A stretch of DNA of 64,000 nucleotides from assembly GCF_947494015.1 (NCBI RefSeq), contig NZ_CANLTL010000008.1, forward strand, positions 1 to 64,000, written 5' to 3'. The translations under genes were made by a program, and so were the position numbers. Source of the DNA: an uncultured Cellulomonas sp. GTDB taxonomy: Bacteria; Actinomycetota; Actinomycetes; Actinomycetales; Cellulomonadaceae. The notes below the pieces were generated by a model. It saw only the letters and a list, made by a program, of their open reading frames with translations. It was not told the DNA's origin and did not search any database. Shown here piece after piece: positions 1-64,000 of this stretch; the stretch's first letter is position 1; the number at the start of each line of letters is the position of its first letter.

Positions 1-17
1 CAAGAGGCAACCGCTCA

Positions 18-47
18 AACTTACCCGAACCAGCACCCCACCGTCAA
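18..47 (-). promoter_or_regulatory. Sigma-70-like promoter pointing out of the window
   Basis: Read on the minus strand, -35 TTGACG (42-47) is followed after 18 bases by -10 TAAGTT (18-23). Both boxes are close to consensus, which is rare in this sequence, where most promoters show only a -10. Transcription would leave the window at its left edge. Together with the similar pair at 204-232 this suggests tandem promoters of a strongly expressed gene or stable RNA just outside the window (inference). Confidence 0.55.
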
Positions 48-203
48 CCACCCAGCCAAGCCACCGATTCCACCCCCCGACACCGCGATCCACCCACAAC
101 CATCAGCTGCGAGAGACCACCACCAGGGGAGCCACCCCGGGACCAGCCACCCGCTCACGAAGAGCCTCGGTGTCCGTTCCTCCCTGCCGGGCGACGAGGC
201 GAA

Positions 204-232
204 ACATTACGCACACCCCCCGCCACCGTCAA
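204..232 (-). promoter_or_regulatory. Second tandem sigma-70-like promoter, minus strand
   Basis: On the minus strand TTGACG (227-232) and TAATGT (204-209) are separated by 17 bases. The -35 region shares the string TTGACGGTGG with the downstream promoter at 18-47, about 185 bp away, so the two may be duplicated or co-regulated. Confidence 0.5.
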
Positions 233-286
233 AACCACCGCCCCGTGACCGCCATCACCCCCGCTGACCAGCACTGATGCACGCCC

Positions 287-313
287 GGGCGTGTCTGCGC
301 CGCAGACACGCCC
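287..313. terminator. 27-bp near-perfect palindrome, possible terminator
   Basis: Arms GGGCGTGTCTGCG (287-299) and its exact complement (301-313) are separated by one base. It lies downstream of the minus-strand gene ending at 592 and upstream of the outward promoters. A GC-rich hairpin terminator without a T-tract fits this place, but the near-absence of a loop also fits a dimeric protein-binding site. Confidence 0.4.
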
Positions 314-591
314 TCGATCCGCGTCGACGCCCGCGGCGGGCGCCTGCAGCGCCGGTCGTGCGCCCTCGGCGCCCGGCGTGCCGGGCGGCGCGCGGGTGGC
401 GGCGAGCTGGGCGCGTGCTCACCCTCCGTCATGCCGTTCTCCGTGCAGCGGGGCGTCACAGCGCCCCAAGCCGTTGCCGGCGTCCCCGTCGCTGCCCGTG
501 GCGTCACCACCCCTGGGCGCGTCTCCGCCCGAGTGCAGGCGGGGGCCGCCGTGCGTGACCGGTTGCCGGTCCCCGACGGGCCGGCCGCCGG

Positions 592-1539
592 TCAGTACAG
601 CGCGCTCGCCAGCGCGCGCCGGGCGGGGCCGACACGGGGATCGTCGGAGCCCACCACCTCGAAGAGGTCGACCAGGCGCACCCGCGCCCGCTCGCGCTCC
701 TCGCCGGACGTCCGCCGGACCACGTCGATGATGCGCGCGAACGCGTCCTCCACCTTGCCGCCCAGCACGTCCAGGTCGGCCACGAGGAGCTGGGCCTCGA
801 CGTCGGCCGGGTCCTGGGCGGCGGCGTCCCGGGCCGCCTGGAGGTCGGCGTCCTGCGTGCGACGGAGCAGCTCGACCTGCGCGAGCCCGGCCCGGGCCAT
901 CGCGTCGCGCGGGTTCTCCCGCAGGGCCTGGGTGTACGCCTCCACTGCTGCGTCCAGGTCACCACGCTCGATGGCGTCGTAGGCGTCCTGGTGCAGCGGC
1001 GCGAGCGGCGGCTCCTCCGGCTCGGGCACCTCGGCCGGCTCCTCACCGGCACCGTCGCCCCGCGGAGCCGCCCCGGTGACTCCGTTCGCCGCCGCCGCAG
1101 CGAGCAGCTGGTCGAGCACCGCGGCGATCTGCTCCGGCGGGTACACGCCCTCGAACAGCGGGACCGGCTGGCCGGCCAGGACCGCCACGACGGACGGCAG
1201 GGACTGGACCTGGAAGGCGGCGGCCACCTGGCGGTTGCTGTCCACGTCGACCCGCGCGAGCGCGAAGGCGCCCGCCGCACGTTCGGCCAGCGTGCCGAGG
1301 TCACGCGCCAGGTCGATGCTGGCCGGGCTGCGGGTGGACCACAGGAGCACCACGACCGGGTACTGCGTCGAGCTCTGGACGACGTCGCCGAACGTCGCCT
1401 CGGTGACATCGACGGTGTAGGGCCCCGGTGCCGGGGCGCCCTCGGCGGTGCCTGCGGGCGGCGCGGCGGGCCGTGCCAGGGCGGAGAGGTCGACGGCGCC
1501 GCGGACGTCGAGGCGCGGCTGCTGGCTGGGCTGGCTCAT
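592..1539 (-). CDS. ybbN: YbbN-like thioredoxin-fold/TPR protein without redox cysteines
   Basis: The 315-residue product has a disordered Pro/Ala N-terminus (1-40), a thioredoxin fold (about 40-145), an acidic/proline linker (145-180) and a helical TPR-like region (185-310). This is the layout of YbbN/CnoX-type co-chaperones. The WCxxC position reads W-S-T-R-S (67-71) with no cysteine, so it cannot act as a disulfide oxidoreductase; a binding or holdase role is the inference. The open frame runs further upstream, but the ATG at 1539 is chosen because it is preceded by GAGGAG and because the upstream residues are Ser/Arg/Pro-rich. It is last in a minus-strand trio, 25 bases after the lipoprotein gene. 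Confidence 0.8.
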   Translation of the reverse strand: MSQPSQQPRLDVRGAVDLSALARPAAPPAGTAEGAPAPGPYTVDVTEATFGDVVQSSTQYPVVVLLWSTRSPASIDLARDLGTLAERAAGAFALARVDVDSNRQVAAAFQVQSLPSVVAVLAGQPVPLFEGVYPPEQIAAVLDQLLAAAAANGVTGAAPRGDGAGEEPAEVPEPEEPPLAPLHQDAYDAIERGDLDAAVEAYTQALRENPRDAMARAGLAQVELLRRTQDADLQAARDAAAQDPADVEAQLLVADLDVLGGKVEDAFARIIDVVRRTSGEERERARVRLVDLFEVVGSDDPRVGPARRALASALY

Positions 1540-1564
1540 GGTGGCGATCTCCTCGGTGGACGGC

Positions 1565-2581
1565 TCAGGAGCCGGAGGCGGACGTGTAGGTGTGCTCGGC
1601 ACCGAGCACCTCGATCGGGGCGTTCGCGCCGGCCGGCGGGACGTAGAAGACGACGACGTCGGTGTAGCCGAGCACCAGCGTGTTGCGCAGCACCGCCCCG
1701 GCCGGGATGGCGCCACCGGAGACGGCGGCGATCTCGGGTGTGGCCGTGAGCGACGCGTCACTCAGCGTGAAGGTCGACGTCGTCGTCATCCCGCCCACGA
1801 CGATGGCCCCGCCGTCGGCGGTGCGCAGCGCGACCAGCTGGTCGGGCACGGCCGCGTAGGTCTCGGTGAAGGTCCCGGTGCCCTGGGCGATGCCCTCCGA
1901 CGTGGTACGGCCGGTCGCGATCCGCTCCCGGTAGGGGTCGGGGTTCGCGAAGGACGCCGCGAACGCCGAGCCGTCGCCGCTCAGGAGCACGTCGGCGTAC
2001 TGGGCGACGACGTCGGCCGGCGTCGCGACGAGCCCGGCGGCGTCGGGGGCGAGCACCTCCGCACCGGCGGTCGGTGCCGCGATGGCCGGCATCTCGGCGC
2101 CCGGCAGCAGGCGCGCCCAGCCCCACAGCGTGTACGGCTCGCGGGGCGACTGCTGCTGGAGCACGAGCAGACGCGGGCTGGTGAGGTCCTCGGGCTGCTC
2201 GGTGACCACGAGCTGGGTGCGCGGCCAGGGCGTCGCGTTCGGGACGACCAGCGTCTGGGGCTGCACGGGCAGGGGCGTGACCGGCTGCGCCCCTGCCGTC
2301 GCCGCGGCGACCGCGTACTCCGCGGCGCGCGACGTCAGGGCGGGCCCGCTGACCCGCGCGGACAGCTCCACGGTCGACAGCGCCGCGTCCCCGCTGGCGA
2401 GCACGTCACCGATGGCGGTGAGGATGCGGTCGGACTGCTCGAGCGTCGTGGCCGGTGGCGGCACGGCGAGGGGCGCCTGTGCCTGCGGCTGCGGCAGCTC
2501 GGCTGCGCACCCGGTGAGTGCGAGGCCGGCGGTGAGCGCGAGCGCGACCCGGCCGAGCCGCGTCCGCTGGGCGGTGCGCAT
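1565..2581 (-). CDS. Putative lipoprotein of a coupled envelope trio
   Basis: The 338-residue protein starts with a basic n-region, a hydrophobic stretch and a lipobox L-T-G-C (Cys25), so it is probably a lipid-anchored secreted protein. The mature part is Ala/Val/Thr-rich with no motif I recognise; the second half (about 180-330) looks like a beta-rich globular domain. The ATG at 2581 is chosen because the signal peptide begins there and because it overlaps the upstream gene's stop as TGATG, implying translational coupling. It may work at the cell surface with the two-TM protein encoded just upstream (inference). Function unknown. Confidence 0.75.
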   Translation of the reverse strand: MRTAQRTRLGRVALALTAGLALTGCAAELPQPQAQAPLAVPPPATTLEQSDRILTAIGDVLASGDAALSTVELSARVSGPALTSRAAEYAVAAATAGAQPVTPLPVQPQTLVVPNATPWPRTQLVVTEQPEDLTSPRLLVLQQQSPREPYTLWGWARLLPGAEMPAIAAPTAGAEVLAPDAAGLVATPADVVAQYADVLLSGDGSAFAASFANPDPYRERIATGRTTSEGIAQGTGTFTETYAAVPDQLVALRTADGGAIVVGGMTTTSTFTLSDASLTATPEIAAVSGGAIPAGAVLRNTLVLGYTDVVVFYVPPAGANAPIEVLGAEHTYTSASGS

Positions 2582-3984
2582 CAGTGGTCCTCTCCGTCGG
2601 TGCGGCCGTCGGCACGGGGCTCGGGCTCGCGGGGTGGTGAGCCGGCGCCGGGGAAGCCCCACGCGCGTCGCCAGGCGTCGGCACGGGAGCCACCGGCGGC
2701 CGGCGCCGGCGTCAGCCCGGTGTCCCCGGTCTCCCCGGTCTCCCCGTCGAGGCCGGTCACCGTCCCGGCGCCCGGGTCGCCGTCGAACGCATCAGCGCCG
2801 CTGTCGGGATCGTGGGCTCCGTCACCGGTGGACGCCGCCGCGTCCGGATCGGTCGCCGGCACGTCGGCAGGCGATGCCGGCCCGGGCGCCGGGGCGGCGC
2901 CGTCACGGCGGTCCGCAGCGGTGCCGGACGCCGACGCGTCCGTCGCCGCCACCGGTCGGGCCGCGGCAGGTGTGGTGCCGGCGACCTCGGCCGTCGGGCC
3001 GGTGGGCGCGTCGGCGTCCGACCCTGCAGGGGGCACGTCCGGCGTCACGCCCGCGTGCGGGTCCATGGCTGTGGCCCCGCCGGCGTGCGGCCGAGGGTCC
3101 ACGACCGCGGTCTCGCCCGTGCGCGGCGTCCACGGGCGCGGCGTCCGGGCGGCCTGACGCGCCGCGGCGGCGGCCGCTGCGGCAGCCGCTGCGGCTTCCC
3201 GTCGCTCGCGGCGGGTGCGCGACGCGCCGGGGTCCGCAGCGTCCCCTGCGCCGTCGGCGGCGACGACCGGGGTCGCTCCCGTGGTCACGGCCTGCCACTG
3301 CTCGGCGCGCGGCCCGCGGCTCGCGCGCACCGCGAGCAGCAGGGCGAGCAGCAGCAGCACGACGCCCCCCACGACGCCGGGGACCAGCCAGGGCGTCGTG
3401 ACCGTCCGGGGCCAGGACAGCTCGACGGTCGGCGGGCCGGCGCCCTCCCCCGCCGTGGCGACGAGCAGCGTCCAGCGGCCCTGCTGCGGCTCCCACACCA
3501 GCTCCGCCGATCCCTCGCCGCTGGCCTGCTCGACCCACAGGTCGCTGCCGTCCGGGTCCGGCGCGGGGGTGGCGGGCGCCGCCTCACCGTCGGGTGCCGC
3601 CTCCTCGGCTGGAGCGGCCTCACCCTCGGCGACCTCGGGGGCCGGCGCGGTCGAGGCGACGTCGTCGGTGGTGAAGGTGTGCCAGTCCTGCAGCCCGGTC
3701 ACGACGGTGTGCGCGTCCGTGCCCACCCACCCGTCGACGTCGGTGTCCCGACCGACCGCCAGGACGACCTTGGTGCCGTCGTCGGCGGTCGCCCGGACGC
3801 TGACCGGCGGGTCGCCCATCTCGAGCACGCCGGGCGCCGTCGTGAGCAGCGTGGTGCCGGCGGCGGCGGTGGCGGTCGCCGTGAGCGTGTCGTCGGCCCG
3901 CCAGGCGGTCGCAGAGGCGATGCCCAGGACGATCGCGGCCAGGCCGAGCACGCCCAGCACGGCGGCGATGAGTCGTTGCAGCAC
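2581..3984 (-). CDS. Two-TM membrane protein with long disordered tail
   Basis: 467 residues, GTG start preceded by GGAAGGG. A transmembrane helix at about 4-24 leads into an extracytoplasmic beta-rich domain (about 30-110 and 148-192) interrupted by an acidic Pro/Ala linker, then a second helix at 199-219 and a long cytoplasmic tail. The tail has an Arg/Glu-rich segment, a run of 12 alanines (264-275) and a low-complexity acidic Pro/Thr/Gly region. It is first in a three-gene unit whose next start overlaps its stop. No family recognised; the architecture suggests an envelope or signalling component. It diverges from the Scy/FilP-like gene. Confidence 0.75.
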   Translation of the reverse strand: MLQRLIAAVLGVLGLAAIVLGIASATAWRADDTLTATATAAAGTTLLTTAPGVLEMGDPPVSVRATADDGTKVVLAVGRDTDVDGWVGTDAHTVVTGLQDWHTFTTDDVASTAPAPEVAEGEAAPAEEAAPDGEAAPATPAPDPDGSDLWVEQASGEGSAELVWEPQQGRWTLLVATAGEGAGPPTVELSWPRTVTTPWLVPGVVGGVVLLLLALLLAVRASRGPRAEQWQAVTTGATPVVAADGAGDAADPGASRTRRERREAAAAAAAAAAAARQAARTPRPWTPRTGETAVVDPRPHAGGATAMDPHAGVTPDVPPAGSDADAPTGPTAEVAGTTPAAARPVAATDASASGTAADRRDGAAPAPGPASPADVPATDPDAAASTGDGAHDPDSGADAFDGDPGAGTVTGLDGETGETGDTGLTPAPAAGGSRADAWRRAWGFPGAGSPPREPEPRADGRTDGEDH

Positions 3985-4013
3985 GAACGAGCCCTTCCGG
4001 AAGGTGACGCCCC

Positions 4014-4019
4014 AGGATA
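4014..4019 (-). promoter_or_regulatory. Probable -10 of the envelope trio
   Basis: TATCCT on the minus strand, 29 bases before the GTG at 3984. This leaves a short leader that carries the GGAAGGG ribosome-binding site. No clear -35 is visible. Confidence 0.4.
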
Positions 4020-4113
4020 GGTGCGCAGCGACTCGGCGGCCGAACCGGGCGGGCCCCGGCGGCCCGCCCGTCGGCGGTCCGAGGGCGACCCTGCCGGCCG
4101 ACGGACCGCCGGA

Positions 4114-4119
4114 TACGCT
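4114..4119 (+). promoter_or_regulatory. Probable -10 of the coiled-coil gene
   Basis: TACGCT in the divergent intergenic region, about 96 bases before the GTG at 4216, with a weak CTGCCG 17 bases upstream at the -35 position. The gene itself has a strong GGAGG site, so a leadered transcript is expected. Confidence 0.3.
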
Positions 4120-4215
4120 GAGGACAGACGACCGGCCCGTCGGCCACGGCGCGCGCGGTGACCCCCGCCCGCGGTCCCTGGCGGGTCCGCAGCCGCACCG
4201 CCACCTGGAGGACCC

Positions 4216-6240
4216 GTGCCCGACGACCGACCGACCTTCCCCGTGGTGAGCTTCCGCGGTTACGACCGGGGGCCGGTCGACGCGCGGCTGGCTGAGCTCG
4301 AGCAGGCGCTCGCCGACGCCCGGGGCCAGGTCGAGGCGTTGGACGCCAAGGTCATGCAGGCCAGCGGCGAGCTCTCGGACGCCCAGCTGCGGCTGCGGGA
4401 GGCGGAGCGGCCGACGTACTCGGGCCTGGGGGCGCGGGTCGAGCAGCTCCTGCGGACCGCCGAGGAGCAGTCCGCCGACGTCGTCGCACGCGCCAACGAG
4501 CAGGCGCGCGACGCGGTGTCCCGGGCCGACGTCGCCGCAGCCCAGCTCCGTGAGCGCGCCGAGCGGGAGGCGGCCGAGACCATCGCCGCGGCCCGCCGCG
4601 AGGTCGAGGAGATCCGGTCGGCGGGGCACGCCGACGCCGAGGGTGCGCTGGGCGACGCCGCCCGCCGTGCGGAGGAGCTGGTCGGCTCCGCCGAGCGCGA
4701 GGCCGCGCGCATCCACAGCGCCACCACCACCGAGGACGCGGAGCGCCGGGCCGGCCTCGAGCGCGAGATCGGCAGCACCCGGGCGACCGTGCAGCGTGAG
4801 CTCACCGAGCTGCGGGTGGCGACCGAGCAGGCGGCGGCCGAGGTGCGCGCGGCGGCCCAGGAGGACGCGGCCCAGTGGCGGTCGGCCGCTGAGCAGGAGG
4901 CGGCGGAGCTGCGCCGGACCGTCGACGCGGACACCTCGGAGCTGCGCACCCGGACCGAGCGCGAGCTCGCCGCCCTGCGCCAGGAGACGGAGCGGTACGT
5001 CGCCGGCCTCCGGTCCACGACGGAGGCGGAGGTCGCCGAGCTGCGCCAGCGGGTCGAGACGGAGGTCGAGACGGCCCGGTCCCAGGGTCTCGCGCACGTC
5101 GAGGCGGTGCGGACCGCCGCCGAGCGGGAGGCGACCACCCTGCGGCAGCGTGCCGCGGCGGAGTCGGCGGCGGTGCGCACGGAGGCCGAGCAGTACGCCG
5201 CCGGGCTGCGCGCGGCGGCCGACCGGGACACCGCCGAGCAGCGGTCCGGCGTCGACCGCGAGCTGGCCCACGCGCGCGAGACGGCCGAGCGTGAGACCGC
5301 AGACCTGCGGGCCGTGGCCGCCCTGGAGACGGGCGAGCAGCGCGCGGCCGCCGAGCGGGAGACCGCGGAGCAGCGCGAGGCGACCCGGCTGGACGTCGAG
5401 CGGATCAGGGCAGAGGCACAGCGTGCGGCGGCCGACCTCGTGCAGGCCGCCCAGGTGGAGGCGGACGCCCTGCTCGACGGCGCCCGCCGCGCCGTCGCGC
5501 AGGCCGAGGTCGACATCGCCGGGCTGCGGGAGGCGGCCGAGCGGGCCGACGCCGAGCGGCACGACGCCGCCCGCGAGCAGACGGCGCGGCTGGTCGCGGA
5601 GGCGGAGGCGCACGCGGCCGAGGCCGAGCAGCGGGTGGTCCGGGCCCTGGAGCAGGCCGAGCGGGTCCGTCGTGACTCCGACGCCCAGGCCCGCGACGTC
5701 CTCGCCGCCGCGCGGCACGACGCCGACCGCATCGTCACCGAGGCGCGCCAGGCGGCCGACCGCACGATCGGCGAGGCGACCACGACCGCGCACACGGCAC
5801 GGACCACGGCGCAGCGTCAGGTCGACGACCTCCACCGCCAGCGGGAGGCGATCGCCGCGTACCTCGACGAGCTGCGTTCGCTGCTCGGCGACGACCCGAC
5901 GCCGAGCCGTGCGGTGCTGGACCGCGCGAGCCAGGCGCAGGAGCGCTTCGCCACGGCCACCGGTGACGACGTCTCGGTGCCCATGGACGCCGACGAGGTC
6001 GATCGCCCGGGCACCGGCGCGGAAGGGGCGCAGGTCGCCGGCGACGGCGACGCGGCCGGCGCGCGCGTGTCGTCGTCCGACGAGCACTCCGCCGAGGGCG
6101 CCGACGCGACCGAGGGCGCCGACTCGGCCGACTCGGCCGACACCGCCGAGGTGCCGGTCACCGACGACGAGCCGTCCCGGGCCGAGCCGTCCGGCGACGC
6201 CCGTGACGCCGGACCCGAGGACGCGGCGACCCCGCGATGA
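4216..6240 (+). CDS. Scy/FilP/DivIVA-type coiled-coil cytoskeletal protein
   Basis: 674 residues, almost entirely helical Ala/Glu/Arg. The N-terminus carries a DivIVA-like signature F-R-G-Y-D-R (13-18), a short coil, then P-T-Y-S-G-L-G-A-R-V (66-75), a segment I associate with the Streptomyces Scy/FilP family. From Arg178 to Arg398, 21 arginines occur at exact 11-residue intervals, a strict hendecad array. The tail after about 590 is acidic and disordered. Family members build filament-like scaffolds at growth sites; here a pole, septum or shape role is the inference. GTG start with GGAGG upstream; the stop overlaps the next gene as ATGA. Confidence 0.8.
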   Translation: MPDDRPTFPVVSFRGYDRGPVDARLAELEQALADARGQVEALDAKVMQASGELSDAQLRLREAERPTYSGLGARVEQLLRTAEEQSADVVARANEQARDAVSRADVAAAQLRERAEREAAETIAAARREVEEIRSAGHADAEGALGDAARRAEELVGSAEREAARIHSATTTEDAERRAGLEREIGSTRATVQRELTELRVATEQAAAEVRAAAQEDAAQWRSAAEQEAAELRRTVDADTSELRTRTERELAALRQETERYVAGLRSTTEAEVAELRQRVETEVETARSQGLAHVEAVRTAAEREATTLRQRAAAESAAVRTEAEQYAAGLRAAADRDTAEQRSGVDRELAHARETAERETADLRAVAALETGEQRAAAERETAEQREATRLDVERIRAEAQRAAADLVQAAQVEADALLDGARRAVAQAEVDIAGLREAAERADAERHDAAREQTARLVAEAEAHAAEAEQRVVRALEQAERVRRDSDAQARDVLAAARHDADRIVTEARQAADRTIGEATTTAHTARTTAQRQVDDLHRQREAIAAYLDELRSLLGDDPTPSRAVLDRASQAQERFATATGDDVSVPMDADEVDRPGTGAEGAQVAGDGDAAGARVSSSDEHSAEGADATEGADSADSADTAEVPVTDDEPSRAEPSGDARDAGPEDAATPR

Positions 6241-6689
6241 GCGACGCCGGTGCCGCCACGCCCGCACCCGGGGACGACCCGGCATCCTGGCGCGCGCAGC
6301 GTCACGAGGCCGCGGACGTGCACGCCGAGGCGCTCGAGCGACGCCGGCAGTCCGAGACGGCCCAGGCGCGCACCCTGCTGGACGAGTTCGTCGAGCAGGC
6401 CGCCGCCCGGGGCCTGAGGCCCACCGCGCTGGCCGCCCGCAGCTACGACGGGCGCTCGCGGTACCGCACGCCGCTGCGGGGCTGGTACCTGCGGCGCAAC
6501 GAGAGCGTGGCCGTCGCGACCGACGGGCAGTTCTACGTGCTGACCGTCCCGGCAAGCCTGCGGGCGCGCTTCGCGGGCGTGTCCCCCGCGGCCAGCGACC
6601 CGCCTCTCGTCCTGGGCAAGGGCGCCCGCGACGGCGAGTCCATCGACCTCGCCGACGCGCTCGCGCGGGTCCTGTCGGGCGGCGCCTGA
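6237..6689 (+). CDS. Hypothetical partner of the coiled-coil protein
   Basis: 150 residues, translationally coupled to the coiled-coil gene (ATGA overlap). The first 60 residues are charged and probably helical. The remainder is a compact domain with aromatic and basic residues (S-Y-D-G-R-S-R-Y-R-T and G-W-Y-L-R-R) followed by strand-like V-A-V-A-T-D-G-Q-F-Y-V-L. No signal peptide or transmembrane segment. Function unknown; coupling suggests it binds or regulates the filament protein. Confidence 0.7.
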   Translation: MSDAGAATPAPGDDPASWRAQRHEAADVHAEALERRRQSETAQARTLLDEFVEQAAARGLRPTALAARSYDGRSRYRTPLRGWYLRRNESVAVATDGQFYVLTVPASLRARFAGVSPAASDPPLVLGKGARDGESIDLADALARVLSGGA

Positions 6690-6699
6690 CCGCCCGGGG

Positions 6700-7530
6700 T
6701 CAGGCCCGGTCGGCGTCCGCCACGCGCGCCAGCAGCCGGCCGAGCGCCGAGGCCACGGACGCCGGGTCCTCGAGGCTCGTCATGTGCCCGACGCCGGGCA
6801 CGACGACGAGCTCGGCGTCGATCAGGGCGCCGGCCATGTGCCGGGCCGCGGGCACCGGCGTGACCTCGTCCTGGTCGCCGACGACGACCACGGCCGGGCC
6901 CGCGAACCCCGTCAGCACGGCGGTCCGGTCGGGCCGGGCGGCCATCGCCCGCTGGGCCCACGCGACGCCGTGGGGGTTCGCGTCGCCGATCCACCGGGCC
7001 ATCCGCTCCAGCAGGTCCGGCCGCCCCACCCGGCTGTCGGCCCCGAGGAGCGCGCGCGGGGTCCCGGCGAGCTCGTCGAGCGTGCCGGCGGCCACGACGG
7101 CGTCGGCCACCCGGTGCCGGTTCGCCCGTGCGGCGTCGTCGTCAGGGGTCGACCGGGTGCTCAGCAGCCCGAGCCCGGCGACGAGGCCGGGGTGGCGCTC
7201 GAGCAGCGCCATCGCGACGTAGCCGCCCATCGACAGGCCCGCGACGACGGCCCGGTCGACGCCGGTGGCGCGCAGCGTCGCGGCGACCGCGTCGGCGACC
7301 GTCTCCAGCGACGGCTGCGGATCGGCGCCCAGGGCATCCGCCATCCTCTCGGGCGGGGGGGAGGCACCGAAGCCCGGCGGGTCGACGGCGAGCACGGTGC
7401 GCCCGCGCGGCAGCAGCGCGGCGACGTCGTCCCACATCCGCCGGTTCAGCGGGAAGCTGGGCAGCAGCACGAGCGGTGCGCCGCTGCCGTCCGCGTAGGT
7501 GTGGCGGGCGAGGGGCTCGCGGGTGGTCAT
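6700..7530 (-). CDS. Alpha/beta-fold hydrolase
   Basis: 276 residues with a complete alpha/beta-hydrolase triad: nucleophile Ser100 in G-L-S-M-G-G, an acid in V-V-G-D-Q-D-E (about 218) and His in V-P-G-V-G-H-M (about 244). The oxyanion region L-L-P-S-F-P-L-N precedes R-M-W, typical of small esterases and of 3-oxoadipate enol-lactonase-like enzymes, but the substrate cannot be named. It is convergent with the small gene ending at 6689 and lies downstream of a second, unrelated hydrolase in the same direction. Confidence 0.85.
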   Translation of the reverse strand: MTTREPLARHTYADGSGAPLVLLPSFPLNRRMWDDVAALLPRGRTVLAVDPPGFGASPPPERMADALGADPQPSLETVADAVAATLRATGVDRAVVAGLSMGGYVAMALLERHPGLVAGLGLLSTRSTPDDDAARANRHRVADAVVAAGTLDELAGTPRALLGADSRVGRPDLLERMARWIGDANPHGVAWAQRAMAARPDRTAVLTGFAGPAVVVVGDQDEVTPVPAARHMAGALIDAELVVVPGVGHMTSLEDPASVASALGRLLARVADADRA

Positions 7531-7579
7531 GGCCGTCGGTCCTCCCGGGTCGGGGTGCGCGTCGGCGTCGGGCGGCGCG

Positions 7580-8365
7580 TCAGCGGGTCTGGTCGTCGTC
7601 GGTGGCCTGCTCGACCGGACCGTCCCAGGTCGTCGGCAGCGGCGTGGGATGCCCGGGCAGCACGTGGGCGACGACCTCGTCGAGCACCCGCCGCACCGAG
7701 GACTCCCCCACCCACAGGTGCTTGGCGCCGTCGACGCCGATCACCTCGGCCTGCCGCACCCGGGCGAAGCGCTCCCGCGCCGCCTCGGGCCGCAGGTAGT
7801 CGTCCAGCTCGGGGACGAGCACGACGAGCGGCTTGCCGAACGCATCCCACGCGTCGAGGTCCGCGTCGGTCGCGCGGTGCAGCGGCGGGGAGAGCAGGAT
7901 CGCGCCGTCGACGGCGGGGTCGTGCCCGTGCATGAGTGCGAGCTCGGTGCCGAAGGACCACCCGACCAGCCAGCGCCGCGGCAGGTCACGGAACTCGGCC
8001 AGCTCGATGGCGGCCGCGACGTCGAACCGCTCGGCCCCGCCGCCGTCGAAGGCGCCCTCGCTCGTGCCGCGCGGCGAGCTCGTGCCGCGGGTGTTGAACC
8101 GCAGCACCGCCAGGTCGGCGAGCGCCGGCAGCCGCCAGGCCGCCTTGCGCAGCACGTGGGAGTCCATGTACCCGCCGTGGGTCGGCAGCGGGTGCAGCGT
8201 GATGAGGGTCGCGGCCGGTGGCCGGTCCGCCGGCAGCGCGAGCTCGCCGACCAGGGTGAGCCCGTCGGCGGTGTGCAGCTCGACGTCCTGGCGACGAGCG
8301 GGCAGCACCGTCAGGGACCGGATCTCCGACGTGGCCGGGGCTGTGCCGGCGTCGTGGGTGCTCAT
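7580..8365 (-). CDS. Alpha/beta hydrolase of the short-chain/dienelactone-like type
   Basis: 261 residues. The nucleophile elbow is G-W-S-F-G (Ser137), followed by an acid in P-E-L-D-D-Y (about 193) and a His in G-A-K-H-L-W (about 220). H-P-L-P-T-H-G-G at about 58-65 is the lid/oxyanion region typical of this conserved actinobacterial family. The ATG at 8365 is chosen over longer starts because a TAGGCT -10 lies 7 bases upstream, indicating leaderless transcription. Substrate unknown. Confidence 0.85.
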   Translation of the reverse strand: MSTHDAGTAPATSEIRSLTVLPARRQDVELHTADGLTLVGELALPADRPPAATLITLHPLPTHGGYMDSHVLRKAAWRLPALADLAVLRFNTRGTSSPRGTSEGAFDGGGAERFDVAAAIELAEFRDLPRRWLVGWSFGTELALMHGHDPAVDGAILLSPPLHRATDADLDAWDAFGKPLVVLVPELDDYLRPEAARERFARVRQAEVIGVDGAKHLWVGESSVRRVLDEVVAHVLPGHPTPLPTTWDGPVEQATDDDQTR

Positions 8366-8372
8366 CGCACGG

Positions 8373-8378
8373 AGCCTA
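8373..8378 (-). promoter_or_regulatory. Leaderless-type -10, TAGGCT
   Basis: Minus-strand TAGGCT ends 7 bases before the ATG at 8365. No Shine-Dalgarno sequence is present, so transcription probably starts at or next to the start codon. Confidence 0.5.
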
Positions 8379-8393
8379 CCGACGGGCCGTGAT

Positions 8394-8699
8394 TCAGCGC
8401 GGGCGGCGTCGGGCACGCAGCTGCCAGCACGCGGTGTGCCAGTGCCGTCGGTCCGCGACCGCCTGGTCCTGCCCGAACAGCCCGTCCTGCGCCCAGGCCA
8501 CGACGTGCGCCGTCCCCGGCGCGACCATCTGCTGGCAGCCCGGGCACCGGTAGGACTTGGTCGACCCGCGCACGTGCTGGACGGTCCAGGAGCCGTCGGG
8601 CGCGTCCTCGCTGCGGCGGCCCCCGGTCGCACGCTGGACGTCGAGCTCGGGGTGCGGCTCGGTCCACGGGCGTCGCTTGGACCTGCGGCTGCTGGGCAT
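8394..8699 (-). CDS. Small zinc-ribbon protein
   Basis: 101 residues with basic ends. The centre has R-C-P-G-C-Q-Q (CxxC) followed about 35 residues later by H-W-H-T-A-C, together a plausible four-ligand zinc site. I recall similar short proteins in actinobacteria, sometimes mislabelled ATP/GTP-binding, but there is no P-loop here. ATG start with GGGGAGG upstream. RNA binding or zinc sensing would fit the basic, zinc-ribbon character, but this is a guess. Confidence 0.7.
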   Translation of the reverse strand: MPSSRRSKRRPWTEPHPELDVQRATGGRRSEDAPDGSWTVQHVRGSTKSYRCPGCQQMVAPGTAHVVAWAQDGLFGQDQAVADRRHWHTACWQLRARRRPR

Positions 8700-8723
8700 G
8701 GTGCCATCCTCCCCGGTCGGGCA

Positions 8724-8766
8724 CGACGACGCCCGCGGCGCTCACCGTGCGCCGCGGGCGTCGTCG
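8724..8766 (-). terminator. Strong hairpin terminator after the GH1 gene
   Basis: An 18-bp perfect inverted repeat (8724-8741 and 8749-8766) with a 7-base loop lies 28 bases past the GH1 stop and just before the zinc-ribbon gene. No T-tract, as is usual for intrinsic terminators in this GC range. Confidence 0.75.
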
Positions 8767-8793
8767 GCCGACCCGCTCGGCGGCGGCCGAGGG

Positions 8794-10227
8794 TCAGCCG
8801 AGCTGGGCGGCGGACTCCACCGACGGCAGCGTGCGGGTGCGCACCAGCTCGCGGTACCAGTGGGCCGAGTCCTTGGGGATCCGCTCGAGGGTGTCGTAGT
8901 CGATCCGGACGATCCCGAACCGCCGGTCGTACCCGTAGCCCCACTCGAAGTTGTCCATGAGCGACCACACGAAGTAGCCGCGCACGTCCGCGCCGGCGTC
9001 CATCGCCGCGCCCACCGCGTCGATGTGGTCGTGCAGGTAGGACACCCGACGCTCGTCGTGCACGCGTCCGTCGGCGCCGACCTCGTCCTCGAACGCCGCA
9101 CCGTTCTCGGTGATCATCAGCGGCTGGTCGGGGTACGTCGCGTGCACCGACATGAGCAGCTCCGTCATACCGGACGGCTCGATGTTCCAGCCCATCGCCG
9201 TGTACGGACCGGGCTGCTGGACGAACGCGACGTCGGTCGCACCGATCCACGGGCTCGCGGCCGACGCGCCGTGCCCGTCGTTCTCCGGCCGCTCGCCGGT
9301 GCCGTCGAAGTGGCGCACGCGCACCGTGGAGTAGTAGTTGACGCCCAGCACGTCCAGCGGCGTGCGGATGATCTCCAGGTCGCCGTCCTGCACGAACGCC
9401 CAGTCGGTGACCGACGCGGTGTCGGAGACGAGGTCGCCCGGGTAGGCGCCGTCCAGGATGGGGCCGAGGAAGGCCCGATTGGCCAGCGCCTCGATCCGGC
9501 GCACCGCGTCGAGGTCGTCGGCCGACGACGGGTCGTCGGGGCGCACGACGTGCAGGTTGAGGGTGATCGACAGCTTGGCCCCGTCACCCAGCACGCCGCG
9601 GATCGCGCGGCCGGCCAGCCCGTGGGCGAGGTTGAGGTGGTGCACCGCGGCCAGCGCCGCCGCGCCGTCGGTGCGGCCCGGTGCGTGCACCCCCGATCCG
9701 TAGCCCAGGTACGCCGAGCACCAGGGCTCGTTGAGCGTCGTCCAGACGGTGATGCGGTCGCCGAGCTCGCGCGCCATCCGCTCGGCGTACTCGGCGAAGC
9801 GGTACGCCGTCTCGCGGTTGGCCCAGCCGCCCGCGTCCTCCAGGGGCTGGGGAAGGTCCCAGTGGTACAGCGTCACGACCGGCGCGACGCCGGCCTCGAT
9901 CAGCGCGTCGACCAGGTCGGAGTAGAACGCGATGCCCTCGGGGTTGAAGTCCCCCGAGCCGCCCGGCTGCACCCGCGGCCACGAGATGGAGAACCGGTAG
10001 GCCTGCAGGCCGAGGTCCTTCATGAGGGCGACGTCCTCGCGGAACCGGTGGACGTGGTCGGCCGCGACGTCCCCGGTGTCGCCGTTCAGGGTCTTGCCCG
10101 GTGTGTGGCTGAACGTGTCCCAGATGGACGGACCCCGGCCACCCTCCGTGGCCGCGCCCTCGATCTGGTAGGCGGCCGTGGCCGAGCCCCACAGGAACTC
10201 GGGCGGGAACGTGCGTGCGCTGCTCAT
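8794..10227 (-). CDS. bglA: GH1 family beta-glucosidase
   Basis: 477 residues, normal GH1 length. The N-terminal [14 protein letters not shown] signature, the acid/base Glu167 in T-L-N-E-P-W and the nucleophile Glu374 in I-T-E-N-G are all present, as is W-S-L-M-D-N-F-E-W at the aglycone site. It hydrolyses beta-glucosides such as cellobiose with retention. No signal peptide, so it is cytoplasmic and would act on imported oligosaccharides. The start is set by the conserved N-terminus and a GAAGGG site about 10 bases upstream. I did not find a CebR-like operator upstream. Confidence 0.95.
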
Positions 10228-10300
10228 GCGGGCGTGACCCTTCGGTGCGATGTCGGTGGGGCGGGCCGGTACGTCGTGTGCACGCGCCGGTGCCAGCCTC

Positions 10301-10306
10301 ACCGTA
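10301..10306 (-). promoter_or_regulatory. Probable -10 of the GH1 gene
   Basis: TACGGT on the minus strand, 74 bases before the ATG at 10227. It would give a leader of about 65 nt that includes the GAAGGG site. No convincing -35. Confidence 0.3.
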
Positions 10307-10381
10307 GAGGGTGCGGCACCGCTTCCACACGTCGGGGCGGGACCGCGACCAGCGGGCGCACGGCCGGGCACCGGCCCACGC

Positions 10382-11632
10382 TCAGCGGGAGTCTGCCCGG
10401 TCGCCGACGGGCACGACCCACCGCCCGGCCCGCAGCACGCCGAGCGGCATGAGCCCGCCGTCGACCACGACGACGTCCGCGCGTCGCCCGGGTGCGAGCG
10501 CACCGAGGTCCGCGCGGCCGAGCACCCCCGCCGGGGTGAGGCTGGCGGCGCGGACCGCGTGCTCGAGGCGGACGCCGGCCGCCACCGTGGCGCGGACCAC
10601 GTCGAGCAGATGGGCGGTGCCGCCGGCGATCGCGCCGCCGTCCACGAGGCGTGCGACGCCGTCCACGACGCGCACATGCACCGGTCCGAGCCGGTAGCTG
10701 CCGTCGGCCATGCCGGCCGCCGCCATCGCGTCGGTGACCAGGGCGATCGCGTCCGGCCCGACGAGGTCGAACACCGCCCGGACGGTGCCGGGGGCCAGGT
10801 GGGTGCCGTCCGCGACGAGCTCGACGACGAGGTCGCCGCGGGACGCGGCGGCCAGGCACGCGGCCACCGGGCCGGGGTCGCGGTGGTGCAGCGGCCGCAT
10901 GCCGTTGAACAGGTGGGTCGCGGTCGGCCGCGGCGAGCGCGTCCCCGGGCGGCCGAGCGCGGACCGCGCCTGGGCGACGGCGTCGTCGACGACCTCCGCG
11001 GAGGCGTCGGTGTGGCCGATCGACGGCACCGCCCCCACCTGGGCGAGCGTCGCGAGGACGCCCGCGCCCCCGCGCACGCCCTCGACCTCCGGAGCCACGG
11101 TCATCGTCACGAGGTGCCCGCGCGCCGCGGCGGCGAGCTCGCGCACCAGCCCCGGGTCGCCGTCGAGCATGTCGGCCGGGTTCTGCGCTCCGCACCGTGC
11201 CGGCGACAGGAACGGTCCCTCGGCGTGGATGCCGACCAGGTCACCGGAGTCGGCGAGGTCCGCGAGCAGCGCGGCGCGGGTGAGCAGCGTGCCGCGGTCG
11301 GCGGTGACCAGGGACGCGACGAGCGACGTCGTGCCGTGCGCCAGGTGCTCGCCCACCGCGCGCAGCGCCTCGTCGGCGGTGGTCGCGTCGGGGAACGAGA
11401 CACCCCCTCCGCCGTGGTCGTGCAGGTCGACCAGACCGGGCAGCAGGGTGGTGCCGGCGCCGGGCGCGGGGGCGGCGCGCACCGCGGCGGCGAGGGCCGG
11501 CGGCACGGCCGGCACGGCCCCGACCCAGGCGATCTGCTCCCCGTCGACGACGACGGCGCCGTCGTCGAGCACGGCGTCGGGGGTCACGACACGGCCACGC
11601 AGGACGAGGGGCTGGGGGGCGGCACCGGTCAC
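10382..11632 (-). CDS. nagA: N-acetylglucosamine-6-phosphate deacetylase
   Basis: 416 residues of the amidohydrolase superfamily. Visible motifs are [23 protein letters not shown] with the metal-binding Glu, S-I-G-H-T-D-A, H-L-F-N-G-M and V-T-D-A-M with the catalytic Asp. It converts GlcNAc-6-P to glucosamine-6-P plus acetate in amino-sugar and cell-wall recycling. The GTG at 11632 is the first in-frame start giving a normal N-terminus; a GATGAT sits 6 bases upstream and could be a leaderless -10. No nagB or PTS gene lies nearby. Confidence 0.9.
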
Positions 11633-11687
11633 CGGCCCATCATCGCCCAGCGGCGCCACCGTCCGTGGTCGCCGGACCGCCGCACGC

Positions 11688-12383
11688 TCAGAACAGCCGC
11701 GAGCCGACGTCGTCGTGGCCGCGCATGGCGTCCAGATCCAGCACGAGGCAGCCGATCCCCCGGTCCACCGCGAGCACCCGGGCCTGCGGCTTGATCTCCT
11801 GGGCGGCGAACACACCCCGGACCGGGGCCAGGTGCGGGTCGCGGTTGAGCAGCTCCAGGTAGCGGGTGAGCTGCTCGACGCCGTCGATGTCGCCCCGCCG
11901 CTTGATCTCCACCGCCACGGTGGCCCCGGAGGGATCGCGGGCCAGGATGTCCACGGGCCCGATGGCGGTGGGGTACTCGCGCCGCACCAGGGTGTGGCCG
12001 GCGCCGAGCAGCTCGATCTGCGCGGCCAGCAGGACCTGCAGGTGCGCCTCGACGCCGTCCTTCACCAGCCCGGGGTCCACGCCGAGGTCGTGCGCGGAGT
12101 CGTGCAGCACCTCGTGCAGCTCGATCACGAGGCGGTCGTCGCTCTTGCGGTGCTGGACCGACCACACCTGCTCGACCCCGCGGGTGCGCGCCTCGTCGTC
12201 GGGTTCGGCGACGGCGAGCGCGCAGGGCGGGCTCATCCAGTTCAGCGGCTTGTACGAGCCGCCGTCGGAGTGCAGCAGCACGCTGCCGTCCGCCTTGACC
12301 AGGACGAGCCGGGTCGCGAGCGGCAGGTGGGCGTTGAGCCGGCCGGAGTAGTCGGCCGAGCAGCGGGCGATGACCAGACGCAC
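11688..12383 (-). CDS. nucS: NucS/EndoMS mismatch-specific endonuclease
   Basis: 231 residues, standard length. The N-terminal DNA-binding half contains the conserved [10 protein letters not shown]. The C-terminal nuclease half has G-P-V-D-I-L-A-R-D and A-V-E-I-K-R-R, the Asp/Glu/Lys catalytic set. NucS provides non-canonical mismatch repair in actinobacteria that lack MutS/MutL. The protein ends R-L-F, resembling the clamp-binding motif reported for this family (inference). GTG start with GGAGGG. Lying just behind DUF2550 and the atp operon is normal for this order. Confidence 0.95.
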
Positions 12384-12395
12384 GGACCCTCCAGA

Positions 12396-12809
12396 TCAGA
12401 TGACGCGGCGGGCGTCGGTGGGGGGCGCGGCCTCGAGCCACGCCGTCAGCCCGGCGAGGGCGTCGGCGGACATGCTGAGCTCGAGGTCGTCCCCGTGGTA
12501 CCGGCAGAGCACCACGAGCGTGCCCGGGTCGGCCGGGTCGAGCGGGGCCCGTCCCAGCAGCTCCAGGTCGGCCCGCCACCAGGTCAGGGCCGGTCGCGGC
12601 GCGAGCGACCACGACCGCCACCACTCGATGCGGCCGGCCCCGTAGTGCGCGATGCCGGCGGTCCAGGCGGACCCGGCCGGACGGGTCCCGCACTCGAACG
12701 CGCCGATCCGCCCCGACAGCACGCGCAGGCGCGACGCGCCCAGCGCGGCCGTCACGACCAGGACGAGCAGCAGCACGCCGAGGACGGCGGCGATCAGCGT
12801 CCCGGTCAC
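12396..12809 (-). CDS. DUF2550 family membrane-anchored protein
   Basis: 137 residues. One N-terminal transmembrane helix (about 4-24) is followed by a cytosolic domain with F-E-C-G-T-R, W-R-S-W-S-L and T-W-W-R, features of DUF2550. Members sit between atpC and nucS in many actinobacteria; the function is unknown. GTG start, 17 bases after the atpC stop. Confidence 0.85.
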   Translation of the reverse strand: MTGTLIAAVLGVLLLVLVVTAALGASRLRVLSGRIGAFECGTRPAGSAWTAGIAHYGAGRIEWWRSWSLAPRPALTWWRADLELLGRAPLDPADPGTLVVLCRYHGDDLELSMSADALAGLTAWLEAAPPTDARRVI

Positions 12810-12826
12810 CGGCAGGCCTTCGCCGG

Positions 12827-13126
12827 TCAGCGTCCGGCGGAGCCGGTCGTGGACTCGGCCGTGCCGGAGGCGTCGTCGGCGAAGTCCACGACGACGGTCA
12901 CCTTGTCGAAGTCCACCGAGATGAACCCTGCGTCGACCGGCGTGCGGATCACCTCACCCGAGAGCGGGGTGATCCGCACCGTCCCGGCCCGGAGCACCGC
13001 CAGCAGCGGCGTGTGCCCGGCCAGGATGCCGACCTCGCCGTCGGCGGCAGGTGCACTGACCATGCTCGCCTCCCCCGACCAGATCGTGCGGTCGGCGGCG
13101 ACGAGGTCGACCTCCAGGTGTGCCAC
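12827..13126 (-). CDS. atpC: ATP synthase epsilon subunit, short form
   Basis: 99 residues. The beta-barrel domain is present (D-G-E-V-G-I-L-A-G-H-T-P-L) but the usual C-terminal two-helix domain is missing; the chain ends in an acidic Ser/Thr-rich tail. Epsilon links the F1 rotor to the c-ring, and the missing helices normally hold the ATP-hydrolysis brake, so inhibition must differ here. GTG start. Last of the atp genes. Confidence 0.95.
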   Translation of the reverse strand: MAHLEVDLVAADRTIWSGEASMVSAPAADGEVGILAGHTPLLAVLRAGTVRITPLSGEVIRTPVDAGFISVDFDKVTVVVDFADDASGTAESTTGSAGR

Positions 13127-13179
13127 AGGTACTCCCCTTGCTCAGGTGCGGATGACGAGGACGGATGTCGGACCGTGGG

Positions 13180-15637
<2,458 letters not shown>

Positions 15638-15640
15638 GCG

Positions 15641-17269
15641 TCAGCCCCGCTTCTGCCGGACGATCTGCTCCTGCTCGACCTCGACGCCCTCGTCGTCCTC
15701 GTCGCCGCCCATGAGCGGCGACCCGTCGCCCTTGAGGAAGCCGCGACGGAACTCGTCGACGCCGGACTCGAGAGCCTGCTCGGTCTCGTCCTCGAGCTTG
15801 CCCGTGGTCGCGATCGTCGTCAGCACCTCGGTGTGGCGGCGCAGGTGGTCGATGAGCTCGGTCTCGAAGCGGCCGACGTCCTCGACCGGGACGTCGTCGA
15901 GCTTGCCCTTGGTGCCGGCCCAGATCGAGGCGACCTGGTCCTCCACCGGGTACGGGGAGTACTGGGGCTGCTTGAGCAGCTCCATGAGGCGCGCACCCCG
16001 GGTGAGCTGCGCCCGCGAGGCGGCGTCCAGGTCGGAGGCGAACATCGCGAAGGCCTCGAGCGACCGGTACTGCGCCAGGTCGAGCTTGAGCGTGCCGGAC
16101 ACCTTCTTCATGGCCTTGACCTGGGCCGAGCCACCCACGCGGGACACCGAGATGCCGACGTCGACCGCGGGGCGCTGGTTGGCGTTGAACAGGTCCGACT
16201 GCAGGAAGATCTGGCCGTCGGTGATGGAGATGACATTGGTCGGGATGTAGGCCGAGACGTCGTTCGCCTTGGTCTCGATCATCGGCAGACCGGTCATCGA
16301 GCCGCCGCCGAGCTCGTCGGAGAGCTTCGCGCAGCGCTCGAGCAGACGGGAGTGCAGGTAGAACACGTCACCCGGGTAGGCCTCGCGGCCCGGCGGGCGG
16401 CGCAGCAGCAGGGAGACGGCACGGTAGGCCTCGGCCTGCTTGGACAGGTCGTCGAAGATGATGAGGACGTGCTTGCCCTCGTACATCCACTGCTGGCCGA
16501 TGGCCGAGCCGGTGTAGGGCGCGAGGTACTTGAAGCCGGCCGGGTCGGACGCGGGGGCGGCCACGATGGTCGTGTACTCCAGCGCCCCGGCGGACTCCAG
16601 CGCCCCGCGCACGGAGGCGATGGTCGAGCCCTTCTGGCCGATGGCGACGTAGATGCAGCGGACCTGCTTCTTGGGGTCGCCCGACTCCCAGTTGGCCTTC
16701 TGGTTGATGATCGTGTCGATCGCGATCGCGGTCTTGCCGGTCTGGCGGTCGCCGATGAGCAGCTGGCGCTGGCCACGCCCGATCGGGATCATCGCGTCGA
16801 TGGCCTTCAGGCCGGTCTGTAGCGGCTCGTGGACGCTCTTGCGCATCATGACGCCGGGCGCCTGCAGCTCCAGCGCACGGCGGCCGGTGGTGGCCACCTC
16901 ACCGAGGCCGTCGATGGGCTCGCCCAGCGGGTCGACCACGCGGCCGAGGTAGCCGTCGCCGACCGGCACGGACAGCACCTCGCCGGTCCGGCGGACCTCC
17001 TGGCCCTCCTCGATGCCGGTGAACTCGCCCAGCACCACGACACCGATGGTGCGCACGTCCAGGTTCAGCGCGAGGCCCAGCGTGCCGTCCTCGAACCGCA
17101 GGAGCTCGTTGGCCATGGCCCCCGGCAGACCCTCGACCTGGGCGATGCCGTCGCCCGCGAGGACCACCCGGCCGACCTCCTCGGCCACCGCGCCCTTGGG
17201 CTCGTAGGACTTCACGAAGCTGTCGAGGGCAGCCCTGATGTCCTCGGAGCGGATCGTCAGCTCAGCCAT
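15641..17269 (-). CDS. atpA: ATP synthase alpha subunit
   Basis: 542 residues. The P-loop G-D-R-Q-T-G-K-T lies at about 170-177 and the signature [14 protein letters not shown] is present. The C-terminus has an acidic extension (M-G-G-D-E-D-D-E) before a basic end, as in other actinobacteria. Non-catalytic nucleotide-binding F1 subunit. Confidence 0.98.
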
Positions 17270-17347
17270 TGCTCTTCTCCTGTCGTGACTGCACGTGTGG
17301 GGTGCTGTCGTTCACGTCGATGATGCGGTATCGGGTACCGGGACCCG

Positions 17348-18159
17348 TCAGCCGGCAAGTTGCCGTCGTGCCTCGTCGAGCCGGGACAGCACGGTGGCGT
17401 CCACGACCTCAGCGCCGACCTGGACACGCAGCCCGCCCAGCACCGCGGGGTCCACGGTGACGTTCACCTGGATGTCGGAGCCGTAGGCGCCGCTCAGGAT
17501 CGAGACCAGCCGGTCCCGCTGGGCCGGGGTCAGGTCCGTGCGGGACGTGACCGCGGCGACGACCCGGCGGCGGCGCGCGGCTGCGAGGTCGCCGACGTGG
17601 CCCAGGGTCGCCACGAACTGCCGTCCGCGCGGGGACACCGCGGCCCGCCGCGCGATCCGTCGGGTCGCGTCGGCGGCCCCCCGCGCCAGGATCGCGTCGA
17701 CCAGGGCGGCCCGCCGCTCGGCGGGCACCGTGGTGTCCGCCAGCGCCTGGCGCGCGGCACGCTGGCCGACGAGGGCCCGGGTCAGCTGGAACAGCTCGTC
17801 CTCGACGCGCGCCAGCTCGCCGGCGGCGTCGGCCGACGCGAGCAGGGCCCAGAAGCCGAGCTCCTCGACGGCCTCGCTGAGGTCGTCCTCGGCTGACCAG
17901 CGCTGGGCGGCCAGGTCCGCGACGACGTCGGCGGCACCCGGTCGGGCGTCCGCCATCAGCCGACGCGCCAGCGCGCTCTTCGCCTCACCGTCGATCGACG
18001 GGTCGGTGAGCGTGCGGCGCAACGAGCCGGAGCTGTCGAGCGCGTCGACCAGGGCGAACATCTGCTCGCCCACCTCGGCCGCCTCGACGCCGGCAGCGAC
18101 CAGCACCGGCTCGAACCGGTCCGCGACCCCCTGCAGGGAGCCCCGGCTCGTCCCGCGCA

Positions 18160-18160
<1 letters not shown>
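17348..18160 (-). CDS. atpH: ATP synthase delta subunit
   Basis: About 270 residues, longer than the roughly 180 of E. coli delta but normal for actinobacteria. The C-terminal V-D-P-A-V-L-G-G-L-R-V-Q-V-G is the conserved stator motif. The ATG at 18160 overlaps the atpF stop as TGATG; a GTG one codon earlier (18163) is also possible. Confidence 0.93.
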
Positions 18161-19876
<1,716 letters not shown>

Positions 19877-20003
19877 GGGTGCTCCCGGGGTTCATGGCTC
19901 CGTCGGACGGTCGCATGCACGCGCGCCGTCGGGCCTTGCCGTCATGGATCGGGGACAGCGTAACGCATGCGATACGCCTCTCCGCGCCGCTCCGACGGCC
20001 TGG

Positions 20004-20459
20004 TCAGGCGGGCCCGGAACCGTCCGACGCCGGGGTCACGTAGGGCACGCGTCCGACCCGGACGGCGCGCAGATCCAGCAGCGCCGAGCCGATGACACCC
20101 GCGAACAGCACCGCCGCCAGCACGCCCCGGTGGTAGAAGTCCTCACCCCGGATGAGCGCCAGCACCGCGATCAGCACGACCACCTTGGCGAGCCAGCTGC
20201 CCATCACCACGGCCGCCATCGTGGTGGCCGGGGCGCGGGACGTCACGAGCATCGACACCACCGTGGTCCCCGAGAACAGCAGGGCCAGGCCGACGCCGAT
20301 CAGGGCACCCCAGACACCAGCGGTGCCGGCGATCGCGTAGCCGATGCCGACCCCGAGGACGGTGAGCAGCGCGAGCAGCACCAGCATGTCGCGCAGGGCG
20401 GTCCGGAAGACCGCGTGCACCGGGTCGGGCGCCGGGGCGGTGGCGTCGGGCGGGGTCAT
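20004..20459 (-). CDS. atpI: AtpI-like membrane protein
   Basis: 151 residues with four predicted transmembrane helices (about 25-43, 47-68, 78-103, 112-128). It sits just upstream of atpB where AtpI, a c-ring assembly or ion-supply factor, is usually found. Sequence similarity to AtpI is not obvious by eye, so the name rests mainly on topology and place. The start overlaps the wecA stop (ATGA). Confidence 0.75.
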   Translation of the reverse strand: MTPPDATAPAPDPVHAVFRTALRDMLVLLALLTVLGVGIGYAIAGTAGVWGALIGVGLALLFSGTTVVSMLVTSRAPATTMAAVVMGSWLAKVVVLIAVLALIRGEDFYHRGVLAAVLFAGVIGSALLDLRAVRVGRVPYVTPASDGSGPA

Positions 20460-21700
20460 GGGTGGATCCCTTCGTGGTGGTCGGCGCGCGCCCCGGTGTC
20501 ACGGCGGGCGCGGTCGACGGGGGCAGCGGGGGTGTCCCCCGTCCCCGCGTCGGTCGGGACGGGCAGCCCGGCGTCCGAGTCGGCGGCGGGGTCCGCGGCG
20601 CGGACCCGGCCGCGCAACGGTCCCAGCGTGAGCAGGGCCGCCACGAGCGCGGCGGCCCCGAGCACGACGAGGACCGTCGTCGTGGACAGCAGGACGAGGG
20701 CGGCCGCACCGAACGCGAACACCGCCGTCCACAGGTACATGATGACGACCGCTCGGCGGTGGGAGTGCCCCAGCTCGAGCAGCCGGTGGTGCAGGTGCAG
20801 GCGGTCGGGGTGGAACGGGGACCGTCCCGCGCCCACCCGGCGGATCACCGCCAGGCCCATGTCCAGCAGCGGCAGCATCAGGACCGCGATCGGCAGCAGG
20901 ATCGGCAGGAAGGCCGGCACCGTCTGCCGGGGCGTGACGAGCTCGAGGTTCTGCAGGTCGATCTGGCCCGTGACGACGATCGCGGCGGACGCGATCACGA
21001 GCCCGATGAGCATCGAGCCGGAGTCCCCCATGAAGATGCGTGCGGGGAAGAAGTTGTGCGGCAGGAACCCCAGGCACGCGCCGACGAGCGCCGCGATCAC
21101 GACGGTCGCGAGGTTGGAGACGTCGGTCGGGGTGGACTCGCGCGACAGCAGGTAGGTGTAGACGAAGAAGCCGGTGCCGCCGATCGCGATCACGCCGGCC
21201 GCCAGGCCGTCCAGGCCGTCGACGAAGTTGACCGCGTTCATCGCGACCACGACGGACACCACCGTGACGAACAGCGACAGCCGTGGCGACCCGATGAACA
21301 GGCCGTCCCCGACCGGCAGCTGGTACAGCTGCACGCCCTGCAGCGCGAGGAAGCCGCCCGCGAGCGACTGGCCCGCGAGCTTCGTCATCCAGTCCAGGTC
21401 CCAGATGTCGTCGGCCACGCCGAGCAGGCACACCATCGCCGCCGCGCCGACGATGCCCCAGGCACGCCCGGTGTCCTCGAACACCCCGCGCAGGAAGGGG
21501 ATCTGGCTGGCCACCGCCATCGCGATCGCCAGGCCGCCGAGCATCGCCAGGCCACCGAGCCGGGGGGTCGGCACGGCGTGCACGTCGCGGTCGCGCAGCG
21601 CGGTGATGGCGCCGGTGCGCAGCGCGACCCATCGGGCCACCGGCGTCAGCAGGTAGGTGACCGCCGCGGCCACGAGCAGGACGAACAGGTAGACCCTCAC
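20456..21700 (-). CDS. wecA: WecA/TagO-type undecaprenyl-phosphate sugar-1-phosphate transferase
   Basis: 414 residues of the MraY/WecA family, about 10-11 transmembrane helices. Motifs are [10 protein letters not shown] (Asp pair), [22 protein letters not shown] and the basic [10 protein letters not shown] loop of the GlcNAc/GalNAc-1-P branch. It starts lipid-linked synthesis of cell-wall glycopolymers. The hydrophilic C-terminus is a variable tail. GTG start overlapping the tsaC stop (GTGA). Confidence 0.93.
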
Positions 21701-22518
21701 CCGGCGTCGTCCCGGGTGCCGGGCGGCGCCGCACGCGTGGGGTCCACGTCGTCCGGGCGGGTCGGGTCGATCGCGTCGGCCTCGGTGGCGGTGGCGGCGT
21801 CGGTGGCGGTGGCCTCCGTGGCGGCGGCGGCGGGCGCGTGGGCGTCGGCTGCCGGCGGGGCGTCCTCGCCGGGGTCCACCACAGGCGCGACGGCGCGCAG
21901 CGCGGTCAGCGGGACCGCGCCGACGCGGACCAGGCGCAGGAGGTCTCCTGTCGCGTCGACGATGGTCGAGGCGATCCCGCCCGGCACCTGCCCGGCGTCG
22001 AGGTACACCTGGACGCTGGCGCCCAGGTCCTCCCACGCGGCGGCCGCCGTGAGCGCCGCGGGCCGGCCGGTGAGGTTGGCGCTGGAGACCGCGAGGGGGC
22101 CGGTGCGCCGCAGCACCGCGAGCGCGGCGGGGTGGTCCGGCATCCGCAGGGCGACGGTGCCGTGCGTCTCGCCCAGGTCCCACGCGAGCGACGGCTGTGC
22201 GCGCAGGATGACGGTCAGCCCGCCCGGCCAGAACGCCTCCACCAGCGACCGGACGGCGTCGGGCACGTCCGTGGCCAGCCCGTCCAGGGTCCGCAGGTCG
22301 GGCACCAGCACCGGTGGGGGTGCCTGCCGGCCGCGGCCCTTGGCGGCGAGCAGCGCGGTCACGGCGGGTGGGGTGAACGCGTCGGCGCCGATCCCGTAGA
22401 CGGTGTCGGTCGGCAGCACCACGAGGCCGCCGCGCGCGACGACGTGCACGGCCTCGTCGATGGCGGGGCCCCAGGCGGCGGGGTCACGGACGTCGCGCAG
22501 ACGGTCGGGCACGGTCAC
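21697..22518 (-). CDS. tsaC: L-threonylcarbamoyladenylate synthase (TsaC/Sua5)
   Basis: 273 residues. The YrdC fold is clear: [23 protein letters not shown] and S-S-A-N-L-T-G. It makes the threonylcarbamoyl-AMP used for t6A37 in ANN-decoding tRNAs. The last 70 residues are a low-complexity Ala/Thr/Asp tail encoded by GGTGGC-type repeats, not the Sua5 domain. The GTG at 22518 overlaps the prmC stop (GTGA). Confidence 0.93.
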
Positions 22519-23462
22519 GACGGCGAGTGTTTCATGTCGTCGTGCGCAGCAGGGGACGCCGCGTGCGGCGCGCGCCGGGCCACCACCATCCGGGGGCGCC
22601 CGGTCAGGTCGTCCTCGGTCCGGGCCGGTCCGAACGCCCCCGTGGCGTCGACGATCGCCCGGGCACCGGCGGCCTGCACCTCGGCGTGCTCCATGACCAG
22701 CAGACCACCCGGACGCAGCAGGCGGGCCGCGGCGCCCACGATGCCACGCGGGACCTCCAGGCCGTCCGGCCCGAGCCCGTACAGCGCGACGGCCGGGTCG
22801 TGCCGGGCGACCTCGGGGTCCACCGGGACCGCACCCGGGGGAACGTAGGGCGGGTTGGACACGACGACGTCCACGGTGCCGTCGAGCGCGGTGAGCGCGG
22901 TTCGGGCGTCCCCCCGGTGCAGGGTGACCCGGTGCCCGTCGAGGTTGCGGGCGGCCCACCCGTGCGCGGCGGCGTCCAGCTCGACGGCGTGCACCCGTGC
23001 GCCGGGGACCTCGGTGGCGACGGCGAGCGCGATCGCCCCGGACCCCGTGCACAGGTCCACCACGAGCGCGCCACCGGTGCGGGCGGACGCCTCGGCGGCC
23101 GCCGCGATCGCGATGCCGGCGACGGCCTCGGTCTCCGGGCGGGGGACGAAGACGCCGGGGCCGACCGCGACCTCGATCCCGCGGAACGGCGCGCTGCCGA
23201 CCAGGTGCTGCAGCGGCACCCGCTGCGCCCGGCGGGCGACCAGCGCCGCCAGGCCCGCCGGCGCCGGACGACCCAGCGCGACCGCGACGCCGAGCTCGCC
23301 CCGGCCCACCCCGAGCAGGTGCGCCGCGAGGATCTCGGCGTCGACCCGGGGGGAGCTGACGCCGGCCGCGGCGAGCACGGACTCGGCCTCGCGCAGCGCG
23401 GCGCCCAGCGCCGTCGACCGCACCGACGAGGCCGGCCGGGTCGGTGGCTGCGGCTCGCTCAC
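22515..23462 (-). CDS. prmC: Peptide chain release factor N5-glutamine methyltransferase
   Basis: 315 residues. SAM-binding [11 protein letters not shown] and the catalytic N-P-P-Y are present, after an N-terminal helical domain (about 15-95). It methylates the GGQ glutamine of PrfA, whose gene lies immediately upstream with a GTGA overlap, the standard arrangement. Confidence 0.96.
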
Positions 23463-24547
23463 GCGCCCGCGACGGCGAGGCGGGCCGCCTCGTCGGCGTC
23501 GATGGCGGACCGCACCACCGCGTCGAGGTCGCCGTCGAGCACCGTGTCCAGGTTGTAGGCCTTGTAGCCGGTGCGGTGGTCGGCGATCCGGTTCTCGGGG
23601 TAGTTGTAGGTGCGGATCCGCTCGGAGCGGTCCACCGTGCGCACCTGGGACCGCCGGGCCTCGGACGCCGCGGTGGCGACCTCCTCCGCACGCGCGGCCA
23701 GCAGCCGCGCGCGCAGCACGCGCATCGCCTGCTCGCGGTTCTGCAGCTGCGACTTCTCGTTCTGCATGGACACGACGATGCCGGTCGGCAGGTGCGTGAT
23801 GCGCACCGCCGAGTCGGTGGTGTTCACCGACTGCCCACCCGGGCCGGACGACCGGTACACGTCGATGCGCAGGTCCCCCGGGTCGATCTCGACCTCACCG
23901 GGGTCGTCGACCTCGGGCAGGACCAGCACGCCCGCCGCGGAGGTGTGGATCCGGCCCTGCGACTCGGTGACCGGCACCCGCTGCACGCGGTGCACCCCGC
24001 CCTCGTACTTCAGGCTCGCCCAGACGCCGTCGCCGGCGTCGGCCAGCTGGCCGCGGGCCTTGATCGCGACCTGCACGTCCTTGTACCCGCCGAGGTCCGA
24101 CTCGGTGGCCTCGATGAGCTCGGTGCGCCAGCCGCGCCGCTCGGCGTACCGCAGGTACATCCGCAGCAGGTCGCCGGCGAAGAGCGCGGACTCCTCCCCG
24201 CCCTCACCGGCCTTGATCTCCAGGATGACGTCGCGGGCGTCGTCCGGGTCGCGCGGGATCAGCACCCGGCGCAGACGCTCGGCCGCTGCCTCCACGCCGT
24301 CGCGCAGCGCGGGCAGCTCCGCGGTGTAGGCGTCGTCGAGCTCGGCGATCTCGGTCGCGTCGGCCAGGTCGGTGGTGGCCTGCTCCCACGCGCGGTACGC
24401 CGCCACGACCTGGCCGAGCTCGGCGTACCGGCGCCCGAGGACGCGCGCCCGGCCCGCGTCGGCGTGCACCGACGGGTCGGCGAGCTGCTGCTCGATGTCG
24501 GCGTGCTCGGCGAGCAGCGGCTCGACCGTGGCGAAGGCCTCGCTCAT
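23459..24547 (-). CDS. prfA: Peptide chain release factor 1
   Basis: 362 residues. The catalytic G-G-Q ([11 protein letters not shown]) is at about 230-237 and the anticodon-mimic region holds P-V-T (V-Q-R-V-P-V-T-E). Recognises UAG and UAA. ATG start with GAGGA upstream. First of the prfA-prmC-tsaC-wecA-atpI chain, each member overlapping the next. Confidence 0.97.
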
Positions 24548-24609
24548 GGGTGGTCCTCAGGGTCGGGGGGGACGGCGACATGCCGGGCGGTGACGCCCGG
24601 GTACGACAA

Positions 24610-24662
24610 ACGCCGGTGGCCCCCGCGCCGCCATGGAGGGCGACTACGGGGACCACCGGCGT
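24610..24662 (-). terminator. Hairpin terminator after rpmE
   Basis: ACGCCGGTGGCCCC (24610-24623) pairs with 24648-24662 with one bulged A. On the minus strand the stem is followed by TTTGTCGT, a weak T-tract. It separates rpmE from prfA. Confidence 0.65.
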
Positions 24663-24670
24663 CGGGGGCC

Positions 24671-24892
24671 TTACTGCTGCGCTGCGGGCTTCTTGCCGTA
24701 GCGGGCCTCGAAGCGGGCCACGCGGCCACCGGTGTCGAGGATCTTCTGCTTGCCCGTGTAGAACGGGTGGCAGGCGCTGCACACGTCGGCGCGGATCTCG
24801 CCGGACGGCTCGGTCGAGCGCGTGGTGAACGTGTTCCCGCAGGTGCAGGTCACGGTCGTGTCCACGTAGGTCGGGTGGATGTCCTTCTTCAC
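24671..24892 (-). CDS. rpmE: 50S ribosomal protein L31, zinc form
   Basis: 73 residues. It has C-T-C-G (CxC) and C-S-A-C (CxxC) as zinc ligands and the family H-P-F-Y-T-G-K-Q-K. Zinc-containing L31 paralogues are exchanged for a cysteine-free form under zinc starvation in many actinobacteria. GTG start. Confidence 0.97.
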
Positions 24893-25041
24893 GGTGCTTC
24901 TCCTTGGGTTTCGTCCCCGGGTCGCAGGCACGGCGTGCTCCGCGTGAACCGGTGACCAGCCGAACACGATGCCAGAACGCGGCCGTCCGGCGAAATCATC
25001 CGTCGCCCACCGGTGCCGCACGTGACGTGCGGCACGCGGCG

Positions 25042-27216
<2,175 letters not shown>

Positions 27217-27531
27217 GAAGGATCCTTCCCCCTCGTCGGCGGCCGGCTCGTTCAGGTCGGCGGGCCGCGTGTCGACGTCCGACACCAGACGGCCGGACGT
27301 TGCCTCAGCCTCGCCCTGGCGGCGTACGACGACGTCGGGCGTTGCGGGGCTGATGAGCCTCCGGTCCGGCAGGCTGCGAGGCACGCAGCGCACGAGAGCC
27401 GAGATCCTGGGGGCCTGGTCACTCTAGCACCGCGGGCTCGGCGCCCATGCCCGCCGTGCACATTCACCCGTCCGGGCGCGGCGGTCACCTGTGCACTCGC
27501 CGGCGCCCTCGTGGGACGACGAGCCGCCTGC
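27217..27531 (-). other. Rho leader and thrB-rho intergenic region
   Basis: No gene is supported here. On the minus strand a TAGAGT -10 (27421-27426) predicts a leader of about 195 nt before the rho GTG. The leader is open in the rho frame from a GTG at 27393. Long rho leaders often carry autoregulatory sites, but I see no decisive structure. Confidence 0.5.
27421..27426 (-). promoter_or_regulatory. Probable -10 of rho
   Basis: TAGAGT on the minus strand, about 205 bases before the rho start and about 105 bases after the thrB stop. No recognisable -35. Confidence 0.4.
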
Positions 27532-28476
27532 TCAGCGCACCATGCGCTCGACCGTCGCACCGTCCCGGTCGACGCCGGGGACCAGCACGTGCCACCCGCC
27601 CATGGTCGGGCCGAGCACCTCCCGGACCGCGTCGTCCGCGTCGGTCGCGGCGTCCCCCGTGCCTCCCGTCGTCCGGGCCAGGGCGAGCACCGTGGGACCC
27701 GCGCCGGAGACCACCGCGGCGACCCCGCGCCCGCGCAAGGCGTCGACCAGGGCGACGCTCTCGCGCATTGCCGGTGCCCGGTAGGACTGGTGCAGCCGGT
27801 CCTCGGTGGCCGCGAGCAGCAGGTCGGGCCGGCGCCCGAGCGCGTGCACCAGCAGCGCGGCACGGCCGACCGCGAAGGCGGCGTCGCGGTGCGGCACGGT
27901 CGCCGGCAGCAGCCCGCGCGCGGTCGACGTGGCCAGGCGCACGCCCGGCACCAGGATGACGGGCGCGACGTCGGCGTGCGTGTCCACCTGCACGGCCCGG
28001 GCGCCACCCGGTTCGCACCACGCGACGGTCGCGCCGCCGAGCAGCGCGGGCGCGGCGTTGTCCGGGTGGCCCTCCACGTCGGTGGCCAGCCGCAGGACCG
28101 TGTCGTCGTCGAGCGCGTCGGGGTCGGCGATGAGGCCGCGTGCCGCGAGCAGTCCGGCGACGACCGCCGCGGCGGAGGAGCCCAGCCCGCGCCCGTGCGG
28201 GATGCGGTTCGTGCAGACCAGGTGCAGGCCGGTCTGGGGTGCACCGACGTGGTCGAGCGCGAGGCGCAGCGCACGCACGACCAGGTGCGAGTCGTCGTCG
28301 GGCACCTCGCCCGCCCCTTCGCCGCGGACGTCGACGACCACACCCGGGGTGCCGAGCGCGCGCACCTCGACCTCGTCGTGCACCGCGAGCGCCAGTCCGA
28401 GGGCGTCGAAACCGGGTCCGAGGTTCGCGCTCGTCGCCGGCACCCGGACCCGGACGTGGTCGGTCCCGAGCCTCAC
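27532..28476 (-). CDS. thrB: Homoserine kinase
   Basis: 314 residues, GHMP kinase family. V-P-A-T-S-A-N-L-G-P-G-F-D opens the protein, the ATP loop is P-H-G-R-G-L-G-S-S-A-A (about 90-100), and V-S-G-A-G-P-T-V-L-A is the third motif. Phosphorylates homoserine for ThrC. The GTG at 28476 is 20 bases after the thrC stop. Confidence 0.96.
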   Translation of the reverse strand: MRLGTDHVRVRVPATSANLGPGFDALGLALAVHDEVEVRALGTPGVVVDVRGEGAGEVPDDDSHLVVRALRLALDHVGAPQTGLHLVCTNRIPHGRGLGSSAAAVVAGLLAARGLIADPDALDDDTVLRLATDVEGHPDNAAPALLGGATVAWCEPGGARAVQVDTHADVAPVILVPGVRLATSTARGLLPATVPHRDAAFAVGRAALLVHALGRRPDLLLAATEDRLHQSYRAPAMRESVALVDALRGRGVAAVVSGAGPTVLALARTTGGTGDAATDADDAVREVLGPTMGGWHVLVPGVDRDGATVERMVR

Positions 28477-28496
28477 CGCAGCCGTCCCGTCACGGG

Positions 28497-29567
28497 TCAG
28501 GACAGGTCGAGGGCGTCGGCGATCGACACCACGTCCGGGCTCACCCGCACGGGGACGATCTCGCCGCCGTCGGCCGTGCGCAGGGCCCACTGCGGGTCCT
28601 TCAGACCGTGCCCGGTCACCGTGACGACGATCCGCGCACCGGCCGGCACCCGGCCCTGCTCGGCCAGCATGAGGATGCCGGCGACGCCCGCGGCGGACGC
28701 GGGCTCGACGAACACGCCGCACTCGTTGGACAGCACCCGGTGCGCGGCGAGGATCTGGTCGTCGGTGACCGCCTCGATGAGCCCGCCGGAGGTGTCGCGC
28801 GCCGTCTCGGCCTGCTTCCACGACGCGGGGTTGCCGATCCGGATGGCCGTCGCGATCGTCTCGGGGTGGGTCACCGGGTGCCCGGCCACGATCGGCGCGG
28901 CGCCGGCGGCCTGGAAGCCCCACATGGTGGGGGCCCGGGTGGCCGGACCGTCGGCCGCGTACTCGGTGTAGCCCTTCCAGTACGCGGTGATGTTGCCCGC
29001 GTTGCCGACCGGCAGCACGTGCACGTCCGGGGCGTCACCGAGGGCGTCGACCACCTCGAACGCACCGGTCTTCTGGCCCTCGATGCGGTCGGGGTTGACC
29101 GAGTTGACGAGCTCGACGCCGTACGCGTCGGCGAGCTTGCGGGCAGCCACGAGGCAGTCGTCGAAGTTGCCGTCCACCTGGAGCAGGCGGGCACCGTGCG
29201 CGACGGCCTGGCTGAGCTTGCCCATCGCGATCTTGCCGTCCGGGACCAGGACGGCGCACAGCATGCCGGCCGCGGTCGCGTAGGCCGCCGCGGACGCCGA
29301 GGTGTTCCCGGTCGACGCGCACACCACCACCCGGGCGCCGCGGCCCGCCGCGGCGGAGATCGCGGTGGTCATGCCGCGGTCCTTGAACGACCCGGTCGGG
29401 TTCATGCCCTCGACCTTGAGATGGACGTCGGCGCCGGTCCGCTCGGACAGCGCGCGCGCCGGGACGAGCGGCGTGCCGCCCTCCCCCAGCGTGATGACCG
29501 TGTCGGTCAGGTGCGCAGGCAGTCGGTCGGCGTACTCGGCGATGACGCCGCGCCACTGGTGGGCCAT
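28497..29567 (-). CDS. thrC: Threonine synthase
   Basis: 356 residues, fold-type II PLP enzyme. The PLP lysine is in [10 protein letters not shown] and the phosphate loop is G-N-A-G-N. Converts phosphohomoserine to threonine. The ATG overlaps the hom stop as TGATG, coupling the two. Confidence 0.97.
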
Positions 29568-30862
29568 CAGCTTCCCTCGACTCGTAGGACGGAGCGCACG
29601 GCCAGGACCGCGTCGAGCTCGGCGACGGCCTGCACCGTGGCGGCGAGCGCGGCGTCGGTCGCCGAGTGCGTGGTGATGATCAGGTGGGCGACGCCGCTCG
29701 TGGTCGCGCCGCCCGCGGCCTGCGACTGCCGGACGGCCTCGATCGACACCCCGTGGTCGGCCAGCGCGGCCGCCACCTGGGCGAGCACGCCCGGCCGGTC
29801 GACGACGTCGATCCGCACGCTGTAGCGGGTCAGGGCCGCTGAGGCAGGCAGCACGGGCAGGTCCGCGTAGCTCGACTCCACCGGTCCCCGGCCACCCAGC
29901 ACGCGGTTGCGGGCGGCCGACACGACGTCGCCGAGCACCGCGGAGGCCGTGGGCGTCCCACCCGCACCGCGGCCGTAGAACATGAGCTCACCGGCGGACT
30001 CGGCCTGGACGAACACCGCGTTGAACGCCCCGCGCACCCCGGCCAGCGGGTGCTCGACGGGCACCAGCGCGGGGTGCACGCGCACCGAGACGCCGTCGTC
30101 GGTGCGCTCGGCGATCGCGAGCAGCTTGACGACGTGGCCGGTGCTGGCCGCCCAGGCGACGTCGTCGGCGGTGACGGCCGTGATGCCCTCGCGGTGCACG
30201 TCCTCGAGCGGGACGCGGATGTGGAAGGCGAGCGAGGCGAGGATCGCGGCCTTGGCGGCGGCGTCGAAGCCCTCGACGTCGGCCGTCGGGTCCGCCTCGG
30301 CGTAGCCCAGCTCCTGCGCCTGCCGCACCGCGGCGGCGAGGTCGAGCCCGCCCGTGGCCATCTGGTCGAGCACGTAGTTGGTGGTGCCGTTGACGATCCC
30401 GACGATGCGCTGCACGCGGTCGCCGGCGAGGGACTCCCGCACCGGCCGGACGATCGGGATGGCGCCGGCCACGGCCGCCTCGAAGTACACGTCCACGCCG
30501 GCCGCGTCCGCCGCGGCGTACAGGGTGGGACCGTCCGCGGCGAGCAGCGCCTTGTTCGCGGTCACCACCGAGGCCCCGGCGGCGATCGCCCGCAGCAGCA
30601 GGGTGCGCGCCGGCTCAAGGCCGCCGATGACCTCCACGACGATGTCCGCCTGCTCGACGAGCGAGTCGGCGTCCGTGGTGAGCAGCGCCGGGTCGACGCC
30701 GTCGCGCGGTGCCGTGACGTCGCGGACCGCGATGCCGGTCAGCTCCAGCGGGGCGCCTACGCGGGCGGCGAGGTCCTCGGCCTGCTCCCGCAGGAGCCGC
30801 GCGACCTGGGTACCCACCACGCCACAGCCCAGCAGGGCGATGCGCAGAGCCGGGGCTGGCAC
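29567..30862 (-). CDS. hom: Homoserine dehydrogenase with ACT domain
   Basis: 431 residues. NAD-binding G-C-G-V-V-G, catalytic region G-T-T-N-Y-V-L and [12 protein letters not shown], and a C-terminal ACT domain ([14 protein letters not shown]) for threonine feedback. First gene of hom-thrC-thrB. GTG start with a perfect GGAGGT eight bases upstream. Confidence 0.97.
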
Positions 30863-30903
30863 GGTGAAGCACCTCCAGGGTCGTGGTCGGTCGTTGTCGA
30901 ATT

Positions 30904-30930
30904 CGTCCGGCGGGCACGCCCGCGGGGACG
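30904..30930 (-). promoter_or_regulatory. Hairpin in the hom leader, possible attenuator
   Basis: A 6-bp stem GCGGGC/GCCCGC with a 2-base loop is extended, after a small bulge, by CGTCC/GGACG. It lies about 40 bases upstream of the hom start. A regulatory role is inferred from position only. Confidence 0.25.
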
Positions 30931-31017
30931 TCCGGCGCCGAGGCGATCCTCCCGGCTTGGCCGACTCCCCGACCCGGCGTCTCACCATACGGGTGGTCCG
31001 CCATCGGTTCGGCGCGG

Positions 31018-31053
31018 CGGACGGGCGTTGCCGCGCGCGGACGGGCGTTGCCG
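31018..31053. repeat. 16-bp direct repeat pair
   Basis: CGGACGGGCGTTGCCG occurs at 31018-31033 and again at 31038-31053 with four bases between. Confidence 0.8.
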
Positions 31054-31054
31054 A

Positions 31055-31125
31055 CTGCGCTCGGCGGGCGGGCGGTGCCCCTCGCGCCCCGCCGAGCGCA
31101 GGCGGGCGGTGCCCCTCGCGCCCCG
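31055..31125. repeat. 25-bp direct repeat interleaved with a 14-bp inverted repeat
   Basis: A 25-bp unit beginning GGCGGGCGGTGCCCCTCGCG is at 31067-31091 and 31101-31125. A 14-bp inverted repeat (31055-31068 with 31088-31101) is woven into it. The block lies at the 3' end of the decayed HNH gene, so it may be a scar of recombination. Confidence 0.75.
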
Positions 31126-31132
31126 TGCCCGC

Positions 31133-32036
31133 TCACGGGGCACGAGCCGGCACGGGCTGCACTCCCGGGAGAACGGGCCCCGACCGATCGAGCACGCGCC
31201 TCGACCGTTCACGGAAGGTGCAGGTCACCGACGTGAGGCCGCGACCACGGGCTCCGGACGCCGGGCCGCGTGCGGGTGCACGGGTCCCAAGCCGCGGGCG
31301 ACCGGTCCGCGGCTCGTCACCGCGCGGCGGCGAGGCCGAGCGGGTGATCGCGAGGTCGCGGCGGTGGCCCTCGTGGTGGTGGAAGCTGCACAGCAGGACG
31401 CCGTTGTCGACGCTCGTCGACCCGGTGTCGCGTTCCCACCAGTCGATGTGGTGGATCTGGTACCACGGAGCGCGCGTGTGGCACTCCGGCCAGGCGCACT
31501 CGCGGTCACGCGCGATGACCGCCCGCCGCTGCTCCCCCGAGAAGAGACGCTGCGTACGCCCGACGTCCAGCGGGACACCGGTCGCGTCGACGGCGATCCG
31601 GGTGATCGTGCAGTCACCCATGACGGCCGCGACCTCGCTCGCCGGGACGGGGGTCCCGTCCGCCAGCGTCGCGAGCGGGTACCCCTGCACCGCGGCAGAC
31701 CGCGGGCAGTCGGACTCGGGGGCGTCAGCCAGGCCGGACGCAGCCAGACCGCCCGCACTCTCGCTCGGCGACGAGGACCGTGGCACGGGCAGCCGCCAGC
31801 CGGTCCAGCGCCCGATCCAGCCGGCCCAGCACGGTCCGTCGATCGGCCTCGGACCAGCTGCGAGCCTCGGTGACCAGTGCGGCCAGCCGCACGGTCGCGG
31901 CACCGAGAGCATCGGCCTGGGCGAGTGCGGCGTCCGCGGACGACGACGCCTGCAACGGCCCCTCGACGGGCCGCGCGTCGGCGACGTGAAGCGGCTCGGT
32001 GCCCGCCACCCGGACCACTCCAGCCGTTTCGAACAT
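31133..32036 (-). pseudogene. Decayed DUF222/13E12-type HNH endonuclease gene
   Basis: Two pieces of one family lie in different frames. Positions 32036-31725 encode about 103 residues of a DUF222-like helical start (M-F-E-T-A-G-V) and then stop. From about 31730 another frame encodes R-D-R-E-C-A-W-P-E-C, W-Y-Q-I-H-H-I-D-W-W and N-G-V-L-L-C-S-F-H-H-H, a complete-looking HNH motif. Intact relatives are about 430-500 residues, so about half, mostly mid-DUF222, is missing and the join is out of frame. The boundary at 31133 is only where the frame closes. These genes are multicopy in actinobacteria and behave like selfish or intron-free homing genes. Confidence 0.8.
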
Positions 32037-32131
32037 CTGTTCGAAGTCCAGCGACGAGCGCCGGCACGCGTATCGCCCGGCCCCAACCTGTGGACGAGCC
32101 ACGAGCCACGAGCCCGAGCCACGACCCCGCG

Positions 32132-33568
32132 TCACCCCTGGTCGAGGGCCAGCAGGTCCTCCTCGGTCTCGCGCCGCACGAGCACCCGCACGACGCCGTC
32201 GCGCACCGCGAGGACCGGCGGACGCGGCAGGTGGTTGTAGTTGGACGCCATGGACCGGCCGTACGCGCCGGTGACCGGCACCGCCAGGAGGTCGCCCGGG
32301 GCGACGTCCGCGGGCAGGGCGACGTCGTGCACGACGATGTCGCCGCTCTCGCAGTGCTTGCCGACGACGCGCGAGCACGCCGTCTGCGCGGACGCGACCC
32401 GCGAGGCGACCGTGGCGGTGTACTGCGCGCCGTACAGCGCGGGCCGCAGGTTGTCGCTCATGCCGCCGTCGACCGAGACGTACGTGCGCGTGAACGGTCC
32501 GTCGTCGCCGTCGACGGTCACCGGCTTGACGGTGCCCGCCGTGTAGAGCGTGAAGGTCGTGGGTCCCACGATCGCGCGGCCGGGCTCGATCGAGATGCGC
32601 GGGACCGGGGTGCCGAGCTCGGCGCACACCGCACCGACGGTCGCGGCCAGCCGGCCGGCCACCGTCGCGGGGTCCAGCGCCGTCTCCCCCGGCAGGTAGG
32701 CGACGCCGTACCCGCCGCCGAGGTCGACCTCGTCGGCGAGGTAGCCGCTGGCCGCGTGCAGGTCGGCCCGCAGCCGCAGCAGCGTGCGGGCGGCCTCCTC
32801 GAAGCCGGCGGGGTCCAGGATCTGCGACCCGATGTGGGAGTGGATGCCGAGCAGGGTGAGCTCGGGACGGTCCAGCACCGCGCGCAGCGCGGCCATCGCC
32901 TGGCCGCCGGCCACCGACAGCCCGAACTTCTGGTCCTCGTGCGCGGTCGAGATGTACTCGTGCCCGCCGGCGTGCACGCCGGTGGTGACCCGGACCATGA
33001 CCGGTGCCCGCAGGCCGGTCCGCGCGGCGACGTCGGCGATCCGGTCCACCTCGGTGAGGGAGTCCACGATCAGCCGTCCCACGCCGGCCGCGAGCGCCCG
33101 CTCGATCTCCGCGTCGGACTTGTTGTTGCCGTGCAGGCCGATGTCCGCCCCGGGGACACCGGCCCGCAGGGCGACCGCGAGCTCCCCGCCGGTCGCGGTG
33201 TCGACCCGCAGGCCCTCCTCGTGCGCCCATCGCGCCACGGCGACCGACAGGAACGCCTTGCCGGCGTAGTACACGTCCACGCCGACGTCGAGCGGCTCGA
33301 ACGCCGCGGTGAACGCATCGCGGTAGGCGCGGGCGCGGGTGCGGAAGTCCGCCTCGTCCAGCACGTAGGCGGGCGTCCCGTGCTCGCGCGCGAGGTCCCG
33401 GACGTCGACGCCGGCCACGGTCAGCGCGCCGTCGTCCCCGCGGCGCACACCGGACGCCCACACCTGCGGGTCCAGGTCCACCCCCTGGCCGGGGGCGACG
33501 CCCGTCGGCACGCTGACCGCGACGCCGCCGGACACGTCCTGGCGGCCGACGTCGGCGGCGGGCGTCAC
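32132..33568 (-). CDS. lysA: Diaminopimelate decarboxylase
   Basis: 478 residues, fold-type III PLP enzyme. The PLP lysine is in Y-Y-A-G-K-A-F, with H-S-H-I-G-S-Q, E-P-G-R-A-I-V and C-E-S-G-D all present. Makes lysine from meso-DAP. The protein has a roughly 30-residue N-terminal extension. The GTG at 33568 overlaps the argS stop (GTGA). Confidence 0.97.
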
Positions 33569-35244
33569 ATGCGCTCCGGGGCGCTGACGCCCAGGAGGTC
33601 CAGCCCGTTGGCCAGGACCTGGCGCGTGGCGTCGTTGAGCCACAGCCGGGTGCGGTGGACGTCCGAGACGTCCTCGTCGCCGAACGGGGTGACGCGGCGC
33701 TGGTCGTACCACTTGTGGTAGCTGGAGGCGAGCTCCTCGAGGTACCGGGCGACCCGGTGCGGCTCACGCAGGTCCGCCGCCTGCGCCACGACGCGGGGGA
33801 ACTCGGCGAGGGACCCGAGGAGCACGGTCTCGCTGGGGTGGTCGAGCAGCGCGGGGTCGAACCCGTCACCGCGGTGGACACCGGAGTCGGCGGCGTTGCG
33901 CGCGACGTTGACCGTCCGGGCGTGCGCGTACTGGACGTAGAACACCGGGTTCTCGTTGGTCGCCGTCGTCAGCAGGTCCAGGTCGATGTCGAGGGTGGAG
34001 TTCGCCGCCGAGCGGGCCAGGGCGTACCGGGCGGCGTCCACCCCGACGGCGTCGACCAGGTCGTCGATGGTGACGATCGTGCCGGCGCGCTTGGACATGC
34101 GGACCGGCTCGCCGTCCTTGACCAGGTTGACCATCTGCCCGATGAGGATCTCGAGGTTCACGCCGGGCGTGTCCCCGAACGCGGCGCACATGGCCATCAT
34201 CCGGCCGATGTACCCGTGGTGGTCGGCGCCGAGCATGATGATCACGCGGTCGAAGCCGCGCTCGCGCTTGTCGAGGTAGTAGGCCAGGTCGCCGGAGATG
34301 TAGGCCGCCTGCCCGTCGGACTTGATGATGACCCGGTCCTTGTCGTCCCCGAAGTCCGTGGTCCGCAGCCAGGTGGCGCCGTCGGCCTCGAAGATGTGGC
34401 CCAGGTCCCGCAGGCGGGCGACCGCGCGGTCGACGGCCCCCGACTCGTGCAGGTGGTCCTCGTGGAAGTAGACGTCGAAGTCGACCCGGAAGTCGTGCAG
34501 CTTCGCCTTGATCTCGGTGAACATGAGGTCGACGCCGACCGCGCGGAAGACCTCCTGGGCGTCGTCGTCGGGCAGCGTCAGGGGGTCGGGCTCCCCCGCC
34601 GCGCGGCGGCTCGCGAGCACGGCGTCGGCGATGTCGGAGATGTACTGGCCGCCGTACCCGTCCTCGGGAGCCGGCTCGCCCTTGGCCCGGGCGAGCAGCG
34701 ACCGCGCGAACCGGTCGATCTGGGAGCCGTGGTCGTTGAAGTAGTACTCCCGGGTGACCTCCGCCCCGGCCGCACCGAGCACCCGGGCGAGGGAGTCGCC
34801 GACGGCGGCCCAGCGCACCCCGCCGATGTGGATGGGTCCGGTCGGGTTCGCCGAGACGAACTCAAGGTTGATCCGCAGGCCGGCGAGCGTCTGCGAGCGG
34901 CCGAAGGCGGCCCCGGCCTCGACGACGGAGCGGGCCAGCCCACCGGCGGCGGCGGTGTCCAGGGTGATGTTGAGGAAGCCGGGGCCGGCGACGTCGACCG
35001 CACCGACGCCCGCGACGCCGGACAGGCGACGCGCGAGCTCCTCGGCGAACGCGCGCGGGGTGGTGCCGGCCCGCTTGCCGAGCTGCATCGCGATGTTGGT
35101 GGCCCAGTCGCCGTGCTCGCGCTGCCGCGGACGCTCCACGTGCACGACGGCGGGGATCGCCGACGCGTCCAGGGCGAAGGTGCCGTCGTCGACGGCGGCG
35201 GTCAGGGCAGCGCGGAGAGCCTCGGAGAGCTCGGCAGGGGTCAC
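33565..35244 (-). CDS. argS: Arginyl-tRNA synthetase
   Basis: 559 residues, class I. The HIGH signature reads [11 protein letters not shown], and V-R-M-S-K-R-A-G provides the KMSK loop. DALR anticodon-binding domain at the C-terminus. GTG start with a TAACCT -10 seven bases upstream, so it is probably leaderless. Heads the argS-lysA pair. Confidence 0.97.
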
Positions 35245-35251
35245 GGCCTCA

Positions 35252-35257
35252 AGGTTA
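35252..35257 (-). promoter_or_regulatory. Leaderless-type -10 of argS, TAACCT
   Basis: Minus-strand TAACCT ends 7 bases before the GTG. Its TAA is also the stop codon of the upstream MFS gene, so the argS promoter is embedded in that gene's 3' end. Confidence 0.5.
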
Positions 35258-36529
35258 CCGACCGGGTCGGGGGTCGACGTCGGGCACGGCGCCCCACCGG
35301 TCCTCGAGCATCGACGGCCGGCAGGCGGCGGCCGCGACCACCGCCATGAGCAGGACCGTCCCGATGAGGATGCCGAAGACCGGCGTCCAGGAGCCGGTGC
35401 GCTCGTGCAGCACGCCGGCGAGGACCGGCCCCGGGACGGACAGCGTGTACCCGATGCCCTGCACGAAGCCCGACAGCGACGTCGCCCCGGCAGACGTGCG
35501 CGTGCGCAGGTTGATCAGCGCGAGCAGCATCGGGAACGTGCCCGGCGCCAGGCCCAGCATGAGCATCCAGGCGGCCGTGCCGTGCGCCGGCGCGAGCAGC
35601 AGGCCGGCGTACCCGGCCACGAACAGCCCGGCGAGCACCAGGACGACCGGGTACGGGTTGCGCATCCGCGCGGCGAGCATCGGGCCGGCGAACGACAGCG
35701 GCAGCCCGAGGATCGCGAACAGGCCGAGCCAGCGTCCGCCGACCGACGGGTCCAGCCCGGCGTCGGCCAGCATCTGCGGCAGCCAGGCGAAGATCACGTA
35801 GGTGTTGAGCGAGTTCAGCCCGAACGTCACCGCCATGGCCCAGGCGAGCGACGTCCGCCACACCCGCCCGCCGGAGCGGTGCCGCGACGCCGGGCCGGCA
35901 CCCCTCGCCGGGGACCGGGCCAGGATGCCGCGCAGGCTCGCCCGGGCCGCGCTGGACCGCGCGATGACCACGCACCACGGGACCACGGCGAGGAAGCCGA
36001 TGACCGCCCAGGTCGCGATGGACACCCGCCACCCCGCCTGCCGGGCGATGGGCGCCGCGAGCACCGCGGGCACCGACGTGCTCACCGCCATGGCCATCGA
36101 GTAGACGGCGGTCACCGGGCCGATCCGGTCCGGGAAGTAGCGCTTGACCAGCGGCGGGAGCAGCACGTTGCCCATCCCCATGCCCGCGAGCGCGATCACC
36201 GACCAGCCCAGGAACGGCGTCGGCGTGCTCACCAGCGAGCGGGCGACCTCACCCACCCCGGACATCGCCATGGCCGCCACGAGGGTGGGCTCCAGCCCGG
36301 CCCGCCGGGCGACGATCGGCGCCACCGAGCCGAACAGCGCGAAGGAGGCCAGCGGCACGGCGCCGAGCACACCGGCGAGCGTCTCGGTCAGGTCGACGTC
36401 GGCGCGCACCGCGTCGAGGATCGGCGACACGGCGGCGACGGCGATGCGCAGGTTGAGCGCGACGAGCACGATCCCGGCGAGCACCACCCAGCGTCCGCGC
36501 CAGGGCGCGGGAGGGGTGGGCGTGGACAC
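35255..36529 (-). CDS. MFS transporter, CynX/NimT type
   Basis: 424 residues, 12 predicted helices. [16 protein letters not shown] in helix 1 and [20 protein letters not shown] match the CynX family (cyanate, nitroimidazole and other small-solute transport). Substrate unknown. The GTG at 36529 places helix 1 normally; the longer open frame upstream runs through the tRNA and is rejected. CAGAAT eight bases before the start may be a -10. Confidence 0.88.
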
Positions 36530-36639
36530 GAGGGACCATTCTGCGCTGGTCGCGGGCTCGCCGTGCACCGCGGCCACGCCGGGCGGGCCCGCTCGGGACG
36601 TGGTCGTGCCGCCTCGCACCGGGCGGCGCCCGGGTGCGG

Positions 36640-36645
36640 TAGTGT
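36640..36645 (+). promoter_or_regulatory. Probable -10 of the tRNA gene
   Basis: TAGTGT on the plus strand, 27 bases before the mature 5' end of tRNA-Arg. Confidence 0.4.
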
Positions 36646-36672
36646 CTGGGGCCGTGCCGCGATGCGGTGCCC

Positions 36673-36745
36673 GCCCGCGTAGCTCAGTGGATAGAGCGTC
36701 TGCCTCCGGAGCAGAAGGTCGAAGGTTCGAGTCCTTTCGCGGGCA
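36673..36745 (+). tRNA. tRNA-Arg (anticodon CCG)
   Basis: 73 nt. The acceptor stem GCCCGCG (36673-36679) pairs with CGCGGGC (36738-36744), discriminator A at 36745. The D-arm is G-C-T-C/G-A-G-C, the anticodon loop C-T-CCG-G-A and the T-loop T-T-C-G-A-G-T. CCA is not encoded (CCC follows). It reads CGG codons, heavily used in this genome. It is not next to an attachment site or integrase. Confidence 0.97.
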
Positions 36746-36789
36746 CCCAGGTCCACTCACGTCCCCCGCCGCGATCGCGGCACGTCGCG

Positions 36790-37329
36790 TCATGCGGCGA
36801 CATCCGGCCGGACGCCGTGCTCGCGCAGGACGGCGTCGAACAGGGCGCCCGGGATCCGGCTCCACCGGGGACCGACCGGACCGACGAACCGATCCGCGCC
36901 CCCGGTGGTCACCACGACGACGTCGTCGAACACGTGCTCGACGGGACGACTGAAGGCTCCCGGTGCGCCGGACCTACCGGGGGTGAAGGCCGTCGCCGGC
37001 AGCCCGCGGGCCACCAGGACCCGGATGGGCTCCGGACGTGTGCCCCACCCGCACAGCCACTCGCGTGCCCGCTCACCGTCCGGGCCGGGGACCGGGCACA
37101 GCGCACCGCCGGCACCGTGCACCGACCATCCCGCCGGCACCGGATCGAGCGCCGGCGGCTCGACGGTCGTGTAGCCGTCGTGGGAGTAGAGCGCCCGGAC
37201 CGAGGACGGATCGCCCCCGAGGCTGCGGACGTGCTCGGCGACCTCGTCCAGCCAGGTGACGTAGGCGTCCTCCGCCACGCCGTAGGCGGCGATCACCGCA
37301 CGGTCGGTGCACATCAGATGCTGCGACAT
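36790..37329 (-). CDS. Hypothetical protein, 179 residues
   Basis: Soluble-looking protein with no recognised family. It has conserved-looking strings R-A-L-Y-S-H-D-G-Y-T-T-V-E-P and a tail rich in Val/Gly/Arg, and two adjacent cysteine-containing segments (A-L-C-P-V-P and W-L-C-G-W-G). ATG start with GGAGGT four to five bases upstream. It lies alone between the tRNA and the frameshifted gene. Confidence 0.6.
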   Translation of the reverse strand: MSQHLMCTDRAVIAAYGVAEDAYVTWLDEVAEHVRSLGGDPSSVRALYSHDGYTTVEPPALDPVPAGWSVHGAGGALCPVPGPDGERAREWLCGWGTRPEPIRVLVARGLPATAFTPGRSGAPGAFSRPVEHVFDDVVVVTTGGADRFVGPVGPRWSRIPGALFDAVLREHGVRPDVAA

Positions 37330-37435
37330 GGGTGACCTCCGTGGCCGACCTGGGACTCTTCCGTCGGTCAGACCATGCCCCCGGCCACCCACACGCGACG
37401 CGACGCGAGCACCATCGCCGCAGGGGCGGCGCTCG

Positions 37436-38270
37436 CTACCCCACCAGGGTCGCCGTGCGGCGGGCCGCCTTGCGGATGCCCGCGCGCTCGTCGAGCCAGC
37501 CGCCGGCGATCCCGACCACCGGGAGCTTGCCGATGGCACGCGTGAGCAGGTTGCCCCGTGGCCGCTCGTCGAAGAGGTCGGACAGCCCGAACAGCGTGCG
37601 CGCGAGGCGCCACACCGTGCGGGCCGCCCGACGGGCGCCGCCCGCGAGCGTGGCACGGTCGCCCCCGTCGGGCTCCCCCTCGTCCGCCCCGCCCCCGTCG
37701 GGCTCCCCCTCGTCCGCCCCGCCCTCGCCCGGCCCACCCTCGCGCGGGTCGTCCTCGCCGTCGTCCGTGGTCAGCTCGCGCTCGGTGGCGTCGGAGGCCG
37801 GGACCGCGGCGTCGTCCGCGTCCAGGTCGCGACCGAACAGCACCTGGGCCAGCAACGGCACCCAGTCCCCGGGCGTGGTGCGCCCGTACTCCCGCGCCGT
37901 GGCGCACACGGCGAGCCCAGCGGCGGAGGCACCGAGCGCAGCCTGCAGCGGGACCCGGTCGGACAGCGCCCCGGCGAGGCGGGGAGCAGCGGCGGCGAGG
38001 CCGGCACTGACGCCGATCCGGGTCACCCACCAGTCGACGCGCCGCTGGACGGGCACCTCGCCCCACCGGAGGGAGGCGGGCGTGACGTCGCCCAGGGCGC
38101 GATCGCGCAGCGCATCCAGCGCCCGGGCCCGGGAAGCCCGCGGTGGGCGGCGGGTCGTCGTCCAGACCGAGCCAGCGCTCCGGGTCGGTCAGGACGTGCT
38201 GGACCATTCCGGCGTAGACGCCGAGCGCACGGGCGATCTGGGCGTCGGTGACGGCGGGACTCGGGGACAC
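37436..38270 (-). pseudogene. Frameshifted hypothetical gene (helical protein)
   Basis: A start GTG at 38270 with GAGGAG upstream opens V-T-D-A-Q-I-A-R-A-L-G-V-Y-A-G-M-V-Q-H-V-L-T-D-P, which reads well to about 38130. The coding signal then continues in the neighbouring frame (A-L-D-A-L-R-D-R-A-L-G-D-V-T and on) to the stop at 37436. Removing one C from the GCCC run near 38135-38140 joins them into about 277 residues. The C-terminal half contains a Gly/Glu/Asp repeat encoded by a 30-bp tandem duplication. A short form starting at GTG 38056 is possible. Either real decay or a base-calling error; function unknown. Confidence 0.65.
37661..37720. repeat. Perfect 30-bp tandem duplication
   Basis: The 30-bp unit at 37661-37690 is repeated exactly at 37691-37720. 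It keeps the reading frame and encodes a repeated Gly-Ala-Asp-Glu-Gly-Glu-Pro-Asp-Gly-Gly. Confidence 0.9.
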
Positions 38271-38474
38271 TGCCGCTCCTCGGGCTGGGGACGGGGCCGC
38301 ACGGTGGTCGGCCGGCGCACACGAGCCGGGCACGCGTCGGCGCCGCGCCGCGCCGGGGCGGCGACCAGTCGACCACGCGACTCCCCCAGCCGCCCCTCGA
38401 GCGCCCGTCGGCCCGCGAGCGCCGTCGGCCACCCGGGCGACCACGACGTGAGCCGCGCCACCATCCGTGCACGC

Positions 38475-38500
38475 AGTGCACCGATGCACTTAGTGTAAGT
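38475..38500. promoter_or_regulatory. Two palindromes at the tetR promoter, likely operator
   Basis: AGTGCA-CCGA-TGCACT (38475-38490) and ACTTA-GTG-TAAGT (38488-38500) overlap each other and the TAGTGT -10. They are the obvious target for autorepression by the TetR protein encoded three bases later. Confidence 0.6.
38491..38496 (+). promoter_or_regulatory. Leaderless-type -10 of tetR, TAGTGT
   Basis: TAGTGT ends exactly 6 bases before the ATG at 38503. No Shine-Dalgarno sequence is seen. Confidence 0.55.
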
Positions 38501-38502
38501 AC

Positions 38503-39168
38503 ATGACCTTCGCGCCCCGGGCCGGCGACCGGCGCTCCGCCGTGCGCGAGCGCCACCACACGGCGATCCTCGCCGCCGCGGCCGAGCTCATGGACCAGAC
38601 CGGCGGGGCCGGGTTCACGGTCGACGAGCTCGCGGCCCGCGCCGACGTGTCCCGGCGGACCGTCTTCAACCACTTCCCCTCGATGGACGACATCGTCACC
38701 GCCGTGTGCAGCGACGTGCTCGGGGCGATCGTCGTCAGCCTCGAGCAGCGCGCAGCGTCCATGCCCGTCGGCGACGCGCCCGCCACCACCCTCGTCGACG
38801 AGCTGTCCACGGCACTGGTGAGCACGGACCTGGTGGCCACCATGCGGTACCTCAGCCGCGTGCTCGGCGGGGACGACGGCCCCTCGCCGCGGGTTGCGGC
38901 CATGCTCCTGCGCGCGTCGACGGAGGTCGGCGAGGCGCTCACCGGCGTGGTGATGCGCCGGCACCCCGACGCCGACCCGTTGCAGGTCCACCTCCTGGTC
39001 GGCTCCGTGATGAGTGGCCTGGTGGTGATCCACCGGCACTGGCAGGAGGCGACCGGGGCGGCCGACGACGAGCGCTCGCGCCGGGTCTGGTCGGCCCTCC
39101 TCGACCGCCTGCTGGCGACCATCCGAGCCGGGTACGGCGCCGACCCCTCGTTGCGCGCCGTCCACTGA
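38503..39168 (+). CDS. TetR family repressor
   Basis: 221 residues. The helix-turn-helix lies at about 36-60 (F-T-V-D-E-L-A-A-R-A-D-V-S-R-R-T-V-F-N-H-F). The C-terminal ligand domain is variable. It precedes the MMPL exporter gene by 60 bases in the same direction, so it probably represses itself and the exporter through the palindromes in its promoter. Ligand unknown. Confidence 0.93.
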   Translation: MTFAPRAGDRRSAVRERHHTAILAAAAELMDQTGGAGFTVDELAARADVSRRTVFNHFPSMDDIVTAVCSDVLGAIVVSLEQRAASMPVGDAPATTLVDELSTALVSTDLVATMRYLSRVLGGDDGPSPRVAAMLLRASTEVGEALTGVVMRRHPDADPLQVHLLVGSVMSGLVVIHRHWQEATGAADDERSRRVWSALLDRLLATIRAGYGADPSLRAVH

Positions 39169-39228
39169 CCCGCCGGTCCACCGGCACACCGACGCACCAC
39201 CATCCCGCCTCACCCTCGAAGGACCACC

Positions 39229-41751
39229 ATGGCTGAGCTCCTCCACCGCCTCGGACGCGCGTCCGCGCGCCACGCACGGACCGTGATCGCCGTCTGGATC
39301 GCCGTCCTCGTCCTGGCCGGGGGCGCCTACGCCGTCGGCGCCGGCACGCTGACCAGCGGTTTCGCCATCCCGGGGACGCCGACGACGCAGGTCACCGACC
39401 AGCTCCGGTCCGCGCTGCCCGAGGCGTCCGGCGGCACCGGGACGGTCGTGCTCAGCACCGAGGACGGCACCGCGTTCACGGCCGAGCAGCAGGCCGAGAT
39501 CAGCGCGCTGATCGCCGACGTCACCGACGTGGACGGTGTCGAGGGCGGCGTGGACCCCTTCGCGACCGAGGCGGACCGCGCCGCGCAGCAGGAGGAGGTC
39601 GAGTCCGGCCGCGAGCAGCTCCAGGCGGCCCGGGCCGAGCTGTCCGCGGGCCAGGCCCAGCTCGACGCGGCGCGCGCACAGGCGGAGGAGGCGGGGGCCC
39701 TGGCCCAGGTGCAGGCCCAGCTCGACGCGCAGCAGGCCACCATCGACGAGGGCACGGCGCAGCTCCAGGCGCAGGCCGACCAGCTCGAGCGCGGCGCCGC
39801 CCTGCTGCGGATGGCGTCCGAGATCCGCCTGGTCTCCGCCGACGGGAGCACCGCGGTGGTGACCATCTCGTTCACCGCGCCGCAGATGGAGATCGAGCAG
39901 GAGACCAAGGACGCCGTCGTGGCCGCGTTCAGCAGCCAGACGATCCCCGGGGTCCAGGTCGACTTCTCTGCCGACCTGGTCACCGACGTCTCCGGGCTGC
40001 TCGGCGCCGGCGAGTTGATCGGGCTGGCCGTGGCGGCCGTCGTCCTGGTCGTCATGCTCGGCACCCTGCTCGGCGCGGGCCTGCCCATCCTGACCGCCGT
40101 CATCGGCGTCGGCATCGGGGCGCTGGGTGCGCTGGCGCTGTCCGGCGTCGTCGAGATGGCGTCCGTGACGCCGATCCTGGGGGTCATGCTCGGCCTGGCC
40201 GTGGGCATCGACTACTCGCTGTTCATCGTCAACCGGCACCGCCGCCAGCTCAAGGCCGGCCTGGAGGTCGAGGAGTCGATCGCCCTGGCCAACGGCACGT
40301 CCGGCAACGCCGTCGTCTTCGCCGGCGCGACCGTGCTGATCGCGCTGCTCGCGCTGAACATCACCGGCATCCCGTTCCTCGGCCTGATGGGCACGGTCGG
40401 TGCCCTGTGCGTCGCGATCGCCGTGCTCATCGCCGTGACCTTCACCCCCGCGCTGCTGCGCCTGGTCGGCCCCCGCATCCTCAGCCGCCGCGAGCGGGCC
40501 GCGATCGGCGGCCCGGCCGCGGCCGGGACCTCGGCGCACGGCGCCCATGTCGCGCGGGCGAGCACCACCCCGCGCCCGATGTCCACGGGCAGCGCGGTCG
40601 TGCGGGTGCTGGTCGGCATCGGGGCGCTGCTGGTGATCGCCGTGCCGGCCCTGGACCTGCGCCTGGGGCTGCCGGACGGCTCGTCGGAGCCGCACTCCTC
40701 GACCCAGTACCGCGCGTACTCGACCATCGCCGAGAAGTTCGGCGAGGGCCAGAACGGCACCCTGCTCGTCGTGGCGGACCTGCCGGGCAACCCCACCCAG
40801 GACGAGGCGCTCGACCTGCAGGTGCAGGTCGCCGAGGCGCTGTTCGCACAGGACGACGTCGTCGCCGTCGCGCCGATCGGCACGTCCCCGGACCGCACGC
40901 TCGCCGCGTTCCAGGTGCTGCCGGCGCAGGGCCCGACCACCGAGTCGACCGAGCAGCTCGTCCACCGGCTGCGCGACCTGTCGCCGCTCGAGGGCGAGTA
41001 CCCGATCGGCGTCGCCGGGCAGGCCAGCGGAAACATCGACATCTCCGACAAGCTGGCCGCGGCACTGCCGGTCTACCTGGCCGTCGTGGTCGGCCTGTCG
41101 CTGATCATCCTCGTCCTGGTGTTCCGGTCCGTCTTCGTGCCGGTGGTCGCCACCCTCGGGTTCATCCTGTCCTTCTTCGCCGCGCTCGGCGGCGTGGTGG
41201 CGATCTACCAGTGGGGCTGGTTCGGCGGCGTGTTCGGCGTCGAGAGCCCCGGCCCGGTGCTGAACTTCCTGCCGACCATCCTCGTCGGCATCCTGTTCGG
41301 CCTCGCGATGGACTACATGCTCTTCCTCGGCTCGGGCATGCGTGAGGCGTACGCGCACGGCGCGCCGTCGCGGCTCGCCGTCGCGCAGGGCGTGCGGGCC
41401 GGACGCGCGGTCGTCACCGCGGCCGCGACGATCATGATCGCCGTCTTCGGCGGCTTCGTCTTCTCGCACCTGGCGATGATCCGGCCGATCGGGTTCGCGC
41501 TCGCCTTCGGCGTCCTCGTCGACGCGTTCGTGGTCCGGATGTTCCTCATCCCGGCGCTCATGCACCTGGTGGGCGACGGCGCGTGGTGGCTGCCGCGCTG
41601 GCTGGACCGCCTCCTGCCGGACGTCGACGTCGAGGGCGCGGCCCTGGAGCGGCGGCACCCGCACGTCGACGGTGCCACGGGCGGCGACGCCGTGACGGGG
41701 TCGACGGGTGGGCGTCCGACGGCCGACGGGGTCGACTCCGTCCGCGTGTAG
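39229..41751 (+). CDS. MMPL/RND-type exporter
   Basis: 840 residues with two halves of about six helices each. A periplasmic domain between helices 1 and 2 contains a Gln/Ala/Glu coiled-coil insert (about 115-190). G-L-A-V-G-I-D-Y-S-L-F-I-V-N-R-H-R and G-L-A-M-D-Y-M-L-F-L-G-S-G-M-R-E are the paired Asp-Tyr proton-relay motifs. Probably exports a lipophilic compound. Co-transcribed with tetR; AAGGA lies upstream of the ATG. Confidence 0.95.
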   Translation: MAELLHRLGRASARHARTVIAVWIAVLVLAGGAYAVGAGTLTSGFAIPGTPTTQVTDQLRSALPEASGGTGTVVLSTEDGTAFTAEQQAEISALIADVTDVDGVEGGVDPFATEADRAAQQEEVESGREQLQAARAELSAGQAQLDAARAQAEEAGALAQVQAQLDAQQATIDEGTAQLQAQADQLERGAALLRMASEIRLVSADGSTAVVTISFTAPQMEIEQETKDAVVAAFSSQTIPGVQVDFSADLVTDVSGLLGAGELIGLAVAAVVLVVMLGTLLGAGLPILTAVIGVGIGALGALALSGVVEMASVTPILGVMLGLAVGIDYSLFIVNRHRRQLKAGLEVEESIALANGTSGNAVVFAGATVLIALLALNITGIPFLGLMGTVGALCVAIAVLIAVTFTPALLRLVGPRILSRRERAAIGGPAAAGTSAHGAHVARASTTPRPMSTGSAVVRVLVGIGALLVIAVPALDLRLGLPDGSSEPHSSTQYRAYSTIAEKFGEGQNGTLLVVADLPGNPTQDEALDLQVQVAEALFAQDDVVAVAPIGTSPDRTLAAFQVLPAQGPTTESTEQLVHRLRDLSPLEGEYPIGVAGQASGNIDISDKLAAALPVYLAVVVGLSLIILVLVFRSVFVPVVATLGFILSFFAALGGVVAIYQWGWFGGVFGVESPGPVLNFLPTILVGILFGLAMDYMLFLGSGMREAYAHGAPSRLAVAQGVRAGRAVVTAAATIMIAVFGGFVFSHLAMIRPIGFALAFGVLVDAFVVRMFLIPALMHLVGDGAWWLPRWLDRLLPDVDVEGAALERRHPHVDGATGGDAVTGSTGGRPTADGVDSVRV

Positions 41752-41770
41752 GCGGCGTAGGCCCGGGCGG

Positions 41771-41810
41771 GCGGGCACGGACCGGCACGGGCGAGCACGG
41801 GCGGGCACGG
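41771..41810. repeat. Four 10-bp GCACGG repeats
   Basis: Four consecutive 10-bp units each end in GCACGG (41771-41810), just after the exporter stop. Ten-base spacing puts every copy on the same helix face. Confidence 0.6.
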
Positions 41811-41910
41811 GCGCGCGCAGGCGGGGACCCAGCGGCCGGGTGGAGAGCTTTCACCCGGCCGCGCACGCCCGTTCACCGGGCGTTCGCCCCGGCTCGGTAC
41901 ACCTGTCGGC

Positions 41911-42075
41911 ATGGAGTCCATCTCGCTCGCGGACGTGTTCTGGACCGTGCTCGTGCTCGCCGGCCTGGTCGCGGAGGTGCTGGAGCGCCGCGCCCGTCGC
42001 GGCCACGCCCGGACCCCCGTCGCCGGCGTCCGCCTGGAGGATGCGCCCGCGCCGCCGCTGGCGCACCGGATCTAA
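41911..42075 (+). CDS. Possible small single-TM protein
   Basis: 54 codons from ATG. The N-terminal half (D-V-F-W-T-V-L-V-L-A-G-L-V-A) could span the membrane and is followed by E-V-L-E-R-R-A-R-R and a basic tail. Codon third positions are GC-rich as in real genes, but no clear ribosome-binding site is present. It lies between the exporter and a lipoprotein gene. Confidence 0.35.
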   Translation: MESISLADVFWTVLVLAGLVAEVLERRARRGHARTPVAGVRLEDAPAPPLAHRI

Positions 42076-42135
42076 CCCGGCCGCTCCCGGCATCGAGGGG
42101 GGATGATGGTGGTCCGACCGAGACGGGAGGACCCC

Positions 42136-42636
42136 ATGCGCACCCACCGCACGACGCCCACCATCGCCGCCGCAGGACTCGCCGCCCTGACGGTGCTGGC
42201 CGGCTGCTCCGTCGACACCCCCGACGTGGACGGCGTCCGCCAGTCCGTCGGGTCCGCGGTCGACGACGCCCGCGCGGCCGCCGACCAGGCCCGCGCCGCC
42301 GCGGAGGAGGCCCGGTCGGCGCTCGACGGCGCCGCGGACTGGCTCGACGACGTCGCCCCCGAGGCCCGGAGCGCCGTGCAGGACGCCGTCGACTCCTCGT
42401 CCCAGGCGCTCGAGGACGCGACCCGCGCCCTCGACGAGGCGACCCCGGCCGATGCGGAGGCCGCACGCGCCGAGGCGGAGCAGGCCCTCGCCGACGCCCG
42501 CACCCGGCTGGACGACGCGCGCGCCCGCCTGGACGAGGCCGCGGGCTCGGTCGACGGCGCGGCCGCGTCCGGCCTCGAGGAGCTCGCCCGGGCCGTCGAC
42601 GACCTCGCCGCGCGGCTGCGTCAGAGCGGCGGCTGA
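42136..42636 (+). CDS. Lipoprotein with helical Ala/Asp repeats
   Basis: 166 residues from the ATG at 42136, chosen for its GGGAGG site; upstream in-frame ATGs would spoil the signal peptide. Lipobox L-A-G-C. The mature part is amphipathic helix of Ala, Asp, Glu and Arg with repeats such as A-R-A-A-A-D-Q-A-R-A-A-A-E-E-A-R, giving an apolipoprotein-like or coiled-coil surface protein. Function unknown. Confidence 0.75.
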   Translation: MRTHRTTPTIAAAGLAALTVLAGCSVDTPDVDGVRQSVGSAVDDARAAADQARAAAEEARSALDGAADWLDDVAPEARSAVQDAVDSSSQALEDATRALDEATPADAEAARAEAEQALADARTRLDDARARLDEAAGSVDGAAASGLEELARAVDDLAARLRQSGG

Positions 42637-42716
42637 CCGCGGTTTCACCCGTCTGCCCGCACGTCTCACCCGCTGCGGGTCTCCACGGCGGCGGCCCGAC
42701 GGCCGATGGTGGAGTC

Positions 42717-42842
42717 ATGACGCACCACCCGGGGTCGCAGCGGCGCCCGCACCAGACCCCCTCGTGGTGGGTGGTCGGCGCGTGGGCGTCCCTCGTGCTG
42801 CTCGCGGCCGGCGGGCTGGCCGGCGCCGCCGGCCTCGGCTGA
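42717..42842 (+). CDS. Possible 41-residue membrane peptide
   Basis: ATG with GGTGGAG three bases upstream. A short His/Arg/Pro N-terminus precedes one hydrophobic helix (W-W-V-V-G-A-W-A-S-L-V-L-L-A-A-G-G-L-A). It resembles the peptide at 49852 in layout. It ends 11 bases before the convergent MFS gene. Confidence 0.45.
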   Translation: MTHHPGSQRRPHQTPSWWVVGAWASLVLLAAGGLAGAAGLG

Positions 42843-42852
42843 CGCCGTCCGA

Positions 42853-44124
42853 CTACCCGCGCGCGAGCGCCGGCTCGCCCGAGCGCCGGCCGCTGTGGTG
42901 CCATCCCCCGCGCCGGTAGGCGGGGGTGGCCACCGCGAGGACCGCGACCGCGACGGCAGCGGCACCGGCCATCACGACCGACATGCCGCGGGCGTCACCG
43001 CCGAACACGCCGACCAGCGGGCTGACCCCGCCGGCGACACCGGCCTGGAGGCAGCCGATGAACGCGGCGGCGGTGCCGGCCATCTCCCCGTGCCGGCTCA
43101 GCGCGAGCGCCGAGGCGTTCGGCGCGATCAGGTTGATCAGCGACAGCAGCGCGAACAGGACCACCAGCACCCCGGCGAGGCCGCCGAGCCCGGTCGCGAC
43201 GACGGCGACCAGCACCAGGGCGAGGACCAGCACCGCCGGCAGCGCGACCCGCAGGATCCGGATGGGCGCCACGCGCTGGACCAGGGCCGCGTTCACCTGG
43301 GCGCCGGCGACCAGTCCGATGCCGTTGACGGCGAACAGCAGCGCGAACTGGTGGGCGGTGAGCCCGTACTCCTGGCGCAGCACGAACGGGGACCCCACCA
43401 CGTAGGCGAACAGCACCGCCATCCCGAGCCCCGGCAGCACCGCGAGGGCGACGAAGTGGCCGTCGCGCAGCAGCGACCGGTAGCCGCCCAGTGCCGACCG
43501 CAGCCCGCCGGTGCGCCGGCGCTCGGGCGGCAGCGTCTCGGGCAGACGCAGGAACACCACCACCCACAGCACGGCGCCGTACACCGCGAGCGCCACGAAG
43601 ACCGCCCGCCAGCCGAACTGCCCGGCGATCAGCCCACCGACCGACGGTGCGAACAGCGGCGCGACGCCGATCACGAGCATGAGCCGGGAGATCAGGCGGG
43701 AGGCGTCCGCGCCGACGAAACGGTCACGGATGACCGCCATGGCGACCACGGTCGCGGACGCGTTGAAGAAGCCCTGCAGCGCCCGCAGCGCGATGAGCGA
43801 CCCGATCCCGGGCGCGACCGCGCACAGCAGCGACGTGACGATGTGCAGGGTCACGCCGATCAGCACCGGTGCGCGTCGGCCGAGCTTGTCCGACAGGGGG
43901 CCGACGACGAGCTGACCGAAGGCGCCGCCGATCAGGGTCGCGGTCATGGTCAGCTGCACCGCGGTCGCGGTGGTGCCCAGGTCGCGGGCCACCTCCGGCA
44001 GGGACGGCAGGTAGATGTCCGTCGCGACGGCGGGCAGGGCCGTCATCGTCCCGAGCAGCAGGATGTAGCGGGCGTCGGGGCGGAACTCGGTGCGGGGGGC
44101 GACGGCGGTACTCATCGGCTCCAT
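42853..44124 (-). CDS. Bcr/CflA family MFS drug exporter
   Basis: 423 residues, 12 helices. A-T-D-I-Y-L-P-S-L-P in helix 1 and G-P-L-S-D-K-L-G-R-R-A-P-V between helices 2 and 3 are the Bcr/CflA signatures. Probably exports an antibiotic or metabolite. Two close ATGs are possible: 44124 (M-E-P-M) and 44115. Confidence 0.93.
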   Translation of the reverse strand: MEPMSTAVAPRTEFRPDARYILLLGTMTALPAVATDIYLPSLPEVARDLGTTATAVQLTMTATLIGGAFGQLVVGPLSDKLGRRAPVLIGVTLHIVTSLLCAVAPGIGSLIALRALQGFFNASATVVAMAVIRDRFVGADASRLISRLMLVIGVAPLFAPSVGGLIAGQFGWRAVFVALAVYGAVLWVVVFLRLPETLPPERRRTGGLRSALGGYRSLLRDGHFVALAVLPGLGMAVLFAYVVGSPFVLRQEYGLTAHQFALLFAVNGIGLVAGAQVNAALVQRVAPIRILRVALPAVLVLALVLVAVVATGLGGLAGVLVVLFALLSLINLIAPNASALALSRHGEMAGTAAAFIGCLQAGVAGGVSPLVGVFGGDARGMSVVMAGAAAVAVAVLAVATPAYRRGGWHHSGRRSGEPALARG

Positions 44125-44217
44125 CGTCCCACCGGTCCGGCATCGGGTCGAATCGATACGACCGTGAGGCTGGCCACTCCGGTGCCGGCCGGGGGCCTCC
44201 GGTGGCACGCTGGGCGC

Positions 44218-44958
44218 ATGTGCGGTCGCTACGCCTCCTTCCGGGACGCCCAGGACCTCGCCGACCACTTCGCCCTGGAGTCGGTGGCCGACGACGTCCG
44301 CGAGCTCCCCCCGTCGTGGAACGTCGCCCCGACCGACGGCGTGCGGATGGTCGTCGAACGGCCCGAGCGGCTCGAGGACGGCTCCGCCGGGGCGATCGAG
44401 CGCACCCTGCGGCTCGCGCGCTGGGGTCTGGTCCCGTCCTGGGCGAAGGACCCGTCCATCGGCTCACGGATGATCAACGCGCGCGCCGAGACGGTGACCA
44501 GCAAGCCCGCCTTCGCCCGCGCGATGGCGGTGCGGCGCGCGCTGATCCCCGCGGACGGCTACTACGAGTGGCAGCCGGCCCCCGAGGGCGCGGCGCGCAC
44601 GACCAAGCAGCCGTACTACCTGCACGCGGTCGACGGGTCACCGCTGGCCATGGCGGGGCTCTACGAGTTCTGGAAGGACCCCACCAAGGCCGACGACGAC
44701 CCCGACCGGTGGCTGGTCACCACGACGGTGATCACCACCACCGCGGTCGACGCGATGGGACACATCCACGACCGGCAGCCGATCATGCTGCTCCCCGACG
44801 CGTGGGACGCCTGGCTGGACCCGGCCGTGGACGCCGACGGCGCGGCGCGGCTGCTGTCGACCCCCGTCCCGGAGCTCGCGGCGACGCCCGTCTCCACCCA
44901 GGTGAACGCGGTCCGCAACGACGGGCCCCAGCTCATCGAGCCCGTCGACCTCGCCTGA
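44218..44958 (+). CDS. SRAP domain protein (HMCES/YedK type)
   Basis: 246 residues. Cys2 follows the initiator Met (M-C-G-R-Y), the catalytic residue that crosslinks to abasic sites in single-stranded DNA. N-V-A-P-T, I-N-A-R-A-E-T, G-Y-Y-E-W and H-D-R-Q-P are the other conserved blocks. The start is fixed by the need for Cys2. Protects replication-associated abasic sites. CACGCT lies 6 bases before the ATG and may be a weak leaderless -10. Confidence 0.95.
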   Translation: MCGRYASFRDAQDLADHFALESVADDVRELPPSWNVAPTDGVRMVVERPERLEDGSAGAIERTLRLARWGLVPSWAKDPSIGSRMINARAETVTSKPAFARAMAVRRALIPADGYYEWQPAPEGAARTTKQPYYLHAVDGSPLAMAGLYEFWKDPTKADDDPDRWLVTTTVITTTAVDAMGHIHDRQPIMLLPDAWDAWLDPAVDADGAARLLSTPVPELAATPVSTQVNAVRNDGPQLIEPVDLA

Positions 44959-44985
44959 GCCGACCTCCGGCCGGTGGGCTCCGCG

Positions 44986-46077
44986 TCAGGCGTGCCGGAC
45001 CAGCACCGGCGCGATGGTCCCCAGGCCCGCCAGCTCGCGCGCGGGCTGCGGCTCCAGCACGAACCGCCCGTCGCCGGCCAGCAGGCCCGCAGTCACCTCG
45101 TCGGTGAGGACCGTGCTGGGCTGGGCGATGTCCGTCAGCCGCGCGGCCACGTTGACCGAGGCCCCGAAGACGTCCCCGAACCGGGACAGCACCCGGCCCT
45201 GGACGAAGCCCACCCGCACCGGCGTGACGCCGCGGGCACCCTCGGCCAGGCCGGCCTGCTCGCGGACCGCGTCCACACCGAGGTCACCACCGAGCTCACG
45301 GGCCAGCCCGAGCGCGACCCGGGCGCCGCTGACGACGTCGTCGGCCACGAAGAGCACGGCGTCGCCGATCGTCTTGACCACCCGGCCCCCCTCGGCGGCG
45401 ACGATGTCCCGCGCCGCGGTCTCGAAGCGCTGGACGAAGGCGGACAGGTCCGTGGAGCCCAGGCCGGCGGTCCGGCGGGTGAACGAGACCATGTCCGCGA
45501 AGCCCACTGCGCGGGCCAGCGGCAGCGCCGACGGGTCGGTCGCGCCGGTGCTGCGGGCCTCCCCGAACTCGGCCGCGAACCGCCCGGCGATCGCAGCCAG
45601 GTGCCGCCGCCAGGAGTGCACGAGCTGCTCCTCGAGCACCGGCGCGAGGTCCGCGAGCCGGTCCAGGACGACGAGGCGGGCGCTGGTGTCGTCGAGCTCG
45701 CGGCGCTGCGCGATGTCCTCGACGAGCGCCTCGACCTGCCACAGCACGAGCCGCTCGCACTGGTGACCGAGCGCCCGGGTCAGGGTCACCGACGTGCGCC
45801 GCTCGATCTCGCCGGACCGCTCGAGGTCGGCGATCCGCCGGACCGCGGCGGCGTCGTCCTCGGTGAACAGCGGGGCGTCGGTGTCGGCGTGCGGCAGCCC
45901 GAGCGTGCGCCAGAACAGCTGGACGTCCTCGGGCCGGACACCCGGTCCCGCCCGGTCGACCAGGTCGCGCAGGGTCAGCGTGCGGTCGCCACCGAGCAGC
46001 GACGCCTCGAGCCCCTGCACGGTCGACGGACCCGTGGGGCGCGGCTGTGCGGTGTCCTGGGCGGCGTCGTCTGGCAC
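44986..46077 (-). CDS. Class III adenylate cyclase with N-terminal regulatory domain
   Basis: 363 residues. Residues 30-160 form a helical domain resembling the pH-responsive regulatory region of the Rv1264 type (inference). The cyclase domain (about 185-355) has metal Asp in V-G-F-A-D-M-V, substrate Lys and second Asp in V-K-T-I-G-D-A-V, Asp in G-D-V-F-G and the transition-state pair in S-V-N-V-A-A-R. The Lys/Asp pair predicts ATP rather than GTP. Cytosolic, no membrane helix. GTG start with a leaderless -10. Confidence 0.92.
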   Translation of the reverse strand: MPDDAAQDTAQPRPTGPSTVQGLEASLLGGDRTLTLRDLVDRAGPGVRPEDVQLFWRTLGLPHADTDAPLFTEDDAAAVRRIADLERSGEIERRTSVTLTRALGHQCERLVLWQVEALVEDIAQRRELDDTSARLVVLDRLADLAPVLEEQLVHSWRRHLAAIAGRFAAEFGEARSTGATDPSALPLARAVGFADMVSFTRRTAGLGSTDLSAFVQRFETAARDIVAAEGGRVVKTIGDAVLFVADDVVSGARVALGLARELGGDLGVDAVREQAGLAEGARGVTPVRVGFVQGRVLSRFGDVFGASVNVAARLTDIAQPSTVLTDEVTAGLLAGDGRFVLEPQPARELAGLGTIAPVLVRHA

Positions 46078-46083
46078 CCGGTC

Positions 46084-46089
46084 AGGCTA
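46084..46089 (-). promoter_or_regulatory. Leaderless-type -10 of the cyclase, TAGCCT
   Basis: Minus-strand TAGCCT ends exactly 6 bases before the GTG at 46077. Confidence 0.55.
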
Positions 46090-46188
46090 GTTCACGAGTC
46101 AGCGGCGGCACCGCCCGGCCGGGTCGGCACCGGGCGCCACCGGGTCGACGCCGGGTGGGCGCAGGGTGAGCGCCGGGCGGACCGGAGG

Positions 46189-47082
46189 TCACCGAGCCTC
46201 CCGCACGTGCCGGACGTCGCCCGCACGCACGGCGTGGGTCGCGCCGCCGGCGTCCCGCAGCAGGAGCGCCCCGTCCTGCCCCAGGCCCGTGGCCGTCCCG
46301 GCGAGCACCCCGCCCCCGGGCAGCTCGACCCGGACCGGACGGCCCAGGGTGCTGCACGCCGCGGCGACCTCCTCGGCGAGCCCGGCCCGGCCGGCGTCGC
46401 CGGCCGCGTCCTGCCAGCGCCGGCACACCGCCCCCAACGACTCCAGGAGCGTGACCAGCAGTGCCTCGCGGTCCAGGTCCCGGGCCCCGGCGCCCCGCAG
46501 CGACCGGGCGGTGGGCACGGGCAGCTCGGCGGCGGTCTGGGAGACGTTGATCCCGACACCCGCCACGGCGACCGGCCCCGCCGCGCCGCGCGCGAGCTCG
46601 ACCAGGATCCCGCCGAGCTTGCGCTGCGTGCCCCACCCGTCGAGGTCCGGGGCGCCGGGGACGTCCACCATGAGGTCGTTCGGCCACTTGAGGGTCGCCG
46701 GCACGCCCGACGTCGACCGCAGGGCGGTGACCGCCGCGAGGCCGACCAGCAACGGCAGCCAGCCCCAGGTCGCGGTCGGCGCGGTGGGTCGTAGGGCGAC
46801 CGAGAAGGTCAGCGCGGCAGCCGCGGGCGTCTGCCAGGCGCGCCCGGACCGGCCGCGGCCGTCGACCTGGTGCTCGGTGACCAGGACCGTGACCCCGTCC
46901 CACCCCTCGCCCCCGGCGCGCACCGCGTCGGCCAGGTCGGTATTGGTCGAGCCGGTGCGGTCGGTGACCTCCAGCCGGTCCACGGGGCCGGTCGGCACGA
47001 GCAGGCGGCGGCGCAGGACGTCGACCCGCAGCGGCCGGCGCGGGTCGGGGACGTCGTCGGTGGCGGGCGCGTCGGTGGTCAT
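46189..47082 (-). CDS. birA: Biotin-[acetyl-CoA carboxylase] ligase
   Basis: 297 residues. The biotinyl-AMP loop G-R-G-R-S-G-R-A-W and K-W-P-N-D-L are present; V-G-I-N-V-S follows. It lacks the N-terminal DNA-binding domain, so it is an enzyme only. Its substrate would be the BCCP lysine of the alpha subunit encoded at 53525. Divergent from the carboxyltransferase gene. Confidence 0.95.
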   Translation of the reverse strand: MTTDAPATDDVPDPRRPLRVDVLRRRLLVPTGPVDRLEVTDRTGSTNTDLADAVRAGGEGWDGVTVLVTEHQVDGRGRSGRAWQTPAAAALTFSVALRPTAPTATWGWLPLLVGLAAVTALRSTSGVPATLKWPNDLMVDVPGAPDLDGWGTQRKLGGILVELARGAAGPVAVAGVGINVSQTAAELPVPTARSLRGAGARDLDREALLVTLLESLGAVCRRWQDAAGDAGRAGLAEEVAAACSTLGRPVRVELPGGGVLAGTATGLGQDGALLLRDAGGATHAVRAGDVRHVREAR

Positions 47083-47235
47083 GGCGCCATCATGACGCCC
47101 GGGCCCAGGCCCGGGTGGGGCCGGGGGCGGACCGGGTGCGGACCGCCGCACCCCCCGCGGTGTTGTCGGGTCCCCACGAGCGGCGGCGGGCAACTCGGTC
47201 CGCGCCCTCCAGCCACCGTCCGGCGTGCGCGGAAC

Positions 47236-47241
47236 TAGTCT
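47236..47241 (+). promoter_or_regulatory. Leaderless-type -10 of the carboxylase operon, TAGTCT
   Basis: TAGTCT ends exactly 6 bases before the GTG at 47248; no Shine-Dalgarno sequence. Confidence 0.55.
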
Positions 47242-47247
47242 CGACCG

Positions 47248-48906
47248 GTGACCCACGCAGCCTCAGCCCCCGCCGGCGCCTCCCCGGGACCGACGCCGGA
47301 CGTCGCCCCGCACCCGGCGACGGCGCCGGCCACCACGACCGCGGACAAGGTCGCCGACCTGCGGTCCCGGATCGACGCGGCCACGGTCGCCCCGGAGTCG
47401 GTGGCCGCCGAGAAGCAGCACGCCCGCGGCAAGAAGACGGCCCGCGAGCGCATCGACGCCCTGCTGGACGAGGGCTCGTTCGTCGAGCTCGACGCCTTCG
47501 CCCGGCACCGGTCGGTGAACTTCGGCCTGGAGAAGAAGCGCATCGACGGCGACGGCGTCGTCGTCGGGCACGGGACGGTCGACGGCCGCCCGGTCGCGGT
47601 GTACTCCCAGGACTTCACGGTGTTCGGCGGGTCGCTGGGCGAGGTGCACGGGCAGAAGATCACCAAGGTCATGGACCTGGCGCTGCGCACGGGCGTCCCG
47701 CTGGTGGGGATCTCCGACGGCGGCGGTGCCCGGATCCAGGAGGGCGTCGCCGGACTCACCCAGTTCGCCGAGATCTTCCGCCGCAACGTGGCGGCGTCCG
47801 GCGTGATCCCGCAGGTCTCGCTCATCCTCGGCCCGAGCGCGGGCGGTGCGGTGTACTCCCCCGCGCTCACCGACTTCATCGTCATGGCGGACAAGACGTC
47901 CAACATGTTCATCACCGGTCCGGACGTCATCCGCGCGGTCACCGGCGAGGAGGTCGGCTTCGAGGAGCTCGGCGGGGCGCAGACGCACAACGAGCGGTCC
48001 GGCGTCGCGCACTACCTCGCCGCTGACGAGGACGACGCGATCGACTACGTCCGCCAGCTGCTGTCCTACCTGCCGGCCAACAACCTCACCGACCCCCCGG
48101 CGTACCACCACGGCGACCCGCTGCCGCTGGAGCTGACCGACGCGGACGGGGCGCTGGACTCCCTCGTCCCGGACTCCGACAACCAGCCCTACGACATGCG
48201 CACCGTCGTCGAGCACGTGCTGGACGACGGCGTCCTGCTCGAGGTGCAGCCGCTGTACGCCCGCAACGTGCTGATCGGGTTCGGGCACGTCGAGGGGCAC
48301 CCGGTCGGGGTGGTCGCGAACCAGCCGCTGCAGATGGCCGGCACGCTGGACATCAACGCCGCCGAGAAGGCCGCCCGCTTCGTGCGGACCTGCGACGCGT
48401 TCAACATCCCGGTGCTGACGTTCGTCGACGTGCCGGGCTTCCTGCCCGGCACCGACCAGGAGTGGAACGGCATCATCCGCCGCGGCGCCAAGCTCATCTA
48501 CGCCTACGCCGAGGCGACCGTCCCGCTGGTCACGGTGATCACCCGCAAGGCCTACGGCGGCGCGTACATCGTCATGGGCTCCAAGCAGCTCGGCGCGGAC
48601 GTCAACCTCGCCTGGCCGACGGCGCAGATCGCCGTCATGGGCGCCGGCGGCGCCGTCAACATCCTCCAGCGGGGCGCGTTGAAGAAGGTCGCCGACGCGG
48701 GTGGGGACGTCGACGCCGAGCGCGCCCGGCTGACGCGCGAGTACGAGGAGGCGATCGTCAACCCCTGGGACGCCGCCGAGCGGGGGTACGTCGATGCGGT
48801 GATCGAGCCGTCGCAGACCCGCCTGCAGATCTCCAAGGCCCTGCGCCTGCTGCGCACCAAGCGCGCGAGCCTGCCGCCCAAGAAGCACGGGAACATCCCG
48901 CTGTGA
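47248..48906 (+). CDS. pccB: Acyl-CoA carboxylase beta (carboxyltransferase) subunit
   Basis: 552 residues. G-G-G-A-R-I-Q-E-G and G-A-Y-S/G-P-A-like oxyanion loops ([12 protein letters not shown] and A-Y-G-G-A-Y) mark the two crotonase-like halves. Transfers carboxyl from biotin to acetyl- or propionyl-CoA; the sequence does not settle which. A roughly 30-residue Pro/Ala/Thr N-terminus precedes the conserved part. It is in an operon with an unknown gene and epsilon. Confidence 0.95.
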
Positions 48907-49451
48907 GCGACTCCTCCCACCCGCCGCACTCCGACCGCCCGCTCGGGCCGGTGGACGCGACGGCCCTGCACGACGCCGTCGACCGCCTCGCCGCGGCGCT
49001 GCACGAGTACGTCGACACGGCCGTGGGGGTCCGCTCGGAGTTCGGCGCCCACGAGGCGGACGAGGACCCCCGGGTGCTGGCCCTCGAGGGGCGGCTGGGC
49101 ACGCTGAACGCCGAGCTGTACGACCGCGTGCACGACACCCTCGGCATGCACGCGGACCTGACCACGCTCGCGTGGGACGGCACGGGCGCCCACGACGAGG
49201 ACCCGACCGACGCCGACGACGACGTGCCGACCGCGGCCGAGGCGTTCCACCTGGGCTTCGTGGTGGGACCGCCCACGGGTCCCAGCGACCACTCGATGGA
49301 CTCGGTGCTCGACCTGATCGACAGCGGCGGGGAGGAGCTGGTCGCGCGGCTCGTCGAGGCGGGGTTCGACGTCGTGGAGTGGGCGACCTCGCGCGGTGAG
49401 CCCGCGGACTTCGAGGGCTTCGGCGACGACGACGAGGAGGAGGACGAGTGA
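48903..49451 (+). CDS. Unknown acidic protein inside the carboxylase operon
   Basis: 182 residues, GTGA overlap with the beta-subunit stop and again with accE. No motif recognised; no membrane segment. The N-terminal half is helical ([15 protein letters not shown]), and the C-terminus is extremely acidic (D-D-D-E-E-E-D-E). Double translational coupling between beta and epsilon suggests a role linked to the carboxylase, for example assembly or regulation. Confidence 0.75.
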
Positions 49452-49678
49452 CCTTCGAGCCGCAGGGCGAGGCTGCGCACGTCCACGTGGTGCGCGGGAC
49501 GCCGGACGACGTCGAGCTCGCGGCCCTGGTCGCCGGCCTGGCCGCGGTCGCCGCACCGGACGACGCCGAGCCCGAGCCGGCGCGGGGCGCATGGTCGGAC
49601 CGGTCCCGCGTGATGCGCGGGCGGCCGGCGACCCCGGCGGCCGGTCCCGACGCGTGGCGATGGAGCCTGCGGGGCTGA
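49448..49678 (+). CDS. accE: Acyl-CoA carboxylase epsilon subunit
   Basis: 76 residues with the short epsilon pattern V-V-R-G-T-P-D-D-V-E-L-A-A-L-V-A and a C-terminal W-x-x-x-x-R...W-R-W-S. Epsilon subunits in actinobacteria bridge alpha and beta subunits. GTG start overlapping the previous stop. Confidence 0.85.
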   Translation: MTFEPQGEAAHVHVVRGTPDDVELAALVAGLAAVAAPDDAEPEPARGAWSDRSRVMRGRPATPAAGPDAWRWSLRG

Positions 49679-49851
49679 GCACCGCGCACTGCCGCTCAGC
49701 GGCCGGCCGTGCGTGTCGGTCCATGTCCGCAGGCCGCGCTGATGGGCGGCAGCCATCGGGGCGTCCGGCACGCGGGGACCGGCATCCGGCCATGCCGCAG
49801 GCGGCGCGCCGACCACTTCCGTCGCCACCGCGCCCGGCCTACGGTGCTCAC

Positions 49852-49983
49852 GTGAGCAGCGACGTCCGGCGTTCCATCCGTGGCCGTGTCGCCGCGGTGG
49901 TGCGCTCGGAAGCCTTCGTCTGGGCCGTGGTGCTGGGACTGCTGTCAGCGCTGGCTGCCGCGTCCGGGGCTGTCAGCGACTGA
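49852..49983 (+). CDS. Possible 43-residue membrane peptide
   Basis: GTG start; a basic N-terminus (R-R-S-I-R-G-R-V) then one hydrophobic segment (F-V-W-A-V-V-L-G-L-L-S-A-L-A-A-A). No clear ribosome-binding site. The surrounding stretches 49679-49851 and 49984-50087 show no other gene; a 6-bp stem at 49780-49797 could be a weak terminator for the accE operon. Confidence 0.4.
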   Translation: MSSDVRRSIRGRVAAVVRSEAFVWAVVLGLLSALAAASGAVSD

Positions 49984-50087
49984 CCGCCCGGTGCCGGCAT
50001 CGCGCGCTGACGCTGATCGGGCCGTCACCCTCGGTGCGGCGGACGAGCAGGACGAGGAGCCGCCCGGCGAGGAGCAGCAGTCCCCGC

Positions 50088-50789
50088 TCAGGCGCGGAGA
50101 CGGACGTCGTTGCCGTCCGGGTCGGCGAGGCTGACGTGTGTACCCCCGCCGTCCGCCAGCCGGGTCGCGCCGAGCCGCACCAGGCGCTCGACCTCGGAGT
50201 CGAGGTCACCGCCGTCGACGACGAGGTCGAGGCGCTGGCGATGGTCGGGCAGACGGGCGGGAGGGCGCTCGCCACCCCACGACACCTTCGTGCCACCGTG
50301 AGGCGACTGGACCGCGGTCTCCTGATCCTGGTCCCACACGAGCGGCCAGCCGAGCGCCTCGCTCCAGAACCGGCCGACCTCCCGCGTGCCGTCGCACGCC
50401 ACCTCGCCGAGGACGCCGCACCCGGCCAGGAACGCGTTGCCCGGCTCGATGACGCAGAACTCGTTGCCGTCGGGATCGGCCAGCACCACGTGCGTCTCCT
50501 CCGGGCGCTGGCCGACGTCGACCGGACGGGCGCCGAGCTCGATCGCGGCCGCGACGGTCCGGCTCTGCTCGTCGAGGTCGGTGCTCGTCAGGTGCAGGTG
50601 GACCCGGTTCTTGGCGACCTTCATGGCCCGACCCCGGACGAACTGCAGGGTGATCTGGGTCCCTGCCCCCGGCACGAGCAGCTCGTCACGGTCCCCGACG
50701 ACCTCCCGCCCCAGCAGCCGAGCCCAGAAGGACGCCGCAGAACCAGGGTCGTGCGCGTCGAACGTGACAGCCAGGAGATGGACGCCCAT
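50088..50789 (-). CDS. Two-domain VOC (glyoxalase/bleomycin-resistance) protein
   Basis: 233 residues, two tandem VOC modules (about 1-115 and 120-233). Each ends in an A-D-P-D-G-N motif (D-P-D-G-N-E-F and D-P-D-G-N-D-V). The metal ligands and substrate are not identifiable. ATG start. Confidence 0.88.
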   Translation of the reverse strand: MGVHLLAVTFDAHDPGSAASFWARLLGREVVGDRDELLVPGAGTQITLQFVRGRAMKVAKNRVHLHLTSTDLDEQSRTVAAAIELGARPVDVGQRPEETHVVLADPDGNEFCVIEPGNAFLAGCGVLGEVACDGTREVGRFWSEALGWPLVWDQDQETAVQSPHGGTKVSWGGERPPARLPDHRQRLDLVVDGGDLDSEVERLVRLGATRLADGGGTHVSLADPDGNDVRLRA

Positions 50790-50934
50790 GGACGGACGAT
50801 GGCACAGCACGCCCCCGCGGGCGCAGGAAGACGTGGCGGGCCGAGCTCCGACACGCATCGCGCGCCGCCGACTCGACGACGCCGGGTGGACCGGGTGGGA
50901 GGCCGCGCGGCCCGGCCCGGCCGCCGTCCGACAG

Positions 50935-50940
50935 TAAAGT
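50935..50940 (+). promoter_or_regulatory. Possible -10 of the DUF885 gene, TAAAGT
   Basis: TAAAGT ends 8 bases before the ATG at 50949, slightly further than in the other leaderless candidates. Confidence 0.35.
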
Positions 50941-50948
50941 TCTGCGCC

Positions 50949-52691
50949 ATGAGCACCCCGCCCGCGTCGACCACGCAGCAGCCCGACCGCACCCCCACCG
51001 CCATCGACGCGATCGCCGATCGGTACGTCGACACGCTCGCCGAGCTCGACCCGATCGCGGCGACGGCGATGGGACTGCCCGGCTACGACGACCGGATGAC
51101 CGACTTCTCCCCCGCCGGGCACGACGCACGTGCCGCCGCGGCGCGTGCCGTGCTGGACGAGCTGGCCGCGCAGGAGCCCGTCGACGACGTCGACCGGGTC
51201 ACGCTGGCCGCGATGCGCGAGCGGATCGGCCTGGAGCTCGAGCTGCACGAGGCAGGCGAGCTGCTCGCCTCCCTCAACGTGATCGCGTCACCGCTGCAGG
51301 CGATGCGCGAGGTGTTCGACTCGATGCCGACCGACTCGCCCGAGGCGTGGGAGAACATCGCCGCACGGCTGCACGCGATCCCGCAGGCGGCGGCCGGCTA
51401 CGCCGAGTCGCTGCGGCTGGCGGCCGGCCGCGGGCTGGTCCCCGCGGCACGGCAGGTCACGGAGAACGTCGCGCAGGCCGCGGAGCTCGCCGACCCCGCC
51501 CGTTCGTTCTTCTCGCGGCTGGTCAGCGGACCGGCCGTCGACGCGGTGCTCGACGACTCGACCGCGTGCTCGCTGGTGCGCCGCGAGCTCGAGACCGGCG
51601 CGGCCGCCGCCCGGGACGCGTACGCCGAGCTCGCGCGCTTCCTCCGCGAGGAGCTCGCCCCGCAGGCGCCCGAGCAGGACGCCGTCGGTCGCGAGCGGTA
51701 CGCGCTGTGGTCGCGGTACTTCCTGGGCGCCGAGGTCGACCTGGACGAGACCTACGCCTGGGGCGTGCAGGAGCTGGCCCGCGTGGTGGCCGAGCAGGAG
51801 GCGGTCGCGCGCGAGATCCTCGGCGACGCCGTCGTCGAGGGCGAGGACCTCGTCCGGCAGGCGGTCGCCGCGCTCGACCGCGACCCCGAGCGGACGCTGC
51901 ACGGCACGCAGGCCCTGCGCGAGTGGATGCAGGCGACGTCCGACGCCGCCGTCGACGCCCTGGCCGGGGTCCACTTCGAGGTCCCCGAGCCCATGCTCCG
52001 CCTGGAGTGCTGCATCGCCCCGACGCAGTCCGGCGGCATCTACTACACCGCGCCGAGCGACGACTTCTCCCGCCCGGGCCGGATGTGGTGGTCGGTGCCG
52101 CCGTCGGTCACCGAGTTCAACACCTGGCGCGAGAAGACGACCGTCTACCACGAGGGCGTCCCGGGGCATCACCTGCAGATCGGGCAGGCGGTGTACAACC
52201 GCGCGACCCTCAACCGCTGGCGCCGGCTCGCCTGCTGGGTCTCCGGTCACGGTGAGGGCTGGGCGCTGTACGCCGAGCGGCTGATGGCGGACCTGGGCTT
52301 CCTCGACGACCCGGGCGACCGGCTGGGCATGCTCGACGGCCAGCGGATGCGCGCGGCCCGCGTGGTCGTCGACCTGGGCGTGCACCTGGGCCTGACCGCC
52401 CCGCAGGAGTGGGGCGGGGAAACCTGGGACGCCGACACGGCGTGGCGGTTCCTGCTCGCGAACGTCAACATGCCCGAGGCGTTCCTGCGGTTCGAGCTCA
52501 ACCGCTACCTCGGCTGGCCGGGGCAGGCGCCGTCGTACAAGGTCGGCCAGCGGCTGTGGGAGGAGACCCGCGACAGCCTCGCCGCCTCCGCGCGCGACGC
52601 CGGTGAGGAGCTCGACCTGCGGGCGTTCCACTCGCGCGCGCTCGGGCTCGGGTCGGTGGGGCTCGACGTGCTGCGCGAGGCCCTGCTGTGA
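50949..52691 (+). CDS. DUF885 family metallopeptidase-like protein
   Basis: 580 residues. Y-H-E-G-V-P-G-H-H-L-Q provides the HExxxH/HH zinc-like motif of DUF885, and E-G-W-A-L-Y-A-E-R follows as the third-ligand helix. No signal peptide, so cytoplasmic. Substrate unknown; probably peptidase or carboxypeptidase-like. Coupled to maf (GTGA). Confidence 0.9.
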   Translation: MSTPPASTTQQPDRTPTAIDAIADRYVDTLAELDPIAATAMGLPGYDDRMTDFSPAGHDARAAAARAVLDELAAQEPVDDVDRVTLAAMRERIGLELELHEAGELLASLNVIASPLQAMREVFDSMPTDSPEAWENIAARLHAIPQAAAGYAESLRLAAGRGLVPAARQVTENVAQAAELADPARSFFSRLVSGPAVDAVLDDSTACSLVRRELETGAAAARDAYAELARFLREELAPQAPEQDAVGRERYALWSRYFLGAEVDLDETYAWGVQELARVVAEQEAVAREILGDAVVEGEDLVRQAVAALDRDPERTLHGTQALREWMQATSDAAVDALAGVHFEVPEPMLRLECCIAPTQSGGIYYTAPSDDFSRPGRMWWSVPPSVTEFNTWREKTTVYHEGVPGHHLQIGQAVYNRATLNRWRRLACWVSGHGEGWALYAERLMADLGFLDDPGDRLGMLDGQRMRAARVVVDLGVHLGLTAPQEWGGETWDADTAWRFLLANVNMPEAFLRFELNRYLGWPGQAPSYKVGQRLWEETRDSLAASARDAGEELDLRAFHSRALGLGSVGLDVLREALL

Positions 52692-53362
52692 TCCGGCTGC
52701 TGCTCGCCTCGGCCTCCCCGGCCCGCCGGGCGACCCTCCGCTCCCTCGGCGTGGACCCTCTCGTGCGGGTCTCGGGCGTCGACGAGGACGCCGCCCTCGC
52801 CGCGGCCCGCGAGCGCTTCGGCACCCTGGAGCCCGCCGACGCGGTGCTCGTGCTGGCGCAGGCGAAGGCGCAGGCCGTCGCCGAGTCGCTCGACGGCGAC
52901 GACCTCGACGAGACGTCCGACGCGGCCGGCAACCTGCTCGTGCTCGGGTGCGACTCGATGCTCGAGCTCGACGGCGAGATCCACGGCAAGCCCGCCGACG
53001 CCGCACAGGCCACCGCCCGGTGGCGCGCCATGCGGGGGCGGTCCGGCGTCCTGCACACCGGGCACTGGCTGGTCGACGAGCGGGACCCCGAGCGCGGCGG
53101 CACCGGCGGCACCCTCGGGGCGACGTCGTCGACCGTGGTGCACTTCGCCGATCTCACCGACGCCGAGATCGACGCCTACGTGGCGACCGGCGAACCGCTG
53201 CAGGTCGCCGGCGCGTTCACCGTGGACGGGCGCGGCGGCGCGTTCGTGACCGGGATCGAGGGCGACCACCACGGTGTGGTCGGCGTCAGCCTCCCGCTGG
53301 TCCGCGAGCTGCTCGCCCAGGTGGGGCTGACCGTCCCCGACCTGTGGCCTGTTGTGGACTGA
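52688..53362 (+). CDS. maf: Maf-like nucleotide pyrophosphatase
   Basis: 224 residues. S-A-S-P-A-R-R-A-T-L, G-C-D-S-M and G-K-P are the Maf signatures; house-cleaning hydrolysis of abnormal NTPs or a septum-related role. GTG overlapping the previous stop. Maf next to acyl-CoA carboxylase genes is a recurrent actinobacterial arrangement. Confidence 0.93.
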   Translation: MIRLLLASASPARRATLRSLGVDPLVRVSGVDEDAALAAARERFGTLEPADAVLVLAQAKAQAVAESLDGDDLDETSDAAGNLLVLGCDSMLELDGEIHGKPADAAQATARWRAMRGRSGVLHTGHWLVDERDPERGGTGGTLGATSSTVVHFADLTDAEIDAYVATGEPLQVAGAFTVDGRGGAFVTGIEGDHHGVVGVSLPLVRELLAQVGLTVPDLWPVVD

Positions 53363-53513
53363 GCACAACGGGCCCCGGGGCGCGCGCCGAGCGGTCCCTC
53401 GGTCGTCGGTGGTCATCGGCGACAGGCCACAAAACCGCCGCGCCGCCCTTGGTGGCATCCGGCAAAACTGGCCGGTGGCTGCGTGCCGGGTGAGCGCGTC
53501 GGACGGTGAGCGT

Positions 53514-53519
53514 TACGGT
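53514..53519 (+). promoter_or_regulatory. Leaderless-type -10 of the biotin carboxylase gene, TACGGT
   Basis: TACGGT ends 5 bases before the GTG at 53525. The preceding 150 bases hold no gene. Confidence 0.45.
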
Positions 53520-53524
53520 GAGCC

Positions 53525-55309
53525 GTGCCCGCCATCACCAAGGTCCTGGTCGCCAACCGTGGCGAGATCGCCGTCCGCATCGTCCGGGCCTGCCGGGACG
53601 CCTCGATCGCCTCCGTCGCCGTCTACGCCGACACCGACCGGGAGGCCCTGCACGTCACCCTCGCCGACGAGGCGTTCGCGCTCGGTGGGGCCCGTGCGGC
53701 CGAGACGTACCTCGACGCGGGCAAGATCATCGACGTCGCCCGCCGGTCCGGTGCCGACGCCGTGCACCCCGGGTACGGCTTCCTCGCCGAGAACGCCGAC
53801 TTCGCGCGCGCGGTGATCGAGGCCGGCCTGACCTGGGTGGGCCCGCCGCCGTCGGCCATCGACGCGCTCGGGGACAAGGTCAGCGCGCGGCACATCGCCC
53901 AGCGCGCCGGGGCGCCGCTGGTAGCCGGTACCCCGGACCCGGTGGCCGGCTCCGCCGAGGTGCACGCCTTCGCCGCGGAGCACGGGCTGCCGGTGGCCAT
54001 CAAGGCCGCTTTCGGCGGCGGCGGGCGCGGGCTGAAGGTCGCCCGGACCGTGGACGAGATCGACGAGATGTTCGACTCCGCGGTGCGGGAGGCGGTCGCC
54101 GCCTTCGGCCGCGGGGAGTGCTTCGTGGAGCGCTACCTCGACGACCCGCGGCACGTCGAGACGCAGTGCCTGGCGGACTCCCACGGCACCGTGGTCGTGG
54201 TGAGCACCCGGGACTGCTCGCTCCAGCGCCGCCACCAGAAGCTGGTGGAGGAGGCGCCCGCGCCGTTCCTCTCCGACGCGCAGAACGCCCAGCTGGTCAG
54301 CGCCTCGCAGGCCATCCTGCGCGAGGCCGGCTACGTCGGGGCGGGCACCTGCGAGTTTCTCGTCGGCCTCGACGGCACCATCTCCTTCCTGGAGGTCAAC
54401 ACGCGGCTGCAGGTGGAGCACCCGGTCACCGAGGAGGTCACCGGGATCGACCTGGTCCGCGAGCAGCTGCGGGTGGCCGCCGGCGAGCCGCTGGGCTACA
54501 CCGAGGTCGCCACGCGCGGGCACTCGCTGGAGTTCCGGATCAACGGCGAGGACCCGGCCGCCGGCTTCCTGCCCGCCCCGGGCCGCATCGCGACCCTGCG
54601 CCTGCCCGGTGGCCCGGGCGTCCGCGTGGACTCCGGCGTCGTCGCCGGCGACACCGTCTCCGGTGCGTTCGACTCCATGCTCGCCAAGCTCATCGTGACC
54701 GGCGCGACCCGGACCCAGGCGGTCGAGCGCGCCCGCCGCGCGCTCGCCGAGCTGGAGATCACCGGCATCCCCACGGTCGTGCCGTTCCACCGCGCGGTCC
54801 TGGAGGACCCGGCCTTCGTCCCGGCCGACCCCGCCGAGCCGTTCACCGTGCACACCCGCTGGATCGAGACGTCCTTCGCCGGCCGGCTCACGTCGCTGGG
54901 CTCACCCACGCCGCCGCCGGCGACCGAGGAGCCGGCCGAGCCGTCCCCGGCCGAGCGGGTCGTGGTGGAGGTCGGCGGCAAGCGGCTCGAGGTGGTGCTG
55001 CCGGCCGGCTTCACGCTCGCGGGTGGCCGCTCGCGCAGCGGCGCGCGCCGGCCGGCGCGGCGCATGCCGGCTCGCACCGCCACGTCGACGTCCGGCACGA
55101 CCCTGGCCTCCCCCATGCAGGGCACGATCGTCAAGGTCGCCGTGGCCGACGGCGCCGAGGTCGCCGAGGGCGACCTCGTCGTCGTCCTCGAGGCCATGAA
55201 GATGGAGCAGCCCCTGGTCGCCCACCGCGCCGGCCGGATCACCGGCCTCGCGGCCGACGTGGGCGCGAGCGTGAGCGCCGGGACCGCCATCTGCGAGATC
55301 GTCGGGTGA
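53525..55309 (+). CDS. accA: Acyl-CoA carboxylase alpha subunit (biotin carboxylase + BCCP)
   Basis: 594 residues. Residues 1-450 are the ATP-grasp biotin carboxylase ([19 protein letters not shown]). Then a Pro/Glu linker and a basic segment precede the BCCP domain, where Lys559 in E-A-M-K-M is the biotin site. Partner of the beta and epsilon subunits 4 kb upstream; substrate of BirA. Confidence 0.95.
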
Positions 55310-55908
55310 CGTCCGGCCCCGCCGCCCCCGGCACGCCCTCCTCGTCAGCGCACGGCCCCGCGGCCGGCGCGCGCGCCTCCCGGCCCGGCCCCGGCCCGCA
55401 CCGGCACCCCGGCGACGGGTGGGTCGACTGCGCGTGCGGCACTCGGCACTGGGGGCTGAACGGCGCCGCGGGGCTGCTGCTGGCCCGTCGCACGCCGGAT
55501 GGCGCCGTCGACGCTGTCGTCCTGCAGCACCGGGCGCTGTGGAGCGACCAGGGCGGCACCTGGGGCGTCCCGGGCGGCGCCCTGGCCCCCGAGGAGTCGG
55601 CCGCGCTGGGCGCGCTGCGCGAGTCCGCCGAGGAGGCCGGCATCCCCGGTGAGGCGGTGCGCGTGCTCGAGGAGGTGGTGCTCGACCACGGGACCTGGAG
55701 CTACACCACCGTGCTGGCCGAGGTGCTGCACCCGTTCGAGCCGGCCGCGACGGACGCCGAGAGCATCGAGGTCCGCTGGGTGGCCGCCGACGACGTCACC
55801 GACCTGCCCCTGCTCACGGCGTTCGGCGAGGCGTGGCCGCGGCTGCGGGCCCGCCTGGAGTCCGCACCGACCCGCCCGACCACACCCGGGGAGAGCCCGT
55901 GCACCTGA
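55306..55908 (+). CDS. Nudix hydrolase
   Basis: 200 residues. The Nudix box starts G-A-L-A-P-E-E and continues R-E-S-A-E-E-A-G-I; the usual bulky aliphatic after R-E is Ser. An N-terminal segment with [11 protein letters not shown] precedes the domain. GTGA overlap with the alpha subunit. Substrate unknown. Confidence 0.88.
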
Positions 55909-56402
55909 CCCTGCCGTTCACCGAGATGCTCGACGTCGCGCTGCGTGGCAAGCCGTTGCCGCTCATGGTCCGCGACGTGGGGTGCACGGGCTCCACCGTG
56001 CACGCCGCCCTCGACCTGCGCGAGCTGGCCGCCGCCGCGGTCCCGGCGAACGCGCCGAAGGCGCTCGCGATGGTGGCACGCGCCGTGCCCGTGGTCCGCC
56101 TCGGTGGCACGCTCGTCGGCTTCGCGCACGGCAAGGTCACCGCCGACCTCACGGTGCAGGCCGGCCCGGTGCCGGTGCACCGCGTGCTGGGGCTGCTGAC
56201 CGGGCTGGCGAACTCCGCGCTGCGTGCGCGCGGCCTGCCCACCGGCCTGCTCGACGTCGAGCGCGGACCGGGCGGGGAGCCCCGGCTGGTCGTGGACGTG
56301 CAGCGGGTCCTCGACAAGCGCGTGCCGGGGCTCGTGCTCACCGGCGTCGCACTGGTCGACGGCGTCCTGCAGGTCGACGCGGCGGCCCGCAAGGTGCTCT
56401 GA
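55899..56402 (+). CDS. Unknown 167-residue protein
   Basis: Starts at a GTG with GGGGAGAG upstream, overlapping the Nudix gene by 10 bases. Largely hydrophobic strands and helices with V-R-D-V-G-C-T-G-S-T-V-H-A-A and L-T-G-V-A-L-V-D-G. No transmembrane helix is certain. Function unknown. Confidence 0.65.
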   Translation: MHLTLPFTEMLDVALRGKPLPLMVRDVGCTGSTVHAALDLRELAAAAVPANAPKALAMVARAVPVVRLGGTLVGFAHGKVTADLTVQAGPVPVHRVLGLLTGLANSALRARGLPTGLLDVERGPGGEPRLVVDVQRVLDKRVPGLVLTGVALVDGVLQVDAAARKVL

Positions 56403-56549
56403 CCGGCTCAGGTCACGGCCACGCGCACGCACGTGGTGCAGGGCTGCGGACGTCGCCCGCGACCGCGCCGACAGCACGGCTCCGGCGCTGCGCTGTGACG
56501 CGGTGGCGTACAGGCTGATGATCCGACGCCGAGCCGGCCGCGTCGGCGA

Positions 56550-56909
56550 TCAGCCGTGGGAGACGGAGAACGAGGCGGCCCGCGCCCCGAGCGGCCCGGG
56601 GTCCGGTACAGCGGTGCACGTCAACGTCCGAGTCGTGTCGCCACCGCCGGTGGTCGCGTTCACCGCCCACCAGCCCTTGTCGTCGACCTCGACGCTGACG
56701 TCCACCCGTGACCCGCCCTCGACCGGGAAGTCGAGCTGCTCCTCAGCGGCGGTGAGGCAGACGCCGATCGCGCCGGCAGCCGGACTCATGTCCACCTCCG
56801 GGGCACCCGACGAGCACCCGGCGAGCACCGGCACCAGGAGGCTGCCGACGGCCACAGCCATCCGCGTGGGTGGGAGCTCGCGCGATCGACCTCCGCCGCC
56901 GGTGCCCAT
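56550..56909 (-). CDS. Small lipoprotein
   Basis: 119 residues. A basic n-region and hydrophobic segment lead to lipobox L-A-G-C (Cys32). The mature 85 residues look like a small beta sandwich with one Cys pair (V-C-L-T and L-T-C-T). Convergent with the gene ending at 56402; no gene seen in 56403-56549. Confidence 0.65.
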   Translation of the reverse strand: MGTGGGGRSRELPPTRMAVAVGSLLVPVLAGCSSGAPEVDMSPAAGAIGVCLTAAEEQLDFPVEGGSRVDVSVEVDDKGWWAVNATTGGGDTTRTLTCTAVPDPGPLGARAASFSVSHG

Positions 56910-56915
56910 GGACGG

Positions 56916-56921
56916 ACGCTA
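56916..56921 (-). promoter_or_regulatory. Leaderless-type -10 of the lipoprotein gene, TAGCGT
   Basis: Minus-strand TAGCGT ends exactly 6 bases before the ATG at 56909. Confidence 0.5.
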
Positions 56922-57043
56922 TCGCGGCCGGCCGGCCGCGCGGGTGTGCCGCGAGGACATGAGGACGCGCTCCGCGCACCTGCCGAGGGCCGGCGAGCAC
57001 CGGGGACACCACCGGGGCGCCACCACGTGCCCCCCGGCGACGG

Positions 57044-57382
57044 TCAGGTCCAGGCGCGCTCGACCGTGCTGCTGTACAGCAGCGGGCCGCCGCCGTCGGC
57101 CGGGATGAACCGCTCCTCGTCGGCCCGCCCGGTCAGCATCAGCCCGAGGACCTCGAGCTCGAACGACGCGATCAGCCGCATGAGGTCGTCGCGCTCGTGC
57201 CACACGTTGGGGTCGTGGAACACGTGGTCCCAGACCGCCGGGCCCAGCGGGGCGTACAGGATCGGCTGCCCCGCGCCGTAGAGGATCATCTCGCCGCGGT
57301 GCCGCTGGTTCTGGGCGTCCAGCATCACGCTGAAGTGCGCGCGGTCGACGTCGCGCAGGTCCTTGCTCTCGCTCTCACGCAT
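57044..57382 (-). CDS. Unknown 112-residue protein
   Basis: Soluble acidic/aromatic protein (D-H-V-F-H-D-P-N-V-W-H-E-R-D-D). The ATG at 57382 is preferred; an upstream GTG (57418) would add 12 residues. Same direction as and downstream of lpdA. No family recognised. Confidence 0.6.
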   Translation of the reverse strand: MRESESKDLRDVDRAHFSVMLDAQNQRHRGEMILYGAGQPILYAPLGPAVWDHVFHDPNVWHERDDLMRLIASFELEVLGLMLTGRADEERFIPADGGGPLLYSSTVERAWT

Positions 57383-57482
57383 GAGCCCAGCCTGCCCGTC
57401 CTGGGCGCGCTCGGCCACACGCCGCGCAGCGCTGCCGCGCGCCGGCTGCCGCCCACCGCAGACACGTCGCCCGACGGACGCG

Positions 57483-58946
57483 TCAGCTGCGGTGCTGGTG
57501 CAGCAGCCGGGCGACCTCGGCCATCGAGCCGGACATCGACGGGTACACCGTCGAGGTCTCGGCGATCTGGTCGACGGTGAGCCGGTTGGAGATGGCCAGC
57601 GTGATCGGGAAGATCAGCTCGCTGGCCCGCGGAGCGACGACCACGCCGCCCAGCACGATGCCCGTGACCGAGTGCGCGTAGAGCTTGATGAACCCCTCCC
57701 GCAGACCGGTCATCTTGGCCCGGGGGTTGCGGCGCAACGGCAGCGTGCTGACGACGTACGCCGTCCCGATCTCCTTGAGCCGGGCCTCGTCGTAGCCGAC
57801 GGTGGCGATCTCCGGCGCGGTGAAGATGTTGGCCGAGACGTGGTCCAGGTCGAGCGGCGCGACGGCGTCCCCGAGCGCGTGCGCCATCGCGATCCGTCCC
57901 TGGGTGGCCGCCACCGACGCGAGCGCGAGCACCCCGGTGCAGTCCCCCGCGGCGTACACCCCGCGCGCGGACGTCCGCGACACCCGGTCCACGACGACGT
58001 GGCCGCCGGGGCCGAGCCGGACGCCGGCCTCCTCGAGCCCGAGCCCCGCGGTCCGCGGGACGGCCCCCACCGCGAGCAGCACGTGCGACCCCTCGACCGT
58101 GCGGCCGTCGGCGAGGGTCACCAGCACGCCGTCGGCGGTCCGGACGGCCGACTGCGCGCGCGAGCGGGACATCACCGTCATGCCGCGGCCCTTGAACACC
58201 TGCTCGATGACCTCGGCGGCGTCCGGGTCCTCGCCGGGCAGCACCCGGTCTCGGCTGGAGACCAGCACCACCTCGCCGCCGAGGGCGTTGTAGGCCCCGG
58301 CGAACTCGGCCCCGGTCACCCCGGAGCCGACGACGATGAGCCGCTCGGGCATCGCGTGCAGCCCGTACAGCTGGGTCCAGGTGAGGATGCGCTCGCCGTC
58401 GGCCTTGGCCTCGGGCAGCTCGCGCGGGGTGGCGCCGGTCGCGACCAGCACGACGTCGGCGTCCAGGACCTCGGGCGGGGCGTCGTCGTCCGCGCCCGCG
58501 GTGCGCACCAGCACCCGCTGCGGCCCGTCCAGGCGGCCGGAGCCGATGACGACCCGGGCGCCCTCCTTCTCCACCCGCGCCCGGATGTCGGCGGACTGGG
58601 CAGCCGCGAGCGCCCGGACCCGGGTGTTCACCGCCTCCAGGTCCACGTAGTACGGCGCGGCGTCGTCGGCGGTGTCGACGTCCCGCAACGTCTGGCCGTG
58701 CGCGCGGATGCCGAGCTCGTCCGCGGCGTCCATCCGGGTCATCCAGTCCGCGGTCGCGATCAGCGTCTTGGAGGGGACGACGTCGGTCAGCACGGCGGAT
58801 CCGCCGAGCCCCTGCTGCTCCACCACGGTGACCTCGGCACCGAACCGCTTGGCGACCAGCGCCGCCTCGTAGCCGCCCGGGCCACCCCCGATGATGACGA
58901 CGCGGGTGCTCTGCAGGTCCTGGGACTGGGTGCTCACGGCCTCCAT
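57483..58946 (-). CDS. lpdA: LpdA-type NAD(P)H-quinone dehydrogenase without redox disulfide
   Basis: 487 residues of the flavoprotein disulfide reductase fold: G-G-G-P-G-G-Y-E-A (FAD) and G-S-G-V-T-G-A-E-F (NAD). The C-x4-C active-site position reads G-G-S-A-V-L-T-D-V-V-P-S-K with no cysteine, so it is not a lipoamide dehydrogenase. Mycobacterial LpdA (Rv3303c), which also lacks the pair, reduces quinones; same role inferred. ATG at 58946; GTG at 58937 is an alternative. Confidence 0.9.
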   Translation of the reverse strand: MEAVSTQSQDLQSTRVVIIGGGPGGYEAALVAKRFGAEVTVVEQQGLGGSAVLTDVVPSKTLIATADWMTRMDAADELGIRAHGQTLRDVDTADDAAPYYVDLEAVNTRVRALAAAQSADIRARVEKEGARVVIGSGRLDGPQRVLVRTAGADDDAPPEVLDADVVLVATGATPRELPEAKADGERILTWTQLYGLHAMPERLIVVGSGVTGAEFAGAYNALGGEVVLVSSRDRVLPGEDPDAAEVIEQVFKGRGMTVMSRSRAQSAVRTADGVLVTLADGRTVEGSHVLLAVGAVPRTAGLGLEEAGVRLGPGGHVVVDRVSRTSARGVYAAGDCTGVLALASVAATQGRIAMAHALGDAVAPLDLDHVSANIFTAPEIATVGYDEARLKEIGTAYVVSTLPLRRNPRAKMTGLREGFIKLYAHSVTGIVLGGVVVAPRASELIFPITLAISNRLTVDQIAETSTVYPSMSGSMAEVARLLHQHRS

Positions 58947-58978
58947 GGTGCCAGGGTGCGCGCGAGCCGTCGCACCGC

Positions 58979-59010
58979 CACGTGACCGCACGTGACCGCA
59001 CGTGACCGCC
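58979..59010. repeat. Three 10-bp CACGTG iterons in a divergent promoter region
   Basis: CGTGACCGCA is repeated three times (58981-59010, last base C), giving CACGTG at 58979, 58989 and 58999. Ten-base spacing places them on one helix face between the divergent lpdA and PNP genes. Likely regulator-binding site. Confidence 0.7.
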
Positions 59011-59089
59011 CGGTCCTCCCCGCCCCCCCGCCCCCGACGGGCCGGTGGCCGCCGTGGGCCGCCTGCCCGGCGGCGCGGCCGCCGGCCGA

Positions 59090-59095
59090 TAGCCT
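59090..59095 (+). promoter_or_regulatory. Leaderless-type -10 of the PNP gene, TAGCCT
   Basis: TAGCCT ends 7 bases before the ATG at 59103. Confidence 0.5.
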
Positions 59096-59102
59096 CGGGC
59101 GC

Positions 59103-59948
59103 ATGAGTACGACGACCGACCAGCCCGCCGGCGACCTCGACGACCCGGCCACCGACCCCTTCGACGTGGCCCGCGCGGCTGCCCGGTACCTGGCGGAGGT
59201 GACCGGCATCGAGCGCCACGACGTCGCGCTCGTGCTGGGCTCCGGCTGGGGTGGCGCCGCCGACCTGCTCGGCGAGACGGTCGCCGAGGTCCCCAGCCAC
59301 GAGATCCCCGGCTTCTCCGCCCCGGCCGTGGCCGGTCACGTGGGCACCACCCGCTCGGTGCGGGTGAGCGGGACCGACGCCCACGCGCTCGTGCTCGGCT
59401 CGCGCACCCACCTGTACGAGGGCAAGGGCGTGCGCCGCGTCGTGCACGGCGTGCGCACCGCGGCGGCCGCCGGCGCGCGCAGCGTGGTGCTGACCAACGG
59501 GTGCGGGGGCCTGGACCCCGCCTGGGGCCCCGGCACCCCGGTCCTGATCAGCGACCACCTGAACCTCACCGCGACCTCGCCGCTCGAGGGGGCGACCTTC
59601 GTCGACCTGACCGACCTGTACTCCCCGCGGCTGCGTGCCGTGGCCCGCGAGGTCGACGCCGGCCTCGACGAGGGCGTGTACGTCCAGTTCCGCGGCCCGC
59701 ACTACGAGACGCCCGCGGAGGTGCGGATGGCGGCCCGCCTCGGTGGCGACCTCGTCGGCATGTCGACCACGCTCGAGGCGATCGCGGCGCGGCACGCAGG
59801 CCTGGAGGTCCTCGGGATCTCGCTGGTCACCAACCTGGCCGCGGGCATCAGCCCGACGCCGCTGTCCCACGAGGAGGTGCTGGAGGCCGGCCGGGCCGCC
59901 GGTCCCCGGATCAGCGCCCTGCTCGCCGAGATCACGCGGAGGATCTGA
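59103..59948 (+). CDS. punA: Purine-nucleoside phosphorylase
   Basis: 281 residues, trimeric PNP family. L-V-L-G-S-G-W-G phosphate loop, [15 protein letters not shown] and N-L-A-A-G-I match the class. Splits (deoxy)inosine and guanosine to base plus pentose-1-P. Two bases upstream of the phosphomutase gene. Confidence 0.95.
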
Positions 59949-59950
59949 CC

Positions 59951-61816
59951 ATGGTCGCCCACCACGTCTCCGAGCAGGCGCTCACGGACCAGGCCCGTAG
60001 CTGGATCGCCGACGACCCCGACCCGGCGACCGCCCAGGAGCTGCGGACGCTGCTCGCCGCCGCGGAGCGGAGCGCACCGGAGGGTGACGACCTGCCGTCG
60101 CGGGTCGAGCGGATGGACGTCCTCGAGGCCCGGCGCGACCTCGCCGACCGCTTCGACGGGACGCTGCAGTTCGGCACCGCCGGCCTGCGTGGCGCACTCG
60201 GCGCCGGACCGAACCGGATGAACCGCGCCGTCGTGATCCGCGCCGCGGCCGGCCTGGCCCGGTACCTGCAGGACACCGTCGGCAGCACCGGCGCCGGCAC
60301 GGGCACCGGCGCCCGCACGGGTACGGTGCCGCGAGTGGTCGTCGGCCACGATGCCCGGCACAACTCGGCGGCGTTCGCGCGGGACACCGCGGCGGTGATG
60401 GTCGCCGCCGGCGTGGAGGCGCTGCTGCTGCCCGGCCCGCTGCCGACGCCGGTGCTGGCCTTCGCGGTGCGCCACCTGGACGCCGACGCGGGCGTCATGG
60501 TGACCGCCAGCCACAACCCCGCGCGCGACAACGGCTACAAGGTCTACCTCGGCGGCCGGGCCGCCACCGGCTCCGGGCAGGGCGTCCAGATCGTCCCGCC
60601 CGCCGACGCCGAGATCGCCGCCCGCATCGCCGCGGTGCCGTCCGTCGCGTCGGTGCCGCGGGCCGACGCCGGCTGGACGGTGCTGCCGACCACGGTCGTC
60701 GACGAGTACGTCGCGGGCGTCACGGCCCTCGCCACGCCCGGCGGTCCGCGGGACCTGCGGATCGTGCTGACGTCCCTGCACGGCGTGGGTGGCCGGCTCG
60801 CCGAGCGCATCCTGCGCGGCGCAGGCTTCACCGACCTGCACGTCGTCGCCGAGCAGGCCGACCCGGACCCGGACTTCCCGACGGTCTCGTTCCCCAACCC
60901 CGAGGAGCCGGGGGCGCTGGACCTGGCCCTGGGCCTGGCCCAGACCGTCCGGGCCGACCTCGTGATCGCCAACGACCCGGACGCCGACCGTTGCGCGGTC
61001 GCGGTCCGCGACCCGCGCGCCCGGACCCACCACGGCCCGGACACGGCCGCCGCGGAGGGCTGGCGCCCGCTGCACGGCGACGAGGTGGGCGCGCTGCTCG
61101 GCGCGTACCTCGCCGACCGGCACCGGGGCAGCACGACCGGTGCCGGCACGGCCGCTCCGGCGACGCTCGCCAGCTCGATCGTGTCCTCCCGGCTGCTGGG
61201 GCGGATCGCGCAGGCGCACGGCATGCGGCACGCGGCCACGCTGACCGGGTTCAAGTGGATCGCCCGGACGGACGGCCTGGTCTACGGCTACGAGGAGGCG
61301 CTGGGCTACTGCGTGGACCCGGGGCGGGTGCGGGACAAGGACGGGCTCAGCGCCGCCCTGCTCGTGGCCGAGCTGGCGGCGGGGCTGCACGGCGCCGGAC
61401 GCACCCTGCTGGGCGCGCTGGACGACCTGGCCCGTGAGCACGGCCTGCACCTGACCGACCAGCTCTCGGCGCGGTTCACCGACCTCGCCCAGATCGGCGC
61501 GACCATGGCGCGGCTGCGGCAGTCCCCGCCGTCGACGCTGGGCGGCTCGCCGGTCACCGAGGTGGTCGACCTGGCGGACGGCGTGGACGGCCTGCCGCCG
61601 ACCGACGGGCTGAGGCTGCTCGCGGCGGACGACACCCGCGTGGTGGTCCGGCCGAGCGGGACCGAGCCGAAGGTCAAGTGCTACCTCGAGGTGGTCGTCC
61701 CCGTCTCGTCGACGGCCGACGACGCCGCGGTGGGCGCGGCGCGTGACGCCGCCCGGCAGCGGCTGGGCGCGGTGCGCGCGGACCTGCGCGCCGCGCTGGG
61801 GCTGGACGGCGCCTGA
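59951..61816 (+). CDS. Alpha-D-phosphohexomutase family enzyme (PGM/PMM; possible phosphopentomutase)
   Basis: 621 residues. The phosphoserine is Ser187 in T-A-S-H-N-P, metal loop N-D-P-D-A-D-R, and the C-terminal R-P-S-G-T-E-P-K phosphate site are intact. Longer than typical PMM (about 450-550), with a Gly/Thr-rich insert (about 111-124). Adjacent to PNP, so pentose-1-P to pentose-5-P conversion is a likely physiological role (inference). Confidence 0.88.
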   Translation: MVAHHVSEQALTDQARSWIADDPDPATAQELRTLLAAAERSAPEGDDLPSRVERMDVLEARRDLADRFDGTLQFGTAGLRGALGAGPNRMNRAVVIRAAAGLARYLQDTVGSTGAGTGTGARTGTVPRVVVGHDARHNSAAFARDTAAVMVAAGVEALLLPGPLPTPVLAFAVRHLDADAGVMVTASHNPARDNGYKVYLGGRAATGSGQGVQIVPPADAEIAARIAAVPSVASVPRADAGWTVLPTTVVDEYVAGVTALATPGGPRDLRIVLTSLHGVGGRLAERILRGAGFTDLHVVAEQADPDPDFPTVSFPNPEEPGALDLALGLAQTVRADLVIANDPDADRCAVAVRDPRARTHHGPDTAAAEGWRPLHGDEVGALLGAYLADRHRGSTTGAGTAAPATLASSIVSSRLLGRIAQAHGMRHAATLTGFKWIARTDGLVYGYEEALGYCVDPGRVRDKDGLSAALLVAELAAGLHGAGRTLLGALDDLAREHGLHLTDQLSARFTDLAQIGATMARLRQSPPSTLGGSPVTEVVDLADGVDGLPPTDGLRLLAADDTRVVVRPSGTEPKVKCYLEVVVPVSSTADDAAVGAARDAARQRLGAVRADLRAALGLDGA

Positions 61817-61881
61817 CGCGTCACCCGGGTCGGCACCGGCCCACCCGGGCCTGCCTCAGGGGCCACGACGGGCCCTGCGCC

Positions 61882-61928
61882 ACGAGGGGCGGCTGACGAC
61901 CGGACTCCGGTCGGCAGCCGCCCCTCGT
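61882..61928. terminator. Two-tier hairpin between convergent genes
   Basis: A 14-bp perfect stem (61882-61895 with 61915-61928) encloses a second stem A-C-C-G-G/C-C-G-G-T with a 3-base loop. It lies between the phosphomutase and deoC stops and would serve as a bidirectional terminator. Confidence 0.85.
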
Positions 61929-61986
61929 CACGCCGGACGGCGCAGTGCGTGGTGCTGGTGCGTGGTGCTGGTGGGTGGTGCGGCGG

Positions 61987-62694
61987 TCAGTACCCGTCGC
62001 CGGCCGCAGGCGCCGCCGGGGCCCCGTCGGCGTCGTCCAGCCCGGCGAGCACCCCCGCGGTGCCGGACAGCCCCAGACGGGTCGCGCCTGCCCGGACCAT
62101 GGCCAGCGCGTCGTCGGTCGTGCGGATGCCGCCGGAGGCCTTGACGCCGAGGCGGCCGCCCACGGTGCGGGCCATGAGCTCGACGGCGTGCACGGTGGCG
62201 CCGCCGGCGGGGTGGAAGCCGGTGGACGTCTTGACGAAGTCCGCGCCGGCCCGCTCGGCCGCCTGGCACACGGCGACGATCTGGGCGTCGTCGAGGGCGG
62301 CCGACTCGATGATCACCTTGAGCACCCGCGGGGCCGGCACCGCCGCCCGCACCGCCGCGATGTCGGACTCCACGTCGGCGATCCGGCCGGCCCGGGCCGC
62401 ACCCACGTCGATGACCATGTCGACCTCGTCGGCGCCGTCGGCCACCGCACGGGCCGCCTCGGCCGCCTTGATGTCGCTGTGGTGCTTGCCGGACGGGAAC
62501 CCGCAGACGGTGGCGACGGCGAGCCCGTGCGCGTCCAAGGGGAGCATCGACGGCGACACGCACACCGAGAACACCCCGAGCCGGGCGCCCTCGGCGACCA
62601 GCGCGGCGACGTCGTCGGGCGTGGCCTCGGGCTTGAGCAGCGTGTGGTCGACGAGGCGGGCCAGCCCCGCCCGGTCGAGGTCGACGTCGCTCAT
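61987..62694 (-). CDS. deoC: Deoxyribose-phosphate aldolase
   Basis: 235 residues. The Schiff-base Lys is in V-K-A-S-G-G-I-R and the second Lys in D-F-V-K-T-S-T-G-F. Cleaves deoxyribose-5-P to acetaldehyde and glyceraldehyde-3-P. ATGA overlap with add. The C-terminus has an acidic Ala/Gly tail. Confidence 0.95.
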
Positions 62695-63797
62695 GCCCGG
62701 TGCCGTCCGTTGCCACGGCCGGCGAACCCCGGCGCGATGAGCTCCTCGACGAGCGCCTCCCGCTCGTCGTGGTGGATGAACGCGTTCCACGCGGCGGTCA
62801 GCGTGACGTCGCGCAGGTCCTCCAGCGTCCAGCCGGCCTCCTGCACCAGGAGCGTCATCTCGCGGGTCAGCGTGGTGCCGGACTGCAGCCGGTTGTCGGT
62901 GTTGACGGTCACCGCGAAGCCCAGCTCCTTGAGCAGCGTGATCGGGTGCTCGGCGATGGACGCGGCGGCGCCGGTCTGCACGTTGGAGCTGGGGCACAGC
63001 TCGAGCGGGACCTGCTGGTCGCGCACCCAGTGGGCCAGCTCGCCGAGCCGGGCCCGGGGGCCGTCGCCGTCGCCGGGAAGGATCTCGATGTCGTCCGCGA
63101 TGCGGACGCCGTGGCCCAGCCGGGTCGCCCCCGCGACGTGCAGCGCCTCGGCGATGGAGTCCAGCCCCGCCGCCTCGCCGGCGTGCACCGTGGCGGGGAA
63201 GCTCGCGGTGCGCAGCGTGCGGAACGCCGACGCCTGGCGGGAGGGCGGGAAGCCCGCCTCGGCGCCGGCGATGTCGAACCCGACCACCCCGTCGCCCCGG
63301 TTGGCGAGCGCGAGGGCGGCGATCTCGTCACCGCGGTCGGCGTGCCGCATCGCGGTGATCAGCGTGCCGATGCGGATGGACCGGCCTTGCGTGGCCGCCT
63401 CGGCGACGCCCTCGGCGAAGCCGGCCTGCACGGCGTCGACGACCTCCTGCAGGCTCAGGCCGCGCTGCAGGTGCTGCTCGGGGGCGTAGCGCTGCTCGGC
63501 GTACACGACGCCGTCGGCGGCCAGGTCCAGGGCGGACTCGCGGGCGACCCGGCGCAGCCCCTCCGCGGTCTGCATCACCGCGATCGTGTGGTCGAACGTC
63601 TCGAGGTAGAGCTCGAGCGTGCCCGAGCTCGCCGCCTGCAGGAACCAGGCGGCGAGCTCGGTGGGGTCGGTGGTGGGCAGCGGGTGGTCGACCTCAGCGG
63701 CCAGCTCCACGATGGTCGCCGCGCGCAGGCCGCCGTCGAGGTGGTCGTGCAGCACCACCTTGGGCAGGGCCCGGATCGCGGACTCGTCGATCGTCAT
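62691..63797 (-). CDS. add: Adenosine deaminase
   Basis: 368 residues. Zinc site L-H-D-H-L-D-G-G at the N-terminus, H-A-G-E-A with the catalytic Glu and N-T-D-N with a metal Asp. Converts (deoxy)adenosine to (deoxy)inosine for PNP. ATG start with a leaderless -10. Confidence 0.95.
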
Positions 63798-63803
63798 GGG
63801 CCC

Positions 63804-63809
63804 AACCTA
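63804..63809 (-). promoter_or_regulatory. Leaderless-type -10 of add, TAGGTT
   Basis: Minus-strand TAGGTT ends exactly 6 bases before the ATG at 63797. Confidence 0.55.
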
Positions 63810-63848
63810 TCCGCCGCTCCCCCGGCGGACCGAACCCGCCGGCCTCCG

Positions 63849-64000
63849 TCAGGGGTACTCCTCGCGCTCGTCCGGCGGCACCGCCTGCGCCTGCTCCTCG
63901 ACGTCCGCCGGGTTCGCCTCGACGACGTCGTCGGGTGCCGGGACGTCCGGCGCGTACTCGCCGGGCTCGGCGGCGGGCGGCGCCGACGGGTCCGGCGCGA
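63849..64000 (-). CDS. C-terminal end of an acidic protein (partial)
   Basis: Fifty codons precede a TGA at 63849-63851; the gene continues beyond the window. The fragment is Pro/Glu/Asp-rich (V-V-E-A-N-P-A-D-V-E-E-Q-A, then D-E-R-E-E-Y-P at the end), with GC-rich third positions. It resembles the acidic tails of small actinobacterial DUF5709-like proteins, but this is a weak guess. Confidence 0.5.
   Translation of the reverse strand, partial: APDPSAPPAAEPGEYAPDVPAPDDVVEANPADVEEQAQAVPPDEREEYP

Follow-up and report, generated by a model that had tools for sequence, protein, structure and literature searches.

The window analysed here is a stretch of 64,000 nucleotides from an uncultured Cellulomonas sp., and it begins at position 1 of its contig. 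At 4216..6240 on the forward strand it carries the gene for a FilP/Scy-group protein of 674 amino acids (P0001), which has a GTG start and a GC3 of 0.96. Homologues of this rod protein are present in 144 of the 150 genomes of the same bacterial family, and a scan of named genomes identifies the family as the Cellulomonadaceae (Cellulomonas, Actinotalea, Cellulosimicrobium, Sanguibacter and others). The scan consists of the best 80 of 268 relatives, from which very near records may be left out, and the nearest named relative among these is Cellulomonas aerilata, with 76% identity over the head and stalk.

All parts of the protein are encoded on the forward strand. It begins with a DivIVA-like head (residues 1-67, 4216..4416), made up of an RGYD motif and a short heptad coil, and continues with a conserved hendecad stalk (residues 68-177, 4417..4746) that lacks the arginine ladder, has a hydrophobic period of 3.665 and contains many columns that are invariant in 18 relatives. 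The arginine-hendecad array itself has 21 units (residues 178-408, 4747..5439); the arginine occupies hendecad position e and a typical unit reads R-x-x-[A/T]-E-x-[E/Y]-[A/T/V]-x-x-L. The array is followed by a C-terminal helical rod (residues 409-560, 5440..5895), with a hydrophobic period of 3.625, and by an acidic, probably disordered tail (residues 561-674, 5896..6237) with a net charge of -20, in which a helix at 565-583 is followed by residues with a pLDDT mostly below 50. An AlphaFold2 model of the monomer predicts helices at 70-312 and 343-557 and a mostly disordered tail. The full-length model has low confidence (mean pLDDT 69.6, pTM 0.35) and was used for helix extent only; we would not take its break in the helix at 311-345 as real, and the part of PMC11676326 available to us warns of coiled-coil models that are spuriously bent.

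The stop codon of the rod gene overlaps the start of the next gene (ATGA), which encodes a conserved protein of 150 amino acids (6237..6689, forward strand). This protein is present in 143 of the 150 family genomes and in 95 of 198 genomes of the order, and its gene adjoins the rod gene in many Cellulomonadaceae. Elsewhere the two genes adjoin by coordinates in single genomes of families f9 (genome G310), f12 (G160) and f13 (G161), and they lie within 0.7 kb of each other in one of f3 (G198). Among the matches listed, the smaller gene lies away from the rod gene in members of genera g3, g9, g18 and g21, and the protein occurs without a rod match in f11 genomes, e.g., G159, G192 and G207. Its AlphaFold model is confident (pLDDT 91.8) and consists of a long helix and a small beta domain; a comparison with PDB folds gave no convincing match (best E 2.2) and a search of Pfam and NCBIfam gave none at the curated cut-offs. 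The original prediction named this protein as one candidate partner of the array, and it is a possible partner of the rod because its start overlaps the rod-gene stop and it stays adjacent in many relatives.

The rod protein was predicted to be Scy/FilP-like and this has stood up: as far as sequence comparison can place it, the protein belongs to the FilP/Scy group by its profile homology, its heptad coil and its hendecad rod. The head of the window protein reads FPVVSFRGYDRGPVD and the consensus of 18 relatives is FPVVMRGYDRxQVD. Compared with the motif GY[DN]xx[QE]V[DN], the window protein has R-G-Y-D and V-D, but a Pro at the [QE] place; the RGYDRxQVD of the consensus fits the strict pattern. 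The heptad coil after the motif has a hydrophobic peak at 3.505 (residues 21-63), although its power is only 3.4 on 43 residues. The profile of the 18 relatives matches a GpsB structure at positions 7-58 (E 0.0041), a match accompanied by prefoldin matches (E 0.019 and 0.074) that probably reflect coiled-coil chance. DivIVA/Wag31 and GpsB resemble the protein in the type of N-terminal domain. However, the window genome carries a separate DivIVA-domain protein on contig C9, and membership in DivIVA proper was rejected because the window protein falls below the cut-offs of PF05103 (10.8 bits vs. 28, E 0.48), TIGR03544 (12.1 vs. 22, E 0.12) and NF050102, the DivIVA/Wag31 model (22.3 vs. 260). A TIGR03544 search of the protein's own genome had five other matches, and the rod gene was not among them. 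Membership in Scy proper was rejected in the same way (21 bits against a cut-off of 1040 for NF041483), and NF041483 had no match in the window protein's own genome at E 0.001.

Streptomyces FilP is found by the head and stalk profile of the window family (A1), which detects one ORF in each of 15 genomes with an above-cut-off Scy (taken as Streptomyces; among the matches listed), with E values of 8e-22 to 1e-19. In those checked, e.g., G386, the ORF lies directly after Scy by coordinates. A motif-filter extraction recovered FilP from nine of the 15 Scy loci, three proteins from f35 and no Scy; the Scy and f38 proteins were extracted separately. In the nine extracted FilP copies, seven of eight places are basic in an 11-step register at 78-155; unlike the window protein, Streptomyces FilP extends only about 300 amino acids from the RGYD motif, has no long array and has a period of 3.64 in the one examined. 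Scy is likewise a long hendecad-rich rod of the same group, with basic 11-step runs of 5-10 in the 15 Scy proteins, but it differs in its hydrophobic period, which is 51/14 in the one examined. A short basic 11-step register is common to the group, and the long array is a variant.

According to the text of PMC9858780 available to us (Martinez-Goikoetxea & Lupas 2023), FilP occurs mainly in Micrococcales, Micromonosporales and Pseudonocardiales. The FilP/Scy group, as described in that portion, shares with the window family the DivIVA-like motif, the N-terminal heptad coil, the hendecad rod, the Ala-rich core and a widely varying length; the window family differs from it in having a fixed-register arginine array (21-26 units, 30 in one protein), a tyrosine ladder and a frequent gap at unit 12. 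Arginine periodicity is not mentioned in the Results and other passages covered, where the only 'arginine' of the main text is that of the RGYD motif, and no description of an arginine hendecad ladder was found in the published literature, as judged by titles and the opening parts of abstracts among the matches listed. The window protein is a real, conserved variant of a known bacterial scaffold rod, and what is new here is the Tyr at position k of fixed units, together with the gap in the ladder at unit 12 in most relatives.

The arginines were first noticed at residues 178, 189, 200 and onward to 398, and the count is exact: there are 21, unbroken, with a period of 11 over 221 residues, the codon of R178 starting at 4747 and that of R398 ending at 5409, as the original prediction had it. 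When all residues were scanned at every other period between 3 and 59, the best run was at most 7, except for a run of 11 at period 22, which is a multiple of the same series. In 5000 shuffles of residues 178-408, the longest 11-step arginine runs were 1-7. A six-frame scan of the window (417 stop-to-stop stretches of at least 80 amino acids) gave runs of 21, 20, 9, 9, 9, 8 and lower, of which the run of 20 is the antisense reading of the rod gene itself, produced because CG is its own complement. The scan and the shuffles rule out an artefact of reading frame or composition. The runs of 8-9 near 34.9-36.7 kb lie against ordinary genes, and a tandem repeat search there found none. The antisense open frame that mirrors the ladder in 20 steps is 515 amino acids long (4260-5807, reverse strand) and is a trap for gene callers. 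The 21 units of the window gene have a mean nucleotide identity of 54% (52% at third positions, 88% for the best pair) and the ladder arginines are encoded by CGG, CGC or AGG; a recent origin as a DNA repeat thus seems unlikely. The unbroken run of 21 is not a family rule, as the rung at unit 12 is often another residue in relatives.

Streptomyces Scy reportedly has a 51-residue repeat of hendecads and heptads, set out in a structural paper of 2010, and the original prediction was of a hendecad array that lacks this phase. Fourier analysis agrees with it: in residues 178-408 the hydrophobic period is 3.665 and the basic period 3.670, i.e., 11/3, and the hydrophobic peak of 3.665 is shared by residues 68-177, so that both stretches form a long hendecad rod with a small core. 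In the one Scy examined, the hydrophobic peak is at 3.640 (51/14), the hendecads being broken by heptads, and the power is 117.6 at 51/14 vs. 6.6 at 11/3. The window array has powers of 6.0 at 11/3 vs. 3.8 at 51/14, which is a poor separation over 231 residues; an f9 array of 376 residues is well separated (9.8 vs. 0.8). However, because the arginine register is exact in 11-residue steps over 221 residues, there is no room for an inserted heptad, and this register together with the 11/3 spectrum rules out a Scy 51-mer in disguise. The stalk gives the stronger hydrophobic signal (power 11.5 over 110 residues, compared to 6.0 over 231 in the array), and so a coiled coil is less certain in the array.

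The original prediction laid itself open to two objections, namely that homologues might lack the arginine phase or might align with the 51-mer pattern of Scy. Neither holds, since the 11-residue phase of the arginines is conserved in homologues, and the window array follows the 11/3 period with no Scy 51-mer phase. In 49 of 52 proteins the best basic segment starts at residue 177/178, in two others at 184 and in the last at 199, and the arrays have 21-30 units in 28 proteins, 13-21 in ten and 5-6 in 14; these counts are whole units by construction. Cellulomonadaceae arrays extend from 5-6 to 26 units, with 30 in one protein. Counting the best 80 of the 268 named loci gave 21-26 units in 66, 16 in one and 5-6 in 13, the last being from Cellulosimicrobium, Luteimicrobium, Paraoerskovia and one record labelled Sphaerisporangium; L253, labelled Cellulosimicrobium, has 24. 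In at least five proteins (including L243, L259 and L270) there are no aromatic units in this count or the start is a default one, the marker having been missed. Of 34 proteins from the order's other families, eight reach 13 units or more, eight have 7-12 and 18 have at most six. Long arrays outside the family are found in f9 (31-40 units, with 29/31 to 33/40 of the rungs basic), f20 (15) and f19 (16). On a tree, the origins of the long arrays need four changes, although the starred branches force only one and several branches are long; recurrent expansion of long arrays is likely from this pattern.

Is the arginine held in place, or is it simply copied? At position e it is kept more often than other arginines of the array in every set compared: 0.983 vs. 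0.615 in the first eight units of 60 long proteins (no e filter), 0.929 vs. 0.597 over 24 units of 69 proteins (unit indels not corrected), 0.978 vs. 0.691 in the first five units of 71 proteins (short forms included) and 0.965 vs. 0.754 in a filtered set of 53. The unfiltered comparisons draw on 132 pooled proteins, with near-copies dropped and 11 that have no start marker left out; some organisms stood in the pool under two locus ids before near-copy removal. In the sets without an e filter, about half of the kept arginines have the same codon in both classes (0.49-0.59; 0.494 at e and 0.549 elsewhere in the 60-protein set). Across 28 long proteins x 21 units, none of the 11 columns varies as little as that of the arginine, which has an entropy of 0.50 bits compared to 1.68 for d, 1.82 for h, 1.85 for k, 2.17 for a and 2.10-2.98 for the others. 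Across species (21 proteins), the same unit is 0.57 identical vs. 0.34 for different units, and 18 of the 21 units match themselves best. The array is old, most of its units have their own identity and the arginine is held by selection. Lys replaces Arg in some members, which indicates that the charge matters.

These results bear on a passive explanation, in which the ladder is a functionless by-product of tandem duplication of a 33-base unit. Array lengths do differ, a tandem repeat finder reports periods of 33 and 66 bases, and the best unit pair of the window gene reaches the 88% DNA identity given above. In addition, the tyrosine rungs described below shift by exactly one unit in a few proteins (4, 7, 11, 14, 18 vs. 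4, 7, 10, 13, 17), from which it follows that units are gained and lost whole. However, the units are old and individually conserved, the arginine persists although codons and other columns change, and its loss at e is rarer than elsewhere in the array. We regard a passive ladder as very improbable, and unit orthology, codon turnover and arginine retention rule out recent tandem duplication as the main account.

A second ladder accompanies the first. Glu or Asp predominates at position 7 of the unit (hendecad k), except that Tyr stands there at units 4, 7, 10, 13 and 17 (21 proteins), which are 33, 33, 33 and 44 residues apart. The window protein keeps only two of these rungs, Tyr261 at unit 7 (4996..4998) and Tyr327 at unit 13 (5194..5196), both on the forward strand. 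Among long proteins taken with no filter, 4-7-10-13-17 is the commonest aromatic set (47 proteins), followed by 4-7-13-17 (11), and the first 21 units contain 521 aromatics, of which k accounts for 409, c for 76 and the other positions for 36. The filtered set of 53 is what was left, after near-copies were removed, of 73 proteins in which at least 20 of 24 e residues are basic and k is aromatic or His at units 4, 13 and 17. Tyr is found there at unit 4 in 53, unit 7 in 39, unit 10 in 34, unit 13 in 53 and unit 17 in 51, but the filter presets Tyr, Phe, Trp or His at units 4, 13 and 17 and favours Arg-rich arrays, and the window protein is excluded. In the same set, 29 proteins have Gln at e of unit 12 and eight have Arg; the window protein has Arg.

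The residues at k differ among the stretches compared across the f-families and Scy, which were picked for their basic register. In the long Cellulomonadaceae arrays k is 69% acidic and 22% aromatic (together 91%), in f20 it is 47% Glu and 47% aromatic (94% acidic or aromatic) and in f9 it is 66% Tyr/Trp and 23% acidic (together 89%). It is acidic in 81% of f19 and 84% of f38 units, and in 74% in the short arrays of f3, f13, f15 and f18. In the 11-step basic windows of Scy, where the register is unchecked, about one third of the k places are Glu or Asp (24% Glu, 8% Asp). As the acidity of k differs between Scy, short arrays and long arrays, the preference is not uniform in the group. The f9 rods L141, L142, L160 and L161 have 31-40 units, with k mostly Tyr/Trp and d often Thr; their unit type, R-x-x-A-D-x-Y-A-x-x-T, is an Arg-Tyr ladder in a far-expanded array.

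The array has 37 Arg and 49 Asp/Glu, and with a net charge of -12 a bare positive face is unlikely. The suggestion in the original prediction that the arginines may offer such a face to membrane or DNA is therefore not supported, as the array is net negative and each arginine is set between the acidic positions k and i. A related possibility is an amphipathic helix like the apolipoprotein 11-mers, with rows of arginines binding lipid head groups, DNA or teichoic acid. The Pfam Apolipoprotein model matches residues 173-336 (E 1.1e-10) and apolipoprotein A-I chains in the PDB also match (E 4e-4), but the score for PF01442 is 41.9 bits against a gathering cut-off of 90. In class A helices, which bind lipid, both flanks of the nonpolar face are basic. 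In the array the nonpolar arc (a, d and h) is narrow and weak, one flank is basic and the k flank is 69% acidic. We find a surface-binding helix of this general kind improbable, the negative net charge also counting against it, and apolipoprotein-like lipid binding itself was set aside because of the Pfam cut-off and the charge layout.

Could the rod be a single alpha-helix, a charged ER-type rod that needs no partner? Each Arg e has a residue at +4 in the same helix, position i, that is Asp or Glu in 73% of the long-array units, and the core positions except d are mostly Ala or Thr, the two being common at a and h. However, d is 69% Leu and 89% nonpolar, h is 76% and a 66% nonpolar, and charge at a, d and h is at most 1%. 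The positions at -4 and -3 from the arginine are a (0% acidic) and b (7%), and hence Glu(i)-Arg(i+4) pairs are missing. As the hydrophobic and arginine periods also coincide at 11/3, a helix without a partner has in our view only a small chance of being correct.

The best reading, to which we would give an even chance, is that Arg e pairs with Glu or Tyr k across a straight parallel dimer as an inter-helix zipper. Unit positions 8, 11 and 4 were assigned to a, d and h, following the scheme given in the consulted portion of PMC9858780. The arginine at e then lies 65 degrees to one side of the core centre, and k lies 65 degrees to the other. The dimer is assumed, the structure having been predicted for the monomer alone. 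In a coarse dimer geometry, e would lie beside d', and k of residue i would point towards e' of residue i+5, with a k-e' distance of 9.2 A between pseudo-side-chains at radii chosen by the analyst. Both an acidic and an aromatic k suit Arg.

From this we infer the following dimer geometry and strut role. The protein would be a FilP-like cytoskeletal rod whose DivIVA-like head, judging from its homology, dimerises it in parallel. Two strands would form the strut, a hendecad coiled coil that is almost straight and has a small core of Ala, Thr and Leu, and the acidic tail would trail behind it. In each unit, Arg at e would flank the core on one side, and k (Glu/Asp, or Tyr at set units) on the other, such that in a parallel, in-register dimer the arginine faces the k of its partner five residues earlier, just as e faces g' in a heptad. 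Its aliphatic part would pack over Leu d', and it could make a second contact within the helix to Glu i (+4). Where the hydrophobic core is weak, the ladder would set how the helices pair, their register and their straightness, and the gain or loss of units would alter the length of the strut and leave its phase undisturbed.

The pairing of k with e is not strict. After a k that is acidic, aromatic or His, the next e is basic in 1603 of 1692 cells, compared to 146 of 168 after any other k, a weak difference in cells that are not independent. At unit 2, k is Thr or Ala in 45 of the 53 filtered proteins, yet the next Arg is kept in 52, and at unit 16 k is Glu in only 23, yet again the next Arg is kept in 52; at both units k is frequently neither acidic nor aromatic. 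Conversely, e of unit 12 is the Gln noted above in 29, though k of unit 11 is Asp or Glu in 50.

The same two ladders could also act between dimers. In that case e and k of neighbouring dimers would interlock at 11-residue (~1.65 nm) steps to give FilP-like striated bundles, and the rows of Tyr would mark the stagger. Streptomyces FilP makes striated filaments and meshworks, according to the portion of PMC6599971 that was available, Tyr at k with the 33-residue spacing (units 4, 7, 10, 13, then 17) is widespread, and aromatics fill most k positions in f9. In the hendecad geometry, however, both positions border the core, and a dimer would partly bury them; we think lateral assembly unlikely.

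Returning to the zipper within the dimer, a more specific version would be an inter-helix code that is particular to hendecads in FilP-group rods. Arg e would face Glu or Tyr k', repeated up to about 40 times, the Tyr rungs at 33-residue steps would be ruler marks for stagger or for the docking of a partner, and cells would set strut length by whole units of 1.65 nm. We put this forward tentatively, as rather less than probable. Hendecads are called largely unexplored in the part of PMC9858780 at hand. Apart from a preference for small core residues, little is known of the sequence rules that hendecad coiled coils obey. The rods provide a large natural series, from five to about 40 units; one residue beside the core varies less than the core itself, and the opposite flank (k) is in most cases acidic or aromatic. 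Should the pairing prove true, it would supply a rule for straight coiled coils that can be tested, and a way to approach the question of how the pole and division scaffolds of actinobacteria set their length.

A few observations on the surroundings can be added. Synteny with methylmalonyl-CoA epimerase and crotonyl-CoA carboxylase genes, a trait ascribed only to Scy and some FilP clusters, was not found at the rod locus, as far upstream as the contig extends, and the Glyoxalase_4 matches of the window's own genome are on contig C14. Elsewhere in that genome, open frames at C3:317076 and C9:33863 have two DivI1A-domain matches each and resemble the PolyDIV type, and a DivIVA-like frame at C9:160841 has a single match. 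The neighbours of the rod gene include a thioredoxin-TPR gene. In a relative (G063, L310:2363-7664) an rRNA operon lies past this gene, and it may explain where the window contig begins. Two upstream frames on the reverse strand, 1565-2662 and 2581-4014, had no Pfam matches; by eye, one of them has a lipoprotein-like signal (LTGC) and the other two likely membrane helices and a tail rich in Pro, Ala and Asp.
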